Shown here piece by piece: positions 1 through 64,000 of a DNA stretch of 64,000 nucleotides; within the stretch, counting starts at the first letter, position 1; the number at the start of each line of letters is the position of its first letter. The notes under the pieces were generated by a model. It ran no database searches, was not told the origin of the DNA, and saw nothing but the letters and a program-made list of their open reading frames with translations. This DNA is from Longibacter salinarum (GTDB taxonomy: Bacteria > Bacteroidota > Rhodothermia > Rhodothermales > Salinibacteraceae). The stretch is from the NCBI RefSeq assembly GCF_002554795.1, contig NZ_PDEQ01000002.1, forward strand, positions 186,001 through 250,000, written 5' to 3'. The position numbers and the translations under genes were made by a program.

Positions 1-46
1 TCACATCGCCCGTTTCGACGGTCTCTAAAGAATGGGTGGTGGTTCG

Positions 47-1459
47 ATGTCCGAGTCTGATCGTGTGGATGATATCCCGTTTTTTTCTCGATGGATGGTT
101 TCTCGCTGCCGCACGCTGGGCCGGTGGAGGATGATGCTCATTCTCGTGCTTGTGGGGGCTGTGACGCTGGGCAGTGGTGAGCATGAGCGAAAATGGCAGG
201 CGACGGGTCCGCCCGATGCGATCGCAGAAATGCCATCGGCCGAGGATCATGTCTTGACGCTGCGTCGAGCCGTCCGTGCGCCCGGGGAAACCGCGTACAG
301 GGGAAAGACGCTTCCGGCAGGCACCATCATCGTTGTGTATCAGGAGTACGGCGACGAACCGCACACCATCGACCGGCAAGGGTATAGTTCGCGTGACGCC
401 CTTGTCCATCAGATCGTGGGCACAGTCACGGGAACAGGGCAGCGGGGGCTTGGCAGCAACGTGCGGGTAGACACACTGAACGGTCTGGGGCGGTCGCGAG
501 AACGGTATGCGGGCACGGCACCTCGCGGCTCGGGGGTGTCACCGTCGACATTCATTACGTACGTAGCGGCTCGCCTTCCAAATGGTGAACTCCTCGAAAG
601 CTACGTCAATGCGGGGAAGGATGGCTACACACCAGGGTTCGATGCCGTCTGGTCAGGGCGGATGACGATGGGGCCGGTGCCCCATGATTCGGTCGACGCC
701 ATCAACCGTCTCTTTGACAGCGTCTTGTTTCCCGTTGGTTTGCCCGAGGTCGCTTCATCGGCCTTGGCTGCTGTATCTGGGGGGCTGCCACGTGTGTCAG
801 GGGGCACGTCGAGTCCTTTCGAGAGAGAACGGGGAGATACGGCACGAGCGAGCAACCGCCAATCCGTTGAGCGAACATCGAGCCGGACCGCGAACGATCG
901 AGTCCAAGAGAAGAAGCGCACCCCGCGGCAGCAGGAATCGAATACAGAGATTCCGTTCGTCAGGCCACCCGACGACGAGTTCGCGAGCCGGGGCGGCCGT
1001 CCTGCCGACCAGGTGAGGGATCGCGATCCCATTCCGCTGGAATCCGATGACCCGGAGCTTCGACATTCCTCCCGCGAGGACGTTCGGTCGGTTGCTCGTG
1101 TCGAGGGGATCCCGCCGACGAAGCGGGTGCCACGCGAATCCACGGCCGGGGTGAATGGATGGTGGCTTCTCCTCGTTGGAATATTGATGGGCATGGTGGG
1201 CGTAGCGATCGGCGTGAAGTATCGCGAGCAGATTATCCGCTTACCGAACCTGATAAAATCAGAGGAGGACGAGGAGCCACCGACCGATCTGGTTCCACAG
1301 TCGCAGGAAATGATGACAGCCCGGTTGCAGCCGCCCTTCACGGATACGGCTCCGGAGTTCAATCTCGACGACAGCTTCTGGGATGTCCGTGGCGAATCCC
1401 AGGCGGAATCCAGGGGCCAGGAGGGTCTGGACGATCTCCGATTCCAGGAAGATCGTTGA
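47..1459 (+). CDS. hypothetical membrane-anchored protein
   Basis: I do not recognise a family. The 470-residue product has a hydrophobic segment near residues 29-44 (MMLILVLVGAVTLG) and a second at about 369-389 (WWLLLVGILMGMVGVAIGV). Between them lie a roughly 200-residue folded-looking region and a long, Arg/Glu/Ser-rich, probably disordered linker. The short C-terminal tail is acidic. This resembles a two-anchor envelope protein, but no function can be assigned. An ATG lies in frame 15 nt upstream at 32; I prefer 47 because a G-rich stretch (gggtggtgg) precedes it. It is followed after about 120 nt by an SGNH hydrolase gene on the same strand. Confidence 0.75.
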   Translation: MSESDRVDDIPFFSRWMVSRCRTLGRWRMMLILVLVGAVTLGSGEHERKWQATGPPDAIAEMPSAEDHVLTLRRAVRAPGETAYRGKTLPAGTIIVVYQEYGDEPHTIDRQGYSSRDALVHQIVGTVTGTGQRGLGSNVRVDTLNGLGRSRERYAGTAPRGSGVSPSTFITYVAARLPNGELLESYVNAGKDGYTPGFDAVWSGRMTMGPVPHDSVDAINRLFDSVLFPVGLPEVASSALAAVSGGLPRVSGGTSSPFERERGDTARASNRQSVERTSSRTANDRVQEKKRTPRQQESNTEIPFVRPPDDEFASRGGRPADQVRDRDPIPLESDDPELRHSSREDVRSVARVEGIPPTKRVPRESTAGVNGWWLLLVGILMGMVGVAIGVKYREQIIRLPNLIKSEEDEEPPTDLVPQSQEMMTARLQPPFTDTAPEFNLDDSFWDVRGESQAESRGQEGLDDLRFQEDR

Positions 1460-1583
1460 GCGAATGAGGGTGTGGCACATCGAATGGGAGAGCGGCGGCT
1501 TTCTTCTACGCGCCGCATTCCGTACTCTCTTGATTCCATTCGACCCGAGCGTTTCGCTCTGTCCTCGTCTCCTGCCTGTCTAC

Positions 1584-2213
1584 ATGCACATTACGCTGAT
1601 TGGCGACTCGACGCTTGATAATGCCGCCTACACCGCCGGCGGCCCGCACGTGACTGCTATTCTCAACGACCTGCTTGGCCCCGACGGCTCTGCGTCCCTG
1701 GCGGCGGTGGACGGAGCTCGGATGCGGGACGTCGGCTACCAGGTTGATACGGTCAAGGATGAAGCCACTCACGCCGTCCTGAGCGTCGGAGGGAACGACG
1801 CACTTCTCAGCGTCAATGCGTTGACGCAATCCGTGGATACGATCGCGGATGCTCTGCTCGAACTGGAGGACATCGTCGACGACTTCGCCGGCAGCTATCG
1901 CCGATGCCTCAAGCAAGTGCTCAACCTCGGGCTGCCGACGACGGTCTGCACGATCTATCCCGGCGACTTCAGCGAGGAGGGTCAGCAGCGCGTCATCTCG
2001 GCGGCGCTGACGATGTGGAATCACGCGATCACGCAGGCCGCGCTCGATCATGGTTGCCCGATCATCGAGCTTGGACGGGTCTGCGACGAAACGTCGGACT
2101 ACGTGCGGCAGATCGAGCCCAACGAGAAGGGTGGACGCAAAATCGCGACGGCGATCCATTCCGCGATCACGGAGCCCGATACCTGCAGCGTTCCCCTTTC
2201 TCCTCGCGGCTGA
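1584..2213 (+). CDS. SGNH/GDSL-type hydrolase
   Basis: Predicted esterase/lipase-like hydrolase of the SGNH superfamily, 209 residues. The N-terminus MHITLIGDSTLDN carries the GDS block I nucleophile at residues 7-9, and the block III GGND motif is near residues 69-72 (SVGGNDALL). The C-terminal block reads IEPNEKGGRKIA instead of the usual DxxH, so the canonical Asp-His pair is not obvious; related sequences with a GGxKIA ending are known. The frame is open upstream to 1383, but that part is Arg/Pro-rich and unlike the family, so the ATG that begins the GDS-containing strand was chosen. There is no signal peptide. It ends 56 nt before addB on the same strand. Confidence 0.85.
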   Translation: MHITLIGDSTLDNAAYTAGGPHVTAILNDLLGPDGSASLAAVDGARMRDVGYQVDTVKDEATHAVLSVGGNDALLSVNALTQSVDTIADALLELEDIVDDFAGSYRRCLKQVLNLGLPTTVCTIYPGDFSEEGQQRVISAALTMWNHAITQAALDHGCPIIELGRVCDETSDYVRQIEPNEKGGRKIATAIHSAITEPDTCSVPLSPRG

Positions 2214-2269
2214 TCTCTAGTCGCGTACGTCTTCCCTCTGTTTTCGCCCCTCGCTCCCTTGTCTCGGTG

Positions 2270-5200
2270 ATGTACCCCAGTTCTGTGCTTGATCAGCTCG
2301 TTTCGGCGCGCAGATCGTATCCGGAGGCGCCCCTCATTGTGCTTGTCCCAACCCTTCAGGTTGGCTATTCCCTGGAAACGGACCTCGCCCGTCGGCTCGG
2401 AAGTTGGCATGGAATCGAGTCGCTACCTCCCGCGAACCTCGCGGAGAAGGTCGCTATGATCGATGCGCTAACGTCCGGTCGCAGGCAGATGCTTTCCGTC
2501 GGACGGCTGTTCTACGCCGCCGATATTCTTCGAGACATGGCTCCAGCCCTGCGCGACACGTCTGCGCCCGGGGCACACCACCTCGCACGCACGGTTTCCG
2601 ATGCGATTCAGACACTACGCCTCGACGCCGTCGATCCGGACCGCCTCCGCACGTATGCCGCGGAGAAAGGACGCGACGGCACACTCGGTATCATTGCGGA
2701 TGCCTACGATGCGTATCTCGATCGTCTGGAAAGCAACGGTCTCTACGACGATGCGCAATTGCTGACGTGGGCCGAGCGTCGGGTGCGGAGCGGGTCGGCA
2801 CCGGGCATCGAAGACAGCGTGGTCGTTTTGCTGAACGGCGTCGACCTTCCCGAGCGGAGTTATCGCTTTGTTCGAGCCGTTCAGGACACAGCGACGGGCT
2901 TTCTTCGTGCAGGCGTGTCGACGCCTCAGCGTGCGCCCCGAGAGTCGGCGTGCGCACGGTTCAGTGACGTTTCGGAGATCCAGGTGGAATCGGATGGAGC
3001 GTCCGACGACCGGGCGTTCGTACGGTGCGTGGGCGCGCTGAGTGAGGCCGATGCCGTGATTCGTGACATCCTGGAGTCGGGCGTGGCCTTCGACGACGTC
3101 ACCATCGCGTACACGTCGTCGACTCCGTACGCAACGCTACTTCCGGATCGGGCGGCCCGGGCGAGCCTGCCTTTTGTCTCCGGAGCCGGACAGCCGGCGA
3201 TGATGACGCGCACCGGTCGCGCGCTCCATTACCTCTACGAATGGGTGCGGGACGACTTCAGCGCCGTTCCGCTGATAACGATGCTCCGGGAGAATCTTCT
3301 CCGGATGGAGGACCAGGATGGGGACACGGCCGCCCCGGGTCTCCTGACGCCACAGCGGGCAGCGACGCTGATCGCAGAGCGGTCGTACGAAGCGGGCCGT
3401 TCGGGGTTGCTGAAAGGGTTGGGCAAAGCGGTGGATCAGGCCCGAAACGACGCAGATGAGAAACGCACCGACGCCGCACGTTCGAAATTGAAGGAGCGAA
3501 CGAAGCTTTTTGAGCACGTGCTGTTTCTCGTAGACCTGCTGCAGCCGGGGACGCGCCGCCCGGATGCGGATGTGAGCGACGGAGCGCTGACGTGCATCGA
3601 CCCGTCAAAGCTAAATGAGCCGGTTACGCTGGAACAGGTTGCGCGAGGCACCCGGCGCTATCTCCGCTCGTTCGGTCCACCGGACGGTTCCGACAAGCCG
3701 GAGGAAGAGCGTACGCTCGATGAGGTCGCGCGCCGGCGCCTGTACGAAGAGCTGGAGGACCTGCAGCATGCAGACATTTCCCTGCGAACGGACGCGGGAC
3801 GGATCGCGCGTCTCCTCCAGAAGTGGCTGACCGCGCAGAACGTGCAGCCGCAGCAGGTGCGGCCCGGACACGTGCAGATCCTCCCACTCGATGCCGTCGG
3901 GTACAGCGACAGAACCCACCTCTACGTTGTCGGGATGGATAGTGCGTCTTTCGATGCCCCGGTCGGCGAAAACAGTCTGCTGGGAGAAGAAGACCGCCAT
4001 GTTCTGCAGGAGCTAGATGCTGCGACTCGGGATTCGTCTCTGACCGCTGCAGACAAACTTCTCTGGCGCACGGATCAGGCCCTCGCTCGTCACCGCGGCC
4101 CGATCATGTTTTACAGCCGCACGTTCGATGTCGGTGCCGGCGAAGAGTGCGATCCGTCTGCCTATTTTCTCGCCCGTGAGCGTCAGGCTGGCGACATCGC
4201 TACCGCTCGAACCGTACCGTTGATTCCCCAGTCGGGCGATATCCCGCTCTCGGATCGGGACGCGTGGCTTGCTGCTTACGCCCGCAGGCACGAGCAAGAT
4301 GAGAAGACGTCGGCCCGCGATCGGCTGGCCGAACGCCACCCGTCGATTTTGGATGGAGCGGCTGCACGGGCGGCGCGCGCATCTGAGACATACACCGAGC
4401 ATGACGGACTGCTCCCGGAGGGCGAGTACTCTGACCTCGATCTCTTCGCCTCCACGACCGGTCCCGTTTCGGCCTCGCGCTTACAAACACTCGCTGAGGC
4501 ACCCTACATCTACTTTCTCAAGTACGTGCTGGGTGTGGAGCCGCTCAATGAACCGGCTATTGACGATGAGGCGTGGCTCAACAGTCTCCGAAAGGGCACA
4601 CTTCTGCACTCTATCTATGAACGGTTCGTACGGGAGCTGGACGGTCGTATCCCCGAAATGTCGGACGAGGAAGCTCTTCTCCGTATCGTGGAAGAGGTGT
4701 TGCAGGAGGAGACGGAACGCTTCGAGCCATCGAGCGATCTCGTTCGATCCGCCGCACTGCGTGAACTCAAAACGCACGCGAGGGTCTTCTTCCGTGCGGA
4801 AATGGACCGGGACAACGATGCCATCCCGCACGAGTTCGAGATCGGCTTTGGTCTGGATGATCAAGACAACAATGCGTTCGAGGCCGCCGACCTGTCGGTC
4901 GCGGGGGCCACGCTGCAGGTGCACGGCAAGATCGACCGCGTGGACCGTCACGACGGGACGGGGGCGCTCTCGATCTGGGACTACAAAACCGGGCGGGCGA
5001 AATCCTACGACGAGAGCGATCCGCTGCAGGACGGAAAGACGCTGCAGTGGGCGCTCTACGCCTTCGCGCTCGAAGCGCTCACCGGTGAAACGGTCGAAAG
5101 GGCGGGATACTATTTTGCCAATGCGACGGAGGTTGGGGCCCGCATCGGGTTTCCACCGGCGCCGCATCGATCGGAGGCGGAGAAGATTATCGAAACGCTG

Positions 5201-5374
5201 CGCGACCTGACCCGGACCGGCACGTTCCCCGTCACGCCCCGCCTCGATGGCGTCACGGACTGGAAGTGGAACGGCTACGACCGGCTCGTCCAGGACCTCG
5301 GCGCACGAAAGAAGGAGGTTCGGGCCAAGAACAAGAATTACCCGGACGACCGCCCGAAGCCACCCTCGTTTTAG
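2270..5374 (+). CDS. addB: AddB-like ATP-dependent nuclease subunit (PD-(D/E)XK)
   Basis: Non-motor or inactivated-helicase partner of an AddAB-type enzyme that processes double-strand breaks for recombination. It has 1034 residues. The N-terminal half is helicase-like but has no recognisable GxGKT loop. The C-terminal domain holds a RecB-type nuclease: KIDRVD then IWDYKTGRAKSYDE, with an upstream LLHSIYERF helix. Unusually, the entire C-terminal region lacks cysteines. The segment that normally starts with a cluster cysteine reads EAPYIYFLKYVLG, and the C-terminal cysteine motif is replaced by TDWKWNGYDRLV, so the Fe-S staple typical of AddB seems absent. The start was set at the ATG after the SGNH gene; the frame stays open to 1904 but there overlaps that gene. 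addA starts 71 nt downstream. Confidence 0.88.
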   Translation: MYPSSVLDQLVSARRSYPEAPLIVLVPTLQVGYSLETDLARRLGSWHGIESLPPANLAEKVAMIDALTSGRRQMLSVGRLFYAADILRDMAPALRDTSAPGAHHLARTVSDAIQTLRLDAVDPDRLRTYAAEKGRDGTLGIIADAYDAYLDRLESNGLYDDAQLLTWAERRVRSGSAPGIEDSVVVLLNGVDLPERSYRFVRAVQDTATGFLRAGVSTPQRAPRESACARFSDVSEIQVESDGASDDRAFVRCVGALSEADAVIRDILESGVAFDDVTIAYTSSTPYATLLPDRAARASLPFVSGAGQPAMMTRTGRALHYLYEWVRDDFSAVPLITMLRENLLRMEDQDGDTAAPGLLTPQRAATLIAERSYEAGRSGLLKGLGKAVDQARNDADEKRTDAARSKLKERTKLFEHVLFLVDLLQPGTRRPDADVSDGALTCIDPSKLNEPVTLEQVARGTRRYLRSFGPPDGSDKPEEERTLDEVARRRLYEELEDLQHADISLRTDAGRIARLLQKWLTAQNVQPQQVRPGHVQILPLDAVGYSDRTHLYVVGMDSASFDAPVGENSLLGEEDRHVLQELDAATRDSSLTAADKLLWRTDQALARHRGPIMFYSRTFDVGAGEECDPSAYFLARERQAGDIATARTVPLIPQSGDIPLSDRDAWLAAYARRHEQDEKTSARDRLAERHPSILDGAAARAARASETYTEHDGLLPEGEYSDLDLFASTTGPVSASRLQTLAEAPYIYFLKYVLGVEPLNEPAIDDEAWLNSLRKGTLLHSIYERFVRELDGRIPEMSDEEALLRIVEEVLQEETERFEPSSDLVRSAALRELKTHARVFFRAEMDRDNDAIPHEFEIGFGLDDQDNNAFEAADLSVAGATLQVHGKIDRVDRHDGTGALSIWDYKTGRAKSYDESDPLQDGKTLQWALYAFALEALTGETVERAGYYFANATEVGARIGFPPAPHRSEAEKIIETLRDLTRTGTFPVTPRLDGVTDWKWNGYDRLVQDLGARKKEVRAKNKNYPDDRPKPPSF

Positions 5375-5445
5375 TCACGAGCGATCTCGGGAGCGACCCG
5401 TGCTTTCGAGCTTACTACAGATGTATTCCTTAACTGCAGTACAGG

Positions 5446-8400
5446 ATGAGTAACGAAACGAAAGCTGTTCGTGACGATGAGGCCGTGCGCCGACGCATCG
5501 GGCCCTGGGCACCGTCCGGCGTGCCGGACCTGTCTGACTTCGACGCCAGCACGAACTTTGTCGTCCGGGCGGCGGCCGGATCCGGGAAGACGACCGCGCT
5601 CGTCGGGCGAATGGTGGCACTCGTTCGTTCGGGCGTTCCGGTCGAGGACCTGACGGCCATTACGTTTACCCGAAAGGCCGCGGGGGAGATGAGCGCGCGG
5701 TTCTCTCGAGAATTGGAGGAGGCCCGGCGTGACCTGCCAAAGGATTCCGCGGAGTATCGTCGGGTTGTCGCAGCGCTCGGAAACGTGCAGTCGACGTTCA
5801 TCGGGACGATCCACGCGTTTTGCTCCCGTCTCCTCCGCGAGCGGCCGCTTGACGCTGGGCTGCCCCCCGACTTCACTGCAGGCCTGTCCGATCGAGACGA
5901 GCGGCAGCTACGGGAGCGCGCGTGGCACGAGCACCTGCAGGCCCTTCACGATGGCGACGGAGACCATCTGGATCAGCTTTCCGACTGTGGTCTCGAAGCC
6001 CAGAAACTTGCGTCCTTCTTTCAACGCCTCTGCCGTTTTCCTGACCTGGAGCCGTTCACGGACGGTGCGGACGAGCCGCCGGAAATGGACGCTGCCGTAG
6101 CAGCGGTACGGGAGAAGATCCGCGAATGGAGCGAATACCGTCCGGATCAGCCGGTGAAAGGTTCGGATGCGGTCATGAAGGCATTTGACAAGGCGGAGCG
6201 CATGGTTCTGTACCTCGGTATGGACGCGCCGGCACAAAAGGCAGAATTTCTATCCGTCATAGCGAATGTGTCGGACACCGATCGTGCCAGTGTCAAGACG
6301 ACGTACTGGAAGGGAGAGAACGTCAATAACTCAAGCTGGGCGAAGATACTGCGCGACGAGCTGCTGCCGGACCTGATCCGATCGACCGTGCAGCCGGTGC
6401 TCCGGGAGTGGGAGGCGCACGTGCATCGCGTGGCCGTAGCGTGCACGGCTCCTGCGGTCGAACGGTACCACGAGCTGCGTCGGCGCGAGGGGATGTTGAC
6501 GTTCCACGACTTGCTCAGCCTTACGCGCGACATGCTGCGAGATCGTCCAGACGTGTTGCGCGACGTCCAGGAGCGGTATCCTCGTTTGCTCGTGGACGAA
6601 TTTCAGGACACCGACCCGCTTCAGGCTGAGATCCTGTCTTTCCTTGCGAGCAATAACCCGGAGGAGACGGACTGGCGGGCGTGTCGGCCCCGCGACGGCA
6701 GCCTCTTCATCGTGGGGGACGACAAACAGTCGATCTATCGCTTCCGCCGCGCGGACAAGGATGTGTTTGAGGCATTTCGTCAGCGAATTGATGATGAGCC
6801 GAATGGCGAGGCGGTCGACCTCACAAAGAACTTTCGTTCGCGCGCCCCGATCTGCACGTGGTGCAACGATGTGTTCGGCGATCTTTTTGGCGACGAAGCC
6901 TTTGCCGACGTACAGGCGGAGTACGTCGACTTCGATCCGCAGCGCCCCGCGGGGCCGGAGCATACGTCCATCCGACGCAAGCCTGTCGATGCTGTGAAGG
7001 GCAACTACGGTTCTCGCATCGCGCGTCAGGACGCAGAACAGATTGCGCGCTTCATTCAGGTCGCGCGCGCCGGCGATGCCGAACCGGAGTTTTATCATGA
7101 CGAGGAGGGAGCGGTCTTCCGTGGTGAGGTGCGGTTCTCCGACTTCCTCATTCTGACGCGGGTGCGAACGCGACTCAGCGAATACACGGACGCGCTCGCC
7201 CGGCACGGCATTCCGTACACGGTCACCGGAAGCCGCGACATGAGCGATTCGGAGGAGTTGAAGGCCATCGTCGATGTGCTGCGCGCGGCGCTCCGACCGG
7301 ACGACCCCGTGGACGCGGTGGCTTACCTGAAAGGATTACTCGTCGGCGCGAGTGACGACGACCTGTATCGCTACGCGATGGCGGGCGGAAGCTTCTCAGC
7401 ATTTGGTGCGGAAGAGCACGAGACAGCCATCGATCAGCTCGATGAGGAGCGCGGTGGGCGACTTCAGGACGCAGCCGAGCAGCTTGAGGCGGTGCGTACA
7501 ATCGTTCACGACACGCGTCCGGGCGTCGGGATCGAGCAGTTGATTGACCGGACGGGATTGCTGGCCGGCGCCACCCATCCGGAGAAGGCGTCGGAGGCAT
7601 CCACACGGGCGGGAGCCGTCATGAGGCTGCTTCATGTCGTGCAGGCGTGGGGGAGCGACGGACTCGGCTGGAGTGAGGTCGTCGAGGAACTGGACCTCGT
7701 GCTTCAGGGCGAGGAGGAGATGGATGGCATGACGCTAGAGACGGGGCAGGACGACGCCGTCCGCATCATGAATGTGCATCAGGCAAAAGGGCTGGAAGCG
7801 CCGGTTGTTTTCCTCGCGGACCCCTACACCCGCGGTTCGTCACCGACCCCGGAGCAGCACGTGCGAAGGGAGCACGACGACGTGGTGGTCCCAGTGATTC
7901 AAGGCGAGGGGGTGTACTCGAAGATTACGCACGCTCCTCGCGGGTGGCACGAAGATAACGAGCGGTCGTTTATCTCCGAGGAGCAGCGGATCGGCGAGGC
8001 GGAAGAGCATCGACTCCTGTACGTCGCGGCGACGCGTGCCGAGCGGCTGCTGGTCGTGTCGACATACCCGAAGAAGGCCGGCGCAGGGTACTGGGGCGCG
8101 CTGCATCCGTACCTGACAGACGAAACCGCTCCCGTCCTCGACATTCCCGAACGTGATGCTTCTGAATCGACGACCGTTGAGGCGTCGGCACCGGATCTCG
8201 ACGGCGCGCGTGCGCATCTGGAGGCGCGCATCGAGGCTGGAGCGCAAAAGAGCTATGACGAAACGAGGGCTGCGAGCGACGAGGCCGAGTCATCTTCTGG
8301 GGCTGCTGGAGCTCCGGGCTACGGACGCGCACTGGGCAACGCGCTCCACGCTTGTCTGGAACTGCTGGTCGAGCACCGGACAGATCCACCAAGCCTGACC

Positions 8401-8892
8401 GCGCCGATGCTCCGACAGGTGCTGGAGGCAGAGGGCATTTTGAGATTGGACCGTTCGACCGACGCGACGGTCGAGGAACGGGTAGAGACGCTGCAGCGAA
8501 TGGTCGACTCGTTCCGGGCGTCGTGGATCTGGGACGAGATCGAAGAGGCTTCCGATGTTCGCACAGAGTATCGGTTCGCTCACATGACCGCATCGGATGA
8601 GGGGCCGGACGAGTTGACGCGGGGTCAGGTCGACCTGCTCTATCAAACTGACGACGGCTGGACCGTGATCGATTTTAAGAGTGATCGCCTCGATCCGAAT
8701 AATCCAGCGACGGACGCCAAGAAGCGGGCCGAAGGTAAGTACAGCACTCAGGTTGAGGCGTACGTAGCTGCGTGGCGTCGGCTGCAGGGAGAGGAAGTCG
8801 ATCACGCGGGGATTTGGTTTGCGGACGCCGATGCATTTGTGTCCGTCGTGCAGAGCCCCGATACTACAGGTCCCGCCGAATCGGAGCGGTGA
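5446..8892 (+). CDS. addA: AddA-like UvrD-family helicase-nuclease
   Basis: Motor subunit of the AddAB/RecBCD-type enzyme, 1148 residues. It shows the SF1 Walker A AAAGSGKTTALV (lysine near 48), Walker B LLVDEFQDTDPLQ, motif III/IV VGDDKQSIYRFRRAD, motif V/VI regions (MNVHQAKGLEAPVV; LLYVAATRAERLLVV), and a C-terminal RecB nuclease domain. The nuclease core is GQVDLLY followed by WTVIDFKSDRL and YSTQVEAYVAAW, so its catalytic Asp, Asp and Lys are intact. The ATG at 5446 directly follows an AGG. Together with the preceding addB this gives a two-nuclease AddAB complex. Length is normal for AddA. Confidence 0.93.
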   Translation: MSNETKAVRDDEAVRRRIGPWAPSGVPDLSDFDASTNFVVRAAAGSGKTTALVGRMVALVRSGVPVEDLTAITFTRKAAGEMSARFSRELEEARRDLPKDSAEYRRVVAALGNVQSTFIGTIHAFCSRLLRERPLDAGLPPDFTAGLSDRDERQLRERAWHEHLQALHDGDGDHLDQLSDCGLEAQKLASFFQRLCRFPDLEPFTDGADEPPEMDAAVAAVREKIREWSEYRPDQPVKGSDAVMKAFDKAERMVLYLGMDAPAQKAEFLSVIANVSDTDRASVKTTYWKGENVNNSSWAKILRDELLPDLIRSTVQPVLREWEAHVHRVAVACTAPAVERYHELRRREGMLTFHDLLSLTRDMLRDRPDVLRDVQERYPRLLVDEFQDTDPLQAEILSFLASNNPEETDWRACRPRDGSLFIVGDDKQSIYRFRRADKDVFEAFRQRIDDEPNGEAVDLTKNFRSRAPICTWCNDVFGDLFGDEAFADVQAEYVDFDPQRPAGPEHTSIRRKPVDAVKGNYGSRIARQDAEQIARFIQVARAGDAEPEFYHDEEGAVFRGEVRFSDFLILTRVRTRLSEYTDALARHGIPYTVTGSRDMSDSEELKAIVDVLRAALRPDDPVDAVAYLKGLLVGASDDDLYRYAMAGGSFSAFGAEEHETAIDQLDEERGGRLQDAAEQLEAVRTIVHDTRPGVGIEQLIDRTGLLAGATHPEKASEASTRAGAVMRLLHVVQAWGSDGLGWSEVVEELDLVLQGEEEMDGMTLETGQDDAVRIMNVHQAKGLEAPVVFLADPYTRGSSPTPEQHVRREHDDVVVPVIQGEGVYSKITHAPRGWHEDNERSFISEEQRIGEAEEHRLLYVAATRAERLLVVSTYPKKAGAGYWGALHPYLTDETAPVLDIPERDASESTTVEASAPDLDGARAHLEARIEAGAQKSYDETRAASDEAESSSGAAGAPGYGRALGNALHACLELLVEHRTDPPSLTAPMLRQVLEAEGILRLDRSTDATVEERVETLQRMVDSFRASWIWDEIEEASDVRTEYRFAHMTASDEGPDELTRGQVDLLYQTDDGWTVIDFKSDRLDPNNPATDAKKRAEGKYSTQVEAYVAAWRRLQGEEVDHAGIWFADADAFVSVVQSPDTTGPAESER

Positions 8893-8982
8893 TGTTTACC
8901 GTGCACCCGTAGTGAAACGCGATGTCCGTTCGGTACAAGCACTTCTCACCTCCAGCATCATCACGTAATCAGGTCGACCGAG

Positions 8983-9231
8983 ATGGAGTATGAGGCTGAC
9001 GAATATCGTTTGATGGCGACGATGAAGACCGTCAAACAGGTGGCGACGGCTCTCGAATCGCTGTCGGCGCGGATGACGGAGGCGTACGAGGAGAAACGCG
9101 AGGATGAGAAGACGCCGGACGATCTGCGTAAAGATCTGGAAGACCTGCGGGGACTCTGTCGCGAGTCAGCCAGGATTCTGGATGCTGCATCAGAAAAATT
9201 GCAGAAACGTGCGGAGGATGGTTCCGAGTGA
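8983..9231 (+). CDS. small coiled-coil hypothetical protein
   Basis: An 82-residue, highly charged, helix-forming protein (MKTVKQVATALESLSARM followed by Glu/Lys/Asp-rich heptads). It is acidic and has no cysteine or membrane segment. It lies 90 nt downstream of addA on the same strand and ends 11 nt before the convergent sbcC stop, so it may be the last gene of the addBA unit. Its size and helical character recall exonuclease VII small subunits, but the characteristic motifs are not convincing and no xseA is nearby. No function assigned. Confidence 0.6.
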   Translation: MEYEADEYRLMATMKTVKQVATALESLSARMTEAYEEKREDEKTPDDLRKDLEDLRGLCRESARILDAASEKLQKRAEDGSE

Positions 9232-9242
9232 ATCCGACGGAG

Positions 9243-12200
9243 TTATCTCACCAACTCAACGGTGCTTCCCTGCTGCGAAGGCATGACCTCGATACGGGCC
9301 TGTACGCGCTGCTTCAGGTCTGTGACGTGTGAAATGATTCCGACGAGGCGCCCGCTCTCCTGCAGCGACAGCAATGACTCCATCGCCCGGTCGAGGGCTT
9401 CCGGGTCGAGGCTCCCGAAGCCTTCATCGATAAAGATCGTCTCGATGTGCCGTCCACCCGCGACGCGCTGAACGACATCGCTGAGTCCGAGCGCGAGGGC
9501 CAGTGCCGTCTGAAAGCCTTCGCCGCCGGACAGCGTGCTGACGGGTCGCTCGGTGCCGGTGAATGCGTCATGGACCATCAGGTCGAGTCCGGCCGCGCGG
9601 CCGCCGTGACGCACCTCGTCGTGGCGTCGCAGCCGGTAGCGGTCCTGGCTCATCCGCGCGACGTGCTCGTTTGCGACCTCCAGCACCTCTTCCAGTCGGG
9701 TGGCGAGGACGAAGCGCTGAAGACTCAGATTGTGGTCGTTGTCGCCGCGTGCGGCATCGGCGAGTGCACCCACGTCGCTAAACCGTTCATCGGCCGCTTG
9801 CAGTGCATCCCGAAGGTCCGCCAGTGCCTCGAGTCCGTCTGCTGCTTCGTCTGCCGCGTTCTTGATCTTGAACACGCGCTGCTGCTGATGCTCGACCCAT
9901 GTCGCCAGCTGATCTCTCCGTGCTTCAGCGGCCTCGACGTCGGGAGCCTCGATTCCCTTGGCCTCTTTTCGCGCTCGTTGGACACGTCCCCGGGCGTCGC
10001 TTAGATCCGACTCGAACTGTTCGATGCGTTTGCGAAGCCGCTCCTTCTCATCTTCCGGTCGACGGGCGTCGTCATACGCAGAGCGGCTCTCGAATCCGGC
10101 ACTTCCCAGTTCATCGCGGAACGTTTCCTCCGCCTTCGATGCCTTCTCGGTTGCGTCGTTCAGTCGGGTTTGAGCGCTCTTGACGGTAGCACGGGCTTCA
10201 GCAAACGCCGTCTTCGCATTGTCGCGAGTCTGTATTGCGGTTTCAAGCGCCTCCTCCAGCTCTTCGAGCGTGGACGCCGCCGTCTCCCGGGCCTCGCTGA
10301 GCGCGTCCGAGGTCGAGAGGTCGCCCGGGACCTTTTCGGCGAGGGTGTCGCGTCGGGAGCGGAGGCGCGTAATTTCGGTGTCGGCATCCTGCAGAGCCGC
10401 ACGCGCCGCGGAAATCTCGTCCTCAAGCTCCGACAACTTCTCATCGTGCTGCTCGATCGTCTCGTCGATGGTCAGCAGCTCTTTCTTTGCCGACTGCGCG
10501 GCATCGAGCTTTTTCTGGGCGGAATGGCGCGCCGATTCCAGCGATGGGATGTCCGTGTCTTGCAGGTCGTCGTCCCGTTTGAGGATGCCTTCGATCGCGG
10601 TCTGAACGCGTGCCTCCTCCTTCTTTGCCTCGCTAAGGTCATCTCGTGCGACGGTGAGTTCCTCACGTGCGACCGTGATGGCAGCACGTGCTTCCTCTAG
10701 CGTCGACGGTTCGGGAACGTCGTGGGCGCCGGTCGCCGGTGCGGGATGCTCGCGCCCGCCGCAGACGGGGCATGGTTCGGCAGCCGAAAGATTCTCAGCG
10801 AGCACAGTCGCGTAGCCCTCCATCCGACGCTGCTCAAGACCGTCAAGATGAGCCTGTGCGTCGGATAAACGATTCTCTTTTTTCTGAATCTCCTCCTTAG
10901 CCGAGCGTACGGCGGCTTCGGCCTTTTCCAGCTCCTCCCGCTTTCTTTCGAGGGCCGTCGCTTCCTGCAGGCGCCGTTCCGCGTCCTCGGCTTTCGTCTG
11001 CAACAGCTCCAGCTGCACGACCATCTGCTGCGCTTCTTCTCGCCGCTCGCGCGCCTCAGACTGCTTCTCCTCGACGGTGGCTTTCTTTGTGTTGGCCTCC
11101 GAGTATGCCGTCTCCGCTTTCTCCTTTTCCGACATCGCTGCGTCGAGGTCACCGTCGACCCGGTCAAGTTCTTCCACGGTGTCCTCCAGTTCGTCAAGTT
11201 GCGCTAGACGCTGGCGAAGGGAGTCCCGCTGCTCGTCGCGATCCCGTTCCGAGGCAAGCGCATCTTGTGCGGCTTCGAGCTTCACCTTGGCGTCCTCCTG
11301 AGCGGACACGGCGTCATCCAGGGCTTTTTTTGCCTGCTCCGCTTCCTCGCGCCGTTCCTTGAGGGTCTTCTGGTAGGGAAAAACCTTCGCCGCCTGCTCC
11401 GCGGCCTGGAGGGTTCGCTTCCTCTCGGCGTGAGCGTCGGTCTGCTGCTCCAGGGTTGCTAGCGCATCCTTGGCTTCGTCCAATTCGTCCAGCCGCTCGC
11501 GGTCCTTCTTCGCCGACTGAAGTGCTTCGACGGCCTCCTGGTGCCGCGACTTCAGGTCGTTCAGCCAGGCAAGCGCCTTCTGGTGAATGTCGCGGGCTCG
11601 ATCGCGCTTTTCTTCCAGCGCATCGACATCCTCCACGCCGTGTCGTTCGAGCTCCACGGTTTGCCGGTTCAACACCTGATCGACGGCCTCACGCGCCTCC
11701 TTTTTCATCGCCTTGAGCGTGTCTTCCAGCTCCTCGTACGGCCGCGTTTCGAAGAGCACCTTCAGCAGGTTCTCGCGGTCCTTGGAGCTGGAGGAGAGGA
11801 AGCGTCGGAATTTTCCCTGCGGCAGCATGACCACCTGCCGAAACTGGTCGACCTCGAACCCGAGCAGGTCGTGGATTGTGCTGTCCACCGAGCGCTTTCC
11901 TTCGGCGAGGACCTTGCCTTCGTCGGGGCCGCCCGTGTCGTCTACGTCCGTGCGCTCCCACAATGTCGCGTCTTCGCTGTGGGTCGTGAGCCCGTCGCCC
12001 CGTTGCTTGGCGAGGTCCTGTCGCGGCCGCCGCGTGACGCGGAAGAGTCGCTCGCCCAGCTGGAAGTCGAGTTCGACCTCGGTCGGATCATCGTCATTAG
12101 CGAAATCGCTGCGTAGCTCCTGCCCGTCCCGTTCGTCGCCGGACGTTTCGCCGTAGAGGGCGAAGCAGATCGCATCGAGCAGCGCCGTCTTGCCGGAGCC

Positions 12201-12311
12201 GGTGGGGCCGTGAATCAGGAAGAGGCGCTGGTTGTCGAGCTCATCGAAATCGATCGTCTGCGTATTCGTGTACGGACCGAACTCGGAGAGCGTAAGGCGA
12301 AGGGGCGTCAT
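9243..12311 (-). CDS. sbcC: SbcC/Rad50-type exonuclease ATPase subunit
   Basis: ATPase of the SbcCD (Mre11-Rad50-like) nuclease that opens hairpins and blocked DNA ends. The 1022-residue product begins MTPLRLTLSEFGPY and has a P-loop GPTGSGKTALLD (about 35-46). Long coiled coils flank a zinc-hook CPVC at residues 514-517. The C-terminal ABC half has the signature STLSGGEGFQTALALALG, Walker B IFIDEGFGSLD and a switch His in GIISHVTD. The frame continues upstream to 12518, but that extension is low-complexity and overlaps sbcD, so the ATG at 12311 was chosen. It lies downstream of sbcD on the same strand with a 94-nt gap of degenerate repeats. Confidence 0.95.
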   Translation of the reverse strand: MTPLRLTLSEFGPYTNTQTIDFDELDNQRLFLIHGPTGSGKTALLDAICFALYGETSGDERDGQELRSDFANDDDPTEVELDFQLGERLFRVTRRPRQDLAKQRGDGLTTHSEDATLWERTDVDDTGGPDEGKVLAEGKRSVDSTIHDLLGFEVDQFRQVVMLPQGKFRRFLSSSSKDRENLLKVLFETRPYEELEDTLKAMKKEAREAVDQVLNRQTVELERHGVEDVDALEEKRDRARDIHQKALAWLNDLKSRHQEAVEALQSAKKDRERLDELDEAKDALATLEQQTDAHAERKRTLQAAEQAAKVFPYQKTLKERREEAEQAKKALDDAVSAQEDAKVKLEAAQDALASERDRDEQRDSLRQRLAQLDELEDTVEELDRVDGDLDAAMSEKEKAETAYSEANTKKATVEEKQSEARERREEAQQMVVQLELLQTKAEDAERRLQEATALERKREELEKAEAAVRSAKEEIQKKENRLSDAQAHLDGLEQRRMEGYATVLAENLSAAEPCPVCGGREHPAPATGAHDVPEPSTLEEARAAITVAREELTVARDDLSEAKKEEARVQTAIEGILKRDDDLQDTDIPSLESARHSAQKKLDAAQSAKKELLTIDETIEQHDEKLSELEDEISAARAALQDADTEITRLRSRRDTLAEKVPGDLSTSDALSEARETAASTLEELEEALETAIQTRDNAKTAFAEARATVKSAQTRLNDATEKASKAEETFRDELGSAGFESRSAYDDARRPEDEKERLRKRIEQFESDLSDARGRVQRARKEAKGIEAPDVEAAEARRDQLATWVEHQQQRVFKIKNAADEAADGLEALADLRDALQAADERFSDVGALADAARGDNDHNLSLQRFVLATRLEEVLEVANEHVARMSQDRYRLRRHDEVRHGGRAAGLDLMVHDAFTGTERPVSTLSGGEGFQTALALALGLSDVVQRVAGGRHIETIFIDEGFGSLDPEALDRAMESLLSLQESGRLVGIISHVTDLKQRVQARIEVMPSQQGSTVELVR

Positions 12312-12405
12312 TCGAGGGCGAAATGCGGAATTCGAAATGCGAAATGCGGAGCACGAAGTTCGAAGTGGGGAACTCGAACTGCGAAATGGGGCGTGCAAGT
12401 GCTTC
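12312..12405. repeat. degenerate 7-8 nt word tract between sbcD and sbcC
   Basis: The gap consists of imperfect iterations of words such as gcgaaatgcgga, ttcgaaatgcg and cgaactgcgaaat, with a period of about 8 nt. It is far more repetitive than the flanking coding sequence. A second, differently worded class of tract occurs at 25260, 43385, 45410, 45793, 53335 and 57841. Confidence 0.6.
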
Positions 12406-13566
12406 TCAGCTCTCCTTGTGTTTCCGTTCGAGCGCATCGTGCAGGATGTCCCGTTGCTGCTCGGGCATGTCGTCGCGACCGGTGACGTAGGTGAAGAACG
12501 TCTCGAACACCTCGTCAACAGACAGTGAGGACGCGTCGCCTGTCATCTGCTGAAGTTTGTTGGTTTCGACGCGTCGCGGGCGTTCGATGTGGAGAGCATT
12601 TGGGTAGACCTCGCGGATCCGGCTCATCGCGTCGTGGACGGGACCGTCGTCGGTGAGTGTGACCCAGATGTAGTCGTCGGGGTCGACGTGGTCCGCGGGG
12701 CCGTCCAGAATCTCCGTCATCGTACCTTCGATCCGGCAGAGGTCACGTCGGAGTTCTAGTGGGATAGTCTCGATCTCGCACGTTCCGTCCCCATCCACAT
12801 CGACAATGTGCACCGACTTATCATGGCCGGTTTCGTTGAACGAGTACTTCATCAGCGAGCCGGAGTAGCGGACGTGCCGCGGGGCCTCGCCGTTCGACGC
12901 GCCGATGTGCTGGCGGCGGTGCAGGTGACCGAGGGCGGTGTAGCAAAAGCGCTGGAAGCGAGAGATGTGAACCGTCTCTGCTCCGCCGATTGAGAGCGTA
13001 CGCTCGGAGTCGGCAAGATCGCCGCCCTGAGCGAAGACGTGGGCAATCGCGACCGCCCGCTCGCCGTCGGGCAGAAGGTCTGAGGCGGATTCGACCTGGG
13101 CCGCGAGCACCTCGTCATGGGAGCGAATGTCGCTTTTCCCAAACACCGACCGCGCCATGGCGGGCTCGGCGAAGGGGAACGCGAGAAAGTGCACCGGCCC
13201 ATGTTCGTCCTCCAGAACCACGTGCCCGGGCTTCTTGCGGAGCCGGCTGAAAACATGCAGTCCCTGCCGCTCCAGGATCGACGAACCGAAATCGAGTCGC
13301 TCGGCGCTGTCGTGATTCCCGCCAATCGCTATTACGGGGACGCCGATGTCTACCACGAGCCTCGTCAGTGCGTCATCGAGCAACTCTATGGCGTCTGCCG
13401 GTGGGACCGAACGGTCGTACACGTCTCCGGCAATAACGACCGCGTCCGGGTCGGCGTCATCTGCAATCTCGACGATTTGGTCAACGAGGTAGCGCTGGTC
13501 GTCGGTCAGGTGAACACCATGGAGGAGCTTGCCGAGATGCCAGTCGGCGGTGTGGAGGAATCGCAT
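12406..13566 (-). CDS. sbcD: SbcD/Mre11-type exonuclease subunit
   Basis: Metallophosphoesterase nuclease subunit of SbcCD, 386 residues. The metal-binding motifs are visible in order: MRFLHTADWHLGK (Asp8, His10), VVIAGDVYDRS, IAIGGNHDSAERL, and downstream VAIAHVFAQGG and ALGHLHRRQ. A C-terminal SbcD capping region follows and ends with a basic tail. Encoded first in an sbcD-sbcC unit on the minus strand, convergent with the addBA unit, so two end-processing nucleases are adjacent in this genome. Confidence 0.95.
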   Translation of the reverse strand: MRFLHTADWHLGKLLHGVHLTDDQRYLVDQIVEIADDADPDAVVIAGDVYDRSVPPADAIELLDDALTRLVVDIGVPVIAIGGNHDSAERLDFGSSILERQGLHVFSRLRKKPGHVVLEDEHGPVHFLAFPFAEPAMARSVFGKSDIRSHDEVLAAQVESASDLLPDGERAVAIAHVFAQGGDLADSERTLSIGGAETVHISRFQRFCYTALGHLHRRQHIGASNGEAPRHVRYSGSLMKYSFNETGHDKSVHIVDVDGDGTCEIETIPLELRRDLCRIEGTMTEILDGPADHVDPDDYIWVTLTDDGPVHDAMSRIREVYPNALHIERPRRVETNKLQQMTGDASSLSVDEVFETFFTYVTGRDDMPEQQRDILHDALERKHKES

Positions 13567-13715
13567 GGAGAAGCATACTAACGGTCGAAGGGGGCGGACC
13601 GTAATGCTAATCTACTCGTCCGCAGAATTACAACCGCTGGATGTGAGAACCTGCTTTGGTTTTCGTGCAGTCGTGCTCGCAGGCAGTCACAGAGTATACC
13701 CGTTTTCAGCTTTTC

Positions 13716-14429
13716 CTATCGCCGATCCGAAGACTCGAGGCGCTCCATTACGTCGGTCCGATACGTTCGGCTCACCGGAATCGTCTTGTTCCCGACCTCC
13801 AGTTCGCGGGGCGTGAAGGCGTCGACGCGTCGAAGATTCACCACGTACGACCGATGGACGCGCGCAAAGCCGTGCGGTGTCAGCGCATCTTCGACATCTG
13901 ACATCGTCATTTTTGTGATGTGGGAGTCATCAATCGTGCGCACGGTGACGTAGTCGCTGAGGCTTTCGACGAAGCGGATCGCCGAAATGTCCACGCGGAC
14001 AGTCTGGCGATCGACGCGGATGTTGAGCGTCGGTCCGCGTTCGGGGAGCCGGGCCGTGTCCAGGTCGGATGACGTGCCGGTGCGGCGCCGGTACTTTTCG
14101 ATGGCCTTGATCAGTCTCGGTAGTCGGATCGGTTTGACGAGAAAATCGACCGCGTCGACCTCGAATCCCTCCACGGCGTAATCGCGATGAGCGGTTGCAA
14201 AGATGACTTCGGGCGGGTCGGAGAGGGTGTCCACGAAGTCCATTCCCGAGAGGCCGGGCATCTCGATGTCGAGAAACACAAGGTCGATGTCGCCTTCCCG
14301 CACGATCTCGAGAGCATCCAGCGCGGACGATGCCGTGGCAACGACGTCGACATCATTCAGGTGCTCCAGATGGTTCTGCAGGACCGAGATGGCGATGGGT
14401 TCGTCGTCGACGATCAGGGTTCGAATCAT
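13716..14429 (-). CDS. LytTR-family response regulator
   Basis: DNA-binding response regulator of the LytR/AlgR type, 237 residues. The receiver domain (MIRTLIVDDEP; phosphoacceptor Asp54 in VFLDIEMPG; conserved Lys in FLVKPI) is followed after residue 130 by a LytTR domain (RFVESLSDYVTVRT, FARVHRSYVVNLRRV, IPVSRTYR). The open frame extends to 14594, but only the ATG at 14429 starts a proper receiver. This start lies inside the end of the preceding kinase gene (77-nt overlap), which suggests translational coupling. Confidence 0.93.
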   Translation of the reverse strand: MIRTLIVDDEPIAISVLQNHLEHLNDVDVVATASSALDALEIVREGDIDLVFLDIEMPGLSGMDFVDTLSDPPEVIFATAHRDYAVEGFEVDAVDFLVKPIRLPRLIKAIEKYRRRTGTSSDLDTARLPERGPTLNIRVDRQTVRVDISAIRFVESLSDYVTVRTIDDSHITKMTMSDVEDALTPHGFARVHRSYVVNLRRVDAFTPRELEVGNKTIPVSRTYRTDVMERLESSDRR

Positions 14430-15525
14430 GGGAGGCCTGTGGAGCGGGCGGGTGAAGAGGGAGCGCGAGCCGGGCGGTGAATGTCGTTTCGTCCCTCGTG
14501 AGGTCGAGGTCGTGAGCCGACGGGTAGAGCAACTGGAGTCGTTTTCGGAGATTGGGTAGTCCGATTCCGGAGATGGACGGATCCTGCTCGTCATCGTCGT
14601 CGGGCAGCCGGCTATTCTCTACGGAAAAGAACATCTGCTCCTCCCGTACGCGCAGGTTCAGCCGAACCCAGGAGGCGCCTGACCGGCGGCGGACGCCGTG
14701 TTTGAAGGCGTTCTCCACGAGGGGAATCAGGAGCAGCGGTGCGATGCGAGCGCCCGTGGGCACAGGGTCGACATCGAAGGTGATGCTCACACGCTCCTCG
14801 ACGCGCAGCCGCTCGATGTCGAGGTACGTCCGAATATGTTCGATTTCGGCGTTCAACGGGACGAACGTATCATCGGCGCGGTAGAGCATGTATTCCAGCA
14901 GGTCCGCCAGCTGGAGGACGACATCGGGCGCCTTCTCCGATTGCTCAAGGACTAGCCCGTACAGATTGTTCAGCGTGTTGAACAGAACGTGCGGGCGAAT
15001 CTGCGTTTTTAGCCGATCCAGTTCCGCCTGACGTAGCGTGAGTTCGGCCTGCAGGTTGCGTTCGCGGAGCCGGTGCCAGCGGAGACCAAGATTCGCGGAT
15101 ACAGCAAGAAAGACGACGACGTACGTTCCCACGATGAGCCCGACGATGTCGAGCGTGGCCGGGTTCATCGCCTCGATCTCGTACTGCGCGAGAAAGATGT
15201 AAGCCGCGAGAACGACCAGGAGTTCGAGATAGACCGAACCGACCAGCGTGTACAGGCCGTAGATCGCGAATTTTCCGAACCGCCGCTGAAGAAGGAAGCG
15301 GGGAATGAGCACGTACGTCACCGTGTAAGTCGTCGCCATCGTGACGGGCAGCAACAGCGTCACGAAGATGAGGCTTTGTCTGAAACTTCCGTCGCCGCGC
15401 CCGAAGTAGAACACGAAGAACCCGAAGACGGCGACCCAGAAACCCGCGTGGACTGCGATAAGCGTCCGATTCTTCTCCCGGGACGAGGCGGCATTGGGAC
15501 GTCGGTCGAGGAAGCGGCGCGACAT
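14353..15525 (-). CDS. LytS-type sensor histidine kinase
   Basis: Membrane histidine kinase of the His_kinase (LytS/YehU) family, 390 residues, partner of the overlapping LytTR regulator. Four hydrophobic segments occupy roughly residues 18-150. A short coiled helix leads to the phosphoacceptor region QIRPHVLFNTLNNLYG (His179), and the ATP-binding domain shows LIPLVENAFKHGV and GIGLPNLRKRL. There is no extracytoplasmic sensor domain, so the ligand would have to be sensed in or at the membrane. The ATG MSRRFLDRRP was preferred to an upstream in-frame start because the extension is Pro/Arg-rich noise. Confidence 0.92.
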   Translation of the reverse strand: MSRRFLDRRPNAASSREKNRTLIAVHAGFWVAVFGFFVFYFGRGDGSFRQSLIFVTLLLPVTMATTYTVTYVLIPRFLLQRRFGKFAIYGLYTLVGSVYLELLVVLAAYIFLAQYEIEAMNPATLDIVGLIVGTYVVVFLAVSANLGLRWHRLRERNLQAELTLRQAELDRLKTQIRPHVLFNTLNNLYGLVLEQSEKAPDVVLQLADLLEYMLYRADDTFVPLNAEIEHIRTYLDIERLRVEERVSITFDVDPVPTGARIAPLLLIPLVENAFKHGVRRRSGASWVRLNLRVREEQMFFSVENSRLPDDDDEQDPSISGIGLPNLRKRLQLLYPSAHDLDLTRDETTFTARLALPLHPPAPQASHDSNPDRRRRTHRHLGPAEPSGAPE

Positions 15526-15858
15526 GATAATGGCGGTTGAAAAGGCCGGAACGGCGCATGGAGGGGAAGTGCCAGGAGCAAACAAGAAAGCCGTCGCAGG
15601 TATTGCAGGCAAGGCGTGTCTCGGGACACGGATTCGTTGAGTTACATCATCTCGTCGACGACTCGCACCGATGCGTCGGTGAGTGGGCATCACGCGATGG
15701 TGATCGGCATCCGTCTACACGAGCAGGCGATCCATCGATCATTGCCGAATCGGTCGTTGAGTGGCAGCCACCCGTCGAAATGTCTCATTTTTGTGCTCGC
15801 GAATCCCGACTCTACGGTCGCAACGATCGACATCCAATTAGTTAGCCGTCAACGACCC
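15526..15858. other. divergent intergenic region
   Basis: 333 nt between the divergently transcribed LytS-type kinase and the small membrane protein. It must hold both promoters. I see no RNA gene, no strong hairpin and no convincing gene; the open frame running into 15859 from 15616 lacks protein-like composition before the chosen ATG. Confidence 0.5.
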
Positions 15859-16206
15859 ATGTTTGAGCTTCTCGTCCAGGGAAATCTCACGTTCACCGTT
15901 CCGCTCGTCATCGCAGCCCTCGCGGTGGTGGGAGCAGCGATTATGGCCTTTGTGCACAATGGAGAATCCGCCCAGTGGTATGGAGAACTCACCTTTCAGA
16001 TTGGACTCTTCGCCTTTGTGTTCGGGCTCTTCAGCCAGGCCATCAGCCTGTATCAGATGATGGGCGCGATCGAACGGGTGGGAGCGGTATCCCCCGCGCT
16101 CGTGGCCGGCGGACTGAAGCTCTCTATGATCGGACCGGCGATGGGGATCGGCATTTTTGCCATCGCGGTGCTGCTGCGATTGGCCGCGCGGTCGTTCTCG
16201 CGGTAG
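15859..16206 (+). CDS. small three-helix membrane protein, MotA/TolQ/ExbB-like
   Basis: A 115-residue integral membrane protein with three hydrophobic segments: VPLVIAALAVVGAAIMAFV, IGLFAFVFGLFSQAI, and MGIGIFAIAVLLRLAA. The middle and last helices (SPALVAGGLKLSMIGPAMG) resemble the pore helices of MotA/TolQ/ExbB proton channels, but the protein is half the family length and no ExbD/TolR partner is adjacent. The assignment is tentative. The ATG MFELLVQGN was chosen over a longer upstream frame. Confidence 0.75.
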   Translation: MFELLVQGNLTFTVPLVIAALAVVGAAIMAFVHNGESAQWYGELTFQIGLFAFVFGLFSQAISLYQMMGAIERVGAVSPALVAGGLKLSMIGPAMGIGIFAIAVLLRLAARSFSR

Positions 16207-16218
16207 ATTTGTTGGAGA

Positions 16219-16247
16219 CGCGCCGGGCCGGGTCGGACTCCGGCGCG
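16219..16247 (+). terminator. GC-rich hairpin after the small membrane protein gene
   Basis: CGCGCCGG pairs perfectly with CCGGCGCG across a 13-nt loop, 13 nt after the stop codon at 16206. There is no T-run, so terminator function is only inferred from position. Confidence 0.4.
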
Positions 16248-16452
16248 AGGCCCCGAGGTTGAGGGTGTCAATCGGATCCGTTGGCATCCTCGCCGGCAGG
16301 GGCAATGTATTCTTTACGCGTGAGGTCAGGGCGTTTGCCGGGACTCAGCCAATGATCCGTCTGACCTTCATGCTTCGGAATGAGACAATGCAGCCGCTGG
16401 TGGGTAAAATACCTGATCCGCCTATCATCTCGACGCATCGTATTCCACCGAC

Positions 16453-16947
16453 ATGAAAGTCTCCAAACGTTTCCGCTGGGAGGCCGCTCACCGTTTGCCC
16501 TGGCACGAGGGATCGTGCCGCTTCATGCATGGCCATTCGTATCGCATGATGGTCGAACTGGAAGGAGAGCCGACCGAGAACACGCCGGGCGGGAGCGCGA
16601 TGTTGATCGACTTCAAGCACGTGAAGCGGATCGTCAAGCCACTCGTCGATGCGATGGATCACGCGACCATCGTCAACGCGTCGGATACGGAGCTGCGCGA
16701 GGCGATCGAGGCGCTGGAGTCCAAAGTGTACGTCATGCCGTACGATTCTACGGCCGAAAACATTGCACGGCACGTGGCGGAAAGCGTCCGCGACGACGGC
16801 GCGTCGGTCTTGCGTACGCACGGTGTCCACACGATCCGCGTGCAGGTCTGGGAAACGGAGACGTGCTACGCAGAAGTAGAGCGGGAGGTACCGGAGGGGC
16901 GTTCCGATCCCGCTTCTGCAGAAGAAGTGCTGGCGGCGATGCGATAG
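16453..16947 (+). CDS. queD: 6-carboxytetrahydropterin synthase (QueD/PTPS family)
   Basis: Converts 7,8-dihydroneopterin triphosphate toward 6-carboxy-tetrahydropterin, the second step to queuosine and other 7-deazaguanines; PTPS-type relatives make pterins. The 164-residue product has the zinc ligands His13 (AAHRL) and His26/His28 (HGHSY), the catalytic cysteine at Cys22 (GSCRFMHGH), and the C-terminal substrate-binding glutamate region VWETETCYAEV. Length is slightly above the 120-150 typical of QueD, with a charged C-terminal extension. No other que genes are in the window. Confidence 0.92.
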   Translation: MKVSKRFRWEAAHRLPWHEGSCRFMHGHSYRMMVELEGEPTENTPGGSAMLIDFKHVKRIVKPLVDAMDHATIVNASDTELREAIEALESKVYVMPYDSTAENIARHVAESVRDDGASVLRTHGVHTIRVQVWETETCYAEVEREVPEGRSDPASAEEVLAAMR

Positions 16948-17001
16948 CGGGCCCGGTGGTGTTCGGGAACGGGCAGCCATAAGTCACGCTCTCCGTCGGC
17001 G

Positions 17002-17517
17002 TCAGCGATAACTCACCGATTGGAGCCGTCCGTCGGAGTCCACGACATTCGTTTCTGAACCGGGCACGATGTCCGTGTTGTGGGCAGAGACGCACATCCA
17101 TCTGGCTCCGGTTCGGCGGACGACGAAGGAAAAGAGGTTTCGGCGGATGCCCGGCGATTCGGTGTCACCCGTGGCCGTCTGACCACGGAGCTTCATTCGT
17201 GCATGAATCAGCGCCACGGCGTGCCCCTCTGCAGCCTCGTCCCCGCACAGCCACCTCGTCGAGGTTTCCAAAAGGGTGATGGTCGAGTCGCCAAAGATCC
17301 GGTCGAAGCCGTAGGCATGAGCGCGGCGAATGTCCTCTCGGGAGTGCCACCAGAGCCCCGTGACGTTGACAAACTCCGCGTCATCGGCGAAGAGTCCGGC
17401 GATCTCGTCGGCGTCGTGCCGATTCCACGCCTCGACCCAGAGCTCTGCGATACGACCGGGTTCGTTCGCCGGACCATAACCGATTTTGGGGTGGGAATCG
17501 TCCCGAGGTACTGTCAT
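17002..17517 (-). CDS. SgcJ/EcaC-type NTF2-like (SnoaL-fold) protein
   Basis: 171 residues with an NTF2-like cone fold signature: RIAELWVEAWNRHDADEIAGLFADDAEFVNVTG, the mid-region REDIRRAHAYGFDRIFGDS and a C-terminal strand pair FSFVVRRTGARWMCVSAHNTDIVPG. This matches the SgcJ/EcaC group of small proteins often annotated as oxidoreductases without a known substrate. Transcribed alone on the minus strand, converging on queD. Confidence 0.85.
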   Translation of the reverse strand: MTVPRDDSHPKIGYGPANEPGRIAELWVEAWNRHDADEIAGLFADDAEFVNVTGLWWHSREDIRRAHAYGFDRIFGDSTITLLETSTRWLCGDEAAEGHAVALIHARMKLRGQTATGDTESPGIRRNLFSFVVRRTGARWMCVSAHNTDIVPGSETNVVDSDGRLQSVSYR

Positions 17518-17966
17518 GGTGAAAACGCGTCGTGTTGAGAAAATCTACCGGTGGCACGGCGTCCACCGAAATCACATGGATCGTGCAGCCCGTCCCTGCC
17601 CGGTGTGGTTCAGGTCTAACTGTCCGGAATTTAAAGACTCCGCGCGTAAGAGTCGCCTCTCCGATGGCGGACGCCGAATCGGCGCACTCTTTGTTCGTCT
17701 GAGTGGGTAACAACTTCTTCACGCATTCTATCTGTCGCTTCGCCCGGTAGTCAGCGGCTCACTCACCGCTAACAGGTACCATCTATTCTTCGCTTCGGGC
17801 AAGCATATGCGCGGGCAGTCATCGACATTGAGAAGAAGCTAGATTCGATTCGGTGATGCAATGGCACAGCCGAGAAATTGGCTGTTTTGAGTCCGATGGA
17901 GGGCGTTGCCAGCAGAAAAGCGGCTGCATCGGAAAGGCGGCATTCCCAGAAGTTTGTTGGTGGAGG
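17518..17966. other. intergenic region upstream of the PAS kinase
   Basis: About 450 nt between the divergent NTF2-like gene and the PAS kinase. It contains a short hairpin (AGCGG at 17753 with CCGCT at 17765). The kinase frame is open from 17853, so part of this stretch may be coding if an upstream start is used. Nothing else recognised. Confidence 0.4.
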
Positions 17967-20336
17967 ATGAGTAGACATCGAATCAGTGCAAAGGTAACGA
18001 CGGGGATGCATGATTCCGGTACGGTGGATGACGTTCTGTCTGAGTGGTCGCTACCGCGGCCTTGTCGATCCGTCAGCGGCTCGGGGGGAGAAGCCATTTT
18101 TATCATCGACGAGGAAGGGCGATTTCAGGATCTCCAGCCCGAAGCGGCTCAGTTTTTCGGGAGCTCCGTTGATGACTTGGTTGGCACACCGGTCGAATCG
18201 GTCCCTGTTTTCCGCTCCGCACCCTTTCAGGCAGCGCTGTCACAGGCTCGGACCCATAGGCCGGTGTGCCTCAACCTGACCGTTCCACATCACGAGCAGC
18301 CCGTTCCCACGCGGTTGTATCCGGCCGGGTCGAGCGTTGCCGTGTACGTGACAATGCGCTCCTCGATTGAAACGCAGGACCTGAAGCAGAAGCAGGCGCG
18401 GCTCCAGATGGCACTCGCCGGCGCGGATCTCGGCACCTGGGAGTACGGCTTTGAAACCGAGAGCTGCATGTACGACGAGCGCTGGGCTGAAATCATCGGC
18501 TATGATCTCGGCGAAATCGAGCATCGTGCCGACTTCTTTTTTCAGCATGTGCACCCGGAGGATGTCGACCGTGTCCGGGAGGCCATCGATGCGTGCGTCC
18601 GAAGGGAAAAAGAGAAGATCGATCTCGTGATCCGCATGCGGCACCGGGACGGTTCCTGGCGCTGGATTCTGGATCGCGGTCGCATTCTCGAGTGGAACCT
18701 GGACGGAACGCCTCGCCGGATGGCCGGGACGCATATGGACATCACGGAGCGGTATCAGATTCAGCGGGCCCTGCGGCGGGAGCGCAATCTGCTCGCGCGC
18801 ATCTGTGAGGCGAGTCCCGCTCCGATCGTGGTCTTGGATCGTGCGGGAGAGATCATTGAAGCGAGCAAACGTGCGGAGGAGGTGTTGGGGCTTCCGCCTC
18901 GTGATGTCGAGGGCTGTCGATACAACGACATGGAATGGGACATCACGCATCCGGATGGCACTCCGATGGGCGAGAAGGAGTTGCCCTTCACTCGGGTGAT
19001 GTCGACCGCGGAACCGCTGCATAATGCCGAGATGAAGATTGCCTGGCCCGATAAATCCCGGCGGATTCTTTCTGTGAGCGGGGCTCCTCTCTTTGCGAAT
19101 GATGACATCTCGTTTTCGAAGGACGGCAAAGTTCTGTGCTCTGGAGCCGCCGAGCGTGAGGGAGAGCCGACCGGGGCGGTTTTCGCCATTAAGGATATCA
19201 CATCGCAGTGGGAGGCCGAGCGGGCGCTGCGGATGAGCGAAGAACGATTCCGCGCCGTGGCCGAGCAGGCCGTGGACGTGATCGTGACCCTGAATGAGGA
19301 GGGAGAGTTCGAGTATCTATCTCCCTCCGCCCAGCGCGTAACCGGGTTCCCCCGGGAAGAGTTGATTGGTGTCTATGCGTTCGATCGCGTGCACGAGGAA
19401 GATGTCGGGGAGTTTAAGGAGCAGTTCCGGAATGCGCTCGCTGATCCCGAAATGACGATCGATGTCAGTGGTCAGTATCGTCACCGCGACGGATCCCTTC
19501 GGTATCTCGCTATTCGCGGGCGCCAGATTCAGACGACGAGTGAAGAGATACGCGTGCTCGCCAACATTCGCGACGTGACGGAGGCGCATGAGTGGGAAAA
19601 CAGGCTGCTGAAGGCGAAGCAGAAAGCAGAAGAAGCGAGCCGGTTAAAATCTGCTATGCTTGCCAACGTAAGTCACGAAATCCGGACCCCCCTCACGTCG
19701 ATTATCGGCTTTGCGGAAGTGCTGAGCTCCGCCGATCTGAAGAATCCGTTCGATCGCTTCGCTGACCTTATTCGCGAGAGTGGTGATCGCTTGCTGCGGA
19801 CCATGAACGATCTCCTTGATCTTTCTCAGCTCCGGGCCGGTGCCGTTGCAGCCGCAAAGAAACCGGTTTGCGTCGACGATGAAGTGCGGGCCGTCCTCGA
19901 AGAACTCCGACCCCTTGCAGAGGCGCAGGGCATCCGGATCAAAACGGAAGGCCTGTCCGGTGATCTCAAAACCGATCCGGATATCCTGTACCGCATCCTG
20001 GTAAACCTCGTCGGGAATGCCATCAAGTTCACGGATGAAGGCGGGTCCGTATCGATACGCACCTGGGCGGAAACGCCCTCGGAGGAAGATTCCGCCGATC
20101 GCAGTACGGTGTTCATCGCGGTAGAAGACACCGGGGTCGGGATGTCTCCGGTGTTTGCAGAGAAAGCCTTCGAGGCGTTCGAGCAGGAGTCCACCGGCAA
20201 CTCGCGGACACACGAGGGAAGTGGACTCGGCCTTGCCCTGGTGAGGCATTACGCCGATCTCCTGGGCGGTTGTGTGACGCTGGAATCTGAGAAAGGCGTT
20301 GGAACGACCGTCACGTTGCGGATCCCGCGCGCGTAG
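17967..20336 (+). CDS. multi-PAS sensor histidine kinase
   Basis: Soluble sensor kinase of about 789 residues. It has four consecutive PAS modules: an N-terminal PAS (EAIFIIDEEGRFQDLQPEA), a PAS_3/PAC (YGFETESCMYDERWAEIIG ... MRHRDGSWRWILDRG), a third (PAPIVVLDRAGEIIEASKRA) and a fourth (DVIVTLNEEGEFEYLSPSA). The kinase core has phosphoacceptor His570 in NVSHEIRTPLTSIIGFAEVL, then N-box LVNLVGNAIKFTDEG, G1 VAVEDTGVGM and G2 GSGLGLALVRHYADLLGG. There is no membrane segment and no receiver domain, so it probably signals to an unlinked regulator. The start is uncertain: ATG codons at 17853, 17967 and 18006 are in frame; 17967 follows a GGAGG but with almost no spacing. Confidence 0.9.
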   Translation: MSRHRISAKVTTGMHDSGTVDDVLSEWSLPRPCRSVSGSGGEAIFIIDEEGRFQDLQPEAAQFFGSSVDDLVGTPVESVPVFRSAPFQAALSQARTHRPVCLNLTVPHHEQPVPTRLYPAGSSVAVYVTMRSSIETQDLKQKQARLQMALAGADLGTWEYGFETESCMYDERWAEIIGYDLGEIEHRADFFFQHVHPEDVDRVREAIDACVRREKEKIDLVIRMRHRDGSWRWILDRGRILEWNLDGTPRRMAGTHMDITERYQIQRALRRERNLLARICEASPAPIVVLDRAGEIIEASKRAEEVLGLPPRDVEGCRYNDMEWDITHPDGTPMGEKELPFTRVMSTAEPLHNAEMKIAWPDKSRRILSVSGAPLFANDDISFSKDGKVLCSGAAEREGEPTGAVFAIKDITSQWEAERALRMSEERFRAVAEQAVDVIVTLNEEGEFEYLSPSAQRVTGFPREELIGVYAFDRVHEEDVGEFKEQFRNALADPEMTIDVSGQYRHRDGSLRYLAIRGRQIQTTSEEIRVLANIRDVTEAHEWENRLLKAKQKAEEASRLKSAMLANVSHEIRTPLTSIIGFAEVLSSADLKNPFDRFADLIRESGDRLLRTMNDLLDLSQLRAGAVAAAKKPVCVDDEVRAVLEELRPLAEAQGIRIKTEGLSGDLKTDPDILYRILVNLVGNAIKFTDEGGSVSIRTWAETPSEEDSADRSTVFIAVEDTGVGMSPVFAEKAFEAFEQESTGNSRTHEGSGLGLALVRHYADLLGGCVTLESEKGVGTTVTLRIPRA

Positions 20337-20543
20337 CAACGGCGACGATGCTCCGGGCTACAGACATCGGATTCACCGGTATTGGAGCACGCATTTCGAC
20401 GGGCAAATTGCTCGTTTCTCGTAACGTCGCTCAGGTCGCAACGTCTTTGCGATCTTCTTCACACTCAGATGCGATGAGCGCTTGACTGGATTCCGAGATC
20501 CTCTTATATAGAACCAGTCCAAATAGACAAGCCCGCTATCGCC

Positions 20544-20747
20544 GTGTCTCCTTTGCTTCGACGTTCGATTTCCACTATTGCCGGGGTCATCATCTTTTTC
20601 GTGATGGTCATCGCTACCGGGTGTGCGGATGATCCCATTCTGGGACCCGAAGGTCCATCCGACGATGGCGGAGGAAGTTACGGTGTGATTAAGCAGTTTG
20701 CGCCGGGTGATACCGCCCAGACGTCTCCAAATCCGGAGCAGTTCTAA
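20544..20747 (+). CDS. small predicted lipoprotein
   Basis: 67 residues with a GTG start. The N-terminal hydrophobic stretch ISTIAGVIIFFVMVIATGC ends in a lipobox-like ATGC, and the mature part is a short Gly/Asp/Pro-rich acidic tail. It precedes the TonB receptor by 91 nt on the same strand and could belong to the same uptake group, but its size prevents family assignment. AACCCTG (20768) and CGGGGTT (20791) can form a weak hairpin after the stop. Confidence 0.55.
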   Translation: MSPLLRRSISTIAGVIIFFVMVIATGCADDPILGPEGPSDDGGGSYGVIKQFAPGDTAQTSPNPEQF

Positions 20748-20838
20748 CGTCTCTTCAATCTCGAGCCAACCCTGTCGCCCGCAAGACGAACGGGGTTGTG
20801 TCCTCCGGATGTCGTTTCACTAAGCTGATTTTTGCCTC

Positions 20839-23406
20839 ATGCTCGATTGCAGCCGGCTTCTTTTGGCCGCCGTATTTTTACTTAGTTTAAATAACGGACC
20901 CGCGTTAGCCCAGGACGCCTCATTCGGGAGAATTGAGGGTCGCATCGTTGCGGAAAGCGACGACGATCCACTTGTGGGGGCGACGGTCGGGATCAAGGGG
21001 GCGAACCGGACGCGCGGCACGACGACGGACCGCGACGGGCGCTTCGAACTCACAAAGGTTCGGCCTGGCTCGGTCACGGTTCAGGTTCGATTCGTCGGAT
21101 ACATTACCGAGACGCGTACGGTGGACGTGAGTGCCGGAGAGGTCGCAACCCTGTCTGTCGCTCTGAAGCGATCGACGGTTGCCCTTGCCGGTGTTGAGAT
21201 CACCGGGTCGAACGAGGAGGCGCGAACGGCGCTAACGGGAGCGATGACAACGGTGGATGCGGCGGAGATCCAGCGGATCGATCCGATCGGGATGCAGGAG
21301 GCGCTGTCGTACGTGCCGGGTGTCTACGGCCTGTCGGACGACGGCATGGGGCAGACGCGGATGTCCGTCGGGCTTCGCGGGCTCCAGCCGCGACGCACGC
21401 AGCGCGTACTGGTGATGGAAGATGGTATTCCCATTCAGCCGGCTCCGTACGTCTTTTCGCCGCTCTACTACAACCCGCCGATCGATCGCATCCGCAACGT
21501 GGAGGTGATCAAGGGGGCGTCGTCGGTTCGCCACGGTCCGCAGACGATGGCGGGCGTGATCAACTACGTGACGAGTCGCCCGCGCCGCATCACGCCGGGA
21601 GGGAGGATTAAGGTCACCGGAGGCACGAACCGGTATGCGAGCGTCTTTAGCGAATTCGGTGGGTTCGGCACGCCGGATGTCCGTCCGCAGGTGCAGATGA
21701 TTTTCAAGCGGGGCGATGGTTTTCGGGAAAACAACGACTTCATTCAGTTCAACGGGACCGCCAAGCTTCAGGCTACGATCGGGTCGGCGCGTTCGATCTA
21801 CGTCAAGGCGAACGTCGACTACGAGCGGATGAACGCCACGTACACGGGTGTCACGCCCTACACGCTGGCGACCGATCCTGACTTTAATCCGAAGGACGAC
21901 GATCAGTATCGCATCTTCCGCGCGTCGCTGGGAGCGATCTACGAACGTCGGTTCAGCGATCGGGTCGAGGCATCGACAACGGTTTACGCCAACGTGCTCG
22001 ACCGCCCGTGGTGGCGGGAAAAGGATGTGTTCGTTCGGGCGGACGAGTACGAGAACCCCAACATTGACGCCGAGCCCGTTGCGCCGTCCACGCCGGGTCC
22101 ACTCATTCGCGTCGGGATCAGTGACGCCGTCGAAGGCGACCTGACGGGGCCGTACTACGGAAACGAACGTCGCTTCTACGTGGGCGGCGTGGAGCAAACG
22201 TTCGAGATCGATCACGGGGTCTTCGGTCAGCCGTCCAACCTCGAAATTGGCGGACGTGTGCACTGGGAACGGTTCCGTGACGACCGGAAGATCAGCGATG
22301 AGGTCGGCAAGAAGGAGGGCGTGTACTTCCGCGGAGACCCGTCCAATCTGGATTCAATCGAGATCGTCGGTGGTAGCTCGACCTACGAGACCACGGCGCT
22401 CGCGCTGTACGGTCAGGAGGAAATTCAGTGGGGCCGTCTGCGCATGACACCGGGCTTTCGCCTCGAGGTGTTCGAGCAGTCGCGCATCAACCGGCTCGCC
22501 GGCTCGACCTACGACGACAAGACAAGCGTCGTGCCGCTCCCGAGCTTTGGCTTCAACCTCGACCTGGGTAACTACGATCTTGGGAGTGGCTTCCAGAACA
22601 GCCGTCTCTGGCTCTTCGGTGGCATTCATCGCGGATACACGCCGCCCTCGAGTGCGACCTTTCAGATCGTCGGATTCGAAGACCCGAGTGCGCTTCCCGG
22701 CGATGACGACGGGTTCGACCTCCGGGCAGAGAAGAGCTGGAATTCTGAACTCGGCCTCCGCGGTCGATCCGGCGCCGCCCAGTTCGAGGTGGCGGGATTT
22801 TACCTCTACGTCGAAGACCTCGTCGGCGGCCGGACGAGCTTTCAGCAGAACCTGGGTGTGGTGGAAAGTTACGGCGTCGAAACGCAGGCGTCGTTCGACT
22901 TCGGCACGTACGTCGGCTGGATGCCCCGCGTTGATGCCACCTACACCTATCTCGATTCCGAGGTCGTCCAGGGCATCATTCCGCGTGCGCTTGGGACCGG
23001 CCTCGTCGACATCAGCGGCAACCAGCTACCGGCTGCGCCAAATCACACCGCAACGGTTCGGGTTTCCAAAACACTCGAGGATCTCGGCCTGATGGTCTAC
23101 GGCGACATGCGATATCGCGGGATGTATTTCACCGATCTCGAGAACCTGCCGGTGAATCAGTCCGGGGCGCCACCGAGTCACGGTGAACGCGGACCGGTGC
23201 CGTCGAATGCGATCTTCAACGCCGGCATCCGCTACGACGCGACCGACGCCGTCCGATTGCAGCTGACGGCCAAGAATGTGACGGACAACGTTTACATCGG
23301 CTCCCGAATCCACTCGAATCCGCGGCAGCGAGACGCCAGTCTGAGCACGGGTATCATTCCCGGTGCGCGTCGCCAGGTAAATCTGTCTGTGACCTACGAC
23401 TTCTAA
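20839..23406 (+). CDS. TonB-dependent outer membrane receptor
   Basis: Outer membrane active transporter, 855 residues. A signal peptide ends near PALAQ. It is followed by a carboxypeptidase-D-like regulatory domain (IEGRIVAESDDDPLVGATV ... VQVRFVGYITETR), a TonB plug (MQEALSYVPGVYGLSDDG; VEVIKGASSVRHGPQTMAG), and a beta-barrel ending in the aromatic VNLSVTYDF. Plug features resemble FecA-like ferric-citrate/siderophore receptors rather than SusC. The downstream DUF4856 lipoprotein suggests iron or another metal as cargo; this is inference from context. Confidence 0.93.
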   Translation: MLDCSRLLLAAVFLLSLNNGPALAQDASFGRIEGRIVAESDDDPLVGATVGIKGANRTRGTTTDRDGRFELTKVRPGSVTVQVRFVGYITETRTVDVSAGEVATLSVALKRSTVALAGVEITGSNEEARTALTGAMTTVDAAEIQRIDPIGMQEALSYVPGVYGLSDDGMGQTRMSVGLRGLQPRRTQRVLVMEDGIPIQPAPYVFSPLYYNPPIDRIRNVEVIKGASSVRHGPQTMAGVINYVTSRPRRITPGGRIKVTGGTNRYASVFSEFGGFGTPDVRPQVQMIFKRGDGFRENNDFIQFNGTAKLQATIGSARSIYVKANVDYERMNATYTGVTPYTLATDPDFNPKDDDQYRIFRASLGAIYERRFSDRVEASTTVYANVLDRPWWREKDVFVRADEYENPNIDAEPVAPSTPGPLIRVGISDAVEGDLTGPYYGNERRFYVGGVEQTFEIDHGVFGQPSNLEIGGRVHWERFRDDRKISDEVGKKEGVYFRGDPSNLDSIEIVGGSSTYETTALALYGQEEIQWGRLRMTPGFRLEVFEQSRINRLAGSTYDDKTSVVPLPSFGFNLDLGNYDLGSGFQNSRLWLFGGIHRGYTPPSSATFQIVGFEDPSALPGDDDGFDLRAEKSWNSELGLRGRSGAAQFEVAGFYLYVEDLVGGRTSFQQNLGVVESYGVETQASFDFGTYVGWMPRVDATYTYLDSEVVQGIIPRALGTGLVDISGNQLPAAPNHTATVRVSKTLEDLGLMVYGDMRYRGMYFTDLENLPVNQSGAPPSHGERGPVPSNAIFNAGIRYDATDAVRLQLTAKNVTDNVYIGSRIHSNPRQRDASLSTGIIPGARRQVNLSVTYDF

Positions 23407-23516
23407 GCTTGCTTTTTCGGACACGCAGCACGTCCGATTACGCCTGCTCCATGCCTGCGGTCATCGACCGCCATCCACGTTTTCCTTTACTGCTTTTGTA
23501 CTCAGAACCGTTTATC

Positions 23517-24842
23517 ATGCGACGCTTTTCTTTTCTCTTTCTCCCCCTCCTCCTCGTGGGGCTCGTCCTGACCGGTTGCGACAGCACCGGCTCGATGAGC
23601 GACGACGATGGCGCTGACCAGATCGAGGTTCCGGCCACGTACACCTTCCAGAGCCGCTTCGTGGAAGGAGAGAGTGCGGTGGCTTATCCCGGTCAGGTGA
23701 CGCGTAACCTTCTGATCTCCGACATCAAAGCCCTCACGGATCAGCGCGCCGGCACGCCGACGCGGGACGATCTCTTCAACCGCTACGAGTACGATGCGCA
23801 GAATCTGAACATTTTGCTCTCGACCGATCCGGCGCCGGCCCAGTCCGTCTACCCGGACATCGCAACGGGAAAAAGCCTCTCGGGCAAAGCGACGGCTTCG
23901 TACTCCGACGTGGCTCTCATTGGCGTCGGTGATCTCGCCAACTTCTCCTCGGGTGCCACGGCTGACGTCGTGATCCGTGCATACCTCGATTCTATCGCGA
24001 CGAACTACGCCGATGGCGAGACGGCACCGGAAGCCTACACGACGGCAGAAGGCGTCGACATGGGACAGATCGTGAACAAGCTGCTCCTCGGCGCGGTCGC
24101 GTACTCGCAGGGTACGGCCAAGTACCTCGAGGACGTGCTGACGCAGCAGGCCTCCCCGAACACGCAGGACGGACAGAAGCCGTACTCCACAATGGGCCAC
24201 GTCTGGGATGAAGCCTACGGATACTACGGCGCTGCCCGCGACTTCAGCGAGTCCGGCGTCTTCTACGATGCTAACGGTCTGGTTTCGAAGGCCGATGATC
24301 GCAATGGCGACGGTGAGATCGACCTCGAGAGCGAAGTCGTCTTCACCTGGGCCGACTACTCCGTCGACCGCGGCACGGTTAACGGCATCAACTTCCACAT
24401 TGACCTGTTCGAGTCCTTCCGCGAAGGCCGGACGGCCATCATCAATCAGGCGTCGATCGACAGTATCCGCGCTCATGCTGCCGATGCACGCTCGACGTGG
24501 GACGACCTGGTTGCCTCGAACGTCGTTCACTACCTGAACGCGATGGAAAGCGACGTCGCCGGTCTCTCCGATAGCGATACCGTGACGCGCGCCGCACTCG
24601 GCTCGGATGGAGCAGAGTCGTTCAACGAGCACTGGGGCGAAGCCAAGCCGTTCGCCTGGGCGCTGCAGTACAATCCGGACAAGAAGATTTCCGACTCGGA
24701 GCTCGAGTCGCTCCACCAGATCCTCGGAGGCGCCCCTCCGTACGGCAAGACCAAGGCGGAGGTCGTGCAGGACATCAACGACGCCAAGGCCCTGATCAAA
24801 GGTGCCTACCAGTTCCCGGACGCCAACATGAACAACTGGTAG
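23517..24842 (+). CDS. DUF4856 (imelysin-related) lipoprotein
   Basis: 441-residue surface lipoprotein; lipobox VGLVLTGC near residue 21. Hallmarks of the DUF4856 family are present: TYTFQSRF, VAYPGQVTRNLLISDIKAL, MGQIVNKLLLGAVAYSQGT, YSTMGHVWDEAYGYYGAARD, the INFHIDLFESFREGRTAI helix and SNVVHYLNAME. An EF-hand-like loop DRNGDGEIDLES interrupts it at roughly residue 260 and could bind calcium. Family members sit next to TonB receptors and imelysin-like proteins in Bacteroidota and are thought to take part in metal acquisition; the exact role is unknown. The ATG at 23517 gives a proper signal peptide; the frame is open to 23409. Confidence 0.88.
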   Translation: MRRFSFLFLPLLLVGLVLTGCDSTGSMSDDDGADQIEVPATYTFQSRFVEGESAVAYPGQVTRNLLISDIKALTDQRAGTPTRDDLFNRYEYDAQNLNILLSTDPAPAQSVYPDIATGKSLSGKATASYSDVALIGVGDLANFSSGATADVVIRAYLDSIATNYADGETAPEAYTTAEGVDMGQIVNKLLLGAVAYSQGTAKYLEDVLTQQASPNTQDGQKPYSTMGHVWDEAYGYYGAARDFSESGVFYDANGLVSKADDRNGDGEIDLESEVVFTWADYSVDRGTVNGINFHIDLFESFREGRTAIINQASIDSIRAHAADARSTWDDLVASNVVHYLNAMESDVAGLSDSDTVTRAALGSDGAESFNEHWGEAKPFAWALQYNPDKKISDSELESLHQILGGAPPYGKTKAEVVQDINDAKALIKGAYQFPDANMNNW

Positions 24843-25017
24843 CTGGACGATGTGGGACGAATACAGCGTAACCGTCCTGCATGATGTTGATTCCCGCGAC
24901 GGTCCCTCCCTTGCTCCGGCAGGGGAGGGCTGTCCTGGTTCTGGAGGCTTGAGTGGTTGAGATGTCTCGCACGATTCGAGTTGCCAACCGAGAGTTTCTC
25001 CGTGTTTTTCCGTTTGT

Positions 25018-25206
25018 GTCCCCTTTTTGACGGGCCAAAAAGGGGGACGGAAAAAGCCCTCCGGCTATTTGCGCTGCGTCTGAAGGCTGCGTGCCGTTGC
25101 GCGACCGCGAATCCAAACTCGTTCGCTGTGCTCACTCAGACAGGGATTCGCGAGGCGTCGCTGCACTTTACTCCGCCTTCCGAGACGCCGCACCGAAAAA
25201 GGCCGG
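25018..25206 (+). repeat. truncated copy G of the large hairpin-bounded repeat family
   Basis: Starts with a hairpin equivalent to the left hairpin of the full units, but with GTCCCC...GGGGAC instead of GTCTC...GAGAC. It continues through the conserved internal stem (CGCGAATCC 25106-25114 with GGATTCGCG 25144-25152) and ends after the conserved AAGGCCGG. The right half and right hairpin are missing. It lies 175 nt after the DUF4856 gene, on the same strand. The stem sequences differ from the other copies yet remain paired. Confidence 0.7.
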
Positions 25207-25259
25207 AAAAAGCGAGTAAAATCTGGTCGTTGACTTTCCCAGTGTTCGGTTGATACTGT

Positions 25260-25312
25260 CGCGGTTGAGGCGCATCCAATCAACCATCCACAATCGACAA
25301 TCCACGTTCAGT
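25260..25312. repeat. intergenic word-repeat tract
   Basis: Iterated words such as catccaatcaaccatcc and caatcgacaatcc. The 20-mer tccacaatcgacaatccacg is shared exactly with the tract near 43451. Located immediately upstream of the membrane-protein gene at 25323. Confidence 0.55.
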
Positions 25313-25322
25313 TCTACCCCCT

Positions 25323-26864
25323 GTGGTGTACACACGTCAAACACGAACCAATGCAATCCAGGCGCTGTCTCCCCGGATAGCGTGGCTATTGCTGGTGGGG
25401 GTCTGCGTGCTGACCCGGGTTGCCACGACGATAACCTACATCGAAGACCCCGACAGCCTCCGGTTCGCGTTAAGTGTGGCGAATGAGTACGACGTAGCGG
25501 CGATGCAGCCGCATTTTCCTGGCTATCCCGTGTTCTGGGCGGTCGTGAAGCCGTTGTACGTGGTTCTCGGCTCGTTCAGCACGGCGTTCTCGGTCGTCGG
25601 CGGCCTTGCAACGGCGGGAATCATCGCGGCGCTACTGTTTCTGTGGAAAAAACCTCTGGTCTCAACCGAAGGAGCCATTGTCGCCGCTATTGTTGCGTTT
25701 AATCCGCTGATCTGGCTGATGGGCAACCGATACATGCCCGACCTGCTCGGGACGGCCTGTGCTATGGCCGCGTTTGCGCTTCTGCTGAGGTCATTAACGA
25801 GCGACGACGGGGTGAATCGGGGGTTGGCTCTGTTCGGCGTGATCCTGACAGGATGGCTTGCCGGACTTCGACTCTCCTACCTGCCGCTTCTCTCGATACC
25901 GGTTCTGGTGGTTCTCTGGAGACTTTTCGCGGCTCGGCAGATGGCTACTCTCGGACGGATCATTCTGGCGGGTGTCGTGAGCGTCGCGGTCTGGCTCATC
26001 CCGATGATTATCGACACCGGATGGAGTGAACTTGTCCAGGTGGCTAGTGCGCAGACGACGGGTCACTTCACCGAGTTTGGCGGCACGGTGCAGACGGAGA
26101 GCGACATGGGACGCCGCATCGTGCGCTTCGTCCGGGGCGTGTGGGCCGACGGTCTTGGCGCCTGGTGGCCGGGACGTCATCCACTAACGCTAGCTGTAAG
26201 TGCCGGTGCTCTTGGTTTAGGTGCCCTCGGTCTTCGGCAACTTCTGCGAGAAAACGTCTGGCATCGAACCGACGTCTGGGTCGGTGCGGCCGGGATGCTT
26301 GCGTATGCGGTCTGGGTCTTCTTTTTCCAGAATGTAATCCACAAAAGTCGCCACATCTTGCCGCTGCTGCCGATGGTTCTTTGGCTGACCAGCATGGGGG
26401 CGACGGTCCTCTGGAACGCTGCGCGCCAACAGAGGCTCTCGCGGGCGGCAGTATCGCTCACGTTAATCGCCTACGCGGCGGTATCGCTCGTTCTCGTCTG
26501 GCAGCACCGGTCGCCGACCGCGATCGCCCAGGTGAAAGCATTCGTCGAGAGGGAAGAAGCGACAGGCCGACCGCTCCGCGTGATTTCGGACCCGCTCGTG
26601 AACACCTACCTGGATGCTCAAGACATCGACGCACGGTACATTTCCGTCGTGGACACAGCGGCGGTACGGCGTGCAATGACAGCCGATTCCGGCGCAAGCA
26701 TCGTCGTTGGTACCTATCCCGGACTGGTCGATCAACCGGAGAGTCGAACCCGTACCTTCTATCACAACCCCTTCGTCAACCGAATGTGGTCGGACATCAC
26801 GGTGCGCATGTACGAATCGCACCGCCGGTCCCACGACGCCACGCAGCATGCAAACGATGAGTAA
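25323..26864 (+). CDS. polytopic membrane protein, GT-C glycosyltransferase-like
   Basis: 513 residues with about 10-12 hydrophobic segments in the first 410 residues and a soluble C-terminal part. An acidic loop after the first helix (YIEDPDSLRFALSVANEYDV) and the architecture recall GT-C lipid-dependent glycosyl/mannosyltransferases of the ArnT/PMT type. The start is a GTG (25323 or 25326). The stop overlaps the start of the following FAD oxidoreductase by 8 nt, so the two are probably translationally coupled and act in one cell-envelope or glycolipid pathway. Substrate unknown. Confidence 0.78.
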   Translation: MVYTRQTRTNAIQALSPRIAWLLLVGVCVLTRVATTITYIEDPDSLRFALSVANEYDVAAMQPHFPGYPVFWAVVKPLYVVLGSFSTAFSVVGGLATAGIIAALLFLWKKPLVSTEGAIVAAIVAFNPLIWLMGNRYMPDLLGTACAMAAFALLLRSLTSDDGVNRGLALFGVILTGWLAGLRLSYLPLLSIPVLVVLWRLFAARQMATLGRIILAGVVSVAVWLIPMIIDTGWSELVQVASAQTTGHFTEFGGTVQTESDMGRRIVRFVRGVWADGLGAWWPGRHPLTLAVSAGALGLGALGLRQLLRENVWHRTDVWVGAAGMLAYAVWVFFFQNVIHKSRHILPLLPMVLWLTSMGATVLWNAARQQRLSRAAVSLTLIAYAAVSLVLVWQHRSPTAIAQVKAFVEREEATGRPLRVISDPLVNTYLDAQDIDARYISVVDTAAVRRAMTADSGASIVVGTYPGLVDQPESRTRTFYHNPFVNRMWSDITVRMYESHRRSHDATQHANDE

Positions 26865-28212
26865 GGATATTGCCGACGAACAGAGAATCACGATTCTGGG
26901 CGGCGGTCCGGCCGGACTGGCGATGGGTATGTATGGCCGTCGCGAACGGCTGGACGTCCAGCTGTATGAGGCGAACAACGAGGTCGGGGGAAATGCGCGG
27001 ACATTGCGGCTGGGACCGTTTCGCTACGACACCGGCGCCCACCGCTGGCACGATAAGGACGCCGAGATCACGGCCGACGTCAAAGCGCTCCTGGGCGACG
27101 ACCTCCGACTTGTCGACGCGCCGAGTCAGATTTGCTGGCGTGGCCGCCGTATCGATTTCCCGCTCGCCCCGTACGACCTGATGCGGAAGCTGCCGTGGTC
27201 GCTTCTCGGGCGGATCTCTCGCGAGCAGTTCTCGATTCCGCGCGTCTCCGTCGGGGCGGAGCATTTCCACGAGATGGCGCTGCAGAGCTACGGCCCGACA
27301 CTAGCGAATCTCTTTCTGCTGAACTACACGGAGAAGCTGTGGGGGACCGACTCGAGTGAGCTGTCGCCCCGCGTCGCCGGCGATCGGCTCGAAGGGCTCG
27401 ACCTCAAGACGTTCTTTCTGGAAGCCTTCGGCTCACGCATCGGGAAGGCGCGGCACCTGGACGGCTCGTTCTACTACCCGAAGTACGGCTACGGACAGAT
27501 CACGGACGCGACGGCCGATGCGGCTGGACGGGAGAACATCCGGACCGGAGCGCGCATCACCCGGCTCGTCCACGACGGCCGGCGCATCATGCACGTCGAA
27601 GTGAATGGCGAAGAAATTGCCGACGTGGAGACGGTCGTCAGCACCTTACCGCTCACGATCCTTCTCCGCCAACTTCATCCGGCACCGCCGGAGGAGGTGC
27701 TTGCGCTTGCCGACTCGATTCGCTTTCGCAATCTCCGGCTGGTCGTGCTTGGCCTCGACCGGCCGCATGTCACACGGAACGCCTCGCTATACTTTCCCGA
27801 ACGCTCCGTTCCGTTTACTCGCCTCTACGAGCCCAAGAACCGAAGCGCCGACACTGCGCCGGCCGATCAGACCGTCGTCGTGCTCGAACGGCCGTGCCAG
27901 TCGGACGATGACGCATGGACGCAGCCGGACGATGCCCTGTTCGAAGCTGCCTGTGATCTGTTGGAAACGCAGGGTCTCGCGCACCGGGACGAGGTCGTCG
28001 CCCGTGAGCATCATGCGATGCCGTTCGCGTACCCGATCCTGGAGGTCGGCGCCGCCGATGTCGCCGCCGAGATCCGTGACTACCTCGACCGATTCGAAAA
28101 TCTCCACCTGCTGGGGCGGAGCGCCGGGTTCGCCTACACGCACGTTCATGAGCTCTACGCGGAGGCGAAGGCACTGGCGGGTGAGCTTGTGGGGTCTGCA
28201 GTGGCTCGTTAG
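26857..28212 (+). CDS. FAD-dependent amine oxidase/protoporphyrinogen-oxidase-like protein
   Basis: 451-residue flavoprotein. An N-terminal Rossmann motif ITILGGGPAGLAMGMYG with the ribose-binding Glu in VQLYEANNEVGG is followed by a second GG-type motif (FRYDTGAHRWHD). Typical C-terminal FAD contacts lie in LHLLGRSAGFAYTHVHELY. The fold is that of amine oxidase/protoporphyrinogen oxidase/UDP-galactopyranose mutase-like enzymes, with the central YTEKLWGTD segment found in a group associated with polysaccharide loci. Start ATG 26857 overlaps the upstream membrane-protein gene; 26848 is an alternative. Large repeats begin 91 nt after its stop. Confidence 0.85.
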   Translation: MSKDIADEQRITILGGGPAGLAMGMYGRRERLDVQLYEANNEVGGNARTLRLGPFRYDTGAHRWHDKDAEITADVKALLGDDLRLVDAPSQICWRGRRIDFPLAPYDLMRKLPWSLLGRISREQFSIPRVSVGAEHFHEMALQSYGPTLANLFLLNYTEKLWGTDSSELSPRVAGDRLEGLDLKTFFLEAFGSRIGKARHLDGSFYYPKYGYGQITDATADAAGRENIRTGARITRLVHDGRRIMHVEVNGEEIADVETVVSTLPLTILLRQLHPAPPEEVLALADSIRFRNLRLVVLGLDRPHVTRNASLYFPERSVPFTRLYEPKNRSADTAPADQTVVVLERPCQSDDDAWTQPDDALFEAACDLLETQGLAHRDEVVAREHHAMPFAYPILEVGAADVAAEIRDYLDRFENLHLLGRSAGFAYTHVHELYAEAKALAGELVGSAVAR

Positions 28213-28302
28213 GTCGTTGGGACGTTTGCGCGTTTACGCGGTGTGCGTTTCTGCAGGGAGTAGTCGCCTTTTGCCCATGAAGCGAGCTTTCCGGACCCTG
28301 TT

Positions 28303-28940
28303 CGTCTCATTTTTTGAATCGCCAAAAAACGAGACGCAAAAAAGCGACCCGACTATGCACGCTTCGTCTAGCGCTCCGACGTCACCACGGAACGAATCCA
28401 AACTCGCGATCACAGATCGCTCAGACAGGGATTCGTTCTGGTCGTGGTTCCGACTCTGCGCTCCAGACGACGAACCGAGCAAGGCCGGGGGAACAGCACT
28501 AGTGATAAAGCGATGTCGCTTTTGCTATACCGGCCGCTGTGGCTGTCCGCAGCCAGTGAATCCGTGGGTCGTTTCGGCCCTTGGAGGCGTTCGCCGCACA
28601 ACAGGCACTAGTTCGCTTTGCTCACGTTGCCCGGACGGGAGCGGACGCGCCGCGTCCAATTGCTGGTTGGTATGCCGGTTAGCGAAAACGTTCAGTGGGA
28701 AATGCTCCTTGTCTGAAGATCGCACGGCAGCGAATTCCAGGTCTGAGTTCACAGCTTAAGAGCGATCAAGTCCATAGGATGACCTTACAGGCCCTTCGGA
28801 GCATTTCAGCGGTGCCAGAGCGGACGTCAGGCGAAGGTCTCCCCGGCCTTGACTTTTTTTATTGCATGAGTACCAGAGGCATGACCTTCGGCCCTCGCTT
28901 CGCTCGTCTCGCCGGTTTTTTGGTCAAGCAAAAAACCGGC
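28303..28940 (+). repeat. large hairpin-bounded repeat, unit A (candidate structured RNA)
   Basis: Left hairpin CGTCTC-A-TTTTTTG/CAAAAAA-C-GAGACG (28303-28336) and right hairpin GCCGGTTTTTTG/CAAAAAACCGGC (28911-28940). Internal pairs: GAACGAATCC (28390) with GGATTCGTTC (28429), enclosing GCGATC/GATCGC (28406, 28415); CAAGGCCGGGG (28480) with CCCCGGCCTTG (28841); GAAATGCTCC (28699) with GGAGCATTTC (28798). Same subfamily as unit C (GGGAAATGCTCC variant). No open frame is conserved across copies. Confidence 0.8.
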
Positions 28941-28975
28941 ACCACCGATTGAGAACGGATCCTTGCTCTTGCTTT

Positions 28976-29421
28976 GTCTCATTTTTTTGAATGATCAAAA
29001 AACGAGACGCAAAAAAATCACACCAACTGGCACTAGCTCACTTCGCCACCTGAACCGCCGGACTGCGCAAGGCCGGGGGAACAGCACTACTAAGCTACCC
29101 ATGGCGGTTTCCCAATTTGGCCCTTGTGATTGGCTTCGGCCTCTGGGCCCGAGGGCCGTTCCGGCCCTTGCGAAGATCGCCGGAACGAGTGGACCGAAAC
29201 CGAAGCGTCCCATTATCTCTCTGGCTTGCTGATTGGCGCGATCGATCGAAGGGGAAATTCTCCTTGTCTGAAGGCCTCGAAGCATCACGTCAGGTTGCGC
29301 TATGGACCGTAACAGAGAGGCCAAGTTTGGAGAATTTCAGCGGAGGCGGAGGGCCAGTCAGGCGATCTTCGGCAGGCCTTGACTTTTTTGCACCGGTTTT
29401 TTGGTCAAGCAAAAAACCGGT
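28976..29421 (+). repeat. large hairpin-bounded repeat, unit B
   Basis: Follows unit A after 35 nt. Left hairpin starts GTCTC at 28976; right hairpin 29392-29421. It lacks the GAACGAATCC stem but keeps GAAATTCTCC (29254) with GGAGAATTTC (29329) and CGAAGATCGCC (29171) with GGCGATCTTCG (29361). A degenerate left hairpin of a further copy (gtctcatttttg, 29457 onward) follows 35 nt later, so the array may once have been longer. Confidence 0.8.
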
Positions 29422-29517
29422 ATACCCGATGGGGAAAGAAGACCTCCGCTTCTTGAGTCTCATTTTTGTCGCAGGAAGAAACGAGTACGTACGGTCCAAA
29501 AAGGAGCGATAGATCGG

Positions 29518-30486
29518 TTACGACAATCCGCAGGGCGTGACCGTCCGCGGATCAAGGACCTGAAGGATCCAATCCACCTCGGCCCGGATGCCCTCCAGCA
29601 GCGACGTGCGCGGCTCAAAGTCGAGTAGGCGTCGGGCCCGGTCGATGCGGGCTTCGGTTCGTTGCTGGTCGCCCTCCCGCGGCGGAAGCCGATCGATACA
29701 CAGGCGTCGACCGACGACGTCCGTGATGCAGCGGAGCACCTCCATGGTGGATACGGATCTGGGGGTTCCGACGTTGATGGTTTCGCCCGCACACTGGTCG
29801 AAGCGGTCCAGGGCGGCGACGAGCCCGTCCACGGCGTCCCCCACGTACGTGAAGCTCCGACGGTGATGTTCACTTCCCCGAAAGAGAGGAAACGGCTCGC
29901 ACTTGATAGCACACCGTGCAGCCTTTGGGATCAGCTTGTCGGGCCGTTCGCGGGGGCCGTAGACGGAAAAGAGCCGGAGGGTGCACGCATCCCAGCTCGC
30001 GTGATCGCTTGCAGCATCGATGATGCGTTCGCCCTCTAGCTTCGTTTCTCCGTAGATCGATGTGGGAGCAAGAGGGCCGTCCTCCGCGACCGTAGCATCG
30101 GCGCCGTAGACCGAGGACGAGGAGGCGTAGACAAAGGCGCGGAGCGTCGGGTGGTCGTCGAGATGGGCGACGACACGCTCCGTTGCCCGAACGTTGTTGC
30201 GCGTGAATGCCTCAGGTGTCGTCGATGGAGAGAGGCCCGGCTGCGCCGCGAGGTGAAAGAGGGCGTCGACGTCCGACAGAATCGGCGCGAGCGGGTCGGT
30301 GACCAGATCCGCTGCGTGGATGGTGATGCCGAGATTTGCGAGCCGCTCCGCGTTGCGTCGTTTTTGCGAACGGTCGTAGAACGGCGCAAAATTATCAATG
30401 CCCACGACGTGGTGCCCATCTCGTGCGAGGCGTTCCGCGAGATGCGATCCGATGAATCCGGCTGCGCCGGTGACGACAACCTGCAT
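29518..30486 (-). CDS. NAD-dependent sugar-nucleotide epimerase/dehydratase
   Basis: Extended short-chain dehydrogenase, 322 residues. The cofactor motif VVTGAAGFIGSHLAERLA and the acidic DNFAPFYD place it near UDP-glucuronate/UDP-glucose 4-epimerases. Catalytic Ser/Tyr/Lys are seen in YASSSSVYG and SIYGETKLEGE. Other family blocks are LRLFSVYGPRERPDKLIP and RSFTYVGDAVDGLV. Predicted to interconvert UDP-sugars for surface polysaccharide. The frame continues 81 nt upstream of the ATG at 30486, but only that ATG begins the Rossmann strand. Convergent with the GT-C-like/FAD pair across the A/B repeat array. Confidence 0.92.
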   Translation of the reverse strand: MQVVVTGAAGFIGSHLAERLARDGHHVVGIDNFAPFYDRSQKRRNAERLANLGITIHAADLVTDPLAPILSDVDALFHLAAQPGLSPSTTPEAFTRNNVRATERVVAHLDDHPTLRAFVYASSSSVYGADATVAEDGPLAPTSIYGETKLEGERIIDAASDHASWDACTLRLFSVYGPRERPDKLIPKAARCAIKCEPFPLFRGSEHHRRSFTYVGDAVDGLVAALDRFDQCAGETINVGTPRSVSTMEVLRCITDVVGRRLCIDRLPPREGDQQRTEARIDRARRLLDFEPRTSLLEGIRAEVDWILQVLDPRTVTPCGLS

Positions 30487-30795
30487 TTCTGAGCGCTGAT
30501 GGTGCGAACCCAATAGGTGAATGGTACCAGGGAGAGGAAGACGTAGATTCATGCGCGCCGCACGCACAGGCCGCGTCGAGCGGGATTTCGCTGTCGTTCC
30601 TCATTGCCTCACATTCCTCGAGCAGTATCCCGGTTCATCAGGGCCGAGTCGCGGCAACGATCGGCTACGAGTAACTGGTTTCCAGAGACTGAGCGAATCG
30701 ATAGACGCCTGAAGTCGCCTTTTTGCAGGCATATTGTATACTTTGTCCTCGAGGTGCGCCGGCGTATTCGCTCTGTTTGAGATATATCGTTTGCT
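30487..30795. other. divergent promoter region
   Basis: 309 nt between the epimerase (minus) and the FtsX-type permease (plus). An A/T-rich stretch around 30730-30790 (atattgtatactttg; gatatatcg) is the likely permease promoter. A small hairpin GCCTG (30707)/CAGGC (30726) precedes it. No gene seen. Confidence 0.4.
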
Positions 30796-33231
30796 ATGGT
30801 GTTTCATTCGCTCCGCTCCGCCGTTCGCATGTTGATGCGTTCTCCGATGTACGCATCGATTAATCTGGGCGGTCTGGGGGCGGGGCTGGCATGCTGCCTG
30901 TTGGCCATCGCCTTCGTACAGCACGAGCGCCAATGGGAGCAGCACCACGACGACGCAGAACGGATCTACCGGGTCATCAGCGAGCGCGGCGGGGAGCTCT
31001 GGTCAAGCGTCTCTTTTTCTCGATCGGCCCACGACGATCCGGTCGCACAGCTCGCACTCCCGCACCAGCTCGAGGCCTCGATTCCGGAAGTCGAGCGGGC
31101 CGCCCAGTTTACGATTCTTCGAGGCGAAGAGGCTCTGGACTATATCGAGACGCCCGATGGCCGTCGCCACGTGTCCCCGCCGCGCCTGGTGACGAACACC
31201 GGAGCCGCATTTGCTGACCTGTTTTCGTTTGAGAAGGTCTCCGGTGCCCCGCTAAGTCAGGCGTTGGAGAAGCCCGGATCGGCCGTTCTCACGCGACCTA
31301 CGGCAGAAAGGTATTTTGCCGACGCCGATCCGATCGGACAGACATTAACGGTGCATCGCGGCGGCGGGGAGACGTCGGCATTCACCGTGCGATCGGTGAT
31401 CGAAGAGCCACCGGACGACTCGCGGATTCAGTTTGGGATCGCGACCCGTGTGTCCGTAATCGACCACTCCGCTGCCTTTCAGTACGTGCTTCTGCAGAAA
31501 GGTGCAGCACCGGATGCTCTTGACGAAGCGATCGAGTCGGCGATGACCACCGTGAATCCCTCGCTAACAGAACCAGACAGCGATTGGGAGGGAGCGCGTC
31601 TTCAGGCGTTGACGGATGTCTACTTGAGCGCTCCCACCCTCTACGACCGCGGCCCGAATCGCGATATCCGGTCGCTCTGGATCTTTGTGGGAATCGCTGT
31701 TCTCGTGTTGATGATCACCGTGATTAACTACGCGAACCTCGGACTGGCTCTCCATGCGGGGCGGACGCAGGAGATTGGCGCGCGAAAGGCCGTCGGCGCG
31801 GATGACTGGCAGATTGCGACGACATTTTTGGCGGAAACCCTGATTCTGGCCGTCGCGAGTGTCCCGCTGGCGATGGCACTCGCTACAGTAGGGCTGCCTG
31901 TTTTAAATCACGTGATGGCAACGGACATCTCGGGAGCGTGGCTGGTCGAGCCAACCATCATATCTGCGTTGGCCGGGGTGGCTGCGCTTGCGGGCTTGGT
32001 CGCAGGGAGCTATCCAACGATCGTATTGTCACGGAAAGGTGTAACCGATCTCTTGCGCCCGTCGATGCGTCCGTCCGGTCTTGCGGGACGCGGGTGGTCG
32101 ATGCGGCATACCCTGATCGCTCTGCAGTTTGGCACGTTGATCCTGCTCGGGAGCGTGAGTCTCGTCGCCTACCAGCACCTGCAGAGTATGGAGACGGACG
32201 AACTCGGGTATGACCCGGGCGGTGTCGTGGAGGTGACGAGCATTCAAAACGATCGCCAGGCGTACCAGCGATTTCGTCGTCTCGCGTTACAATCCTCTAC
32301 CGTTAAAGCTGTCGGTATGGGCTCCGCGGTGCCGAATGACATCGAAGGCCATATCGCATTTGCCATTACGAGCGAGGATGGAGACCGACGGACGTTCGAG
32401 GCGGGCGCGAGTCATGCGGTCGATGTTCACTGGTGCCAGGCCATGGGAATCGAGCACTCGGTCGTGGACTCGATGATCGCCCAGGGGGACGACGCTCCCG
32501 TCCGATGGCTGATCAATGAAACGGCTTCCGATCTGGTGAAGGGCGATCCAGTAGGAGCAACCTGGAGTTTTCAGCCCGAAGATCCGTCCGCGACCGGATT
32601 CCAAATCGACGGCGTCATTCCGGATCTGCATCTGGTGTCGAAGCGTCACGCGATCCCGCCCGCGGTGTATCGAGTCTTTTCGAACCCACCATGGGCCGGG
32701 AACGCCGTAGTCCGCTTCCGGACAAGCCAGACGAAGGACGGCATGGAGCATCTTCGAGAGATATGGTCGAGCATTCGTCCGGATACGCCGTTTGCGGCAA
32801 CGTTTCTCACGCAGCAACACGAACAGTTTTATGCGCAGGAGCGACGCTTCACGCTGCTTGCAGCAGGAATTGGCGGTCTCGCACTGCTACTTGCAGTCGT
32901 CGGACTGGCCAATCTGGTCGGGCAACTCACGCAGCAACGGAAGCGAGAGATCGGGATTCGGAAAGCGCTCGGGGCGTCGAAGACGAGCATTTTGGCGCTT
33001 TTGAATCGCGAGTATCTCGGAATCATCGCCGCCGCGTTTCTGCTCGGTGCTCCGATTGCGTGGGTCGCGGTGCATCGGTGGTTGCAATCGTATGCCGTTG
33101 CAACGGAGATCCCGGTCTGGCCATTTGTTGTTACCGGAACCGTCGCTTTCCTGGTTGCAGTTGCCACGGTAACCGCTCACGGCATGAGGGCCGCCTCCGT
33201 TGATCCCTCTGCGGTGCTTCGCGCGGAGTAG
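30796..33231 (+). CDS. FtsX/MacB-type ABC transporter permease
   Basis: 811-residue permease of the Bacteroidota-type MacB/FtsX group. An N-terminal membrane helix (YASINLGGLGAGLACCLLA) is followed by a periplasmic MacB-PCD domain (ERIYRVISERGG). A first FtsX block (IFVGIAVLVLMITVINYANL; QEIGARKAVGADDWQI) is followed by a second periplasmic domain. The final FtsX block is IGGLALLLAVVGLANLVGQL with KREIGIRKALGASKTSI. No ATPase gene is adjacent, so it must pair with an ABC subunit encoded elsewhere. Such permeases commonly act in envelope stress, lipoprotein or peptide export. Confidence 0.9.
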   Translation: MVFHSLRSAVRMLMRSPMYASINLGGLGAGLACCLLAIAFVQHERQWEQHHDDAERIYRVISERGGELWSSVSFSRSAHDDPVAQLALPHQLEASIPEVERAAQFTILRGEEALDYIETPDGRRHVSPPRLVTNTGAAFADLFSFEKVSGAPLSQALEKPGSAVLTRPTAERYFADADPIGQTLTVHRGGGETSAFTVRSVIEEPPDDSRIQFGIATRVSVIDHSAAFQYVLLQKGAAPDALDEAIESAMTTVNPSLTEPDSDWEGARLQALTDVYLSAPTLYDRGPNRDIRSLWIFVGIAVLVLMITVINYANLGLALHAGRTQEIGARKAVGADDWQIATTFLAETLILAVASVPLAMALATVGLPVLNHVMATDISGAWLVEPTIISALAGVAALAGLVAGSYPTIVLSRKGVTDLLRPSMRPSGLAGRGWSMRHTLIALQFGTLILLGSVSLVAYQHLQSMETDELGYDPGGVVEVTSIQNDRQAYQRFRRLALQSSTVKAVGMGSAVPNDIEGHIAFAITSEDGDRRTFEAGASHAVDVHWCQAMGIEHSVVDSMIAQGDDAPVRWLINETASDLVKGDPVGATWSFQPEDPSATGFQIDGVIPDLHLVSKRHAIPPAVYRVFSNPPWAGNAVVRFRTSQTKDGMEHLREIWSSIRPDTPFAATFLTQQHEQFYAQERRFTLLAAGIGGLALLLAVVGLANLVGQLTQQRKREIGIRKALGASKTSILALLNREYLGIIAAAFLLGAPIAWVAVHRWLQSYAVATEIPVWPFVVTGTVAFLVAVATVTAHGMRAASVDPSAVLRAE

Positions 33232-33431
33232 TATATCGTCGCGGCAATGATCAACCGCTCGTAACGACGTCCCTTCCGCTGCGAACACAAATGTGTAATT
33301 CGTGATACGGAATGGACCTCGCCGGTGGAAAGACGGTCAGAACAGTGCTTTTTCGCGCCTGTGACATACATTGTCGGCACGCGTTACTCCGATCGCGCTC
33401 TGGCTTCCACCTTTCCTTGCGTACACGCATC

Positions 33432-35627
33432 ATGTTGTCCACGCTTCGCTTCTCTGTCTGGGTCGTCGTGCTCGGGATGACCAGTCTCTTCCTAACCGGC
33501 CCGAATGCGGTCGCTCAGACGGCGATCGACACGACGGATTCGAGTCCGCACAGCGAAGCGTCTCTGGCGAGCGACGTGCAGGCGATTGCACCCGGCCAGA
33601 CGTTCACCGTGGCCCTCGATCTTGAGATGGAGCCCGGGTGGCACAGCTACTGGATCAATCCGGGTGATTCCGGGGAACCGATCGATGTCGACTGGTCGCT
33701 CCCGGGTGGATTTACTGTCGGAGAGCTCCAGTTTCCGTTTCCGCACCGCATCGACGCCAGTATTCTGACGAGTTACGGGTATTCCGACCGCGTGCAGCTG
33801 CTCGCGCAGGTTCAGGCGCCGGACGACCTACAGGCCGGGACGGAAATCACCATCTCAGGAGATGCTACGTGGCTGATCTGTGCGGACGTCTGTCTGCCGG
33901 CTTCGGGCACGATTGAGCGAACGTTTGAGGTGCGCGAAGAGGCGGTCTCGGCTTCAGCGGAGGAGGTGCAGCGTATCGAGACAACGCGACAGCAGATTCC
34001 GAAGCAACTCGACGGATGGGTTGCGGAGGCGTCGCAGAGCGAGGGCAGTTATGGGTTGGCGTTCACGCAGACGGATGGTGACGTGCCCGCGATCGACAGT
34101 GCTGGCTTTTTCCCGACTGAGGGCGAGGTGCTCGACCATACCGCTGCGCAGCCGTTGACCCGACAGGGAGATGCCTTTCTCATGGCGTTGCAGCAATCGC
34201 AGTACGCCAGGTCCCCTGTCGATACGCTTCGAGGCGTTCTTGTCGCACCGAAAGGGGCGTCATGGCACCCGGATAGAGAGGTGCGAGCTATCGAAATTTC
34301 CGCACCCGTCGTTGAGGAAGGCACAGGCCAGCTCTCGATTCTCGACGGGGCTGCCTTGGCCGGGTCGAGTGGGGCAGGCGGTGTGTCGCTGGTCTGGGCG
34401 CTCGTGTTGGCGTTCGCCGGCGGGATGCTACTCAACTTGATGCCCTGTGTTTTTCCCGTTCTCTCGATCAAAATCCTCGGGTTTGCCGATTCCTCCGGCG
34501 ACGATCCCTCCGCGATGCGGCGACACGGCTGGCTGTTTGGCGCGGGCGTGCTCGTCTCCATGTGGATTCTGGCGGGGACGCTCCTGGGGCTGCGAGCAGC
34601 GGGAAGTGAGATCGGCTGGGGCTTTCAGCTTCAGTCGCCGGCGTTCGTCGCGCTGATGACATTGCTGTTCACCGGGATCGGGTTCTATCTGTTGGGTTCC
34701 TTCGATGTCGGCACGAGCCTCATGAACTGGGGCGGGCGCATGCAGACGGCCGGTCCGAGTGACGGCAACCGTGGCGCCTTCCTGACGGGCGTTCTCGCTA
34801 CCGTCGTCGCAACGCCGTGTACGGCTCCGTTCATGGGAGCCGCTCTGGGTGTGGCGCTCGCGTCGTCGACCGTCGGGGCACTCGCCATCTTCTCCATGCT
34901 CGGCGCTGGAATGGCCACGCCGTATGTCGCGCTCTCGATGTCGCCCGGTCTGCTGGAGAAGCTGCCGAACCCCGGCACCTGGATGGAGACGCTGAAGCAG
35001 GCGTTCGCTTTCCCGATGTTTGCGACGGCCATCTGGCTCGTCTGGGTTTTTGCGCAGCAGACCGGTGACACCGCCGTTGCGATGCTCCTGCTGGGGGTGC
35101 TGCTCTTCGGCGTTGCCGCATGGATTCTGAACCGATGGTCGCCGGCCACGCTCACTCGGACCGCGCGGGTCGCTTCGCGCACCGTGGCAGCAGTATTACT
35201 CGCTGGAGGAGTGGCGCTGGCTATTCTCGGTTCGCAGAGCCAGTCTGTCAGCGCTTCGACCAACACGTCGATGTCGACGGATTCGGCATGGCAGAGCTAT
35301 TCTGCGGCTGCTGTCGACAGCCTTCGGGCGAGCGGACGCCCCGTCTTCATCGACTTCACCGCCGCCTGGTGTCTCACATGCCAGGTGAATAAGCAGACCG
35401 TCCTTACCTCACCGGACGTAGAGCAGGCGTTTCGCGAAAAAGATGTCGCACTCGTCCGGGCGGACTGGACCAATCGGGACGCCGAGATTACCCGGGCTCT
35501 TGAGTCGCACGGACGGAGCGGCGTCCCGCTGTACGTCTACTACGACGGCCCCGACGCCCGCCCCGACATTCTGCCCGAAGTCCTGACAAAAGACATTGTG
35601 CTACGCCGACTCGACGGGTCGTCCTGA
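33432..35627 (+). CDS. dsbD: thiol:disulfide interchange protein DsbD
   Basis: Carries electrons from cytoplasmic thioredoxin to periplasmic thiols. The 731-residue product has a signal peptide ending at AVAQ, an alpha domain with the CADVC pair (TWLICADVCLPASG), and an eight-helix membrane domain. The membrane cysteines are in LMPCVFPVLSIK and TPCTAPFMGAAL. A C-terminal thioredoxin-like gamma domain carries CLTC (FTAAWCLTCQVNKQ). All redox pairs are present. The ATG at 33432 was chosen for its signal peptide; the frame is open from 33312. The following gene encodes a periplasmic redoxin that could be its client. Confidence 0.95.
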   Translation: MLSTLRFSVWVVVLGMTSLFLTGPNAVAQTAIDTTDSSPHSEASLASDVQAIAPGQTFTVALDLEMEPGWHSYWINPGDSGEPIDVDWSLPGGFTVGELQFPFPHRIDASILTSYGYSDRVQLLAQVQAPDDLQAGTEITISGDATWLICADVCLPASGTIERTFEVREEAVSASAEEVQRIETTRQQIPKQLDGWVAEASQSEGSYGLAFTQTDGDVPAIDSAGFFPTEGEVLDHTAAQPLTRQGDAFLMALQQSQYARSPVDTLRGVLVAPKGASWHPDREVRAIEISAPVVEEGTGQLSILDGAALAGSSGAGGVSLVWALVLAFAGGMLLNLMPCVFPVLSIKILGFADSSGDDPSAMRRHGWLFGAGVLVSMWILAGTLLGLRAAGSEIGWGFQLQSPAFVALMTLLFTGIGFYLLGSFDVGTSLMNWGGRMQTAGPSDGNRGAFLTGVLATVVATPCTAPFMGAALGVALASSTVGALAIFSMLGAGMATPYVALSMSPGLLEKLPNPGTWMETLKQAFAFPMFATAIWLVWVFAQQTGDTAVAMLLLGVLLFGVAAWILNRWSPATLTRTARVASRTVAAVLLAGGVALAILGSQSQSVSASTNTSMSTDSAWQSYSAAAVDSLRASGRPVFIDFTAAWCLTCQVNKQTVLTSPDVEQAFREKDVALVRADWTNRDAEITRALESHGRSGVPLYVYYDGPDARPDILPEVLTKDIVLRRLDGSS

Positions 35628-35689
35628 CCTTATCGATTAGCTAAAGCTGCATTCGAACGATACCCAATCATACCTCACGTTTCGATCCC

Positions 35690-36319
35690 ATGATACTTCG
35701 CCGAAGCATCGCCACATTTCTCACGCTCCTTCTGATCGTGGGCCTCGGCCCTCTCGCCGCGCAGGCCCAGCAGGCTCAGGTCAACCAGCCGGCTCCGGAC
35801 TTCACGCTGCAGGCCGCTGACGGGGAGACGCACAGCCTGTCCGATTTTGAGGGGAAGTACGTCGTCCTCGAGTGGCTCAACTACGGATGCCCGTTCGTTC
35901 AGAAGCACTACCAGAGCGGCAACATGCAGAAGCTACAGAAGGAATACACCGAGAAGGACGTCGTCTGGCTGTCGATCGTCTCGAGCGCGGAAGGGAAGCA
36001 GGGCTACTACCCGCCGGACGAGATGGTCGAGCAGAAAAAGAAGCACGACGGCGAGATGACCGCGATCCTGATGGATCCGTCGGGGGAGGTGGGCCAGACG
36101 TACGGCGCTCGCGTCACGCCGCACATGTACGTGATCAATCCGGAGGGCCAGCTCATCTACATGGGCGGCATCGATGACAAGCCGACCACCGACGTTGCCG
36201 ACATCGAGGGCGCGACGAACTACGTCCAGCTGGCGCTCGACGCCGCGATGAACGGGGAGGAGGTTGAGATTCAGACCGCGAAGCCGTACGGTTGCACCGT
36301 GAAGTATGCGGCCCGGTAG
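35690..36319 (+). CDS. periplasmic thioredoxin-like redoxin
   Basis: 209 residues with a signal peptide (FLTLLLIVGLGPLAAQAQ) and an AhpC/TSA-redoxin fold (APDFTLQAADGETHSLSDF; YVVLEWLNYGCPFVQKHY). A single active-site Cys67 takes the place of the CxxC of TlpA, with another Cys in the C-terminal PYGCTVKY. Family members with an NYGCPFV-type motif are annotated as redoxin or thioredoxin-like; the substrate is unknown. It starts 62 nt after dsbD, so functional coupling with DsbD is likely. Confidence 0.9.
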   Translation: MILRRSIATFLTLLLIVGLGPLAAQAQQAQVNQPAPDFTLQAADGETHSLSDFEGKYVVLEWLNYGCPFVQKHYQSGNMQKLQKEYTEKDVVWLSIVSSAEGKQGYYPPDEMVEQKKKHDGEMTAILMDPSGEVGQTYGARVTPHMYVINPEGQLIYMGGIDDKPTTDVADIEGATNYVQLALDAAMNGEEVEIQTAKPYGCTVKYAAR

Positions 36320-36348
36320 TTCTTGATGGCATTTTGAGCAGTAACGGG

Positions 36349-36378
36349 ACGACCTGCTGGCGTTGGCTGGCGGGTCGT
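36349..36378 (+). terminator. likely terminator of the dsbD-redoxin unit
   Basis: ACGACCTGCTGG pairs with CTGGCGGGTCGT (including G-T pairs) and is followed by a T-rich tcttgtt. It is 29 nt after the redoxin stop and just before repeat unit C. Confidence 0.6.
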
Positions 36379-36399
36379 TCTTGTTGTGAATTGCTTTCT

Positions 36400-36887
36400 G
36401 TCTCATTTTTTGGTCCGCCAAAAAACGAGACGCAAAAAAGCTCCCCGGCGGTCCGCACTTCGTCTAGTGCTTCACGGGCGGCGCTAAACAAATCGAAACT
36501 CGTCCGCGGCGCGGACTCGAACAGCGATTTGTTTTTGCCGCACCGCCCGTTCCACACTCGAGACGACGAACTGCGCAAGGCCGGGAGACAGCACCCTCGG
36601 TTCAGTGATAGTACGTGCGTCGTTCCGGCCCTTGGAGACGTTCGTCGTCCGAACGGGAGCGGAGGCGCCGCGTCCAATCGCTGTTTGGTCTACCGGTTAG
36701 CGAAAACGTTTGGTGGGAAATGCTCCCTGCCCGCAGGCCTCGAAGCAGGACCGTCAGCTATTTGCAGGTCTCTACCAGAGAGGTCAAGGCCTTGGAGCAT
36801 TTCAGCGGAGCAGGAGCGGACGTCAGGCGAAGGTCTCCCCGGCCTTGACTTTTTTACGCCGGTTTTTTGGTCAAGCAAAAAACCGGT
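36400..36887 (+). repeat. large hairpin-bounded repeat, unit C
   Basis: Left hairpin GTCTC...GAGAC (36400-36431); right hairpin CCGGTTTTTTG (36859)/CAAAAAACCGG (36876). Internal pairs: AAACAAATCG (36486) with CGATTTGTTT (36525), enclosing GTCCGC (36502)/GCGGAC (36511); CAAGGCCGGG (36576) with CCCGGCCTTG (36838); GAAATGCTCC (36717) with GGAGCATTTC (36794). Relative to unit A the first two stems have changed at both partners of several pairs. Confidence 0.8.
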
Positions 36888-37037
36888 ACCTCGGGCCGAA
36901 GAAGACTCCAACGATCGACCACACCAACCACACTTGGGTATTCTCAGAACTGACATCCCCAACCAAAGAATTGACTTTAACGCCAGCGGGCAGCAGGTTG
37001 GGGGCATTCGGATACATCTCGTTCACGAGCCTGTCCA

Positions 37038-37712
37038 ATGATCACGCATAACCGCCTTTCTGATCTGGATCGCGAGGAGTTGAGTGAGCAGTTGCATCCG
37101 CTTATTGAGCCGAGTTACGAAGACGGCTGGCCGCTCATCCGCCGGGAAGTCGAACAGGCGACAGATCTATACAGACTTTGGGAGAGCGGCGACATCCACT
37201 CCTTCTTTCTGGTTGCGTGGCACGAATTAGAGGTCGAGGGCAGGCAGCGTCCGGCCGTCTACATGGGGTTGAGCGCGACGGATTCGTCGGCCAAGAACAC
37301 CGGTCGCGTGCGAGGGCTCTACGCCCGGTTTATCGTCGATGCCCGGAGGCGGGAAGACCAGCTCGGAATGAACGTCATCTGCTGGGGTACGGCCGCGACG
37401 CCGTCCAGCGTCCACGCCGTGCAAACGCTCTGGACTGGCGCAGAGCCGGGTGTGGCGGGCGCGTACACGGAGGAAGGGGCTCAGATTGCCCGAGCCATTC
37501 GCCGATACAAGGGAGCGGAGCGTGCCGCCTCAGAACATCCATTCGTGCTCAAGAACGAGGCGCCGTCCACGCGCTACTCCACGGTCGAGCGGCAGCGGAT
37601 CGACGCCGTCAAAGAAAAGCACAACTTCACGCTCCTCGACGATCTGGGAGTGGACGAGGCCTGTGGGGATCGGCTCCTGCTGGTCGCATCGCTTCCTGGT
37701 ACGGTGGTGTGA
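37038..37712 (+). CDS. hypothetical protein (accessory islet)
   Basis: 224 residues, soluble, no signal peptide. I do not recognise a family. The central part (FFLVAWHELEVEGRQRPAVYM, RVRGLYARFIVDARRREDQLG, MNVICWGTAATPSSVHAVQT) alternates strands and helices and vaguely recalls an acyltransferase-like fold, but no acetyl-CoA motif is clear. First gene of the islet after repeat C; the next gene encodes a predicted modification-dependent endonuclease, about 117 nt downstream on the same strand. Confidence 0.75.
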   Translation: MITHNRLSDLDREELSEQLHPLIEPSYEDGWPLIRREVEQATDLYRLWESGDIHSFFLVAWHELEVEGRQRPAVYMGLSATDSSAKNTGRVRGLYARFIVDARRREDQLGMNVICWGTAATPSSVHAVQTLWTGAEPGVAGAYTEEGAQIARAIRRYKGAERAASEHPFVLKNEAPSTRYSTVERQRIDAVKEKHNFTLLDDLGVDEACGDRLLLVASLPGTVV

Positions 37713-37829
37713 AATGGCAAACTTGGCAACTTCTCATCGTGAAAGGTCATATTACGTTTTAGTATTTCGATCGTAGCGTATATCGAGATCCGTTTTCCGA
37801 AGTAGTAGACTCGTTTGTACACGTTTTGT

Positions 37830-38717
37830 ATGGAACGCGACACGATACGTAGCCGATTTGAGGAGTTGACTGTCTGGAGTCGGGGAGATCAACGTGCGCC
37901 GCATAAGCCGTTACTCGTTCTCTACGCTCTCGCAGAATTGGAGCGAGGAAATCGGTGGGTGGGCTTTCTCGATGTTGATGAGCATGTGACGGCTCTTTTA
38001 AAAGAGTTTGGTCCACCGCGGAAGAGCCATCACGCGGAGTATCCGTTCTGGCGTTTGCAGAACGACGGTGTCTGGACGGTGCTGGATGCGGAGAATCTGA
38101 CGCGCCGTGCCTCGAACACCGATCCGCTCAAGAGCGAGCTCAAAGAACACAACACACGGGCCGGATTCCTGCCGGACGTCTGGTCAGCGCTCGAAGACGA
38201 CGCAGCACTCCGTCACGAGATCGCCCGGATGCTGTTGGACGAGCACTTCGCCGACTCTCTCCATGAGGACATCCTCGACGCCGTCGGATTAGACCTGACG
38301 TATCGGTCGACGAAGCGTCCATCGCGCGATCCAGCGTTCAGGCAGGATGTGCTCCGTGCCTATCGCTACCGGTGCGCCGTATGCGGGTTTGACCTGAAAC
38401 TCGACGCGCGTCCGATCGGCCTGGAAGCCGCGCACATCAAGTGGCGCCAGGCGAGAGGACCGGACCAGGTCTCGAACGGCATCTGCCTGTGCGCCCTGCA
38501 TCACAAGATGCTCGACAAAGGTGCCATTCATTTTACGGTCGACCTCAAACTGATGCTCTCGGAGTCGCTGCATGGATCCAATCCGCACTTTCGGGAACTG
38601 CAGGATCAGGAAGGCCAGCGAATTCACGTCCCGCAGCGAGACGCATACTATCCGGACGAGAATTTCGTGCAGTGGCACGTGAAAGAGGTCTTCCGCGGGG
38701 AGTACGCCGCCGGATAG
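37830..38717 (+). CDS. phosphorothioate-DNA-dependent HNH endonuclease (ScoMcrA-like type IV restriction)
   Basis: Predicted to bind sulfur-modified DNA and cut it. The 295-residue product has an N-terminal sulfur-binding-domain signature (RAPHKPLLVLYALAELERG; EFGPPRKSHHAEYPFWRL, with the Tyr-Pro that lines the sulfur pocket in this family). The C-terminal HNH nuclease has a zinc-type CAVCGFD, a core IGLEAAHIKWRQA and GICLCALHHKMLDKG. Compared with full ScoMcrA it lacks the extra SRA-like domain. The ATG at 37830 was chosen over a TTG at 37815. No dnd or ssp modification genes are in the window, so it likely protects against foreign modified DNA. The function is inferred from family resemblance. 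Confidence 0.88.
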   Translation: MERDTIRSRFEELTVWSRGDQRAPHKPLLVLYALAELERGNRWVGFLDVDEHVTALLKEFGPPRKSHHAEYPFWRLQNDGVWTVLDAENLTRRASNTDPLKSELKEHNTRAGFLPDVWSALEDDAALRHEIARMLLDEHFADSLHEDILDAVGLDLTYRSTKRPSRDPAFRQDVLRAYRYRCAVCGFDLKLDARPIGLEAAHIKWRQARGPDQVSNGICLCALHHKMLDKGAIHFTVDLKLMLSESLHGSNPHFRELQDQEGQRIHVPQRDAYYPDENFVQWHVKEVFRGEYAAG

Positions 38718-38926
38718 ATTTCGCCGAACGAATCCACGGTCGTTGATAGGTGGGGAATTATTTCGCAACACCGGTCGTTACGATTCTGCTCTGAGGCCGA
38801 TATGTGACGTTCGAAGGTCACTTAATAGCTCCTTATTGGCTACGTAGGCAAGCGGGATTGGATGTGCACGTCCTAGAAGTTTTTCAGATAGTTCCTTCGC
38901 TATCTATATCTCAAATTTAGAAGAGA

Positions 38927-39421
38927 ATGCTCGTCATGCACCGTTTAACTGCTGTACTTTTGCTTCTTCTCGTTTCTGTGTCTGTAGTTCAGGCTCAGAC
39001 GCCCGATTGGAAAGCCGAACTCGGCGAGGACATTGTCCAGATTCGAGGTGACAAGATGATGATGGAGGAGTATGCACTCTTGAAGCTGAACGTGGAGGGA
39101 CAGAAGACGAATAACCTCCAGGTGAAGCTTTACGCGGAGGCTCCGAAGGACGGAATTATCAGTCGAGATAACTTCGTCAATCTCACGTCGATGATCACTT
39201 ACATGAGCCTTCTGGAAATATATGCTCGGGCCTACCAGTTGTCCGCAAGCGAGTATTTACAGGCAGTGGACATCGAGCAGATTCCCAATCCGATCGGGAC
39301 GCCAGATATCGAGCTGAACCTCACGGCGACGAACGCTGGTCTGCAAATTGAATTCGTCAATACGGCAGACAATCAGCGCCGTAGGGTCACGCGGACCTGG
39401 GAAGAAATGTATGCGGAATAA
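38927..39421 (+). CDS. small secreted protein of unknown function
   Basis: 164 residues with a clear signal peptide (LTAVLLLLLVSVSVVQAQ). The mature protein (TPDWKAELGEDIVQIRGDK) is mixed alpha/beta with no recognised motif. The ATG follows GAAGAG at good distance. It lies in the accessory islet, 209 nt after the HNH gene, separated by an A/T-rich stretch that probably contains its own promoter. The islet context says nothing definite about its role. Confidence 0.7.
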   Translation: MLVMHRLTAVLLLLLVSVSVVQAQTPDWKAELGEDIVQIRGDKMMMEEYALLKLNVEGQKTNNLQVKLYAEAPKDGIISRDNFVNLTSMITYMSLLEIYARAYQLSASEYLQAVDIEQIPNPIGTPDIELNLTATNAGLQIEFVNTADNQRRRVTRTWEEMYAE

Positions 39422-39512
39422 CTGTGTAAGGCGCGAAAAACAGTGTCCAGCAACATTGCTTTAGTCATGCTGGCATTGCGAGCGAGTCTCAGTGTTAACA
39501 CAAGGGCATTGA

Positions 39513-40664
39513 ATGACTGAGCCAGAGGTTATCGAGCGGGTCCGATCGTTCTTGCTCGACACTCGATTTCCAGAAGAAACGTCTGTCCAGCATTTATGCA
39601 CGGATGCGCACCACACGCTGGTTGAGCACGGCGGACTGGGACCATACCAGCGGGTCTCGATGCCATACGCCGACGAAATTATGCATCCTGATCTTGTTGG
39701 TCAGCTATCGGATGGTGAAAGCTTATTTGCCGTCGAAGCCAAAGGGGAGGGCGATCTCGTGAAAGGGATCGGTCAGGCGGAACGGTATCAGGAAGGTGTG
39801 CAGAGAAGTTTTTTTGCTCTTCCTGCAGACCGTTTTACGAGTGCGATCGAACGCATGGCAGCACAGAAGAATGTGGGGCTTTTGACCGTGGCGGAAGAGG
39901 TGACGCCGCTCTATTGGCCGCGGCCCAGGCAGCCATGGCAGACAGCATATCGGTCCGTCTGGCGCCAGATCGACACTGGATTGCGTGCACAGGGATGGAG
40001 CACGTTTACCTACAATCTGCCAACTCATTATCTGGCGTGGACGCTCGCACTGGATCCGGAGATGCTGCATGCTACGGGCAGCGTGAAAGATGTGATCGCT
40101 CCCTACCACCGCATGCCCAAGGACTGGAAGGCAGCACTCCGCGGGGCGAAGAAGCTGGGGCTTGTACGGCGTCACGGCAATACAGTCGAGCTGACGCCCA
40201 CGGGTTGTGCCGTACGAGACATTTTAGATACCTCGCTTGAGGAATGGAACGACATTCACAAACGGGCAATCTATAAGCCGCTGGCTGACGTCTTCCCTCG
40301 CGCTGGCGCTGCACTTCGGATTTTGCTTCTTCGAGAACCCGAAGTTCGCCTGCTGGTGCGTGCGCTACGGCAATTCGATGATAAGGAGGCCGCGATGCCG
40401 AAGCTTGCGAAAACGTGCGATTCCATCGACCACGACCGGACGCCGGCACTTCTTTTTACGCCGGAGCGAATCGACAGCATGATGGACAAAGCCGGAAGGA
40501 TCTTGTGGGATCAGGTTGACGGTATGCACTACCGCTCGACGACCTTCTATCAGATGAAGCGTATCCTGCAGCACGCGGGCATCCTCGAAGACACGGGCTT
40601 GCAGTCAAATAGCGCAAAGTCTTACAAGCCTGCTGAAGACCATTGGGCTCTTCGGATGCACTGA
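39513..40664 (+). CDS. predicted PD-(D/E)XK nuclease with winged-helix region
   Basis: 383 residues with no family I can name. The N-terminal part has a restriction-nuclease-like core: HPDLVG (Asp60), then LFAVEAKGEGD (Glu75, Lys77), then GIGQAERYQEG with a Gln, as in the PD-(D/E)XK/QxxxY arrangement. Residues about 198-240 (DWKAALRGAKKLGLVRRHG, VELTPTGCAVRD) look like a winged helix-turn-helix. The remaining C-terminal third is helical. An AAGGG six nt before the ATG supports the start. Position among a modification-dependent nuclease and a DUF6884-like gene suggests a role in defence; this is inference. Confidence 0.78.
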   Translation: MTEPEVIERVRSFLLDTRFPEETSVQHLCTDAHHTLVEHGGLGPYQRVSMPYADEIMHPDLVGQLSDGESLFAVEAKGEGDLVKGIGQAERYQEGVQRSFFALPADRFTSAIERMAAQKNVGLLTVAEEVTPLYWPRPRQPWQTAYRSVWRQIDTGLRAQGWSTFTYNLPTHYLAWTLALDPEMLHATGSVKDVIAPYHRMPKDWKAALRGAKKLGLVRRHGNTVELTPTGCAVRDILDTSLEEWNDIHKRAIYKPLADVFPRAGAALRILLLREPEVRLLVRALRQFDDKEAAMPKLAKTCDSIDHDRTPALLFTPERIDSMMDKAGRILWDQVDGMHYRSTTFYQMKRILQHAGILEDTGLQSNSAKSYKPAEDHWALRMH

Positions 40665-40731
40665 TATAGAGGCGTAGTTGCATTGCGACGCTTTATAACT
40701 CGCTAGACACGGAATCCCAGTCGAATCCAGG

Positions 40732-41151
40732 ATGTCTTTAGCTCTCGTGGCCTGCGTAAAGACGAAACGATCGGAGCCGGCACCAGCCGAGCAATTGTAC
40801 ACCAGTCCATGGTTTAAAAAGGCTCGACAGTACGCGATTCAAGAAAGCGAGACGTGGCGTATTCTGTCTGCCAAACACGGATTGCTTCATCCAGAAACGA
40901 AGATTCCTCCCTACGAAACGACGCTTTACGATTTTAGCGCCGATCAGCGTTGGGAATGGACCTCCTCCGTACTGAAGAGCTTGCATCCACTTCTGCGTAT
41001 CCACGATGAGGTTCTAATCCTTGCCGGCAAGCGGTACCGCGAGTACATCATCGACCCTCTCCGTGAGAACGGAGTCACCGTGCGCATTCCAATGGAAGGG
41101 CTCGGACTTGGCGAGCAACTCCGGTATCTGAATGAGCAGCTCGACGGATGA
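40732..41151 (+). CDS. DUF6884/YaaA-like protein
   Basis: 139 residues. It begins with a strand carrying Cys (LALVACVKTKRSEPAPA), then YTSPWFKKARQYA, WRILSAKHGLLHPE, and a C-terminal ILAGKRYREYIIDPL. This pattern (AC-x-K near the start, SAKHGL/LHP in the middle, AG-x-x-Y at the end) is that of the DUF6884 group related to YaaA/DUF328. Relatives occur in 7-deazaguanine-DNA (Dpd) and mobile-element contexts, but nothing here proves that role. Last gene of the islet; a bidirectional terminator follows. Confidence 0.82.
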   Translation: MSLALVACVKTKRSEPAPAEQLYTSPWFKKARQYAIQESETWRILSAKHGLLHPETKIPPYETTLYDFSADQRWEWTSSVLKSLHPLLRIHDEVLILAGKRYREYIIDPLRENGVTVRIPMEGLGLGEQLRYLNEQLDG

Positions 41152-41179
41152 GAAATACTAAAACGGGTTTACCCAAAAG

Positions 41180-41224
41180 AAAAACGCCCTCCGATCGCTG
41201 TTGAGAGCGTCAGAGGGCGTTTTT
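41180..41224. terminator. bidirectional intrinsic terminator
   Basis: Near-perfect palindrome with A5/T5 flanks (AAAAACGCCCTC ... GAGGGCGTTTTT) between the convergent DUF6884-like gene (plus) and tRNA-Leu (minus). It can terminate both. Confidence 0.85.
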
Positions 41225-41229
41225 GGGTG

Positions 41230-41314
41230 TGCCCGAGAGAGGACTCGAACCTCCACGGCCTTAACGGCCACATGAACCTGAATCATGCGCGTCTACCAAT
41301 TCCGCCACTCGGGC
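41230..41314 (-). tRNA. tRNA-Leu (anticodon CAG)
   Basis: The minus-strand cloverleaf starts GCCCGAG and ends CTCGGGC plus discriminator A. The anticodon arm is CATGA-TTCAGGT-TCATG, so the anticodon is CAG. There is a long variable arm (GTGGCC...GGCCGTGG region) typical of Leu tRNAs, and a T-arm with GGTTCGAGTCC. CCA is not encoded. The islet 37038-41151 lies on the 3' side of this tRNA, a common site for integrated DNA. Confidence 0.95.
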
Positions 41315-41663
41315 GAGTGACTGTCGGGGCGCGGCGCGGGGCCGGCGTCCCGTTTTTTCGTGACGCTTGAAGTCTCTATACTGGGTCTTTGTTTCGTGAA
41401 GTTGCATTGAGGGAGGCTACCGGCGCACACCGCAGTGGGCGCTAAGAGTCGTTCACAAAACTTGCTTTGATGCCGAAAGCGAGCGAAAGGGTGGGCTCGC
41501 AAGGCGCGCGAAGCAGTCGTACTCGGAGCGGTACGACGATGCAGCGACGCGAACCTGGTGCCTATGGTGCGGAACGCGGCGACCCGCCCTTGGAGCGCTG
41601 TGAGCAAAGCGATCAAGTGCCCTTGGGGCACGCTTGCAGGCCGAATGAAGTTTTGTGTGCGGC
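41315..41663. other. intergenic region between tRNA-Leu and ompA-like gene
   Basis: 349 nt with no gene. The left part must carry the tRNA promoter; most of the right part is the inverted-repeat element at 41454-41657 described separately. Confidence 0.5.
41454..41657. repeat. about 200-nt multi-hairpin element, copy X
   Basis: Bounded by CACAAAACTT (41454) and AAGTTTTGTG (41648). Inside are hairpins GCGAGC/GCTCGC (41479, 41495), TCGTAC/GTACGA (41517, 41531) and GTGCCC/GGGCAC (41617, 41626). GACGCGAAC and TGTGAGC are separated by about the same distance as in copy Y at 45598-45792. It lies directly at the 3' end of the ompA-like gene. Confidence 0.6.
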
Positions 41664-42590
41664 TCAAAATATAAACTCCACGCGGCGGTTGCGGCGGCGA
41701 CCCTCGGCGGTGTCGTTCGGCGCGACCGGCTCGCTGGCGCCGGCACCCCGGACGGTGAACTCGATCCCGCTCACGTCGAGCGTCTCGGTCAGGTACGTCC
41801 GCACGCTCTGTGCGCGCTCCAGCGAAAGCGAGTCGTTGTAGGCGGCAGAGCCTTGCGAATCGGTGTGGCCGACGATGGTGGCGGACTCGACCTCGCGTTT
41901 CTCCAGCGTCTCGGCGATCTCGCGGAGGCGGACCTTCGCTTCCGCACGGAGGGCGCTGCTGTCGAGATCAAAGAGGAGGGCGCCGGCGAGCTCGATCACC
42001 TGGCTCGCGTGAATGGCGCCGACGGCGTCGATGTCAGCCCCGGGATAGTTGCCGCTGCAGTCCTCGCCGTCGTCGGTCAGCCGAACGAACCGGAAGACAT
42101 CGCCCGCGTCAGCGACGTCGGAGATATCGACCGAGGCGGTGCCGCCTTCGATGCCTCCGACTTCGTTCCACTCATTCCCATCGGTGGAGACGGACACGAA
42201 CGTCGGTTCGACGTCCGGGCCGACTTCGAACACGTGCAGGTCGGGGCCTTCGCGGTCGATGAGGACGTTGTCGGTAAACTGAAGCTCCAGCACGCCGCCG
42301 CAACCGAGGGTTATTGCTGTCTCGATGCCGCGGCCGCGCTCGTAGTTCGGGAGGCCGAGGGCGAGTGTGCCGTCCTCAGCGGTTTGCTTTGACATCGGGT
42401 CGCCCGGGTCGAACGAGGTGACGGTGTCGGCAAAGGCTTTTTCTCCGACCTCGAACGTGATCGTGTTGCCTTGCTCGTCTTCGATCCTAACGGGCTGTGT
42501 TTCCTGTGCGTGCGCTGACGCACTGAACAGGCTGGCGAGGACGATCGTCAGTGCGAGTGCAAGCATCCGCATAGGATAAGGCAGTGCCAT
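41664..42590 (-). CDS. OmpA-family outer membrane/peptidoglycan-binding protein
   Basis: 308 residues. A signal peptide (MLALALTIVLASLFSASAHAQ) is followed by a beta-rich domain that resembles a discoidin/cell-surface module (LGLPNYERGRGIETAITLG, VLELQFTDNVLIDREGPDL, ADIDAVGAI). A C-terminal OmpA domain follows: ALLFDLDSSALRAEAKVRL, ATIVGHTDSQGSAAYN and RGAGASEPVAPNDTAEGRR. It should anchor the cell wall to the outer membrane. The in-frame ATG at 42572 is an alternative start; the longer frame to 42869 is not protein-like. Confidence 0.9.
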   Translation of the reverse strand: MALPYPMRMLALALTIVLASLFSASAHAQETQPVRIEDEQGNTITFEVGEKAFADTVTSFDPGDPMSKQTAEDGTLALGLPNYERGRGIETAITLGCGGVLELQFTDNVLIDREGPDLHVFEVGPDVEPTFVSVSTDGNEWNEVGGIEGGTASVDISDVADAGDVFRFVRLTDDGEDCSGNYPGADIDAVGAIHASQVIELAGALLFDLDSSALRAEAKVRLREIAETLEKREVESATIVGHTDSQGSAAYNDSLSLERAQSVRTYLTETLDVSGIEFTVRGAGASEPVAPNDTAEGRRRNRRVEFIF

Positions 42591-42735
42591 GATTGAGCCG
42601 ATTCGATTAATATACACGTTGCGGCGCATTGCGATGCGCCCGTATACATGCGGAGAAAATGCATGCGTGGGATTCGTGCGATGCGCCCTTACGGAAAGAT
42701 CATCGCGAGGCGGGCGGATGAAGGCAGAGCGGCAC

Positions 42736-43161
42736 CTACGCCGCCTGGAGGAGGAAGAGCTGGTCGATCCAGTCGGCGATTTCGTCGCGGATGCGGCGGA
42801 AGGCCTGGGGCTGCTTCGCCTCGGGATAGCCGTCGGGGTCGTCGAACGGACGGTGGATGACCATCTCATTGGCCCGAATCGAGGGGCTGACGTCGCGCGT
42901 GCCAGCGCAAAGCGTGATGACGTAGTCGAAGACGTCGTCGCGATAGGTGTCGAGCGACTCGGATCGGTGACCGGTCAGGTCGATGTCGAGGTCGGCCATG
43001 GCCTCCACGGCCAACGGATGCACCTCCGTGGGTTCGGAGCCCGCGCTGTAGACGGAATAAGCGTCCCCTCCGCGAGCGCGAAGGAGGGCTTCGGCCATCT
43101 GAGACCGGGCGGCATTCGCCGTGCAGACGAAGAGAACCCGCGTCGTATCCTGGGCAGTCAT
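42736..43161 (-). CDS. arsC: low-molecular-weight phosphatase / thioredoxin-type arsenate reductase
   Basis: 141 residues of the LMW protein tyrosine phosphatase fold. The CX5R loop VLFVCTANAARSQMAEALL carries Cys13 and Arg19, followed by the SAGSEPTEVHPLAVEAM block, a cysteine in VITLCAG and the RPFDDPDGYPEA loop with Asp. These are features of thioredoxin-coupled arsenate reductases (ArsC/Wzb-like). No ars operon is adjacent, so arsenate as substrate is probable but not certain. The start ATG at 43161 was picked from a frame open to 43506 whose upstream part is repeat tract. Confidence 0.88.
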   Translation of the reverse strand: MTAQDTTRVLFVCTANAARSQMAEALLRARGGDAYSVYSAGSEPTEVHPLAVEAMADLDIDLTGHRSESLDTYRDDVFDYVITLCAGTRDVSPSIRANEMVIHRPFDDPDGYPEAKQPQAFRRIRDEIADWIDQLFLLQAA

Positions 43162-43550
43162 GAGCGTGAGAGGCAGCAGACTGGAGCGAAACTGCAACGC
43201 TGAAGTAAAGCAGAACGTGGCCAAGCCGCAAGGCTTTCCCGGGTCAGTCGGTGTGAATTCCGGGGGCTGGCGCTCCGGCTCGGGAGGCCAGGGCGTCTGG
43301 GGGAAAGGGAGAGTGGGGGAAAGGGAAAATGTGCGGAGGTCTGGAAGTGCGAAAGATTGGACGGTTCGATACAGGCACGCTGTTTTAGCAACGTCTAACG
43401 CTTTAACGTTCCAACTCTTCAACGCCCCAACGCGAAAACGCGAAAATAGAAGCCAATCCACAATCGACAATCCACGATTCACAATCCCAAACGCCCAACG
43501 CATCACCGTTCAACGTTTCAACGCAAAAACACTAAACGTTGAACCCTGAA
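43162..43550. repeat. intergenic word-repeat tract and purine run
   Basis: 389 nt without a gene. At 43295-43340 there is a purine-rich run (gggggaaagggagagtgg). From 43385 to 43550 there are iterated words: taacgctttaacgttcc, caacgccccaacgcg, tccacaatcgacaatccacg, gttcaacgtttcaacg, then aacgttgaaccctgaac. The last runs up to the stop codon of the RNase III gene. Confidence 0.6.
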
Positions 43551-44282
43551 CTATGAACTATTATTGATCGTTTTCAGCGCCTCCCGCGCGGCCTGCTGTT
43601 CTGCCTGTTTCTTGCTCCCGGCCTGACCCTGTCCGTAGGCAGTGTCGTCGACGAGGGCTTCGACGGTAAACGTTTTGTCGTGGCTCGGGCCTTCCTCCTG
43701 GATGACGCGATACGTCGGTTGGGGGCGACCGTCGGCCTGCATCCGCTCAAGTAGCAGGCTTTTGTAGTTTTCCTCCTGCTCCGCCACCTCCAGCAGGTCG
43801 ATGCCGTCCAGGACCTCATCTCGGACGAATGTTCGCGCCGCCTCGTATCCCTGCTCGAGGTAGAGCGCGCCGACAATGGCCTCGAACGCGTCAGCGAGAA
43901 TGCTCTGGTTATCTCGCCCCTCGCCCTTCGCGGCGTTTTTGCTCATGAGAAGGTAGTCGCCGAGATCGATCCGACGGGCGTACTCGGCGAGCACTTTGCC
44001 GCTGACGAGCTTGGCGCGCAGCCGGGTGAGAAATCCTTCGTTTCGATCGGCAAAGCGATGGTAGAGAAGTTCACCGACGATCAGGTCGAGCAGCGCATCG
44101 CCCAGAAACTCGAGTCGTTCGTTCGACTCGTTGGCTTCCCGGTTTCGGCTTCGAAGCATCGACCGGTGCGTCAGTGCGCGACGGTACAGAGTAAGATCCT
44201 GAATGGGGGTTTGGAGGAGGTCGGACACCATGGACGTGGTGAGTGGGGCACCATCGGCCGGTGTCTTCGAATGGGAGGACAT
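43551..44282 (-). CDS. rnc: ribonuclease III
   Basis: Double-strand-specific endoribonuclease that processes rRNA and structured RNAs. 243 residues. The signature NERLEFLGDALLDLI contains the catalytic acidic residues (Glu58, Asp62 region); a second acidic site lies in ILADAFEAIVGALYLEQG. A C-terminal dsRNA-binding domain (NYKSLLLERMQADGRPQPTY ... GSKKQAEQQAAREAL) completes the enzyme. Normal length. It is of possible interest that the large repeats in this window would be good substrates. Confidence 0.96.
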   Translation of the reverse strand: MSSHSKTPADGAPLTTSMVSDLLQTPIQDLTLYRRALTHRSMLRSRNREANESNERLEFLGDALLDLIVGELLYHRFADRNEGFLTRLRAKLVSGKVLAEYARRIDLGDYLLMSKNAAKGEGRDNQSILADAFEAIVGALYLEQGYEAARTFVRDEVLDGIDLLEVAEQEENYKSLLLERMQADGRPQPTYRVIQEEGPSHDKTFTVEALVDDTAYGQGQAGSKKQAEQQAAREALKTINNSS

Positions 44283-44330
44283 AAGTCGGACAGAAGCGAG
44301 CGGAGAGCGAGTTATGCAGACGCGAGTCGG

Positions 44331-45359
44331 TCAAGCTGGGTCGGCAGCCGTTCGGGTGACGACGACCTTGCCATGATGCGCGCCAGAGGCGGTGTACTCG
44401 TGAGCGGCACCGATATCGTCGAACGTGAAGGTTCGTTCGTCCACCAGTGGGCGGAGTTTGCCGCCTTCGATGAGGACGTTGGCATCGCGGAGGATCTGTC
44501 CGTGGCGGGCGCGGTCGACGCCATGCAACATCGGGATGAGCATCAGGACGGTGTGGATCGACAGCCCCTTGACATAGGCGTGCAGAAGGTTGTGTTCTTC
44601 GCGCGCGGCAATCGTGGCCATGCGACCGTTGAGACGGGTCGCCTCGAAGCAGCGCTCGATGTTGTCGCCGCCGACGGTGTCAAAAACGACGTCGAATCCG
44701 GTGCCATCGGTGAGTCGGTCGACGTAGTCGGACACGGCCTCTTCGTCGTAGCGAATGCCGTGGTCGGCACCGAGGTCCATCGCCATGTTGAGCGCGTCAC
44801 TGGACGACGCCGTGACCGAGACCTGCGCACCATGTGCATGCGCGATCTGCAGTCCAACGTGCCCGACGCCGCCCGTTGCGCCGTGAACCAGGACGTGATC
44901 CGTCGGGCCAATCGTGGCTTTCTCGATGAGTGCTTCCCAGGCCGTGATCGTGACCAGCGGAAGCGCGGCGGCCTGCTCGAATGTGAGAGACTCGGGCATC
45001 GGCGCCAGCAGATCGGCATCGGCCGGCATGAAGTCGGCCAGCGCGCCGTGCGGAGCCCCTTTAAATCCGCCTGCGCATCCGTAAACCCTATCGCCGACCT
45101 CGAACGTGTCGACATCGTCCCCGACGGCGACAACCGTGCCGGAGACATCCCCGTGCAGGATGGCCGGCAGGTCGGGCGCAAACGCCTCCGCCACGCCGCT
45201 CCGGAGCTTGTAGTCGATGGGGTTGACGCTCGTTGCGGCTACATCGATGAGGACTTCGTCGGGGCCGGGCGACGGAACGGAGCGCGTCGTTTTTCTAAAA
45301 ACCTCTGGGCCACCAAATTCCTCGATGACCCACGCATTCATCGTATCGGGAAGGGGCAT
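44331..45359 (-). CDS. NADPH:quinone reductase-like zinc-independent MDR oxidoreductase
   Basis: 342 residues of the medium-chain reductase superfamily. The N-terminal GroES-like part (MNAWVIEEFGGPEVF; SVNPIDYKLRSG; ILHGDVSGTVVAVGDDV) lacks the zinc ligands, and the Rossmann motif is VLVHGATGGVGHVGLQIA. Later blocks FDVVFDTVGGDN and GKVVVTRT fit the quinone/enone reductase branch. A GXGXXG variant for NADPH is intact. Likely soluble detoxification enzyme. Start ATG 45359 (or 45341); the frame upstream runs into a repeat tract and was rejected. Confidence 0.9.
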   Translation of the reverse strand: MPLPDTMNAWVIEEFGGPEVFRKTTRSVPSPGPDEVLIDVAATSVNPIDYKLRSGVAEAFAPDLPAILHGDVSGTVVAVGDDVDTFEVGDRVYGCAGGFKGAPHGALADFMPADADLLAPMPESLTFEQAAALPLVTITAWEALIEKATIGPTDHVLVHGATGGVGHVGLQIAHAHGAQVSVTASSSDALNMAMDLGADHGIRYDEEAVSDYVDRLTDGTGFDVVFDTVGGDNIERCFEATRLNGRMATIAAREEHNLLHAYVKGLSIHTVLMLIPMLHGVDRARHGQILRDANVLIEGGKLRPLVDERTFTFDDIGAAHEYTASGAHHGKVVVTRTAADPA

Positions 45360-45409
45360 GGCTGTGGCTGCTGGTGCAGGAAGTCGATGGACATGGTACC
45401 TACGATGCC

Positions 45410-45500
45410 GTCCGTTCGCTGTTGCCCCCGAAGTATGAAAGTGTGGATGTATGAACGTGTGGACGTGTTTGAGTGTGAGGGGATGAGGGTGTGAGGATGT
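45410..45500. repeat. GTG/ATGAG word tract
   Basis: Iterations such as gtgtggatgtatgaacgtg and gtgtgaggatgtgggag, period about 7-8 nt. Confidence 0.5.
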
Positions 45501-45597
45501 GGGAGTATGAGAGCGGTACGAGATGGCGCGGCGTGTCACGGGTTTCGCCGGTGATCGGAAGTCTGATGGTGTGCCCCCCAACTCTGAACGTTGACAC

Positions 45598-45792
45598 CCT
45601 GTTTGGCGGATGGGCCGCGAAAAGCAGGAGGCGAGGGTCGAGTATCAGCTACGCCTGCAGGTAATCATTTGACGCGAACGCAGTAGACACGATAAGCGAA
45701 AGTCTGCGACGACTCTGCGTTGTGAGCGTCACGAGGGCCGACCGCCAGGAGGCTCGTACCGTTGAGTGGCCGAAGGCTGTCCGCCGAACAGG
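45598..45792. repeat. about 200-nt multi-hairpin element, copy Y
   Basis: Bounded by CCTGTTTGGCGGA (45598) and TCCGCCGAACAGG (45780), complementary over 13 nt with one G-T pair. Internal hairpins: GCAGG/CCTGC (45624, 45654), and GACGC-x-AACGCAG (45671) with CTGCGTT...GCGTC (45715-45730), further extended by AGAC/GTCT. Shares GACGCGAAC, TGTGAGC and GGCCGAA at matching spacing with copy X. Confidence 0.6.
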
Positions 45793-45855
45793 TTCTGAAC
45801 TCTGAACACTGAACTATCAGTATTCTGAACTCTGAACGTTGAACTCTGAACTTGT
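45793..45855. repeat. TCTGAAC heptamer tract
   Basis: Several near-tandem copies of tctgaac/actgaac/gttgaac. The same word type ends the tract beside the RNase III gene (cgttgaaccctgaac). Confidence 0.6.
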
Positions 45856-45931
45856 CGTTGTGCCAAACCCATTTCCGAAGTGCAAGTATATTTTGTATCG
45901 ACCGTAATTACGATCCCGACAGACAGCTGCC

Positions 45932-47296
45932 ATGGCCTATCAGACGGTTTCGCCGACGACCGGAGAAGAGATCGCTCGTTACAGCACCCACGACGCGGAT
46001 GAGATCGATGAACGGCTGAACTGGGCGATGGAGGCGTTCAAGGATCATCGAGACCGCACGTACAATGCGCGGGCCGAGCGGCTGGAGACGGTGGCTGATC
46101 TGCTGGAAAAACGGGCCCGTGAGTACGGCGAGCTGATGACTCGGGAAATGGGCAAGCCGATCGACCAGGCGGTGTCGGAGGCCGAGAAGTGCGCCTGGGT
46201 CTGCCGCTACTACGCGCAGCATGCGGAGTCCTTTCTGGCAGACGAGCCGGAGGAGACGCCGGCCAAACGGAGCTTCGTGGCGTACGAACCGCTCGGGCCG
46301 ATCTTCGCGGTGATGCCGTGGAATTTCCCGTTCTGGCAGGCGTTCCGCTGCGCGGCACCGGCGCTCATGGCCGGCAACGTCGTTCTGCTGAAGCACGCAT
46401 CCAATGTGCAGGGCTGCGCGGACGCGATGGAGGATCTGTTCAAGGAGGCAGGCTTCGAAAACCACGAATTTCAGGTGGTGCGTCCGGCCAGGAAGCATGT
46501 TTCGGACATCATCCAGGATCGTCGCGTGCGTGGAAGCGCGCTCACAGGGAGCGTGGCTGCCGGCTCGGCCATCGGGCGAGAGGCGGGAGATGCGATCAAG
46601 CCCTCCGTCCTCGAACTCGGTGGATCGGACCCGTTCATCGTGCTCGACGACGCAGATCTTGACAGGGCCGTCGACATCGGCGTGACGGCGCGGATGCAGA
46701 ACAATGGACAGAGCTGCATCGCGGCGAAACGATTCATCCTGCACTCGTCGATCGCAAAGGAATTCACGCGCCGGTTCATCTCGGCTGTTGAGGACCTCAA
46801 GGTCGGCGACCCGATGGATGACATGACGGACATTGGGCCGATGGCGCGGGAGGACCTGCGTGACACGGTCCACGATCAGGTTGAGCGGGCGATTCGCGAC
46901 GGTGCGGTGGCAGAGGCCGGCGGGCATTCGGTCGACCGGGACGGCTTCTTCTACAAGCCGACGGTCCTTACGGAGGTCGAGCGGGGAACGGTTGCGTTCG
47001 ACGAGGAGATCTTCGGTCCTGTCGCGTCGCTTATCGTTGCGGAGGACGCTCGTGAGGCGGTCGACCTGGCCAATGATACGCGGTTTGGTCTCGGCGCGTC
47101 GATCTTTACCGAAGACCGGGAAAAAGGCGAACGGCTCGCCCGGCGAGTTGAGGCAGGCTGCGTCTTTGTCAATGAGATGGTGAAAAGCGACCCGCGCTTG
47201 CCGTTCGGTGGCGTCAAGGACAGCGGCTACGGCCGGGAGCTTTCACGGCACGGCATTCGGGAGTTTGTCAATGCCAAGACGATCTGGGTCGAATGA
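45932..47296 (+). CDS. NAD(P)-dependent aldehyde dehydrogenase (succinate-semialdehyde type)
   Basis: 454 residues, the compact size of succinate-semialdehyde dehydrogenases of the GabD/Sad group. Cofactor/active-site blocks are present: [41 protein letters not shown] with catalytic Glu228, [12 protein letters not shown] with nucleophile Cys262, and EIFGPVASL. It oxidises an aldehyde, probably succinate semialdehyde, to the acid. A hairpin of the large repeat unit D begins only 4 nt after the stop codon and may serve as its terminator. Confidence 0.93.
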
Positions 47297-47299
47297 GAT

Positions 47300-47884
47300 G
47301 TCTCATTTTTTGGGCCGCCAAAAAACGAGACGCAAAAAACTCCCACCAACGGGCACTAGCTCGCTTCGCTCACGTCGCCGGCTGTCCGCGCTTCGTCTAG
47401 CGCTTCGCCTTCGCCACACCAACCGGTACTAGCTCGCGTTGCTCGCGTCGCGGAACGAATCCGAACGGCCCAAAGGGTCATCCCGTGGACTCGCGAGCAC
47501 GGCTCGCTCAGACAAGGATTCGTTTTGTTCGTGGCTCCGTCTCCACGCTCGAGACGACGAACCGCCCAAGGCCGGGAGAAACGCGATCAGTTTTCAGTAC
47601 GGATGCGTGGCCTTTTGCAGTTTCGGCCCTTGCGAAGATCGCCGGAAAGAGCGGTCCGCAACGGAAGCGTCGCATTGTCGCCATCGGTTGCCGGTTAGCC
47701 GGAGCGACCGAAGGGGAAATTCTCCTTGTCTGAAGGTCTCGAAGCAATGCGTTCAGGGTTTTATGAGGCGAATCCAGAGAGACCGAGTTTGGAGAATTTC
47801 AGCGCAGGTGGAGGACCGGTCAGGCGAACTTCGGCGGGCCTTGACTTTTTTCTCGCTGGTTTTTTGGTCAAGCAAAAAACCAGC
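47300..47884 (+). repeat. large hairpin-bounded repeat, unit D
   Basis: Left hairpin 47300-47331; right hairpin GCTGGTTTTTTG/CAAAAAACCAGC (47855-47884), where GCTGG/CCAGC replaces GCCGG/CCGGC of other copies. Internal: GAACGAATCC (47453) with GGATTCGTTT (47516), enclosing GCGAGC (47493)/GCTCGC (47502); GAAATTCTCC (47716) with GGAGAATTTC (47791). Carries an optional segment cccaaagggtcatcccgtgg not present in A-C. Confidence 0.8.
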
Positions 47885-47918
47885 ACGAAGGATGGGGAGG
47901 GTCTTCTCGATCCTTGAT

Positions 47919-48524
47919 GTCTCTTTTTTTGGGCGACCAGGAAAAACGAGACGCGAAAAAGTCGCCGTCTGTTCGCGCTCCGGCTGGGGTCTTCTCTCGG
48001 TCGCGGAACGAATCGAAAGGGCCCGAAGGGGCATCCCGTGGACTCGCCTGCAGAGCAGGCTCAGACAACGATTCGTTCTGATCGCGTCCTCGCTACGTCA
48101 CCTGAATCGCCGGACCGCGCAAGGCCGGGAGGAGCAGCCCCCTCGTTCGAGCCTGGTACCTATGCCGCTCGCTCGCTTCGCTCACATCGCCGGGAAGCGG
48201 CTTCTGGTTGAGTGACACCAGCCTCTAATCCATATGTCATTTTGGCCCTTGCGAAGATCGTCGGAACGAGCGGTCCGCAACAGAAGCGTCCCATTGTCGC
48301 CATGGATTGCTGGCTAGCCGGATCGATTGAAGGGGAAATTCTCCCTGTTTGAAGGTCTAGAAGCAATCCGTTCAGGGTCTGATGAGGCGAATCCAGAGAG
48401 ACCGAGTCCACGGGATGACCTTTCAGGCCCTTCGGAGAATTTCAGCGCAGGTGGAGGACCGGTCAGGCGATCTTCGGCAGGCCTTGACCTTTTTGCCGGT
48501 TTTTGGGTCAAGCCAAAAATCGGC
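47919..48524 (+). repeat. large hairpin-bounded repeat, unit E
   Basis: Left hairpin 47919-47952; right hairpin 48495-48524 with a G-T pair (GCCGGTTTTTGG/CCAAAAATCGGC). GAACGAATCG (48006) pairs with CGATTCGTTC (48069), enclosing GCCTGC (48046)/GCAGGC (48055); GAAATTCTCC (48335) pairs with GGAGAATTTC (48434). A further 15-bp perfect complement joins CATCCCGTGGACTCG (48032) with CGAGTCCACGGGATG (48403). Confidence 0.8.
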
Positions 48525-48556
48525 ACCAGGGGATGGGGGCGTTCCCGATCCTCACG

Positions 48557-49067
48557 GTCTCATTTTTTTGGGTCGCCAAACAACGAGACGTAAAAAAACT
48601 CCCACCAACGGGCACTAGCTCGCGTTGCTCGCGTCGCGGAACGAATCCGAACGGCCAAAGGGTCATCCCGTGGACTCGCGAGACAAGCTCGCTCAAACAA
48701 GGATTCGTTTTGTTCGTGGCTCCGTCTCCACGCTCGAGACGACGAACCGCGCAAGGCCGGGAGAAACGCGATCAGTTTTCAGTACGGATGCGTGGCCTTT
48801 TGCAGTTTCGGCCCTTGCGAAGATCGCCGGAGAGAGCGGCCGCGAACCGGAGCGTCCCCTCAATTGCCATCGATTGTGGGTTGGCGAATCGATCGATGGG
48901 GAAATTCTCCCTGTGTGAAGGTCTCGAAGCAACCTCGACAGTAGTATCTCGGGCGAATCCAGAGAGACCAAGTTTGGAGAATTTCAGCGTAGGTGAAAAG
49001 CCGCTCAGGCGATCTTCGGGAGGCCTTGACCTTTTTTGCCGGTTTTTTGGTCAAGCAAAAAACCGGC
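48557..49067 (+). repeat. large hairpin-bounded repeat, unit F
   Basis: Left hairpin 48557-48589; right hairpin 49038-49067. GAACGAATCC (48639) with GGATTCGTTT (48701), enclosing GCGAG (48678)/CTCGC (48688); GAAATTCTCC (48901) with GGAGAATTTC (48976). A degraded left-hairpin-like stretch around 49111-49146 suggests the remains of another copy. Confidence 0.8.
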
Positions 49068-49311
49068 ACCACCGAGTGGAAACGCCCTCCAGCCCTTTTC
49101 ATGCTCACCTCGAATTGGGTCGAAAAACAAGAACCGAAAAGTCCCATCCCTCCAGGGGCCCGTTTGCTTCGGTTCACGTCACGGCTTGCCCCGGTACCAT
49201 CAAGAACACCGACAGCCAGAACGATAGATCGGTCGATGTTAAGGCGTTCTGGATCGGCTCGGTTTACGATTGTACCTTGGGCTGCACCCCTAACGAAATG
49301 TTGGTCCCTCC

Positions 49312-51879
49312 ATGACTCCTGAACGCTGGGCGCAGATCGAGCGCATCCTGGACGCGTATTTCGACCGTGAAGACGAAGGCGCTGACCGTGCAGAGGTTTT
49401 GCTCGAACTCTGCGATGGCGACGCGGCGCTGCGCGACGAGGTTGCAGCGCTTCTCGATGATGAGGCAAACGTGGATGCTGTGCTCGAGCGGGATGCGGCT
49501 TCGATCGCGGGGCCACTGGCAGCAGAGATCGTTGAGGCAGAGTTCGCGGATGATGCGGCCGGAGCGCGTCTCGGCCCGTATCGCCTGGAGGAGGAGATCG
49601 GGCGCGGGGGAATGAGTGTCGTCTACCGTGGCCGTCGCGTGGATGGACAGTTCGACCGGGAGGTGGCAGTGAAGGTGCTGCCCCGTGCGTTTTCTTCCGA
49701 ACGGCGGATTGCTCGCTTCCGAGCCGAGCGGCAGATCCTGGCCAATCTCACGCATCCGTCCATTGCGTCGATGCTTGACGGAGGCGTCACGGAGTCGGGA
49801 CGACCGTTTCTGGCAATGGAACTGGTAGATGGGGTCCCGATCACGGAGTATTGCGAAGCGAATAATTGCTCCGTCGAAGCGAGGCTCGCCATGTTCGAAG
49901 ATGTCTGTCGTGCGGTCGAGCAGGCACATCGTCGCCTCATCGTCCATCGCGATCTGAAGCCCGGCAATATTCTCGTCACCGAAACGGCCGACGGCCCGGC
50001 TGTGAAGTTGCTCGACTTCGGTATTGCAAAGCTGCTGGACGAGGACGACACGGCGTGGACGGCGCCAGTGACGCGCACGGGAGAGTATCTGATGACGCCG
50101 CAGTACGCCGCGCCGGAGCAGGTGCGAGGGGAGGCGATCACGACGGCGACGGATGTTTACCAGCTTGGCGTTCTGCTCTACGAACTGCTGGCGGGGACCC
50201 GTCCGTTTCAAGTCCAGGGTCGAAGCCTTACGGAGATCGAGCGGGTGGTCCTGGAAACGGACGCGGACCCGTTGTCGGAGGCGGCCGAACGAGAGGGCAA
50301 GAGTGCTGGCATCGTACACGCACTCCGCGGCGATCTGCAGACCATCGTCAGTAAGGCAATGCGGAAGGATGCGGAGCAGCGCTACATGTCCGTCGAGGCT
50401 CTTCGCATCGACCTGGAGCGCTCACAGAACGGACTCCCGATCGAGGCGCGTCCACTCACGCTTGGCTATCGAACGCGCAAGTTTGTCCGGCGGAACCGTC
50501 CGATCGTTGTGGCGGGAGCGATCGTCTGTACGCTCTTGCTCGCGTACCTCGCCACGGTCACGGTGCAACGTCAACGCATTGCCGAAGAGCGCGACCGTGT
50601 TCGACTGGAGGCGCAAACGAGTGCAGCTGTGACCGACTACCTGGTCGACCTGTTTGGTGCCACCGACCCGAACCGGCTTGAAGCAGATCCACCGACGGCA
50701 CCAGAGCTCCTCGACAAAGGTCTGGAGCGCATCGGCCTACTCGGCAATCAACCGCGCGTTCAAACGCGTCTTCTTCGCGTGATGGGACGCGCCTATCAGA
50801 GTATCGGTGAGTATGAGAAAGCAGACTCGCTTCTTACGCTGGCGGTTGAAACGCACGAGCGGAATTTCAACATGCGCGATTCCGAGCTGGCGGTGGCGTA
50901 TCACGTGCACGCGGGGCTTCGGATGGCTCAGGGAGAGTACGCACGGGCGGAATCGTTGCTCGTCGAATCGATCGCTATACTGACGGACGCCGACGATGCC
51001 GGCTCCGACCTCGTTCATGCGCTAGACCGGCTCGCGGATGCGCAGCGTGAAATGAGCCGAAATGACGAGGCCAGGGCGAGCTACGAGAAGGCCCTGTCGG
51101 TCGAAGAGACGCTTCCACTCGATCAGCGAGGGCAAAGGGCCGACATACTGCACGGGCTGGGTATTTTACGTGGAGAAGAAGGCGCGCTGGTACCGGCAGA
51201 GTCGCTGATTACCGAAAGTCTGCGGCTCTATCGAAACCGTCCGGGTGTGGGGCCGCTTTCGCTTGCGCGTGTGATGTCGAGCCTCTCGGTCATCCACATG
51301 AAGCAAATGCAACTGGAGGAGGCGGAGGCGCTGCTGCGTGAGGCTCTGGCACTCAAGCGACAGCGCCTCGATAGCAATCATCCGCGGCTCGCATCCACGA
51401 TCAACAACCTCGCGGTGTGCCTGGAGAGAAAGAAGGATTTCGATGAGGCGGAAAAGCTGTATCGGGAAACCCTCGAGATCCTCCGCTCGAATCACGGCGA
51501 GGCCCATCCCGGTATTGCATCGACGTTGAGCAATCTTGCCAGTCTGAGCATGCGACGGGGCGATTACCGGCAGGCTGAAACGAGATATCGCGACGTGCTC
51601 GCCATGGACCAAAACCTTCTCCCTCCCGGCCACTTCTACATTGGAAACGATTATCTCCGGATCGGCCAGGCAATTGCCAGGCAGAACCGGTTCGAAGAGG
51701 CGGAAATAGAGATCCTAAGAGGGTGGGAAATTATTCGCTCCGGTCTGGATCACGAGTCGCCCGCGCTTGATCGCGCCCGGTCCCAGGTCCACCAGTTCTA
51801 CACTGACTGGGACCGACCGGAAGAGGCCGATCGCTTCGCAGCCTCAACGGATACAACCGCCGCAACCACAACCGATTGA
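49312..51879 (+). CDS. Ser/Thr protein kinase with TPR domain
   Basis: 855 residues. A short helical N-terminal region precedes a PknB-type kinase domain: glycine loop EEIGRGGMSVVYRG (about 94-107), catalytic Lys121, HRD at 212-214 (VHRDLKPGNI), DFG at 235-237 and YAAPEQ activation segment. After one membrane helix (IVVAGAIVCTLLLAYLAT) there are repeated TPR units (EEAEALLREALALKRQRL; DEAEKLYRETLEILRSNHG) to the C-terminus. The kinase is cytoplasmic and the TPRs extracytoplasmic by prediction. It starts about 245 nt after the triple repeat array, whose right end may lie in its upstream region. Confidence 0.93.
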   Translation: MTPERWAQIERILDAYFDREDEGADRAEVLLELCDGDAALRDEVAALLDDEANVDAVLERDAASIAGPLAAEIVEAEFADDAAGARLGPYRLEEEIGRGGMSVVYRGRRVDGQFDREVAVKVLPRAFSSERRIARFRAERQILANLTHPSIASMLDGGVTESGRPFLAMELVDGVPITEYCEANNCSVEARLAMFEDVCRAVEQAHRRLIVHRDLKPGNILVTETADGPAVKLLDFGIAKLLDEDDTAWTAPVTRTGEYLMTPQYAAPEQVRGEAITTATDVYQLGVLLYELLAGTRPFQVQGRSLTEIERVVLETDADPLSEAAEREGKSAGIVHALRGDLQTIVSKAMRKDAEQRYMSVEALRIDLERSQNGLPIEARPLTLGYRTRKFVRRNRPIVVAGAIVCTLLLAYLATVTVQRQRIAEERDRVRLEAQTSAAVTDYLVDLFGATDPNRLEADPPTAPELLDKGLERIGLLGNQPRVQTRLLRVMGRAYQSIGEYEKADSLLTLAVETHERNFNMRDSELAVAYHVHAGLRMAQGEYARAESLLVESIAILTDADDAGSDLVHALDRLADAQREMSRNDEARASYEKALSVEETLPLDQRGQRADILHGLGILRGEEGALVPAESLITESLRLYRNRPGVGPLSLARVMSSLSVIHMKQMQLEEAEALLREALALKRQRLDSNHPRLASTINNLAVCLERKKDFDEAEKLYRETLEILRSNHGEAHPGIASTLSNLASLSMRRGDYRQAETRYRDVLAMDQNLLPPGHFYIGNDYLRIGQAIARQNRFEEAEIEILRGWEIIRSGLDHESPALDRARSQVHQFYTDWDRPEEADRFAASTDTTAATTTD

Positions 51880-51958
51880 TCCCGTCGTAGCTGTGTCGAT
51901 CGGCCCGTAGCAGGGGCGCTCCGTCCCTCATCCCCCACACCGCAAACCTCACCCCCCA

Positions 51959-53332
51959 ATGGCTGATCTATTCGACGCGCAGGCCGAGCAGGCCCGACAG
52001 GAGCGCGCCCCGCTGGCCGACCGGATGCGTCCGCGTACGCTCGACGAGTTTGTGGGGCAGGATCATATCCTTGGCGAAGGCAAGCTCCTCCGTCGCGCGA
52101 TCGAGGCCGACCGCGTCACCTCCGTGATCTTTTACGGACCGCCGGGGACGGGCAAAACGACGCTTGCGCGGATCATCGCGAACACGACGGAGGCGCACTT
52201 TACCTCGATGAACGCCGTCCTCTCGGGCGTCAAGGACATCCGCGAGGCGATCCAGAAGGCGAAAAATCGGCTGCGCCACCACCAGACGCGGACGATCCTG
52301 TTTGTCGATGAGGTGCATCGGTTCAACAAGTCGCAGCAGGACGCGCTGCTTCCGCACGTCGAGAACGGGACCGTCGTGTTCGTGGGCGCGACGACGGAGA
52401 ACCCCTATTTCGAGGTCAACAATGCTCTGGTGAGCCGGTCGCGTGTGTTCGAGTTGCAGACGCTGGACGAAGCGGACCTGCGCAGGGTGGCGGCCATGGC
52501 AATCACGGACGCGGAGCGCGGCTATGGGAATCTGGACGTGACGGTCACCCAGGAGGCGATGGATCATCTCGTGAGCACGTCGAATGGGGACGCACGCTCC
52601 CTCCTGAATGCCCTGGAACTCGGAATCGAAACGACCCGCCCGGACGATGGAACGATCTACATCGACCTGCAAGTGGCGGAGGACTCCATCCAGCAGCGTG
52701 CGGTCCTCTACGACAAGGAGGGAGATGCTCATTTCGACACGATCTCCGCGTTCATCAAGAGCCTGCGCGGCTCCGATCCGGACGCGGCGCTGTACTGGCT
52801 CGCGCGTATGGTCTACGCCGGAGAAGATCCTCGTTTCATTCTCCGACGGATGTTGATCTTCGCCGCGGAAGACATCGGCCTCGCCGATCCGGAGGCGCTG
52901 AAGATGGCGCAGAGCGCAGCGGCAGGTTTTGAGTACGTGGGCATGCCGGAGGGCCAGTTCTTGCTCGCCGAGTGCTGTCTGTACCTCGCCACGGCACCGA
53001 AGAGCAATACGGCGTTCGCGTACTTTGATGCGCTGGAGCACGTCAAGAAGGAGACGTCCGGCGAGGTGCCGGATCCGATGAAGGACGCGAACCGGGACAA
53101 GGAAGGGCTCGGCCACGGCAAGGGGTACAAGTACCCGCACGCCTACCGCGAGCACTACACGCCGCAGCAGTACCTGCCGAACGAAATGCAAGGGGTGTAC
53201 TTTTACCAGCCCACGGACCAGGGCTACGAGGAAAAAGTGGCGGAGCGGTTGGCCGAGTGGCGCGACCGGGATGCCGCCGAGGAGATCACGAAGCGCGCGC
53301 ACCGCTACGCGGAGGATAAGGACACGTCTTGA
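51959..53332 (+). CDS. rarA: replication-associated recombination protein RarA (MgsA)
   Basis: AAA+ ATPase related to clamp-loader subunits and RuvB that acts at stalled forks. 457 residues. Walker A FYGPPGTGKTTLARIIA (Lys66), Walker B ILFVDEVHRFNKSQQDALL, sensor 1 VGATTENPYFEV and arginine finger VSRSRVFELQ. The C-terminal tetramerisation domain shows the RarA marker YKYPHAYREHYTPQQYLP. Normal length. Confidence 0.96.
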   Translation: MADLFDAQAEQARQERAPLADRMRPRTLDEFVGQDHILGEGKLLRRAIEADRVTSVIFYGPPGTGKTTLARIIANTTEAHFTSMNAVLSGVKDIREAIQKAKNRLRHHQTRTILFVDEVHRFNKSQQDALLPHVENGTVVFVGATTENPYFEVNNALVSRSRVFELQTLDEADLRRVAAMAITDAERGYGNLDVTVTQEAMDHLVSTSNGDARSLLNALELGIETTRPDDGTIYIDLQVAEDSIQQRAVLYDKEGDAHFDTISAFIKSLRGSDPDAALYWLARMVYAGEDPRFILRRMLIFAAEDIGLADPEALKMAQSAAAGFEYVGMPEGQFLLAECCLYLATAPKSNTAFAYFDALEHVKKETSGEVPDPMKDANRDKEGLGHGKGYKYPHAYREHYTPQQYLPNEMQGVYFYQPTDQGYEEKVAERLAEWRDRDAAEEITKRAHRYAEDKDTS

Positions 53333-53334
53333 GG

Positions 53335-53445
53335 AACTGTGGGTTGTCAATTGTGGATGGTTGATTGGGTTGTGCGGCAGTCGTCGCCGTCATATCCGAA
53401 CGTTCGTACATCAATCCAATCCACAACCGACCATCTACGATTAAC
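53335..53445. repeat. paired word-repeat tract
   Basis: Left part reads gttgtcaattgtggatgg and gttgattggg; right part reads tcaatccaatccacaacc and accatctacgattaac. The halves are imperfect reverse complements around a 35-40 nt centre. Same vocabulary as at 57841 and 25260. Confidence 0.55.
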
Positions 53446-53477
53446 AAAAAAACGCGCCCCGCCGGAGCGGAGACGCG
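53446..53477 (-). terminator. intrinsic terminator of the porin-like gene
   Basis: On the minus strand: CGCGTCTCCGC, loop, GCGGGGCGCG, then T7. It lies 29 nt beyond the stop at 53507. Confidence 0.85.
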
Positions 53478-53506
53478 CTGTGTTCCTTCTCAGTATGTTG
53501 CAGGGC

Positions 53507-54130
53507 CTAAAACAGGACGCCAGCCGAGATGCCGAACGTGCTGTTTTTTATTGAGGTATCGCCGTCCTCCGGTAGGTTGGTGAGGCCAAGGCCGTAGCGC
53601 GCGTCCACGGTGAGCGTTGTGACGCCGATCGAGATATCCATTCCGAGGCCGAGGATGGCACTTACGTCGGTTCCGGACGCGTCTTGGTCGGGAAACGAGA
53701 TCGTCCCCGTATCTCCGCTTCTCTCTACAGACTCACTTACCTTGAAGCCAATGGCGGGACCAGCGAAGAACGACGGGGATACCGGTCCAGCGAGGGGTAC
53801 CTGGAATTTGACGAGCCCATTGATCTGCGCGTAATTGATTTTGTACGTCGAGGTGATTTCCTGTCGGCCGGACTCAATGGTGCTCTTATACCCCTTCTGC
53901 TGGTACAATACCTCGGGTTGAAAGGCGAGCGGACCAACGGGGTCGATCATCAGGATGGCGCCGGCTCGAAAACCGTTGCGTCGGTCGAGTTCATCGGGAG
54001 CGTCATCTCCACGAACGCTGGCGAGGTTGAGGCCAACACTCACGCCGGGTTTGATGTCGATTTGGGCGAAGGTAGGCGATGCGCCAATGAGAAGGAGGAG
54101 AAGGCCCGCGAGAGTAAGTTTTTTGATCAT
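53507..54130 (-). CDS. outer membrane beta-barrel (porin-like, OMP_b-brl_2) protein
   Basis: 207 residues. The signal peptide (LTLAGLLLLLIGASPTFAQ) is followed by alternating strands typical of eight-stranded barrels: PGVSVGLNLASVRGD, GFRAGAILMIDPVGPLAFQ, FQPEVLYQQKGYKS, INYAQINGLVKFQVPLAG, FFAGPAIGFKVSE. It ends with the aromatic SAGVLF. This family is abundant in Bacteroidota; the role is unknown and no pore function is implied. A well-formed terminator follows. Confidence 0.9.
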   Translation of the reverse strand: MIKKLTLAGLLLLLIGASPTFAQIDIKPGVSVGLNLASVRGDDAPDELDRRNGFRAGAILMIDPVGPLAFQPEVLYQQKGYKSTIESGRQEITSTYKINYAQINGLVKFQVPLAGPVSPSFFAGPAIGFKVSESVERSGDTGTISFPDQDASGTDVSAILGLGMDISIGVTTLTVDARYGLGLTNLPEDGDTSIKNSTFGISAGVLF

Positions 54131-54324
54131 GGAGGAATGATTGGAAACGAGGGATAGAGCAAGTGGGGGCAGACAAAGAAGACCTCGGCCCGTTGCTCTG
54201 GGCAGATGACGGTTTGTCGCCTACTGCAAATGATGGAGTTCGGGCAAGGTTCAGTCTTGAGTCTTCGGGCTCTGACGCATATCCTACACGACTCCCGTCC
54301 TTCTGTCTGCAATTTCCTGTCTAT

Positions 54325-54930
54325 ATGGACATCTGGCTCCGCTGGGCCCACCGAATCGACGGCTTCAGCGAACGAACGGGTCGCGTGATCTACTACTGCA
54401 CGCTGGCCATGATTGTCATCGGCGCGTTCAATGCCATTGCCCGATACACGGATAAATATACCGGGCTGGGAATGAGTTCGAATACGTGGCTCGAGCTGCA
54501 GTGGTACCTTTTCGGGCTCGTTTTCCTTCTGGGTGCCGCCTACACCCTCAAGCACGACGACCACGTCCGCGTCGATGTGCTGTACAGCCATCTCTCGGCG
54601 CGCGGGAAAGCCTGGATTGATCTCGCCGGGACGATTCTTTTTCTCTTCCCGTTCTGCGTCCTGATGCTGTACATGTCGATTCCGATGGTCGAGAACTCTT
54701 GGGCCGTCCTCGAACAGTCCCCGGATCCGGGAGGCTTACCGCGATATCCGATCCGCACGATTATTCCGATCGCGTTTGCCCTCGTTCTGATTCAGGGGGT
54801 GTCGATGGTCATCAAACAGGTCGCCATTCTGCGCGGTCACGATCCCGAGGAGGTCGACCCCAGCGATTCCGTCAGTGTTGAGCCGCGGGATCCGACATTG
54901 CCGTCCGACGACACCTCTGCGGGGATGTAG
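54325..54930 (+). CDS. dctQ: TRAP transporter small permease (DctQ)
   Basis: Small membrane subunit of a tripartite ATP-independent transporter. 201 residues with four hydrophobic helices (VIYYCTLAMIVIGAFNAIA; ELQWYLFGLVFLLGAAYTL; TILFLFPFCVLMLYM; IPIAFALVLIQGVSMVI). The family motif ELQWYLFGLVFLLGAAYTLK with HDDHVRVDVLY is characteristic. The acidic C-terminal tail is extra. Starts at an ATG 54325 inside a longer frame whose upstream portion is unlike the family. dctM follows after 66 nt. Confidence 0.92.
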   Translation: MDIWLRWAHRIDGFSERTGRVIYYCTLAMIVIGAFNAIARYTDKYTGLGMSSNTWLELQWYLFGLVFLLGAAYTLKHDDHVRVDVLYSHLSARGKAWIDLAGTILFLFPFCVLMLYMSIPMVENSWAVLEQSPDPGGLPRYPIRTIIPIAFALVLIQGVSMVIKQVAILRGHDPEEVDPSDSVSVEPRDPTLPSDDTSAGM

Positions 54931-54996
54931 CTCTGGTTTTTTCTCTCCCCCGCTTGCTTCCCCGCCCCCTTCGTCTGACTCTCTCCTGTCTTTCTT

Positions 54997-56343
54997 ATGG
55001 ATCCTGATGTTATCGCGCCCCTGATGTTCATTGGCGCGCTTGTGCTCATCTTCTCTGGATATCCCGTTGCGTTCGCGCTGGGAGGGACGGCGCTGGCTTT
55101 TGCTGCGATTGGCGTGGAGGTGGGGCTGCTGGACTGGGCGCTTCTGCAGGCGCTGCCGGATCGCGTGTTCGGCGTCATGTCGAACTACGTTCTTCTTGCC
55201 GTCCCCTTCTTCATTTTTATGGGGACGATGCTGGAGAAGTCCAGGCTCGCGGAGGATTTGCTTAAGACCGTCGGGCAGTTGTTCGGACGGACCCGCGGAG
55301 GCCTCGCCATTGCTGTCGTGTTGGTTGGTGCCCTGCTGGCAGCGGCAACCGGCGTCGTTGGCGCGTCGGTCGTCGCGATGGGGCTGATCTCGATGCCCGT
55401 GATGCTCCGGTACGGTTATTCCGAGGAACTCGCGTCGGGCGTCATCACGGCGTCGGGCACACTCGGCCAGATTATTCCGCCGAGCATCGTTCTCGTCGTC
55501 CTCGCCGATCAGCTGGGCATTAGCGTCGGCGACCTCTTCATTGGAGCACTGGTCCCGGGACTGGCGCTTGCCGCACTGTACGGGTTGTACGCGATCTCGG
55601 TCGCGTTCCTTCGTCCAACGTCGGCTCCCGCGCTACCGGACGAAGCGCTCGATATCGACCGTAGCCAGCTGCTCCGTCGCGTGGGTCTGGTGATGATGCC
55701 CCCGCTCGTGCTGATCCTGCTTGTGCTCGGAAGTATCTTCGCTGGCGTCGCGACCCCGACGGAGGCCGGTGCACTCGGCGCCGTCGGAGCGATCGGGCTC
55801 GCAGCGGCAAACGGACGTCTTTCCTTCAAGGCGTTGCGCGAGACGATGGACGAGACGACGCGGCTCACGGCCATGGTCATGTTCTTGCTCGTGGGGTCGA
55901 CCGCCTTTGCGCTCGTTTTCCGCGGACTGGGCGGGGACTTCTGGATCGAGGACCTGCTCACGAATCTGCCGGGCGGCATCATCGGCTTCCTCATCGTGGC
56001 CAACCTCGCTATCTTCATCCTCGGCTTCTTTATCGACTTCTTCGAGATCGCCTTCATCATCATCCCGCTACTCGCCGTCCCTGCGGCGCGCCTGCTTACA
56101 CCGGAGTTCGGGGCCACAGCCGATGCCGCGCTCGTCTGGTTCGGCGTGATGGTCGGGATGAACCTTCAGACCTCGTTCCTGACGCCTCCATTCGGATTCG
56201 CCCTCTTTTACCTCCGCGGGGTTGCACCAGACAGCGTATCGACCATGCAGATCTATCGGGGCGCCATTCCCTTTATCGTGATTCAGTTGATTGGGTTGAT
56301 CCTCATCATCCTCTATCCGGAGCTCGTCACCTGGGGCATCTGA
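54997..56343 (+). CDS. dctM: TRAP transporter large permease (DctM)
   Basis: 448-residue, about 12-helix Na+-coupled permease. Signature blocks include VPFFIFMGTMLEKS, GGLAIAVVLVGALLAAATG, VIGASGTLGQ-like VITASGTLGQIIPPSI, and GFFIDFFEIAFIIIPLL. With DctQ it should import an organic acid captured by a periplasmic binding protein, but no DctP/TAXI gene lies nearby. A strong terminator follows. Confidence 0.95.
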   Translation: MDPDVIAPLMFIGALVLIFSGYPVAFALGGTALAFAAIGVEVGLLDWALLQALPDRVFGVMSNYVLLAVPFFIFMGTMLEKSRLAEDLLKTVGQLFGRTRGGLAIAVVLVGALLAAATGVVGASVVAMGLISMPVMLRYGYSEELASGVITASGTLGQIIPPSIVLVVLADQLGISVGDLFIGALVPGLALAALYGLYAISVAFLRPTSAPALPDEALDIDRSQLLRRVGLVMMPPLVLILLVLGSIFAGVATPTEAGALGAVGAIGLAAANGRLSFKALRETMDETTRLTAMVMFLLVGSTAFALVFRGLGGDFWIEDLLTNLPGGIIGFLIVANLAIFILGFFIDFFEIAFIIIPLLAVPAARLLTPEFGATADAALVWFGVMVGMNLQTSFLTPPFGFALFYLRGVAPDSVSTMQIYRGAIPFIVIQLIGLILIILYPELVTWGI

Positions 56344-56358
56344 TCGCTTTCAAATAGA

Positions 56359-56393
56359 GAAAGGGTGCCCCGCGCTCGGCCAGGCACCCTTTC
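56359..56393. terminator. intrinsic terminator between dctM and a convergent lipoprotein gene
   Basis: GAAAGGGTGCC pairs with GGCACCCTTTC over 11 bp around a 13-nt loop, 15 nt after the dctM stop; usable from both strands. Confidence 0.8.
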
Positions 56394-56421
56394 CGCTACG
56401 TCTTCAATGTCCAGCATGCTT

Positions 56422-56997
56422 CTAGTACTCGTTCAGAACAGACTCGAGTTCGTCGATCTGTTCCGGTGTGGCGCGGTCGGCGTCAAAGCTGCCACTCACG
56501 GACATGTCCGATGTACCGAAGGGATGAACCGCGGAGAAATTGAAGTCGCCCGTCATCTTCGACTCCGTCGCCGTTGAGAGGTTGAGCGTCCCGCTTTTCG
56601 AGATACCCAGGTTCGGCATGTCGCCTCCATCCGAGTAGATGTATACGCCCGTAAACTTCTCCGTACTCTCGGAGCCATCTCCGATATCGAACGATCCGGT
56701 TCTTGGGAGTGCGTCGCCATCCCGGCCGATCGCGACGATGGTAGTATCCGATGACGTAACATTAAACATTACGATCGAAAAGGCGGGTTCGGTCTGGTCA
56801 AGATCATTGCTCGTGGCGAAAAGGGAGTTTCCACTGAAGTCGCCTCCTCCGCCGCTAGCTCCTGATACGGTAACATCTGCCGATCCGCCGAAGGACATAC
56901 CGTCGTCCGAGTCGCTCGAATCACAGGCAGTCAGGCCCATCGTGAGCGTAACCGCGAGAAAGAGGGTGAAAAGAAAGGACGTTGCACGCGTAGCCAT
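56422..56997 (-). CDS. hypothetical lipoprotein
   Basis: 191 residues. Lipobox LTAC after a hydrophobic signal (FLFTLFLAVTLTMGLTAC). Then a Ser/Gly/Asp-rich linker (SSDSDDG; GASGGGGDFSG), followed by a beta-rich domain (PAFSIVMFNVTSSDTTIVAIG; GTLNLSTATESKMTGDFNFS). This resembles the small DUF6252-like lipoproteins of Bacteroidota, but I am not sure of the family. Outer membrane location is likely. Confidence 0.75.
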   Translation of the reverse strand: MATRATSFLFTLFLAVTLTMGLTACDSSDSDDGMSFGGSADVTVSGASGGGGDFSGNSLFATSNDLDQTEPAFSIVMFNVTSSDTTIVAIGRDGDALPRTGSFDIGDGSESTEKFTGVYIYSDGGDMPNLGISKSGTLNLSTATESKMTGDFNFSAVHPFGTSDMSVSGSFDADRATPEQIDELESVLNEY

Positions 56998-57381
56998 GGG
57001 GGGAGTCGTGTACTGAAGGGGGTAGAGTTAGTGCCAACTATTTAATGCCAGCCGCCATCTCATTTACGCGACTGTAATGGTATAGGCGTAAACCCGATGG
57101 TAGAGCGGACACGTCCCCTTTCATGGTATGCGCTTGTGCGATGGATATTGAGGAGAAAAGCAGTGATTGACCGGTATGTCGTGGCCTGCGGTAATCGTCT
57201 AGATGATCCTGGAAGAATGTCGGTGCGAAACGTGTGAAGAGAACACACCGTCTTAATTCCGTGAGTGAAGGACACGCCAGTTCACCGTCTAGGCAGGCAC
57301 ACCCCGTCTGTGAACACCACCCATGATGGAGCAGGGGCACGCTTTCGATTTGTCGTACCGAACTAACGATTTCAACGACGT
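56998..57381. other. divergent intergenic region
   Basis: 384 nt between the lipoprotein gene (minus) and the DUF4385 gene (plus). No gene, RNA or strong hairpin was recognised. It should contain both promoters. Confidence 0.4.
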
Positions 57382-57840
57382 ATGCCTGTCGAATATGACA
57401 TCGACTTCCGAAGCCAGCCGGAGGCCTATCGGTACTCCTCCGACGAGCGCGGGGTGTTCAAGGTCGAGCCGTACAAAAGCGAGCTCTTGCCGCACTGGTC
57501 GTACGTAGATGCAGAGGCAGCGGAGAAGTCCGTGGCGGCGATCCAGTCACGTTATCTAACGTACCGGGACGCGAACGACTTTGTCGGGATGGATATGGCC
57601 CGGAAATACCTGCAGATGGGATTCACGCGGGCGATGCGATATGCAAAGTATCCCGGCGGAAAGAAGTACGACGACGACGGGGAGAAGCGAGAGCCTCAGG
57701 AGTGGGCGGATCCGGATAAGCGCGAAGCCGCAGTCATCTTTCGCCAGGCATGGCAGGAGGTGCGCGAAGACGATCTCTACCAGGAACGGAAGCAGCGCCA
57801 CGTTGACGAGGTGTTCGAGCCGGAGGTCTCGCCGATGTAA
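57382..57840 (+). CDS. DUF4385 family protein
   Basis: 152 residues with the family hallmarks: YDIDFRSQPEAYRYSSDERG, VFKVEPYKSELLPHWSY, and FVGMDMARKYLQMGFTRAMR followed by YAKYPGGKKYD. Soluble, charged and conserved from bacteria to phages in DNA-poor annotation contexts; function unknown. Not obviously linked to its neighbours. A word-repeat tract follows directly after the stop. Confidence 0.88.
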   Translation: MPVEYDIDFRSQPEAYRYSSDERGVFKVEPYKSELLPHWSYVDAEAAEKSVAAIQSRYLTYRDANDFVGMDMARKYLQMGFTRAMRYAKYPGGKKYDDDGEKREPQEWADPDKREAAVIFRQAWQEVREDDLYQERKQRHVDEVFEPEVSPM

Positions 57841-57943
57841 GATTGCGAATTGGGGATTGCGGGTTGTGGATTGGGAATCGAATCGAGTTTCGGATGCCCC
57901 CAACGGACGCGCAGCAATCCAATCTACCATCCACAATTAACGA
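57841..57943. repeat. paired word-repeat tract
   Basis: gattgcgaattggggattg and gggttgtggattggg on the left, caatccaatctaccatcc and acaattaacgatcaacc on the right, separated by about 50 nt. Imperfectly reverse-complementary, like the tract at 53335. Confidence 0.55.
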
Positions 57944-58846
57944 TCAACCTCCCGCTGTCCGCTCAAAGTGTTCAAGTAGAAGCCGATTCACGCGGTCGGG
58001 GGCATCATGCTGGACCCAGTGCGTGGCCTCGGGAATCATCTCAAGTCGACCGTCTCGGCACAGATCGACGCTCGGTTGGGCCATTGACGCTTTGAGTGCG
58101 ACGTCCTGTTCCCCCCAGATCACCTGTGTTGGCGCCGGAATGGACGATCGGTCCGGACGCTGTCGGAGTCCTCGCCGGGCGGCCGCGCGGTACCAGTTGA
58201 TCATCCCGGAGAGAGCACCCGGTGTGCGCCAGCTCTCGACGTACCTTTCCTCATCGGCGGCCGTAAACGTGTTCCGGTGGCCGGAGGCGCGAAGCATCTT
58301 GCGAAGGCCGGCAAAGTCGTTTCGACGGAGCAGCGCTTCTGGCAGCCACGGGATCTGGAAGAAGAAGATGTACCAGCTTCGCGAGAGCTGATCGAGATCC
58401 GACGTCAGCGTGTCGATGAAGACGGACGGATGCGGTACGTTCAGGATCGAGAGGCTCTTCAGCCGGTCGGATGCTGTCGACGCAAGATGCCATGCGACAA
58501 CCGCTCCCCAGTCATGCCCGACGACATGGACGCCGTCTGCCGGCGAACGGGCGATCGCATCATCAGCTAGGGAAACGACGTCTCCTGCCAGCAGGTCAAG
58601 GTCATAGGCAGCGACGGACGCCGGCTTCCCACTTCGATTGTAGCCCCGTTGGTCGGGGGCGATGACTCGGTATCCCGCATCCGCCATAGCAGGGATCTGG
58701 TGTTTCCAGCCATACCACATCTCGGGAAAGCCGTGGAGGAGAATCACGGGTACGCCGTCTTCTGGACCTGCTTCAACCACGTGAAGTCGGACGCCATTGG
58801 CGGACACGTAGCGGTGTCGGAGATCGGTCGCGTCAAGGGGCGGCAT
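57944..58846 (-). CDS. epoxide-hydrolase-like alpha/beta hydrolase
   Basis: 300 residues. Features of soluble epoxide hydrolases: oxyanion-hole HGFPEMWYGW, nucleophile Asp112 in GHDWGAVVAWH, a helical cap with tyrosines (SRSWYIFFFQIPWLPE; INWYRAAAR), and the catalytic His in EATHWVQHDAPD. A partner Asp probably lies in WGEQDVALK. Predicted to open epoxides; haloalkane dehalogenase activity is an alternative. No signal peptide. Confidence 0.9.
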   Translation of the reverse strand: MPPLDATDLRHRYVSANGVRLHVVEAGPEDGVPVILLHGFPEMWYGWKHQIPAMADAGYRVIAPDQRGYNRSGKPASVAAYDLDLLAGDVVSLADDAIARSPADGVHVVGHDWGAVVAWHLASTASDRLKSLSILNVPHPSVFIDTLTSDLDQLSRSWYIFFFQIPWLPEALLRRNDFAGLRKMLRASGHRNTFTAADEERYVESWRTPGALSGMINWYRAAARRGLRQRPDRSSIPAPTQVIWGEQDVALKASMAQPSVDLCRDGRLEMIPEATHWVQHDAPDRVNRLLLEHFERTAGG

Positions 58847-58902
58847 GGCAGTCGATTATCTGTCGGGGTGGGTGAGACGATGCACGGTCAGGCGGCCTAA
58901 AC

Positions 58903-59556
58903 CTACACGGACGAAAATAGCGACCGGAGGGTGTCGCCATGGAGCCGATGACCGCCGTCGAAGCGGTGAATGTCGGTTGGGATGTCGTATGCCTCAAGGA
59001 CGCGAGTCATGCGCTCCAGTCGATTCGGAGTGATCCACGAATCGTTGCTTCCGACAACGATCGTAAGCGACATGTCCCGTAGCCGCGGTGCATGCTCGTC
59101 AAGATCGAGGTCCTGTGCCGGTGCCCCGGCCCATAGAATTAGCCGGTCAACGGAGGTCGAGCCAAGCAGCGCCCACCGCGAGGCCGTGGCTGCTCCCTGC
59201 GAAAATCCGACAACCGTCCGCGTGTTGGGCGTTTCTTCTGCCGAAACGGAGGTGGCGACGTCATCGAGGTACCCGACGTAATCATCGATTTCTTGCTCGC
59301 GATCACGCCGCGTCATCCACGATGCACCGACCGTTTTATGCTCGCCCATCTCGTCCGTGTAAAACCGCGAGAGGGCCTCGGGCGCGACGATGTACCGCCC
59401 GTCCGTTGCAATTCGCTCAAAGGGCCGGATAAAATCGTCAGCTTTCTGGCCGTAGCCATGCAGAACGAAGACATGTTCGGGCGCGTCCGGGTTGCCCAAA
59501 CAGCAAATTCGGGCTGTTCGTGAGACGGTGAGCGTGCGTCGAGTACGTTCGGGCAT
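58903..59556 (-). CDS. serine esterase (phospholipase/carboxylesterase family)
   Basis: 217 residues with an alpha/beta-hydrolase core: VLHGYGQKADDFIRPF, nucleophile elbow VVGFSQGAATASRWALLG (GxSxG), acidic loop VVGSNDSWITP and His in FDGGHRLHGD. It belongs with the Abhydrolase_2-type small esterases. The frame continues to a TTG at 59622, overlapping the LOG gene; the ATG at 59556 is preferred because it begins just before conserved sequence. Same strand as the LOG gene, 58 nt downstream. Confidence 0.87.
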   Translation of the reverse strand: MPERTRRTLTVSRTARICCLGNPDAPEHVFVLHGYGQKADDFIRPFERIATDGRYIVAPEALSRFYTDEMGEHKTVGASWMTRRDREQEIDDYVGYLDDVATSVSAEETPNTRTVVGFSQGAATASRWALLGSTSVDRLILWAGAPAQDLDLDEHAPRLRDMSLTIVVGSNDSWITPNRLERMTRVLEAYDIPTDIHRFDGGHRLHGDTLRSLFSSV

Positions 59557-59614
59557 AGGCGCAATTGCTGGCAAGAAGAAGGCGTCTTGCAGTGATGTCC
59601 GGCGGTGCTCCAAT

Positions 59615-60157
59615 TCAGTCAAGGGAGGCCAGGAGCTCCAGAGCCTTCTCGGCGCTTGGCACGATGTGTACGACCTCCTCGGCGCGCTCTCGAGCGAAGT
59701 GTTTGTCGAAGAGCTCGTCGAAGAACTGAATGAGCGTATCGTAGAATCCGTCCGTGTTAACGAGGATGATTGGATGGCCGTGATAGCCGAGATTTCGAAG
59801 CGTCAGGATTTCCATGAACTCCTCGAGGGTGCCGTATCCGCCGGGCAGCACAACGAAGGCGTCGGATCGGTCGTAGATCGTCTGCTTCCGTTCGCTCATT
59901 GTGTCCGTAATAATAAGCTCATCGGCGAGCGTGTACAGACCCTCTCGCGATTCCAGTTTGCGAGGAATGACACCGACCACGCTGCCTCCGTTCTCCGTGG
60001 CGCTCCGCGCGGCGGCTCCCATCAAGCCCACATCTCCTCCGCCGTAAACGAAGGTGTACCCGAGATGGGCGATGCCGGCGCCGAGCGTCTCGGCAATGGG
60101 CGGGTAGGACGAGTCGATGGCATTGCTGGAGGAACAGAAGACGCCAATGTGCGGCAT
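59615..60157 (-). CDS. LOG family protein (TIGR00730)
   Basis: 180 residues of the Rossmann-like LOG family: GVFCSSSNAIDSSYPPIAE, FVYGGGDVGLMGAAARSA, and the motif LPGGYGTLEEFMEILT (about 104-119) that holds the catalytic Glu and nucleotide-binding glycines. Relatives release free bases from cytokinin or nucleoside 5-monophosphates. Upstream of a minus-strand esterase gene with a short gap; probably a housekeeping nucleotide enzyme. Confidence 0.93.
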   Translation of the reverse strand: MPHIGVFCSSSNAIDSSYPPIAETLGAGIAHLGYTFVYGGGDVGLMGAAARSATENGGSVVGVIPRKLESREGLYTLADELIITDTMSERKQTIYDRSDAFVVLPGGYGTLEEFMEILTLRNLGYHGHPIILVNTDGFYDTLIQFFDELFDKHFARERAEEVVHIVPSAEKALELLASLD

Positions 60158-60269
60158 GGGGAAGAGGGGGAAAGGGGGAGAGAGGGGGATAGGGAGAGAG
60201 AGCTGATCGTGGGCCCAATCCGACCAACGATCAACGACGCACGATCCGACTTTGTGTGTCAGCGGGGTC

Positions 60270-60866
60270 TCAGGTTGCCGACGGCTCTCTGGATCGGTCC
60301 AGCAGGTAGAAGGCGGCGACCACGAGGCTGTTTGTGATGCGTCCGTTCACGATGAGGGATGGAATGGCATCTAGATCGACGAGTTCGATGTCGATCACTT
60401 CCGTGCCGTCGAGGGCCTGTGGGCCGTCGCGGTAGGCATCCCACGCGCAGATCGTATAGCAACGATTGCTCTGGATTGCAGGATTCGGAGCGACGTCTCC
60501 GAGTGACTCGTATCGTTCCGCAACGTAGCCGGTCTCTTCGCGCATCTCGCGGACGGCCGCCGCGACAGGATCCTCGTCCCCCGGGTCCATCATACCGCCC
60601 GGAATCTCGAGCGTGACCGTATCGGTGCCGGCGCGGTATTGCCGGACACAGACGACCTTGCGATCCGACGTGATCGGGATCACGTTGACCCAGTCCGGTG
60701 CGTCGATGACGTAGAAGTCGTGGGCCTCACCGGTTTCGGGTGACTTTAGCAGGTGACGAAATACGTCGAATACGCGGAAGTTGCCCAGGTGCGATCGATC
60801 GAGCAGGGTCCAGGAGTCCACGGTGCAAGCCCTTTTGCGAAGAGGATCGGTGAATCTGTAGTCCAT
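60270..60866 (-). CDS. NUDIX hydrolase, ADP-ribose pyrophosphatase type
   Basis: 198 residues. NUDIX box GGMMDPGDEDPVAAAVREM then REETGY, with one extra residue before the helix, as in many ADP-ribose pyrophosphatases. The upstream WVNVIPITSDRKVVCVRQYR and the downstream ESLGDVAPNPAIQSNR also fit. It hydrolyses a nucleoside-diphosphate sugar, most likely ADP-ribose. Start ATG 60866; a GTG at 60893 would add nine residues. Confidence 0.9.
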   Translation of the reverse strand: MDYRFTDPLRKRACTVDSWTLLDRSHLGNFRVFDVFRHLLKSPETGEAHDFYVIDAPDWVNVIPITSDRKVVCVRQYRAGTDTVTLEIPGGMMDPGDEDPVAAAVREMREETGYVAERYESLGDVAPNPAIQSNRCYTICAWDAYRDGPQALDGTEVIDIELVDLDAIPSLIVNGRITNSLVVAAFYLLDRSREPSAT

Positions 60867-61110
60867 ACGTTGCGTCCAGAGGAATGTATCCACATGCGGC
60901 CGGCTTTTCCCAATTCGCTAATCCACCGTGAGCGACGATCTGGCTGTGGTGCAAGGTGCGATTGCGTAGCAGAAGATTTCCGAGTATTAGTAGAACGTGA
61001 TGTAAATACACGCACGGTAAAAGGCAGTAGAAAATGAGTCTTTATGGGGTTATGTTGAAGCCGTGGGACGACGTTGCAATCACTCGATCTTTCCCTGATC
61101 CTCCTTCTTG

Positions 61111-62454
61111 ATGATGCATCACGCTACAGCAGAAACACACTATTGGATACGGGCCTTGCGCAGCCTCGGGTTGCTTCTATTTTTTCTGTCTGTGTTTTCG
61201 ATCGAGGCGCAGGCGCAGACGCGTTCTGTAGACCTGAAGCGTCTCACCGGAAACGATGCCATTACGATCGACGGTCAGGTCGACGACCTTTGGGATGATG
61301 CTACCATTTCACCGATCGATCGGACGGTGGACGGCGTGTCCGGGCCGACCGATGCGAGTGATCTGCAGGCTCAGTGGCGGGCCGCCTGGGACGATACGAA
61401 CCTCTACATTCTCATCGAGGTCACGGACGACCAGGTGAACGACGACAACGAGGCGAATGATGGTTTTGGAGTCGACGATGACTCGCCCGAGTTATACATC
61501 GATCTGGATCATGGCGGGAACGCTTCGCCCGGCAGCTCACGGCCAAACTGCTACTACGATGACAATGACTATCAGCTGATTTTTGAGGACGATATCACGT
61601 ACCTCGGGTACTGCAACTTCGGGGGCGATTCGAGCGGCGATGATATGCCGGCCGTCACGTTTGCCGAGTCCGGGACTGCCAGTGGATATCGTGTCGAAGC
61701 ATCCATTCCATGGACGGCGCTCGGCGCATCCGCTCCGACCGCTGGTGACGTGATCGGCATCGACGTTCACATCAACGACGATGACGATGGAGGTGGACGG
61801 GATCACAAGCTGACCTGGAACGACGAGGGTACAGAAGAGGCGTTTGGCCAGCCCGATTCCTTTGGCGATGCGACGTTGACGGCGACACCTCTCCCGGTCG
61901 AAATCGCGTCATTTACCGCCGCATTGAATGAGGGAACCGTGGTCCTGGAATGGGCGACGACGTCGGAGACGAACAACGCCGGGTTCGATGTCCAGCGCCG
62001 TGTCGCTGATAAAGGCTGGACGACCGTCGCTTCCGTCGAGGGGGCCGGCACGACGACAGCAAAGCAAACATACCGTATCGCCGATACTGACCTTCCATTC
62101 GACGCATCCCGGATCGCGTATCGTCTACGGCAGGTCGATGTGGACGGCACGGCGACATTCTCCGATGCTGTTTTTGTCGACCGAACGGCAGCCCAGCGGT
62201 TGCAGCTTCGCTCTGTTTACCCGAACCCGGCCCAGTCCGAGTTCACTGTGGAATTTGAGGTCCCGGAGACCGTTGCCAATGTGCAACTGACGCTCCACGA
62301 TATGCTTGGCAGGACCGTTCGGACGTTCGCCGTCGGGGCGACCGGGCGCACGGCCAGGCAAGTCAAGCTGGACGGTCTCGCGTCGGGAATTTACCTGCTT
62401 CGACTCGTCGCTGGAGACCAGGTTCAAACGCAAAAAGTCGTCGTGGCCCGGTAG
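61111..62454 (+). CDS. secreted CBM9-like protein with type IX secretion sorting tail
   Basis: 447 residues. A signal peptide ends near EAQAQ. A CBM9-like carbohydrate-binding domain (AITIDGQVDDLWDDATI; AAWDDTNLYILIEVTDD; VEASIPWTALG) is followed by an FN3-like region (EIASFTAALNEGTVVLEWAT ... YRLRQVDVDGTATFSD) and a C-terminal sorting domain (SVYPNPAQSEFTVEFEV; LTLHDMLGRTVRTF; SGIYLLRLVAGDQV). It has no catalytic domain, so binding to a polysaccharide at the cell surface is likely. Secretion by the type IX system is inferred from the tail. TTG 61108 is an alternative start. Confidence 0.88.
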   Translation: MMHHATAETHYWIRALRSLGLLLFFLSVFSIEAQAQTRSVDLKRLTGNDAITIDGQVDDLWDDATISPIDRTVDGVSGPTDASDLQAQWRAAWDDTNLYILIEVTDDQVNDDNEANDGFGVDDDSPELYIDLDHGGNASPGSSRPNCYYDDNDYQLIFEDDITYLGYCNFGGDSSGDDMPAVTFAESGTASGYRVEASIPWTALGASAPTAGDVIGIDVHINDDDDGGGRDHKLTWNDEGTEEAFGQPDSFGDATLTATPLPVEIASFTAALNEGTVVLEWATTSETNNAGFDVQRRVADKGWTTVASVEGAGTTTAKQTYRIADTDLPFDASRIAYRLRQVDVDGTATFSDAVFVDRTAAQRLQLRSVYPNPAQSEFTVEFEVPETVANVQLTLHDMLGRTVRTFAVGATGRTARQVKLDGLASGIYLLRLVAGDQVQTQKVVVAR

Positions 62455-62475
62455 AATCAAAGGATAACGACGTAC

Positions 62476-62505
62476 GAAGCCCCGGCGGGTCAAGCGTCGG
62501 GGCTT
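62476..62505 (+). terminator. hairpin after the CBM9-like gene
   Basis: GAAGCCCCGGC pairs with GTCGGGGCTT, 21 nt after the stop. No strong T-run follows on the plus strand, so termination is moderate confidence. Confidence 0.5.
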
Positions 62506-62531
62506 CCGTCGTTCAGGGTGAACGCAGACAC

Positions 62532-62654
62532 TCACGCTAGAAGGAGGGCGATACCCGCCACAAGAGCCGCACCGGAGCTGACGACAATAGCGAGTACGAT
62601 GGTGTCTCCGTGTTCTGGATACCGTTTTTGGATCATCCGCACGATGTGAAGCAT
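62532..62654 (-). CDS. 40-residue single-pass membrane protein
   Basis: A short minus-strand frame of 41 codons: a basic N-terminus (MLHIVRMIQKRYPEHGD) followed by one hydrophobic helix (TIVLAIVVSSGAALVAGIAL). The composition is that of a real small inner-membrane protein, with positive-inside charge. It stands alone between the CBM9-like gene and the DJ-1/PfpI gene. No ribosome-binding site is clear. Function unknown. Confidence 0.45.
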   Translation of the reverse strand: MLHIVRMIQKRYPEHGDTIVLAIVVSSGAALVAGIALLLA

Positions 62655-62734
62655 GGTCGGCCGGGAAAAGTAAGAGGGATGTGTTTAATTAATTATACGA
62701 TTCATGCTTATCCCTGGTTACAGAAAAAAACACC

Positions 62735-63322
62735 ATGAGCGATGAGGCGGCCATCGGCATTCTGGTATTTGACGACATCGAAGAACTTGATCTTGCCGGG
62801 CCCTGGGAGGTGTTCTCCGCTTGGGGAGAGACGGGCAGTGGTCCGCCATGCGTTGCGATCGGAGCAAGCACCGATCCGGTACGGTGTCGCTTCGGGTTGA
62901 CGGTGACGCCGGATGTGTCCATCGGGGAGACTCCGCCGCTTCAGGCTGTGGTGGTCCCCGGGGGCGATGGATCCCGACAAGCCGCCAAGAATGCCAACCT
63001 CATCGAATTCGTACGAGACGTGTCGAAGGACGTGCGCGCGGTGCTGTCCGTGTGTACCGGCGTCCGAGTTCTTCGAGCGGCCGGTCTTCTAAGGGGGCGA
63101 ACAGTCACGACGCACCGTGAGGCGTTTGGTGAAGTGCGGGCGTGGCCCGAGGCGGACCTCGATGAGGACGCTCGGTACGTGCAAGACGGCTCGATCTGGA
63201 CCTCGGCTGGCGTAACGGCGGGCATCGATCTGGCGCTGGCTGCCGTAGAGGCCTGGTCAACGCGGGAGGAAGCGGACCGCGTGCGAGCGTATCTCGAGTA
63301 CGCCGGTGGTCGGACGGAATAG
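62735..63322 (+). CDS. DJ-1/PfpI family protein
   Basis: 195 residues. Flavodoxin-like fold with the elbow cysteine Cys107 in VLSVCTGVRVLRAAGLL, the acidic residue in DIEELDLAGPWEVF and the block VVVPGGDGSRQ. The Glu-Cys arrangement suggests the isocyanide hydratase/ThiJ branch rather than an intracellular protease. No AraC-type DNA-binding domain is fused. Start ATG in the plus strand; alone in its unit. Confidence 0.92.
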   Translation: MSDEAAIGILVFDDIEELDLAGPWEVFSAWGETGSGPPCVAIGASTDPVRCRFGLTVTPDVSIGETPPLQAVVVPGGDGSRQAAKNANLIEFVRDVSKDVRAVLSVCTGVRVLRAAGLLRGRTVTTHREAFGEVRAWPEADLDEDARYVQDGSIWTSAGVTAGIDLALAAVEAWSTREEADRVRAYLEYAGGRTE

Positions 63323-63325
63323 GCC

Positions 63326-63529
63326 AAGATCAGAACGGTGAATCTCGTTTCTGGGACGCCAGCCATGTGAACGAACGTCGATGTGTATCACGATGGTGCG
63401 GTAACAACGACAACGCCGAACGACGGGGCCTACACGGACAACATCAACCAGCGAGGCGGCGGTAGCTACAGCGATCCGGTCTGCGACGCTGGCACGAGCA
63501 CGTGCTCCGCAAGCACGACCGTTACTTTC
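63326..63529 (+). pseudogene. decayed fragment of a secreted-protein Ig/FN3-like domain
   Basis: Right after the DJ-1 stop codon a frame reads KIRTVNLVSGTPAM, a TGA stop, then TNVDVYHDGAVTTTTPNDGA, YTDNINQRGGGSYSDPVCDA and GTSTCSASTTVTF. This closely follows the C-terminal FN3/Ig-like domain seen at the end of secreted peptidases (pattern VDVYRDG...YTDNI...GGGSY...CEAGTSTCS...VTF), but it lacks any catalytic domain, signal peptide or start codon, and carries an internal stop. It is probably the left-over end of a lost gene. Confidence 0.55.
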
Positions 63530-63560
63530 GGAGCCCCATTGTGTCTCGTAGCGACGCATA

Positions 63561-63594
63561 AGCCCCGGTGGAGCGATCTCCTTCGGGGCTTTTT
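63561..63594 (+). terminator. intrinsic terminator
   Basis: AGCCCCG (63561) pairs with CGGGGCT (63584) and is followed by a T5 run. It lies after the decayed FN3-like fragment and would have been that gene's terminator; it may now end DJ-1 gene transcripts. Confidence 0.8.
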
Positions 63595-63670
63595 GTCGTT
63601 GAGTTAAATCGGGTTGCGTTCGAGCGTGAACGTGGCATGAGATGGACGAGACCGGGGCCGCCTGCGAACA

Positions 63671-64000
63671 CTACCCCTCTTTCGTTTGACCCGCAATCTG
63701 GAACGGGTGAGATGGGCCCGTTCGAACCTCGATGGTTTCGTATGGCATGGCAACCCCGGCCGTGGTAAGCGCCTCAAACACCCGCTTTCGGAGGTCGAAT
63801 TGTTCCGCGAGATGGTTGTACTCGTTTCGGTACCAGGCCTGAAGTTGCAATTCCACGTTGTAGTCATTCAGCGCGGTCACGACTACGCGCGGCATCGGCT
63901 CAGACAGGTAGTCGGGATCTTCCATCACCAGGTCCAGCAGGATTTGCTCCGTTCGATTCAGGTCCTCCTCGACATCAATCGTGACGGAAATATCGAGCCG
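63671..64000 (-). CDS. MscS-type mechanosensitive channel, C-terminal part (cut by window edge)
   Basis: About 109 residues of the C-terminal MscS domain are visible and the frame runs off the window: RLDISVTIDVEEDLNRTEQI, LLDLVMEDPDYLSEPMPRVV, VVTALNDYNVELQLQAWYRN and YNHLAEQFDLRKRVFEALTT, ending MPYETIEVRTG. This is the alpha/beta portal domain of small-conductance channels that release solutes on hypo-osmotic shock. The membrane part lies outside. The stop is close to the plus-strand terminator at 63594, so the two units converge. Confidence 0.85.
   Translation of the reverse strand, partial: RLDISVTIDVEEDLNRTEQILLDLVMEDPDYLSEPMPRVVVTALNDYNVELQLQAWYRNEYNHLAEQFDLRKRVFEALTTAGVAMPYETIEVRTGPSHPFQIAGQTKEG

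Follow-up and report, generated by a model that had tools for sequence, protein, structure and literature searches.

The ends of IS200/IS605 elements are marked by hairpins whose adjacent bases pair with a short segment, and come without obvious target duplication. In integron attC sites, it is the structure rather than the sequence that is conserved in single-stranded DNA. RAYT genes of subclass 2.6 are reported to be flanked by atypical secondary structures, copies of which are found elsewhere in the genome (PMC6006769), and the BrickBuilt MITE of Porphyromonas gingivalis carries short IS-like terminal repeats together with 23-nt tandem repeats (PMC4596501).

Here we describe a repeat found in a 64,000-nucleotide stretch of contig NZ_PDEQ01000002.1 of Longibacter salinarum (hereafter the window; the genome is labelled G000). 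A first-pass annotation of the window had reported a family of 450-640 nt elements and proposed that they form a structured RNA. We find that the repeat is most likely mobile DNA, which works like REPINs or MITEs yet can be filed under neither.

The long elements are pairs of a folded unit

The six nearly complete copies that had been placed at 28303, 28976, 36400, 47300, 47919 and 48557 (copies A to F) are all present in the sequence at these positions, as are the stems quoted for them. The 450-640 nt element is indeed multi-copy and structured, but the unit from which it is built measures about 190 nt, and the element itself corresponds to two diverged units placed head to head. For this analysis we used R1, a covariance model of the right half built from 15 copies (alignment A1), R2, a model of the single unit, and A3, an alignment of 26 units from the family. 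When R2 was run on the window, every long element resolved into two head-to-head units with their A/T hairpins pointing outward, because the left half matches the single-unit model on the minus strand. The left stems (GAACGAATCC/...) of an element correspond to its right stems (GAAATkCTCC/...): both are the same helix, seen in two inverted units. The copy at 25018, previously taken as truncated, is instead a complete single minus-strand unit (25007-25204, 88 bits with R2). The units of the window are as follows.

25007..25204, minus strand: single complete unit (R2 88.1 bits; sequence)
28297..28486, minus strand: copy A left unit, with the A/T hairpin at 28304-28335 (R2 90.1 bits)
28577..28859, plus strand: copy A right unit core, a long form with an extra domain of ~80 nt, ending in CCTTGAC-T7 (R1 187.6 bits; alignment A1)
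28910..28942, plus strand: copy A right A/T hairpin, loop GTCAAG, with a short insert between it and the core (sequence; partial R2 match 28823-28950)
28969..29074, minus strand: copy B left unit, a shortened remnant (R2 22 bits, E 0.001)
29164..29431, plus strand: copy B right unit with A/T hairpin (R2 81.6 bits; R1 230.9 bits)
36391..36582, minus strand: copy C left unit (R2 87.6 bits)
36627..36897, plus strand: copy C right unit (R2 70.2 bits; R1 213.4 bits)
47300..47573, minus strand: copy D left unit, with the A/T hairpin at 47300-47331 (R2 31.2 bits for 47356-47573; sequence)
47625..47894, plus strand: copy D right unit (R1 219 bits; R2 61.2 bits for 47677-47894)
47910..48126, minus strand: copy E left unit (R2 56.7 bits)
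48245..48534, plus strand: copy E right unit (R2 73.5 bits; R1 209.4 bits)
48550..48758, minus strand: copy F left unit (R2 weak, 16.4 bits, E 0.03; 83% identity to the left half of copy D)
48811..49078, plus strand: copy F right unit (R2 74.4 bits; R1 203.8 bits)

As seen in A3, the unit starts with GGCC and continues with a long bulged hairpin carrying TGTCTGAG...GAGTTT, the sequence AGCCTTGAY, a T-run and an A/T-stem hairpin. The long hairpin has two internal loops, and TGTCTGAG...GAGTTT is conserved around a variable tip. The 6-nt loop of the A/T-stem hairpin (RTCAAG) is complementary to the bases preceding the T-run. Most relatives have a shorter version, in which some 150 nt are followed by an A/T hairpin of about 35 nt. 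Among the 22 units of Bacteroides luti (loci L309-L312), the tip of the A/T hairpin exists in six versions and is perfectly paired in 22/22; this tip is hypervariable, against far more similar cores, and in all units the base preceding the T-run matches it.

The usual element consists of inverted units separated by a non-coding spacer of 0-500 nt, but single units also occur, as do pairs with genes between them. Inverted units thus lie at both ends of an element devoid of coding capacity, as is typical of MITEs. In agreement with the earlier description, no reading frame is conserved across copies.

The window copies sit among unrelated genes; examples are the gap between yidC and mnmE, the neighbourhood of DinB-type polymerase genes, and a site following an aldehyde dehydrogenase gene (Pfam), where the left unit of copy D begins a few nucleotides past the stop. 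By eye, the copies often lie directly behind an intrinsic terminator. Outer inverted repeats specific to single copies are clear in a few copies only. With copy B as a BLAST query against its own genome, we found 31 matching stretches, clustered on contigs C2, C7 and C8. Separately, positions 45582-45804 of the window hold another dispersed intergenic repeat, with dozens of matches in the genome (69-86% identity) and one cluster on contig C5 with a period of ~197 bp.

Covarying stems keep Watson-Crick pairs

The compensatory stem changes noticed in the first pass are borne out, with a covariation far above that of shuffled and slid controls. First, in the 26 family units of A3, loop-to-linker pairing included, 87.8% of the cells pair compared to 69% after shuffling. 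Second, double changes are found in 46 of 59 pairs, with 272 double-change cells against 83 in shuffled alignments, and the covariation score reaches 0.495 compared to 0.172 for shuffled and at most 0.115 for slid controls. Third, the copies of the L. salinarum genome alone give 74 double-change cells (26 shuffled, at most 13 slid) and a score of 0.372 (0.158 shuffled, at most 0.075 slid). The covariation within the units is therefore decisive.

Since G-U is tolerated in RNA helices, G-U should far exceed A-C at covarying positions if the structure were kept as RNA. The ratio of G-T to A-C at covarying pairs was 20:22 in the family set and 23:29 in a second, independent set, made up of 46 dissimilar units from Bacteroidota. 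As a control, RNase P RNA was taken from genomes of this family and processed identically; it gave a G-U to A-C ratio of 82:14. The pooled units (43:51) differ from this control with p = 8e-9, a comparison that assumes similar relatedness within the unit set and the RNase P set. The counts were made from related sequences with an RNA folding program, the control being treated alike. Thus, with G-T no commoner than A-C in the units, the structure is apparently kept by Watson-Crick pairing of DNA, and the wobble ratio argues for selection on DNA structure rather than on RNA.

A transcribed structured RNA family with many copies, akin to regulatory or guide RNAs, would account for the strong covariation and for the conservation of the unpaired motifs TGTCTGAG and GAGTTT; the T-run behind the core fits it as well, and the loop-to-linker pairing would then be a pseudoknot. 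The right-hand units of the L. salinarum genome taken alone also lean this way, although 12 G-U for 6 A-C (p = 0.09) does not discriminate. However, the roughly equal ratio in two independent sets compared to RNase P, the inverted paired organisation, and neighbours and orientations that are not fixed all speak against an RNA, and we consider it unlikely. The proposal of a structured RNA is not supported either by the dispersal of the units or by their varying presence between congeners, and single-stranded DNA, which the same annotation had named as an alternative, fits better.

As anticipated, Rfam holds no family for the unit, at either gathering or permissive thresholds, which also weighs against an RNA. 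The only Rfam matches were to a tRNA and to an unrelated fluoride riboswitch; the latter is located at 73-152 of locus L025, upstream of a Salinibacter-group unit. A group I or II intron was rejected, as no Rfam intron model matched. More generally, a wobble test run alongside an RNA of the same genomes as control offers a cheap filter to keep DNA palindromes off lists of new RNAs.

A second explanation does without any function: in palindromes, template switching that corrects inverted arms at replication could by itself generate covariation. Changes that are almost only Watson-Crick would be expected from such a process, and so would the fast yet perfectly paired change of the A/T hairpin tip in the 22/22 B. 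luti copies. In contrast, bulges and unpaired motifs are conserved across Bacteroidota, Rhodothermia and Balneolales, and the block is amplified as a whole. Functionless palindromes are therefore, in our view, very unlikely.

The unit is found across Bacteroidota and relatives

R1 found matches in 21 of the 27 genomes of the family and, in a sample of the phylum, in two genomes outside it. By searching the GTDB genome collection with the gapped motif TGTCTGAG...GAGTTT...AGCCTTGAT, we found 103 stretches. Their hosts include Sphingobacterium, Parabacteroides, Dysgonomonas, Bacteroides, Taibaiella, Edaphocola, Flavobacterium, Myroides and Pontibacter, as well as Saprospiraceae, Rhodothermia, Fodinibius, Melioribacteraceae, Calditrichaeota and two MAGs labelled Thermotoga and Desulfurellaceae. 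R2 detected 3-61 units per genome in 19 motif-bearing genomes. The gapped motif was absent from viral contigs, and a window copy had no match in a plasmid collection. The paired organisation recurs in the L. salinarum genome, other family members, Parabacteroides, Bacteroides, Dysgonomonas, Fodinibius and Taibaiella. A literature search with the motif sequences found no relevant paper. If our reading is right, this is a common structured repeat of Bacteroidota, gut species included, that is so far uncatalogued in the literature and the Rfam data searched.

The units are dispersed and amplified

The genes next to the units are mixed, the orientation of the units to them is near-random, and no recurring partner gene was found beside the units. 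A role as leader or attenuator was rejected in view of these mixed neighbours and orientations. For adjacent units less than 1 kb apart, we counted 13 head-to-head, 8 tandem and 0 tail-to-tail arrangements. In Parabacteroides faecalis, a spacer is common, whole or in part, to three pairs at separate places, so that unit-spacer-unit spreads as one block and is amplified within the genome.

The presence of units also varies between congeners. In the congener G001, the redoxin gene orthologous to the one preceding copy C and its terminator are present without the unit, which is thus absent from this orthologous site, the other flank not being conserved. In genome G012, the gap between cas8e and cse2 in a type I-E cas operon holds a unit (L095, 4976-5190). 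The upstream flank of a unit in G023 (L039) is very similar to that of this cas-operon unit, and both may occupy the same site. Around one Salinibacter-group unit, synteny extends to a single conserved flank. No clear case of target-site duplication was seen at the borders read by eye. A link between unit orientation and replication was set aside, the GC skew around units being weak and the position of the origin ambiguous because of two dnaA genes. As a separate observation, two DnaA-domain genes are present per genome in G000, G012, G017 and G008, all of the L. salinarum family.

Some pairs bracket toxin-antitoxin and abortive-infection genes

On contig NZ_FQTV01000003.1 of B. luti, we found ten inverted pairs, seven of which have spacers of ~1-1.8 kb. 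The genes inside these pairs include AbiEii with DUF6922, Abi_2, Fic, an ATPase with DUF234, and DUF7017, while the intervals from pair to pair hold AAA_14-DUF4143 ATPases and an AbiJ-type gene (loci L310, L311 and L312). Likewise, an AbiEii gene is flanked by two units in Fodinibius, and in G013 (L104, 1-5328) three DUF433 genes, two DUF5615 genes and a PIN-domain pair are interleaved with at least 5 units.

These loci suggest that the units could be the ends of cassettes or transposons whose cargo is genes for toxin-antitoxin systems and abortive infection. This would be a special case of mobile DNA, in which the empty pairs of the window would have lost their cargo. However, most units in the wider sample have ordinary housekeeping neighbours, so that an association with toxin-antitoxin genes is not upheld as a general rule; moreover, the B. 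luti array is a single locus, and units could just pile up in a defence island. We hold cassette ends to be rather unlikely as an overall explanation, and the carriage of cargo by units is a lead, not a rule. If the B. luti link were to hold elsewhere, it would show one way in which defence genes come together. An integron attC array was rejected as well, since R-box motifs were not seen by eye at the unit ends, which are GGCC/AGCCTTGAY, and no integrase family recurs among the neighbours.

Y1 transposases are not associated with the units, and an IS4-type transposase is a separate insert

If the units were REPs or REPINs of a Bacteroidetes-type RAYT (TnpA-REP) of subclass 2.6, the enzyme that mobilizes them could be named. 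Dispersed intergenic palindromes arranged as inverted doublets, in the same phylum, are in line with this assignment. Against it, none of 48 loci with Y1-transposase genes had a unit within 1.5 kb, no match to Y1 (PF01797) was found in the L. salinarum genome or in 6 of 14 other unit-bearing genomes, and the presence of units is independent of that of Y1 across 27 genomes (p = 1). Also, at about 190 nt and with GGCC at its start, the unit lacks the GTAG foot. These adjacency and presence data rule out a Y1 transposase as a required partner, and a subclass 2.6 RAYT system appears rather unlikely. PF01797 covers class 2 RAYT proteins only partly (PMC6006769), so that a divergent RAYT could be missed and is a possible partner.

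In P. faecalis, the spacer of one unit pair contains an IS4-type (DUF4372) element with 43-nt perfect inverted arms (L315, 2338-4053), inserted at the centre of a GAGGCGCAGCGTGCTGC palindrome. This transposase was rejected as the autonomous copy, because it has its own inverted repeats and the spacer is common to empty copies. With this separate insert as the sole transposase between units, no parent autonomous element with the same ends was found.

Discussion

Taken together, our observations indicate that the repeats are probably non-autonomous mobile DNA with structured single-stranded ends, similar to REPINs and MITEs and recognised in trans by a putative enzyme. The unit would fold as one DNA strand into the long bulged hairpin, the T-run and the A/T-stem hairpin. 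A putative transposase or recombinase acting on single strands would then recognise the folded units in trans, and would copy or move the unit pair to intergenic sites, which often lie within palindromes or directly follow a terminator. Both the enzyme-driven mobility and the single-stranded nature of the substrate are what we infer from the genomes. If this reading is right, the repeat points to a single-strand DNA enzyme, for which the searches described above gave no candidate.

Whether the system differs in kind from those described is a more delicate matter. It is conceivable, though on balance doubtful, that we are dealing with a system unlike any of them, in which large folded single-stranded DNA units would act as inverted ends read by a putative enzyme, would travel as empty pairs across much of the Bacteroidota and its relatives, and could in addition flank and rearrange genes for toxin-antitoxin systems and abortive infection. 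We file the element under neither REPINs nor MITEs because its size, foot and adjacency do not fit a RAYT-REP system and because the parent element was not found.

Compared to integron attC sites, the units likewise conserve structure over sequence and can form arrays with toxin-antitoxin genes (B. luti, G013), but they come in inverted pairs and not one per gene. With IS200/IS605 elements they share hairpin-marked ends, the pairing of a short segment with bases beside the hairpin and no obvious target duplication; in contrast, here there is no nearby TnpA, the ends are inverted copies of each other and the structure is far larger.

The BrickBuilt MITE of P. gingivalis is also a few hundred bp long, intergenic, present in several to tens of copies and without a transposase gene (PMC4596501), yet the ends described here are long folded units conserved by structure, with no parent IS found. 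REPs are defined by a 20-40 nt hairpin with a GT[AG]G foot, whereas our unit starts with GGCC. Unlike in REPINs and BIMEs, the unit reaches about 190 nt with two internal loops and a second, A/T hairpin, a RAYT gene adjoins none of the units tested, and units occur in genomes without a detectable Y1 transposase. What they have in common with REPINs and BIMEs with their RAYT (PMC6006769, PMC3116915) is that dispersed intergenic palindromes are amplified as an inverted unit-spacer-unit block, which is non-coding and probably moved in trans.
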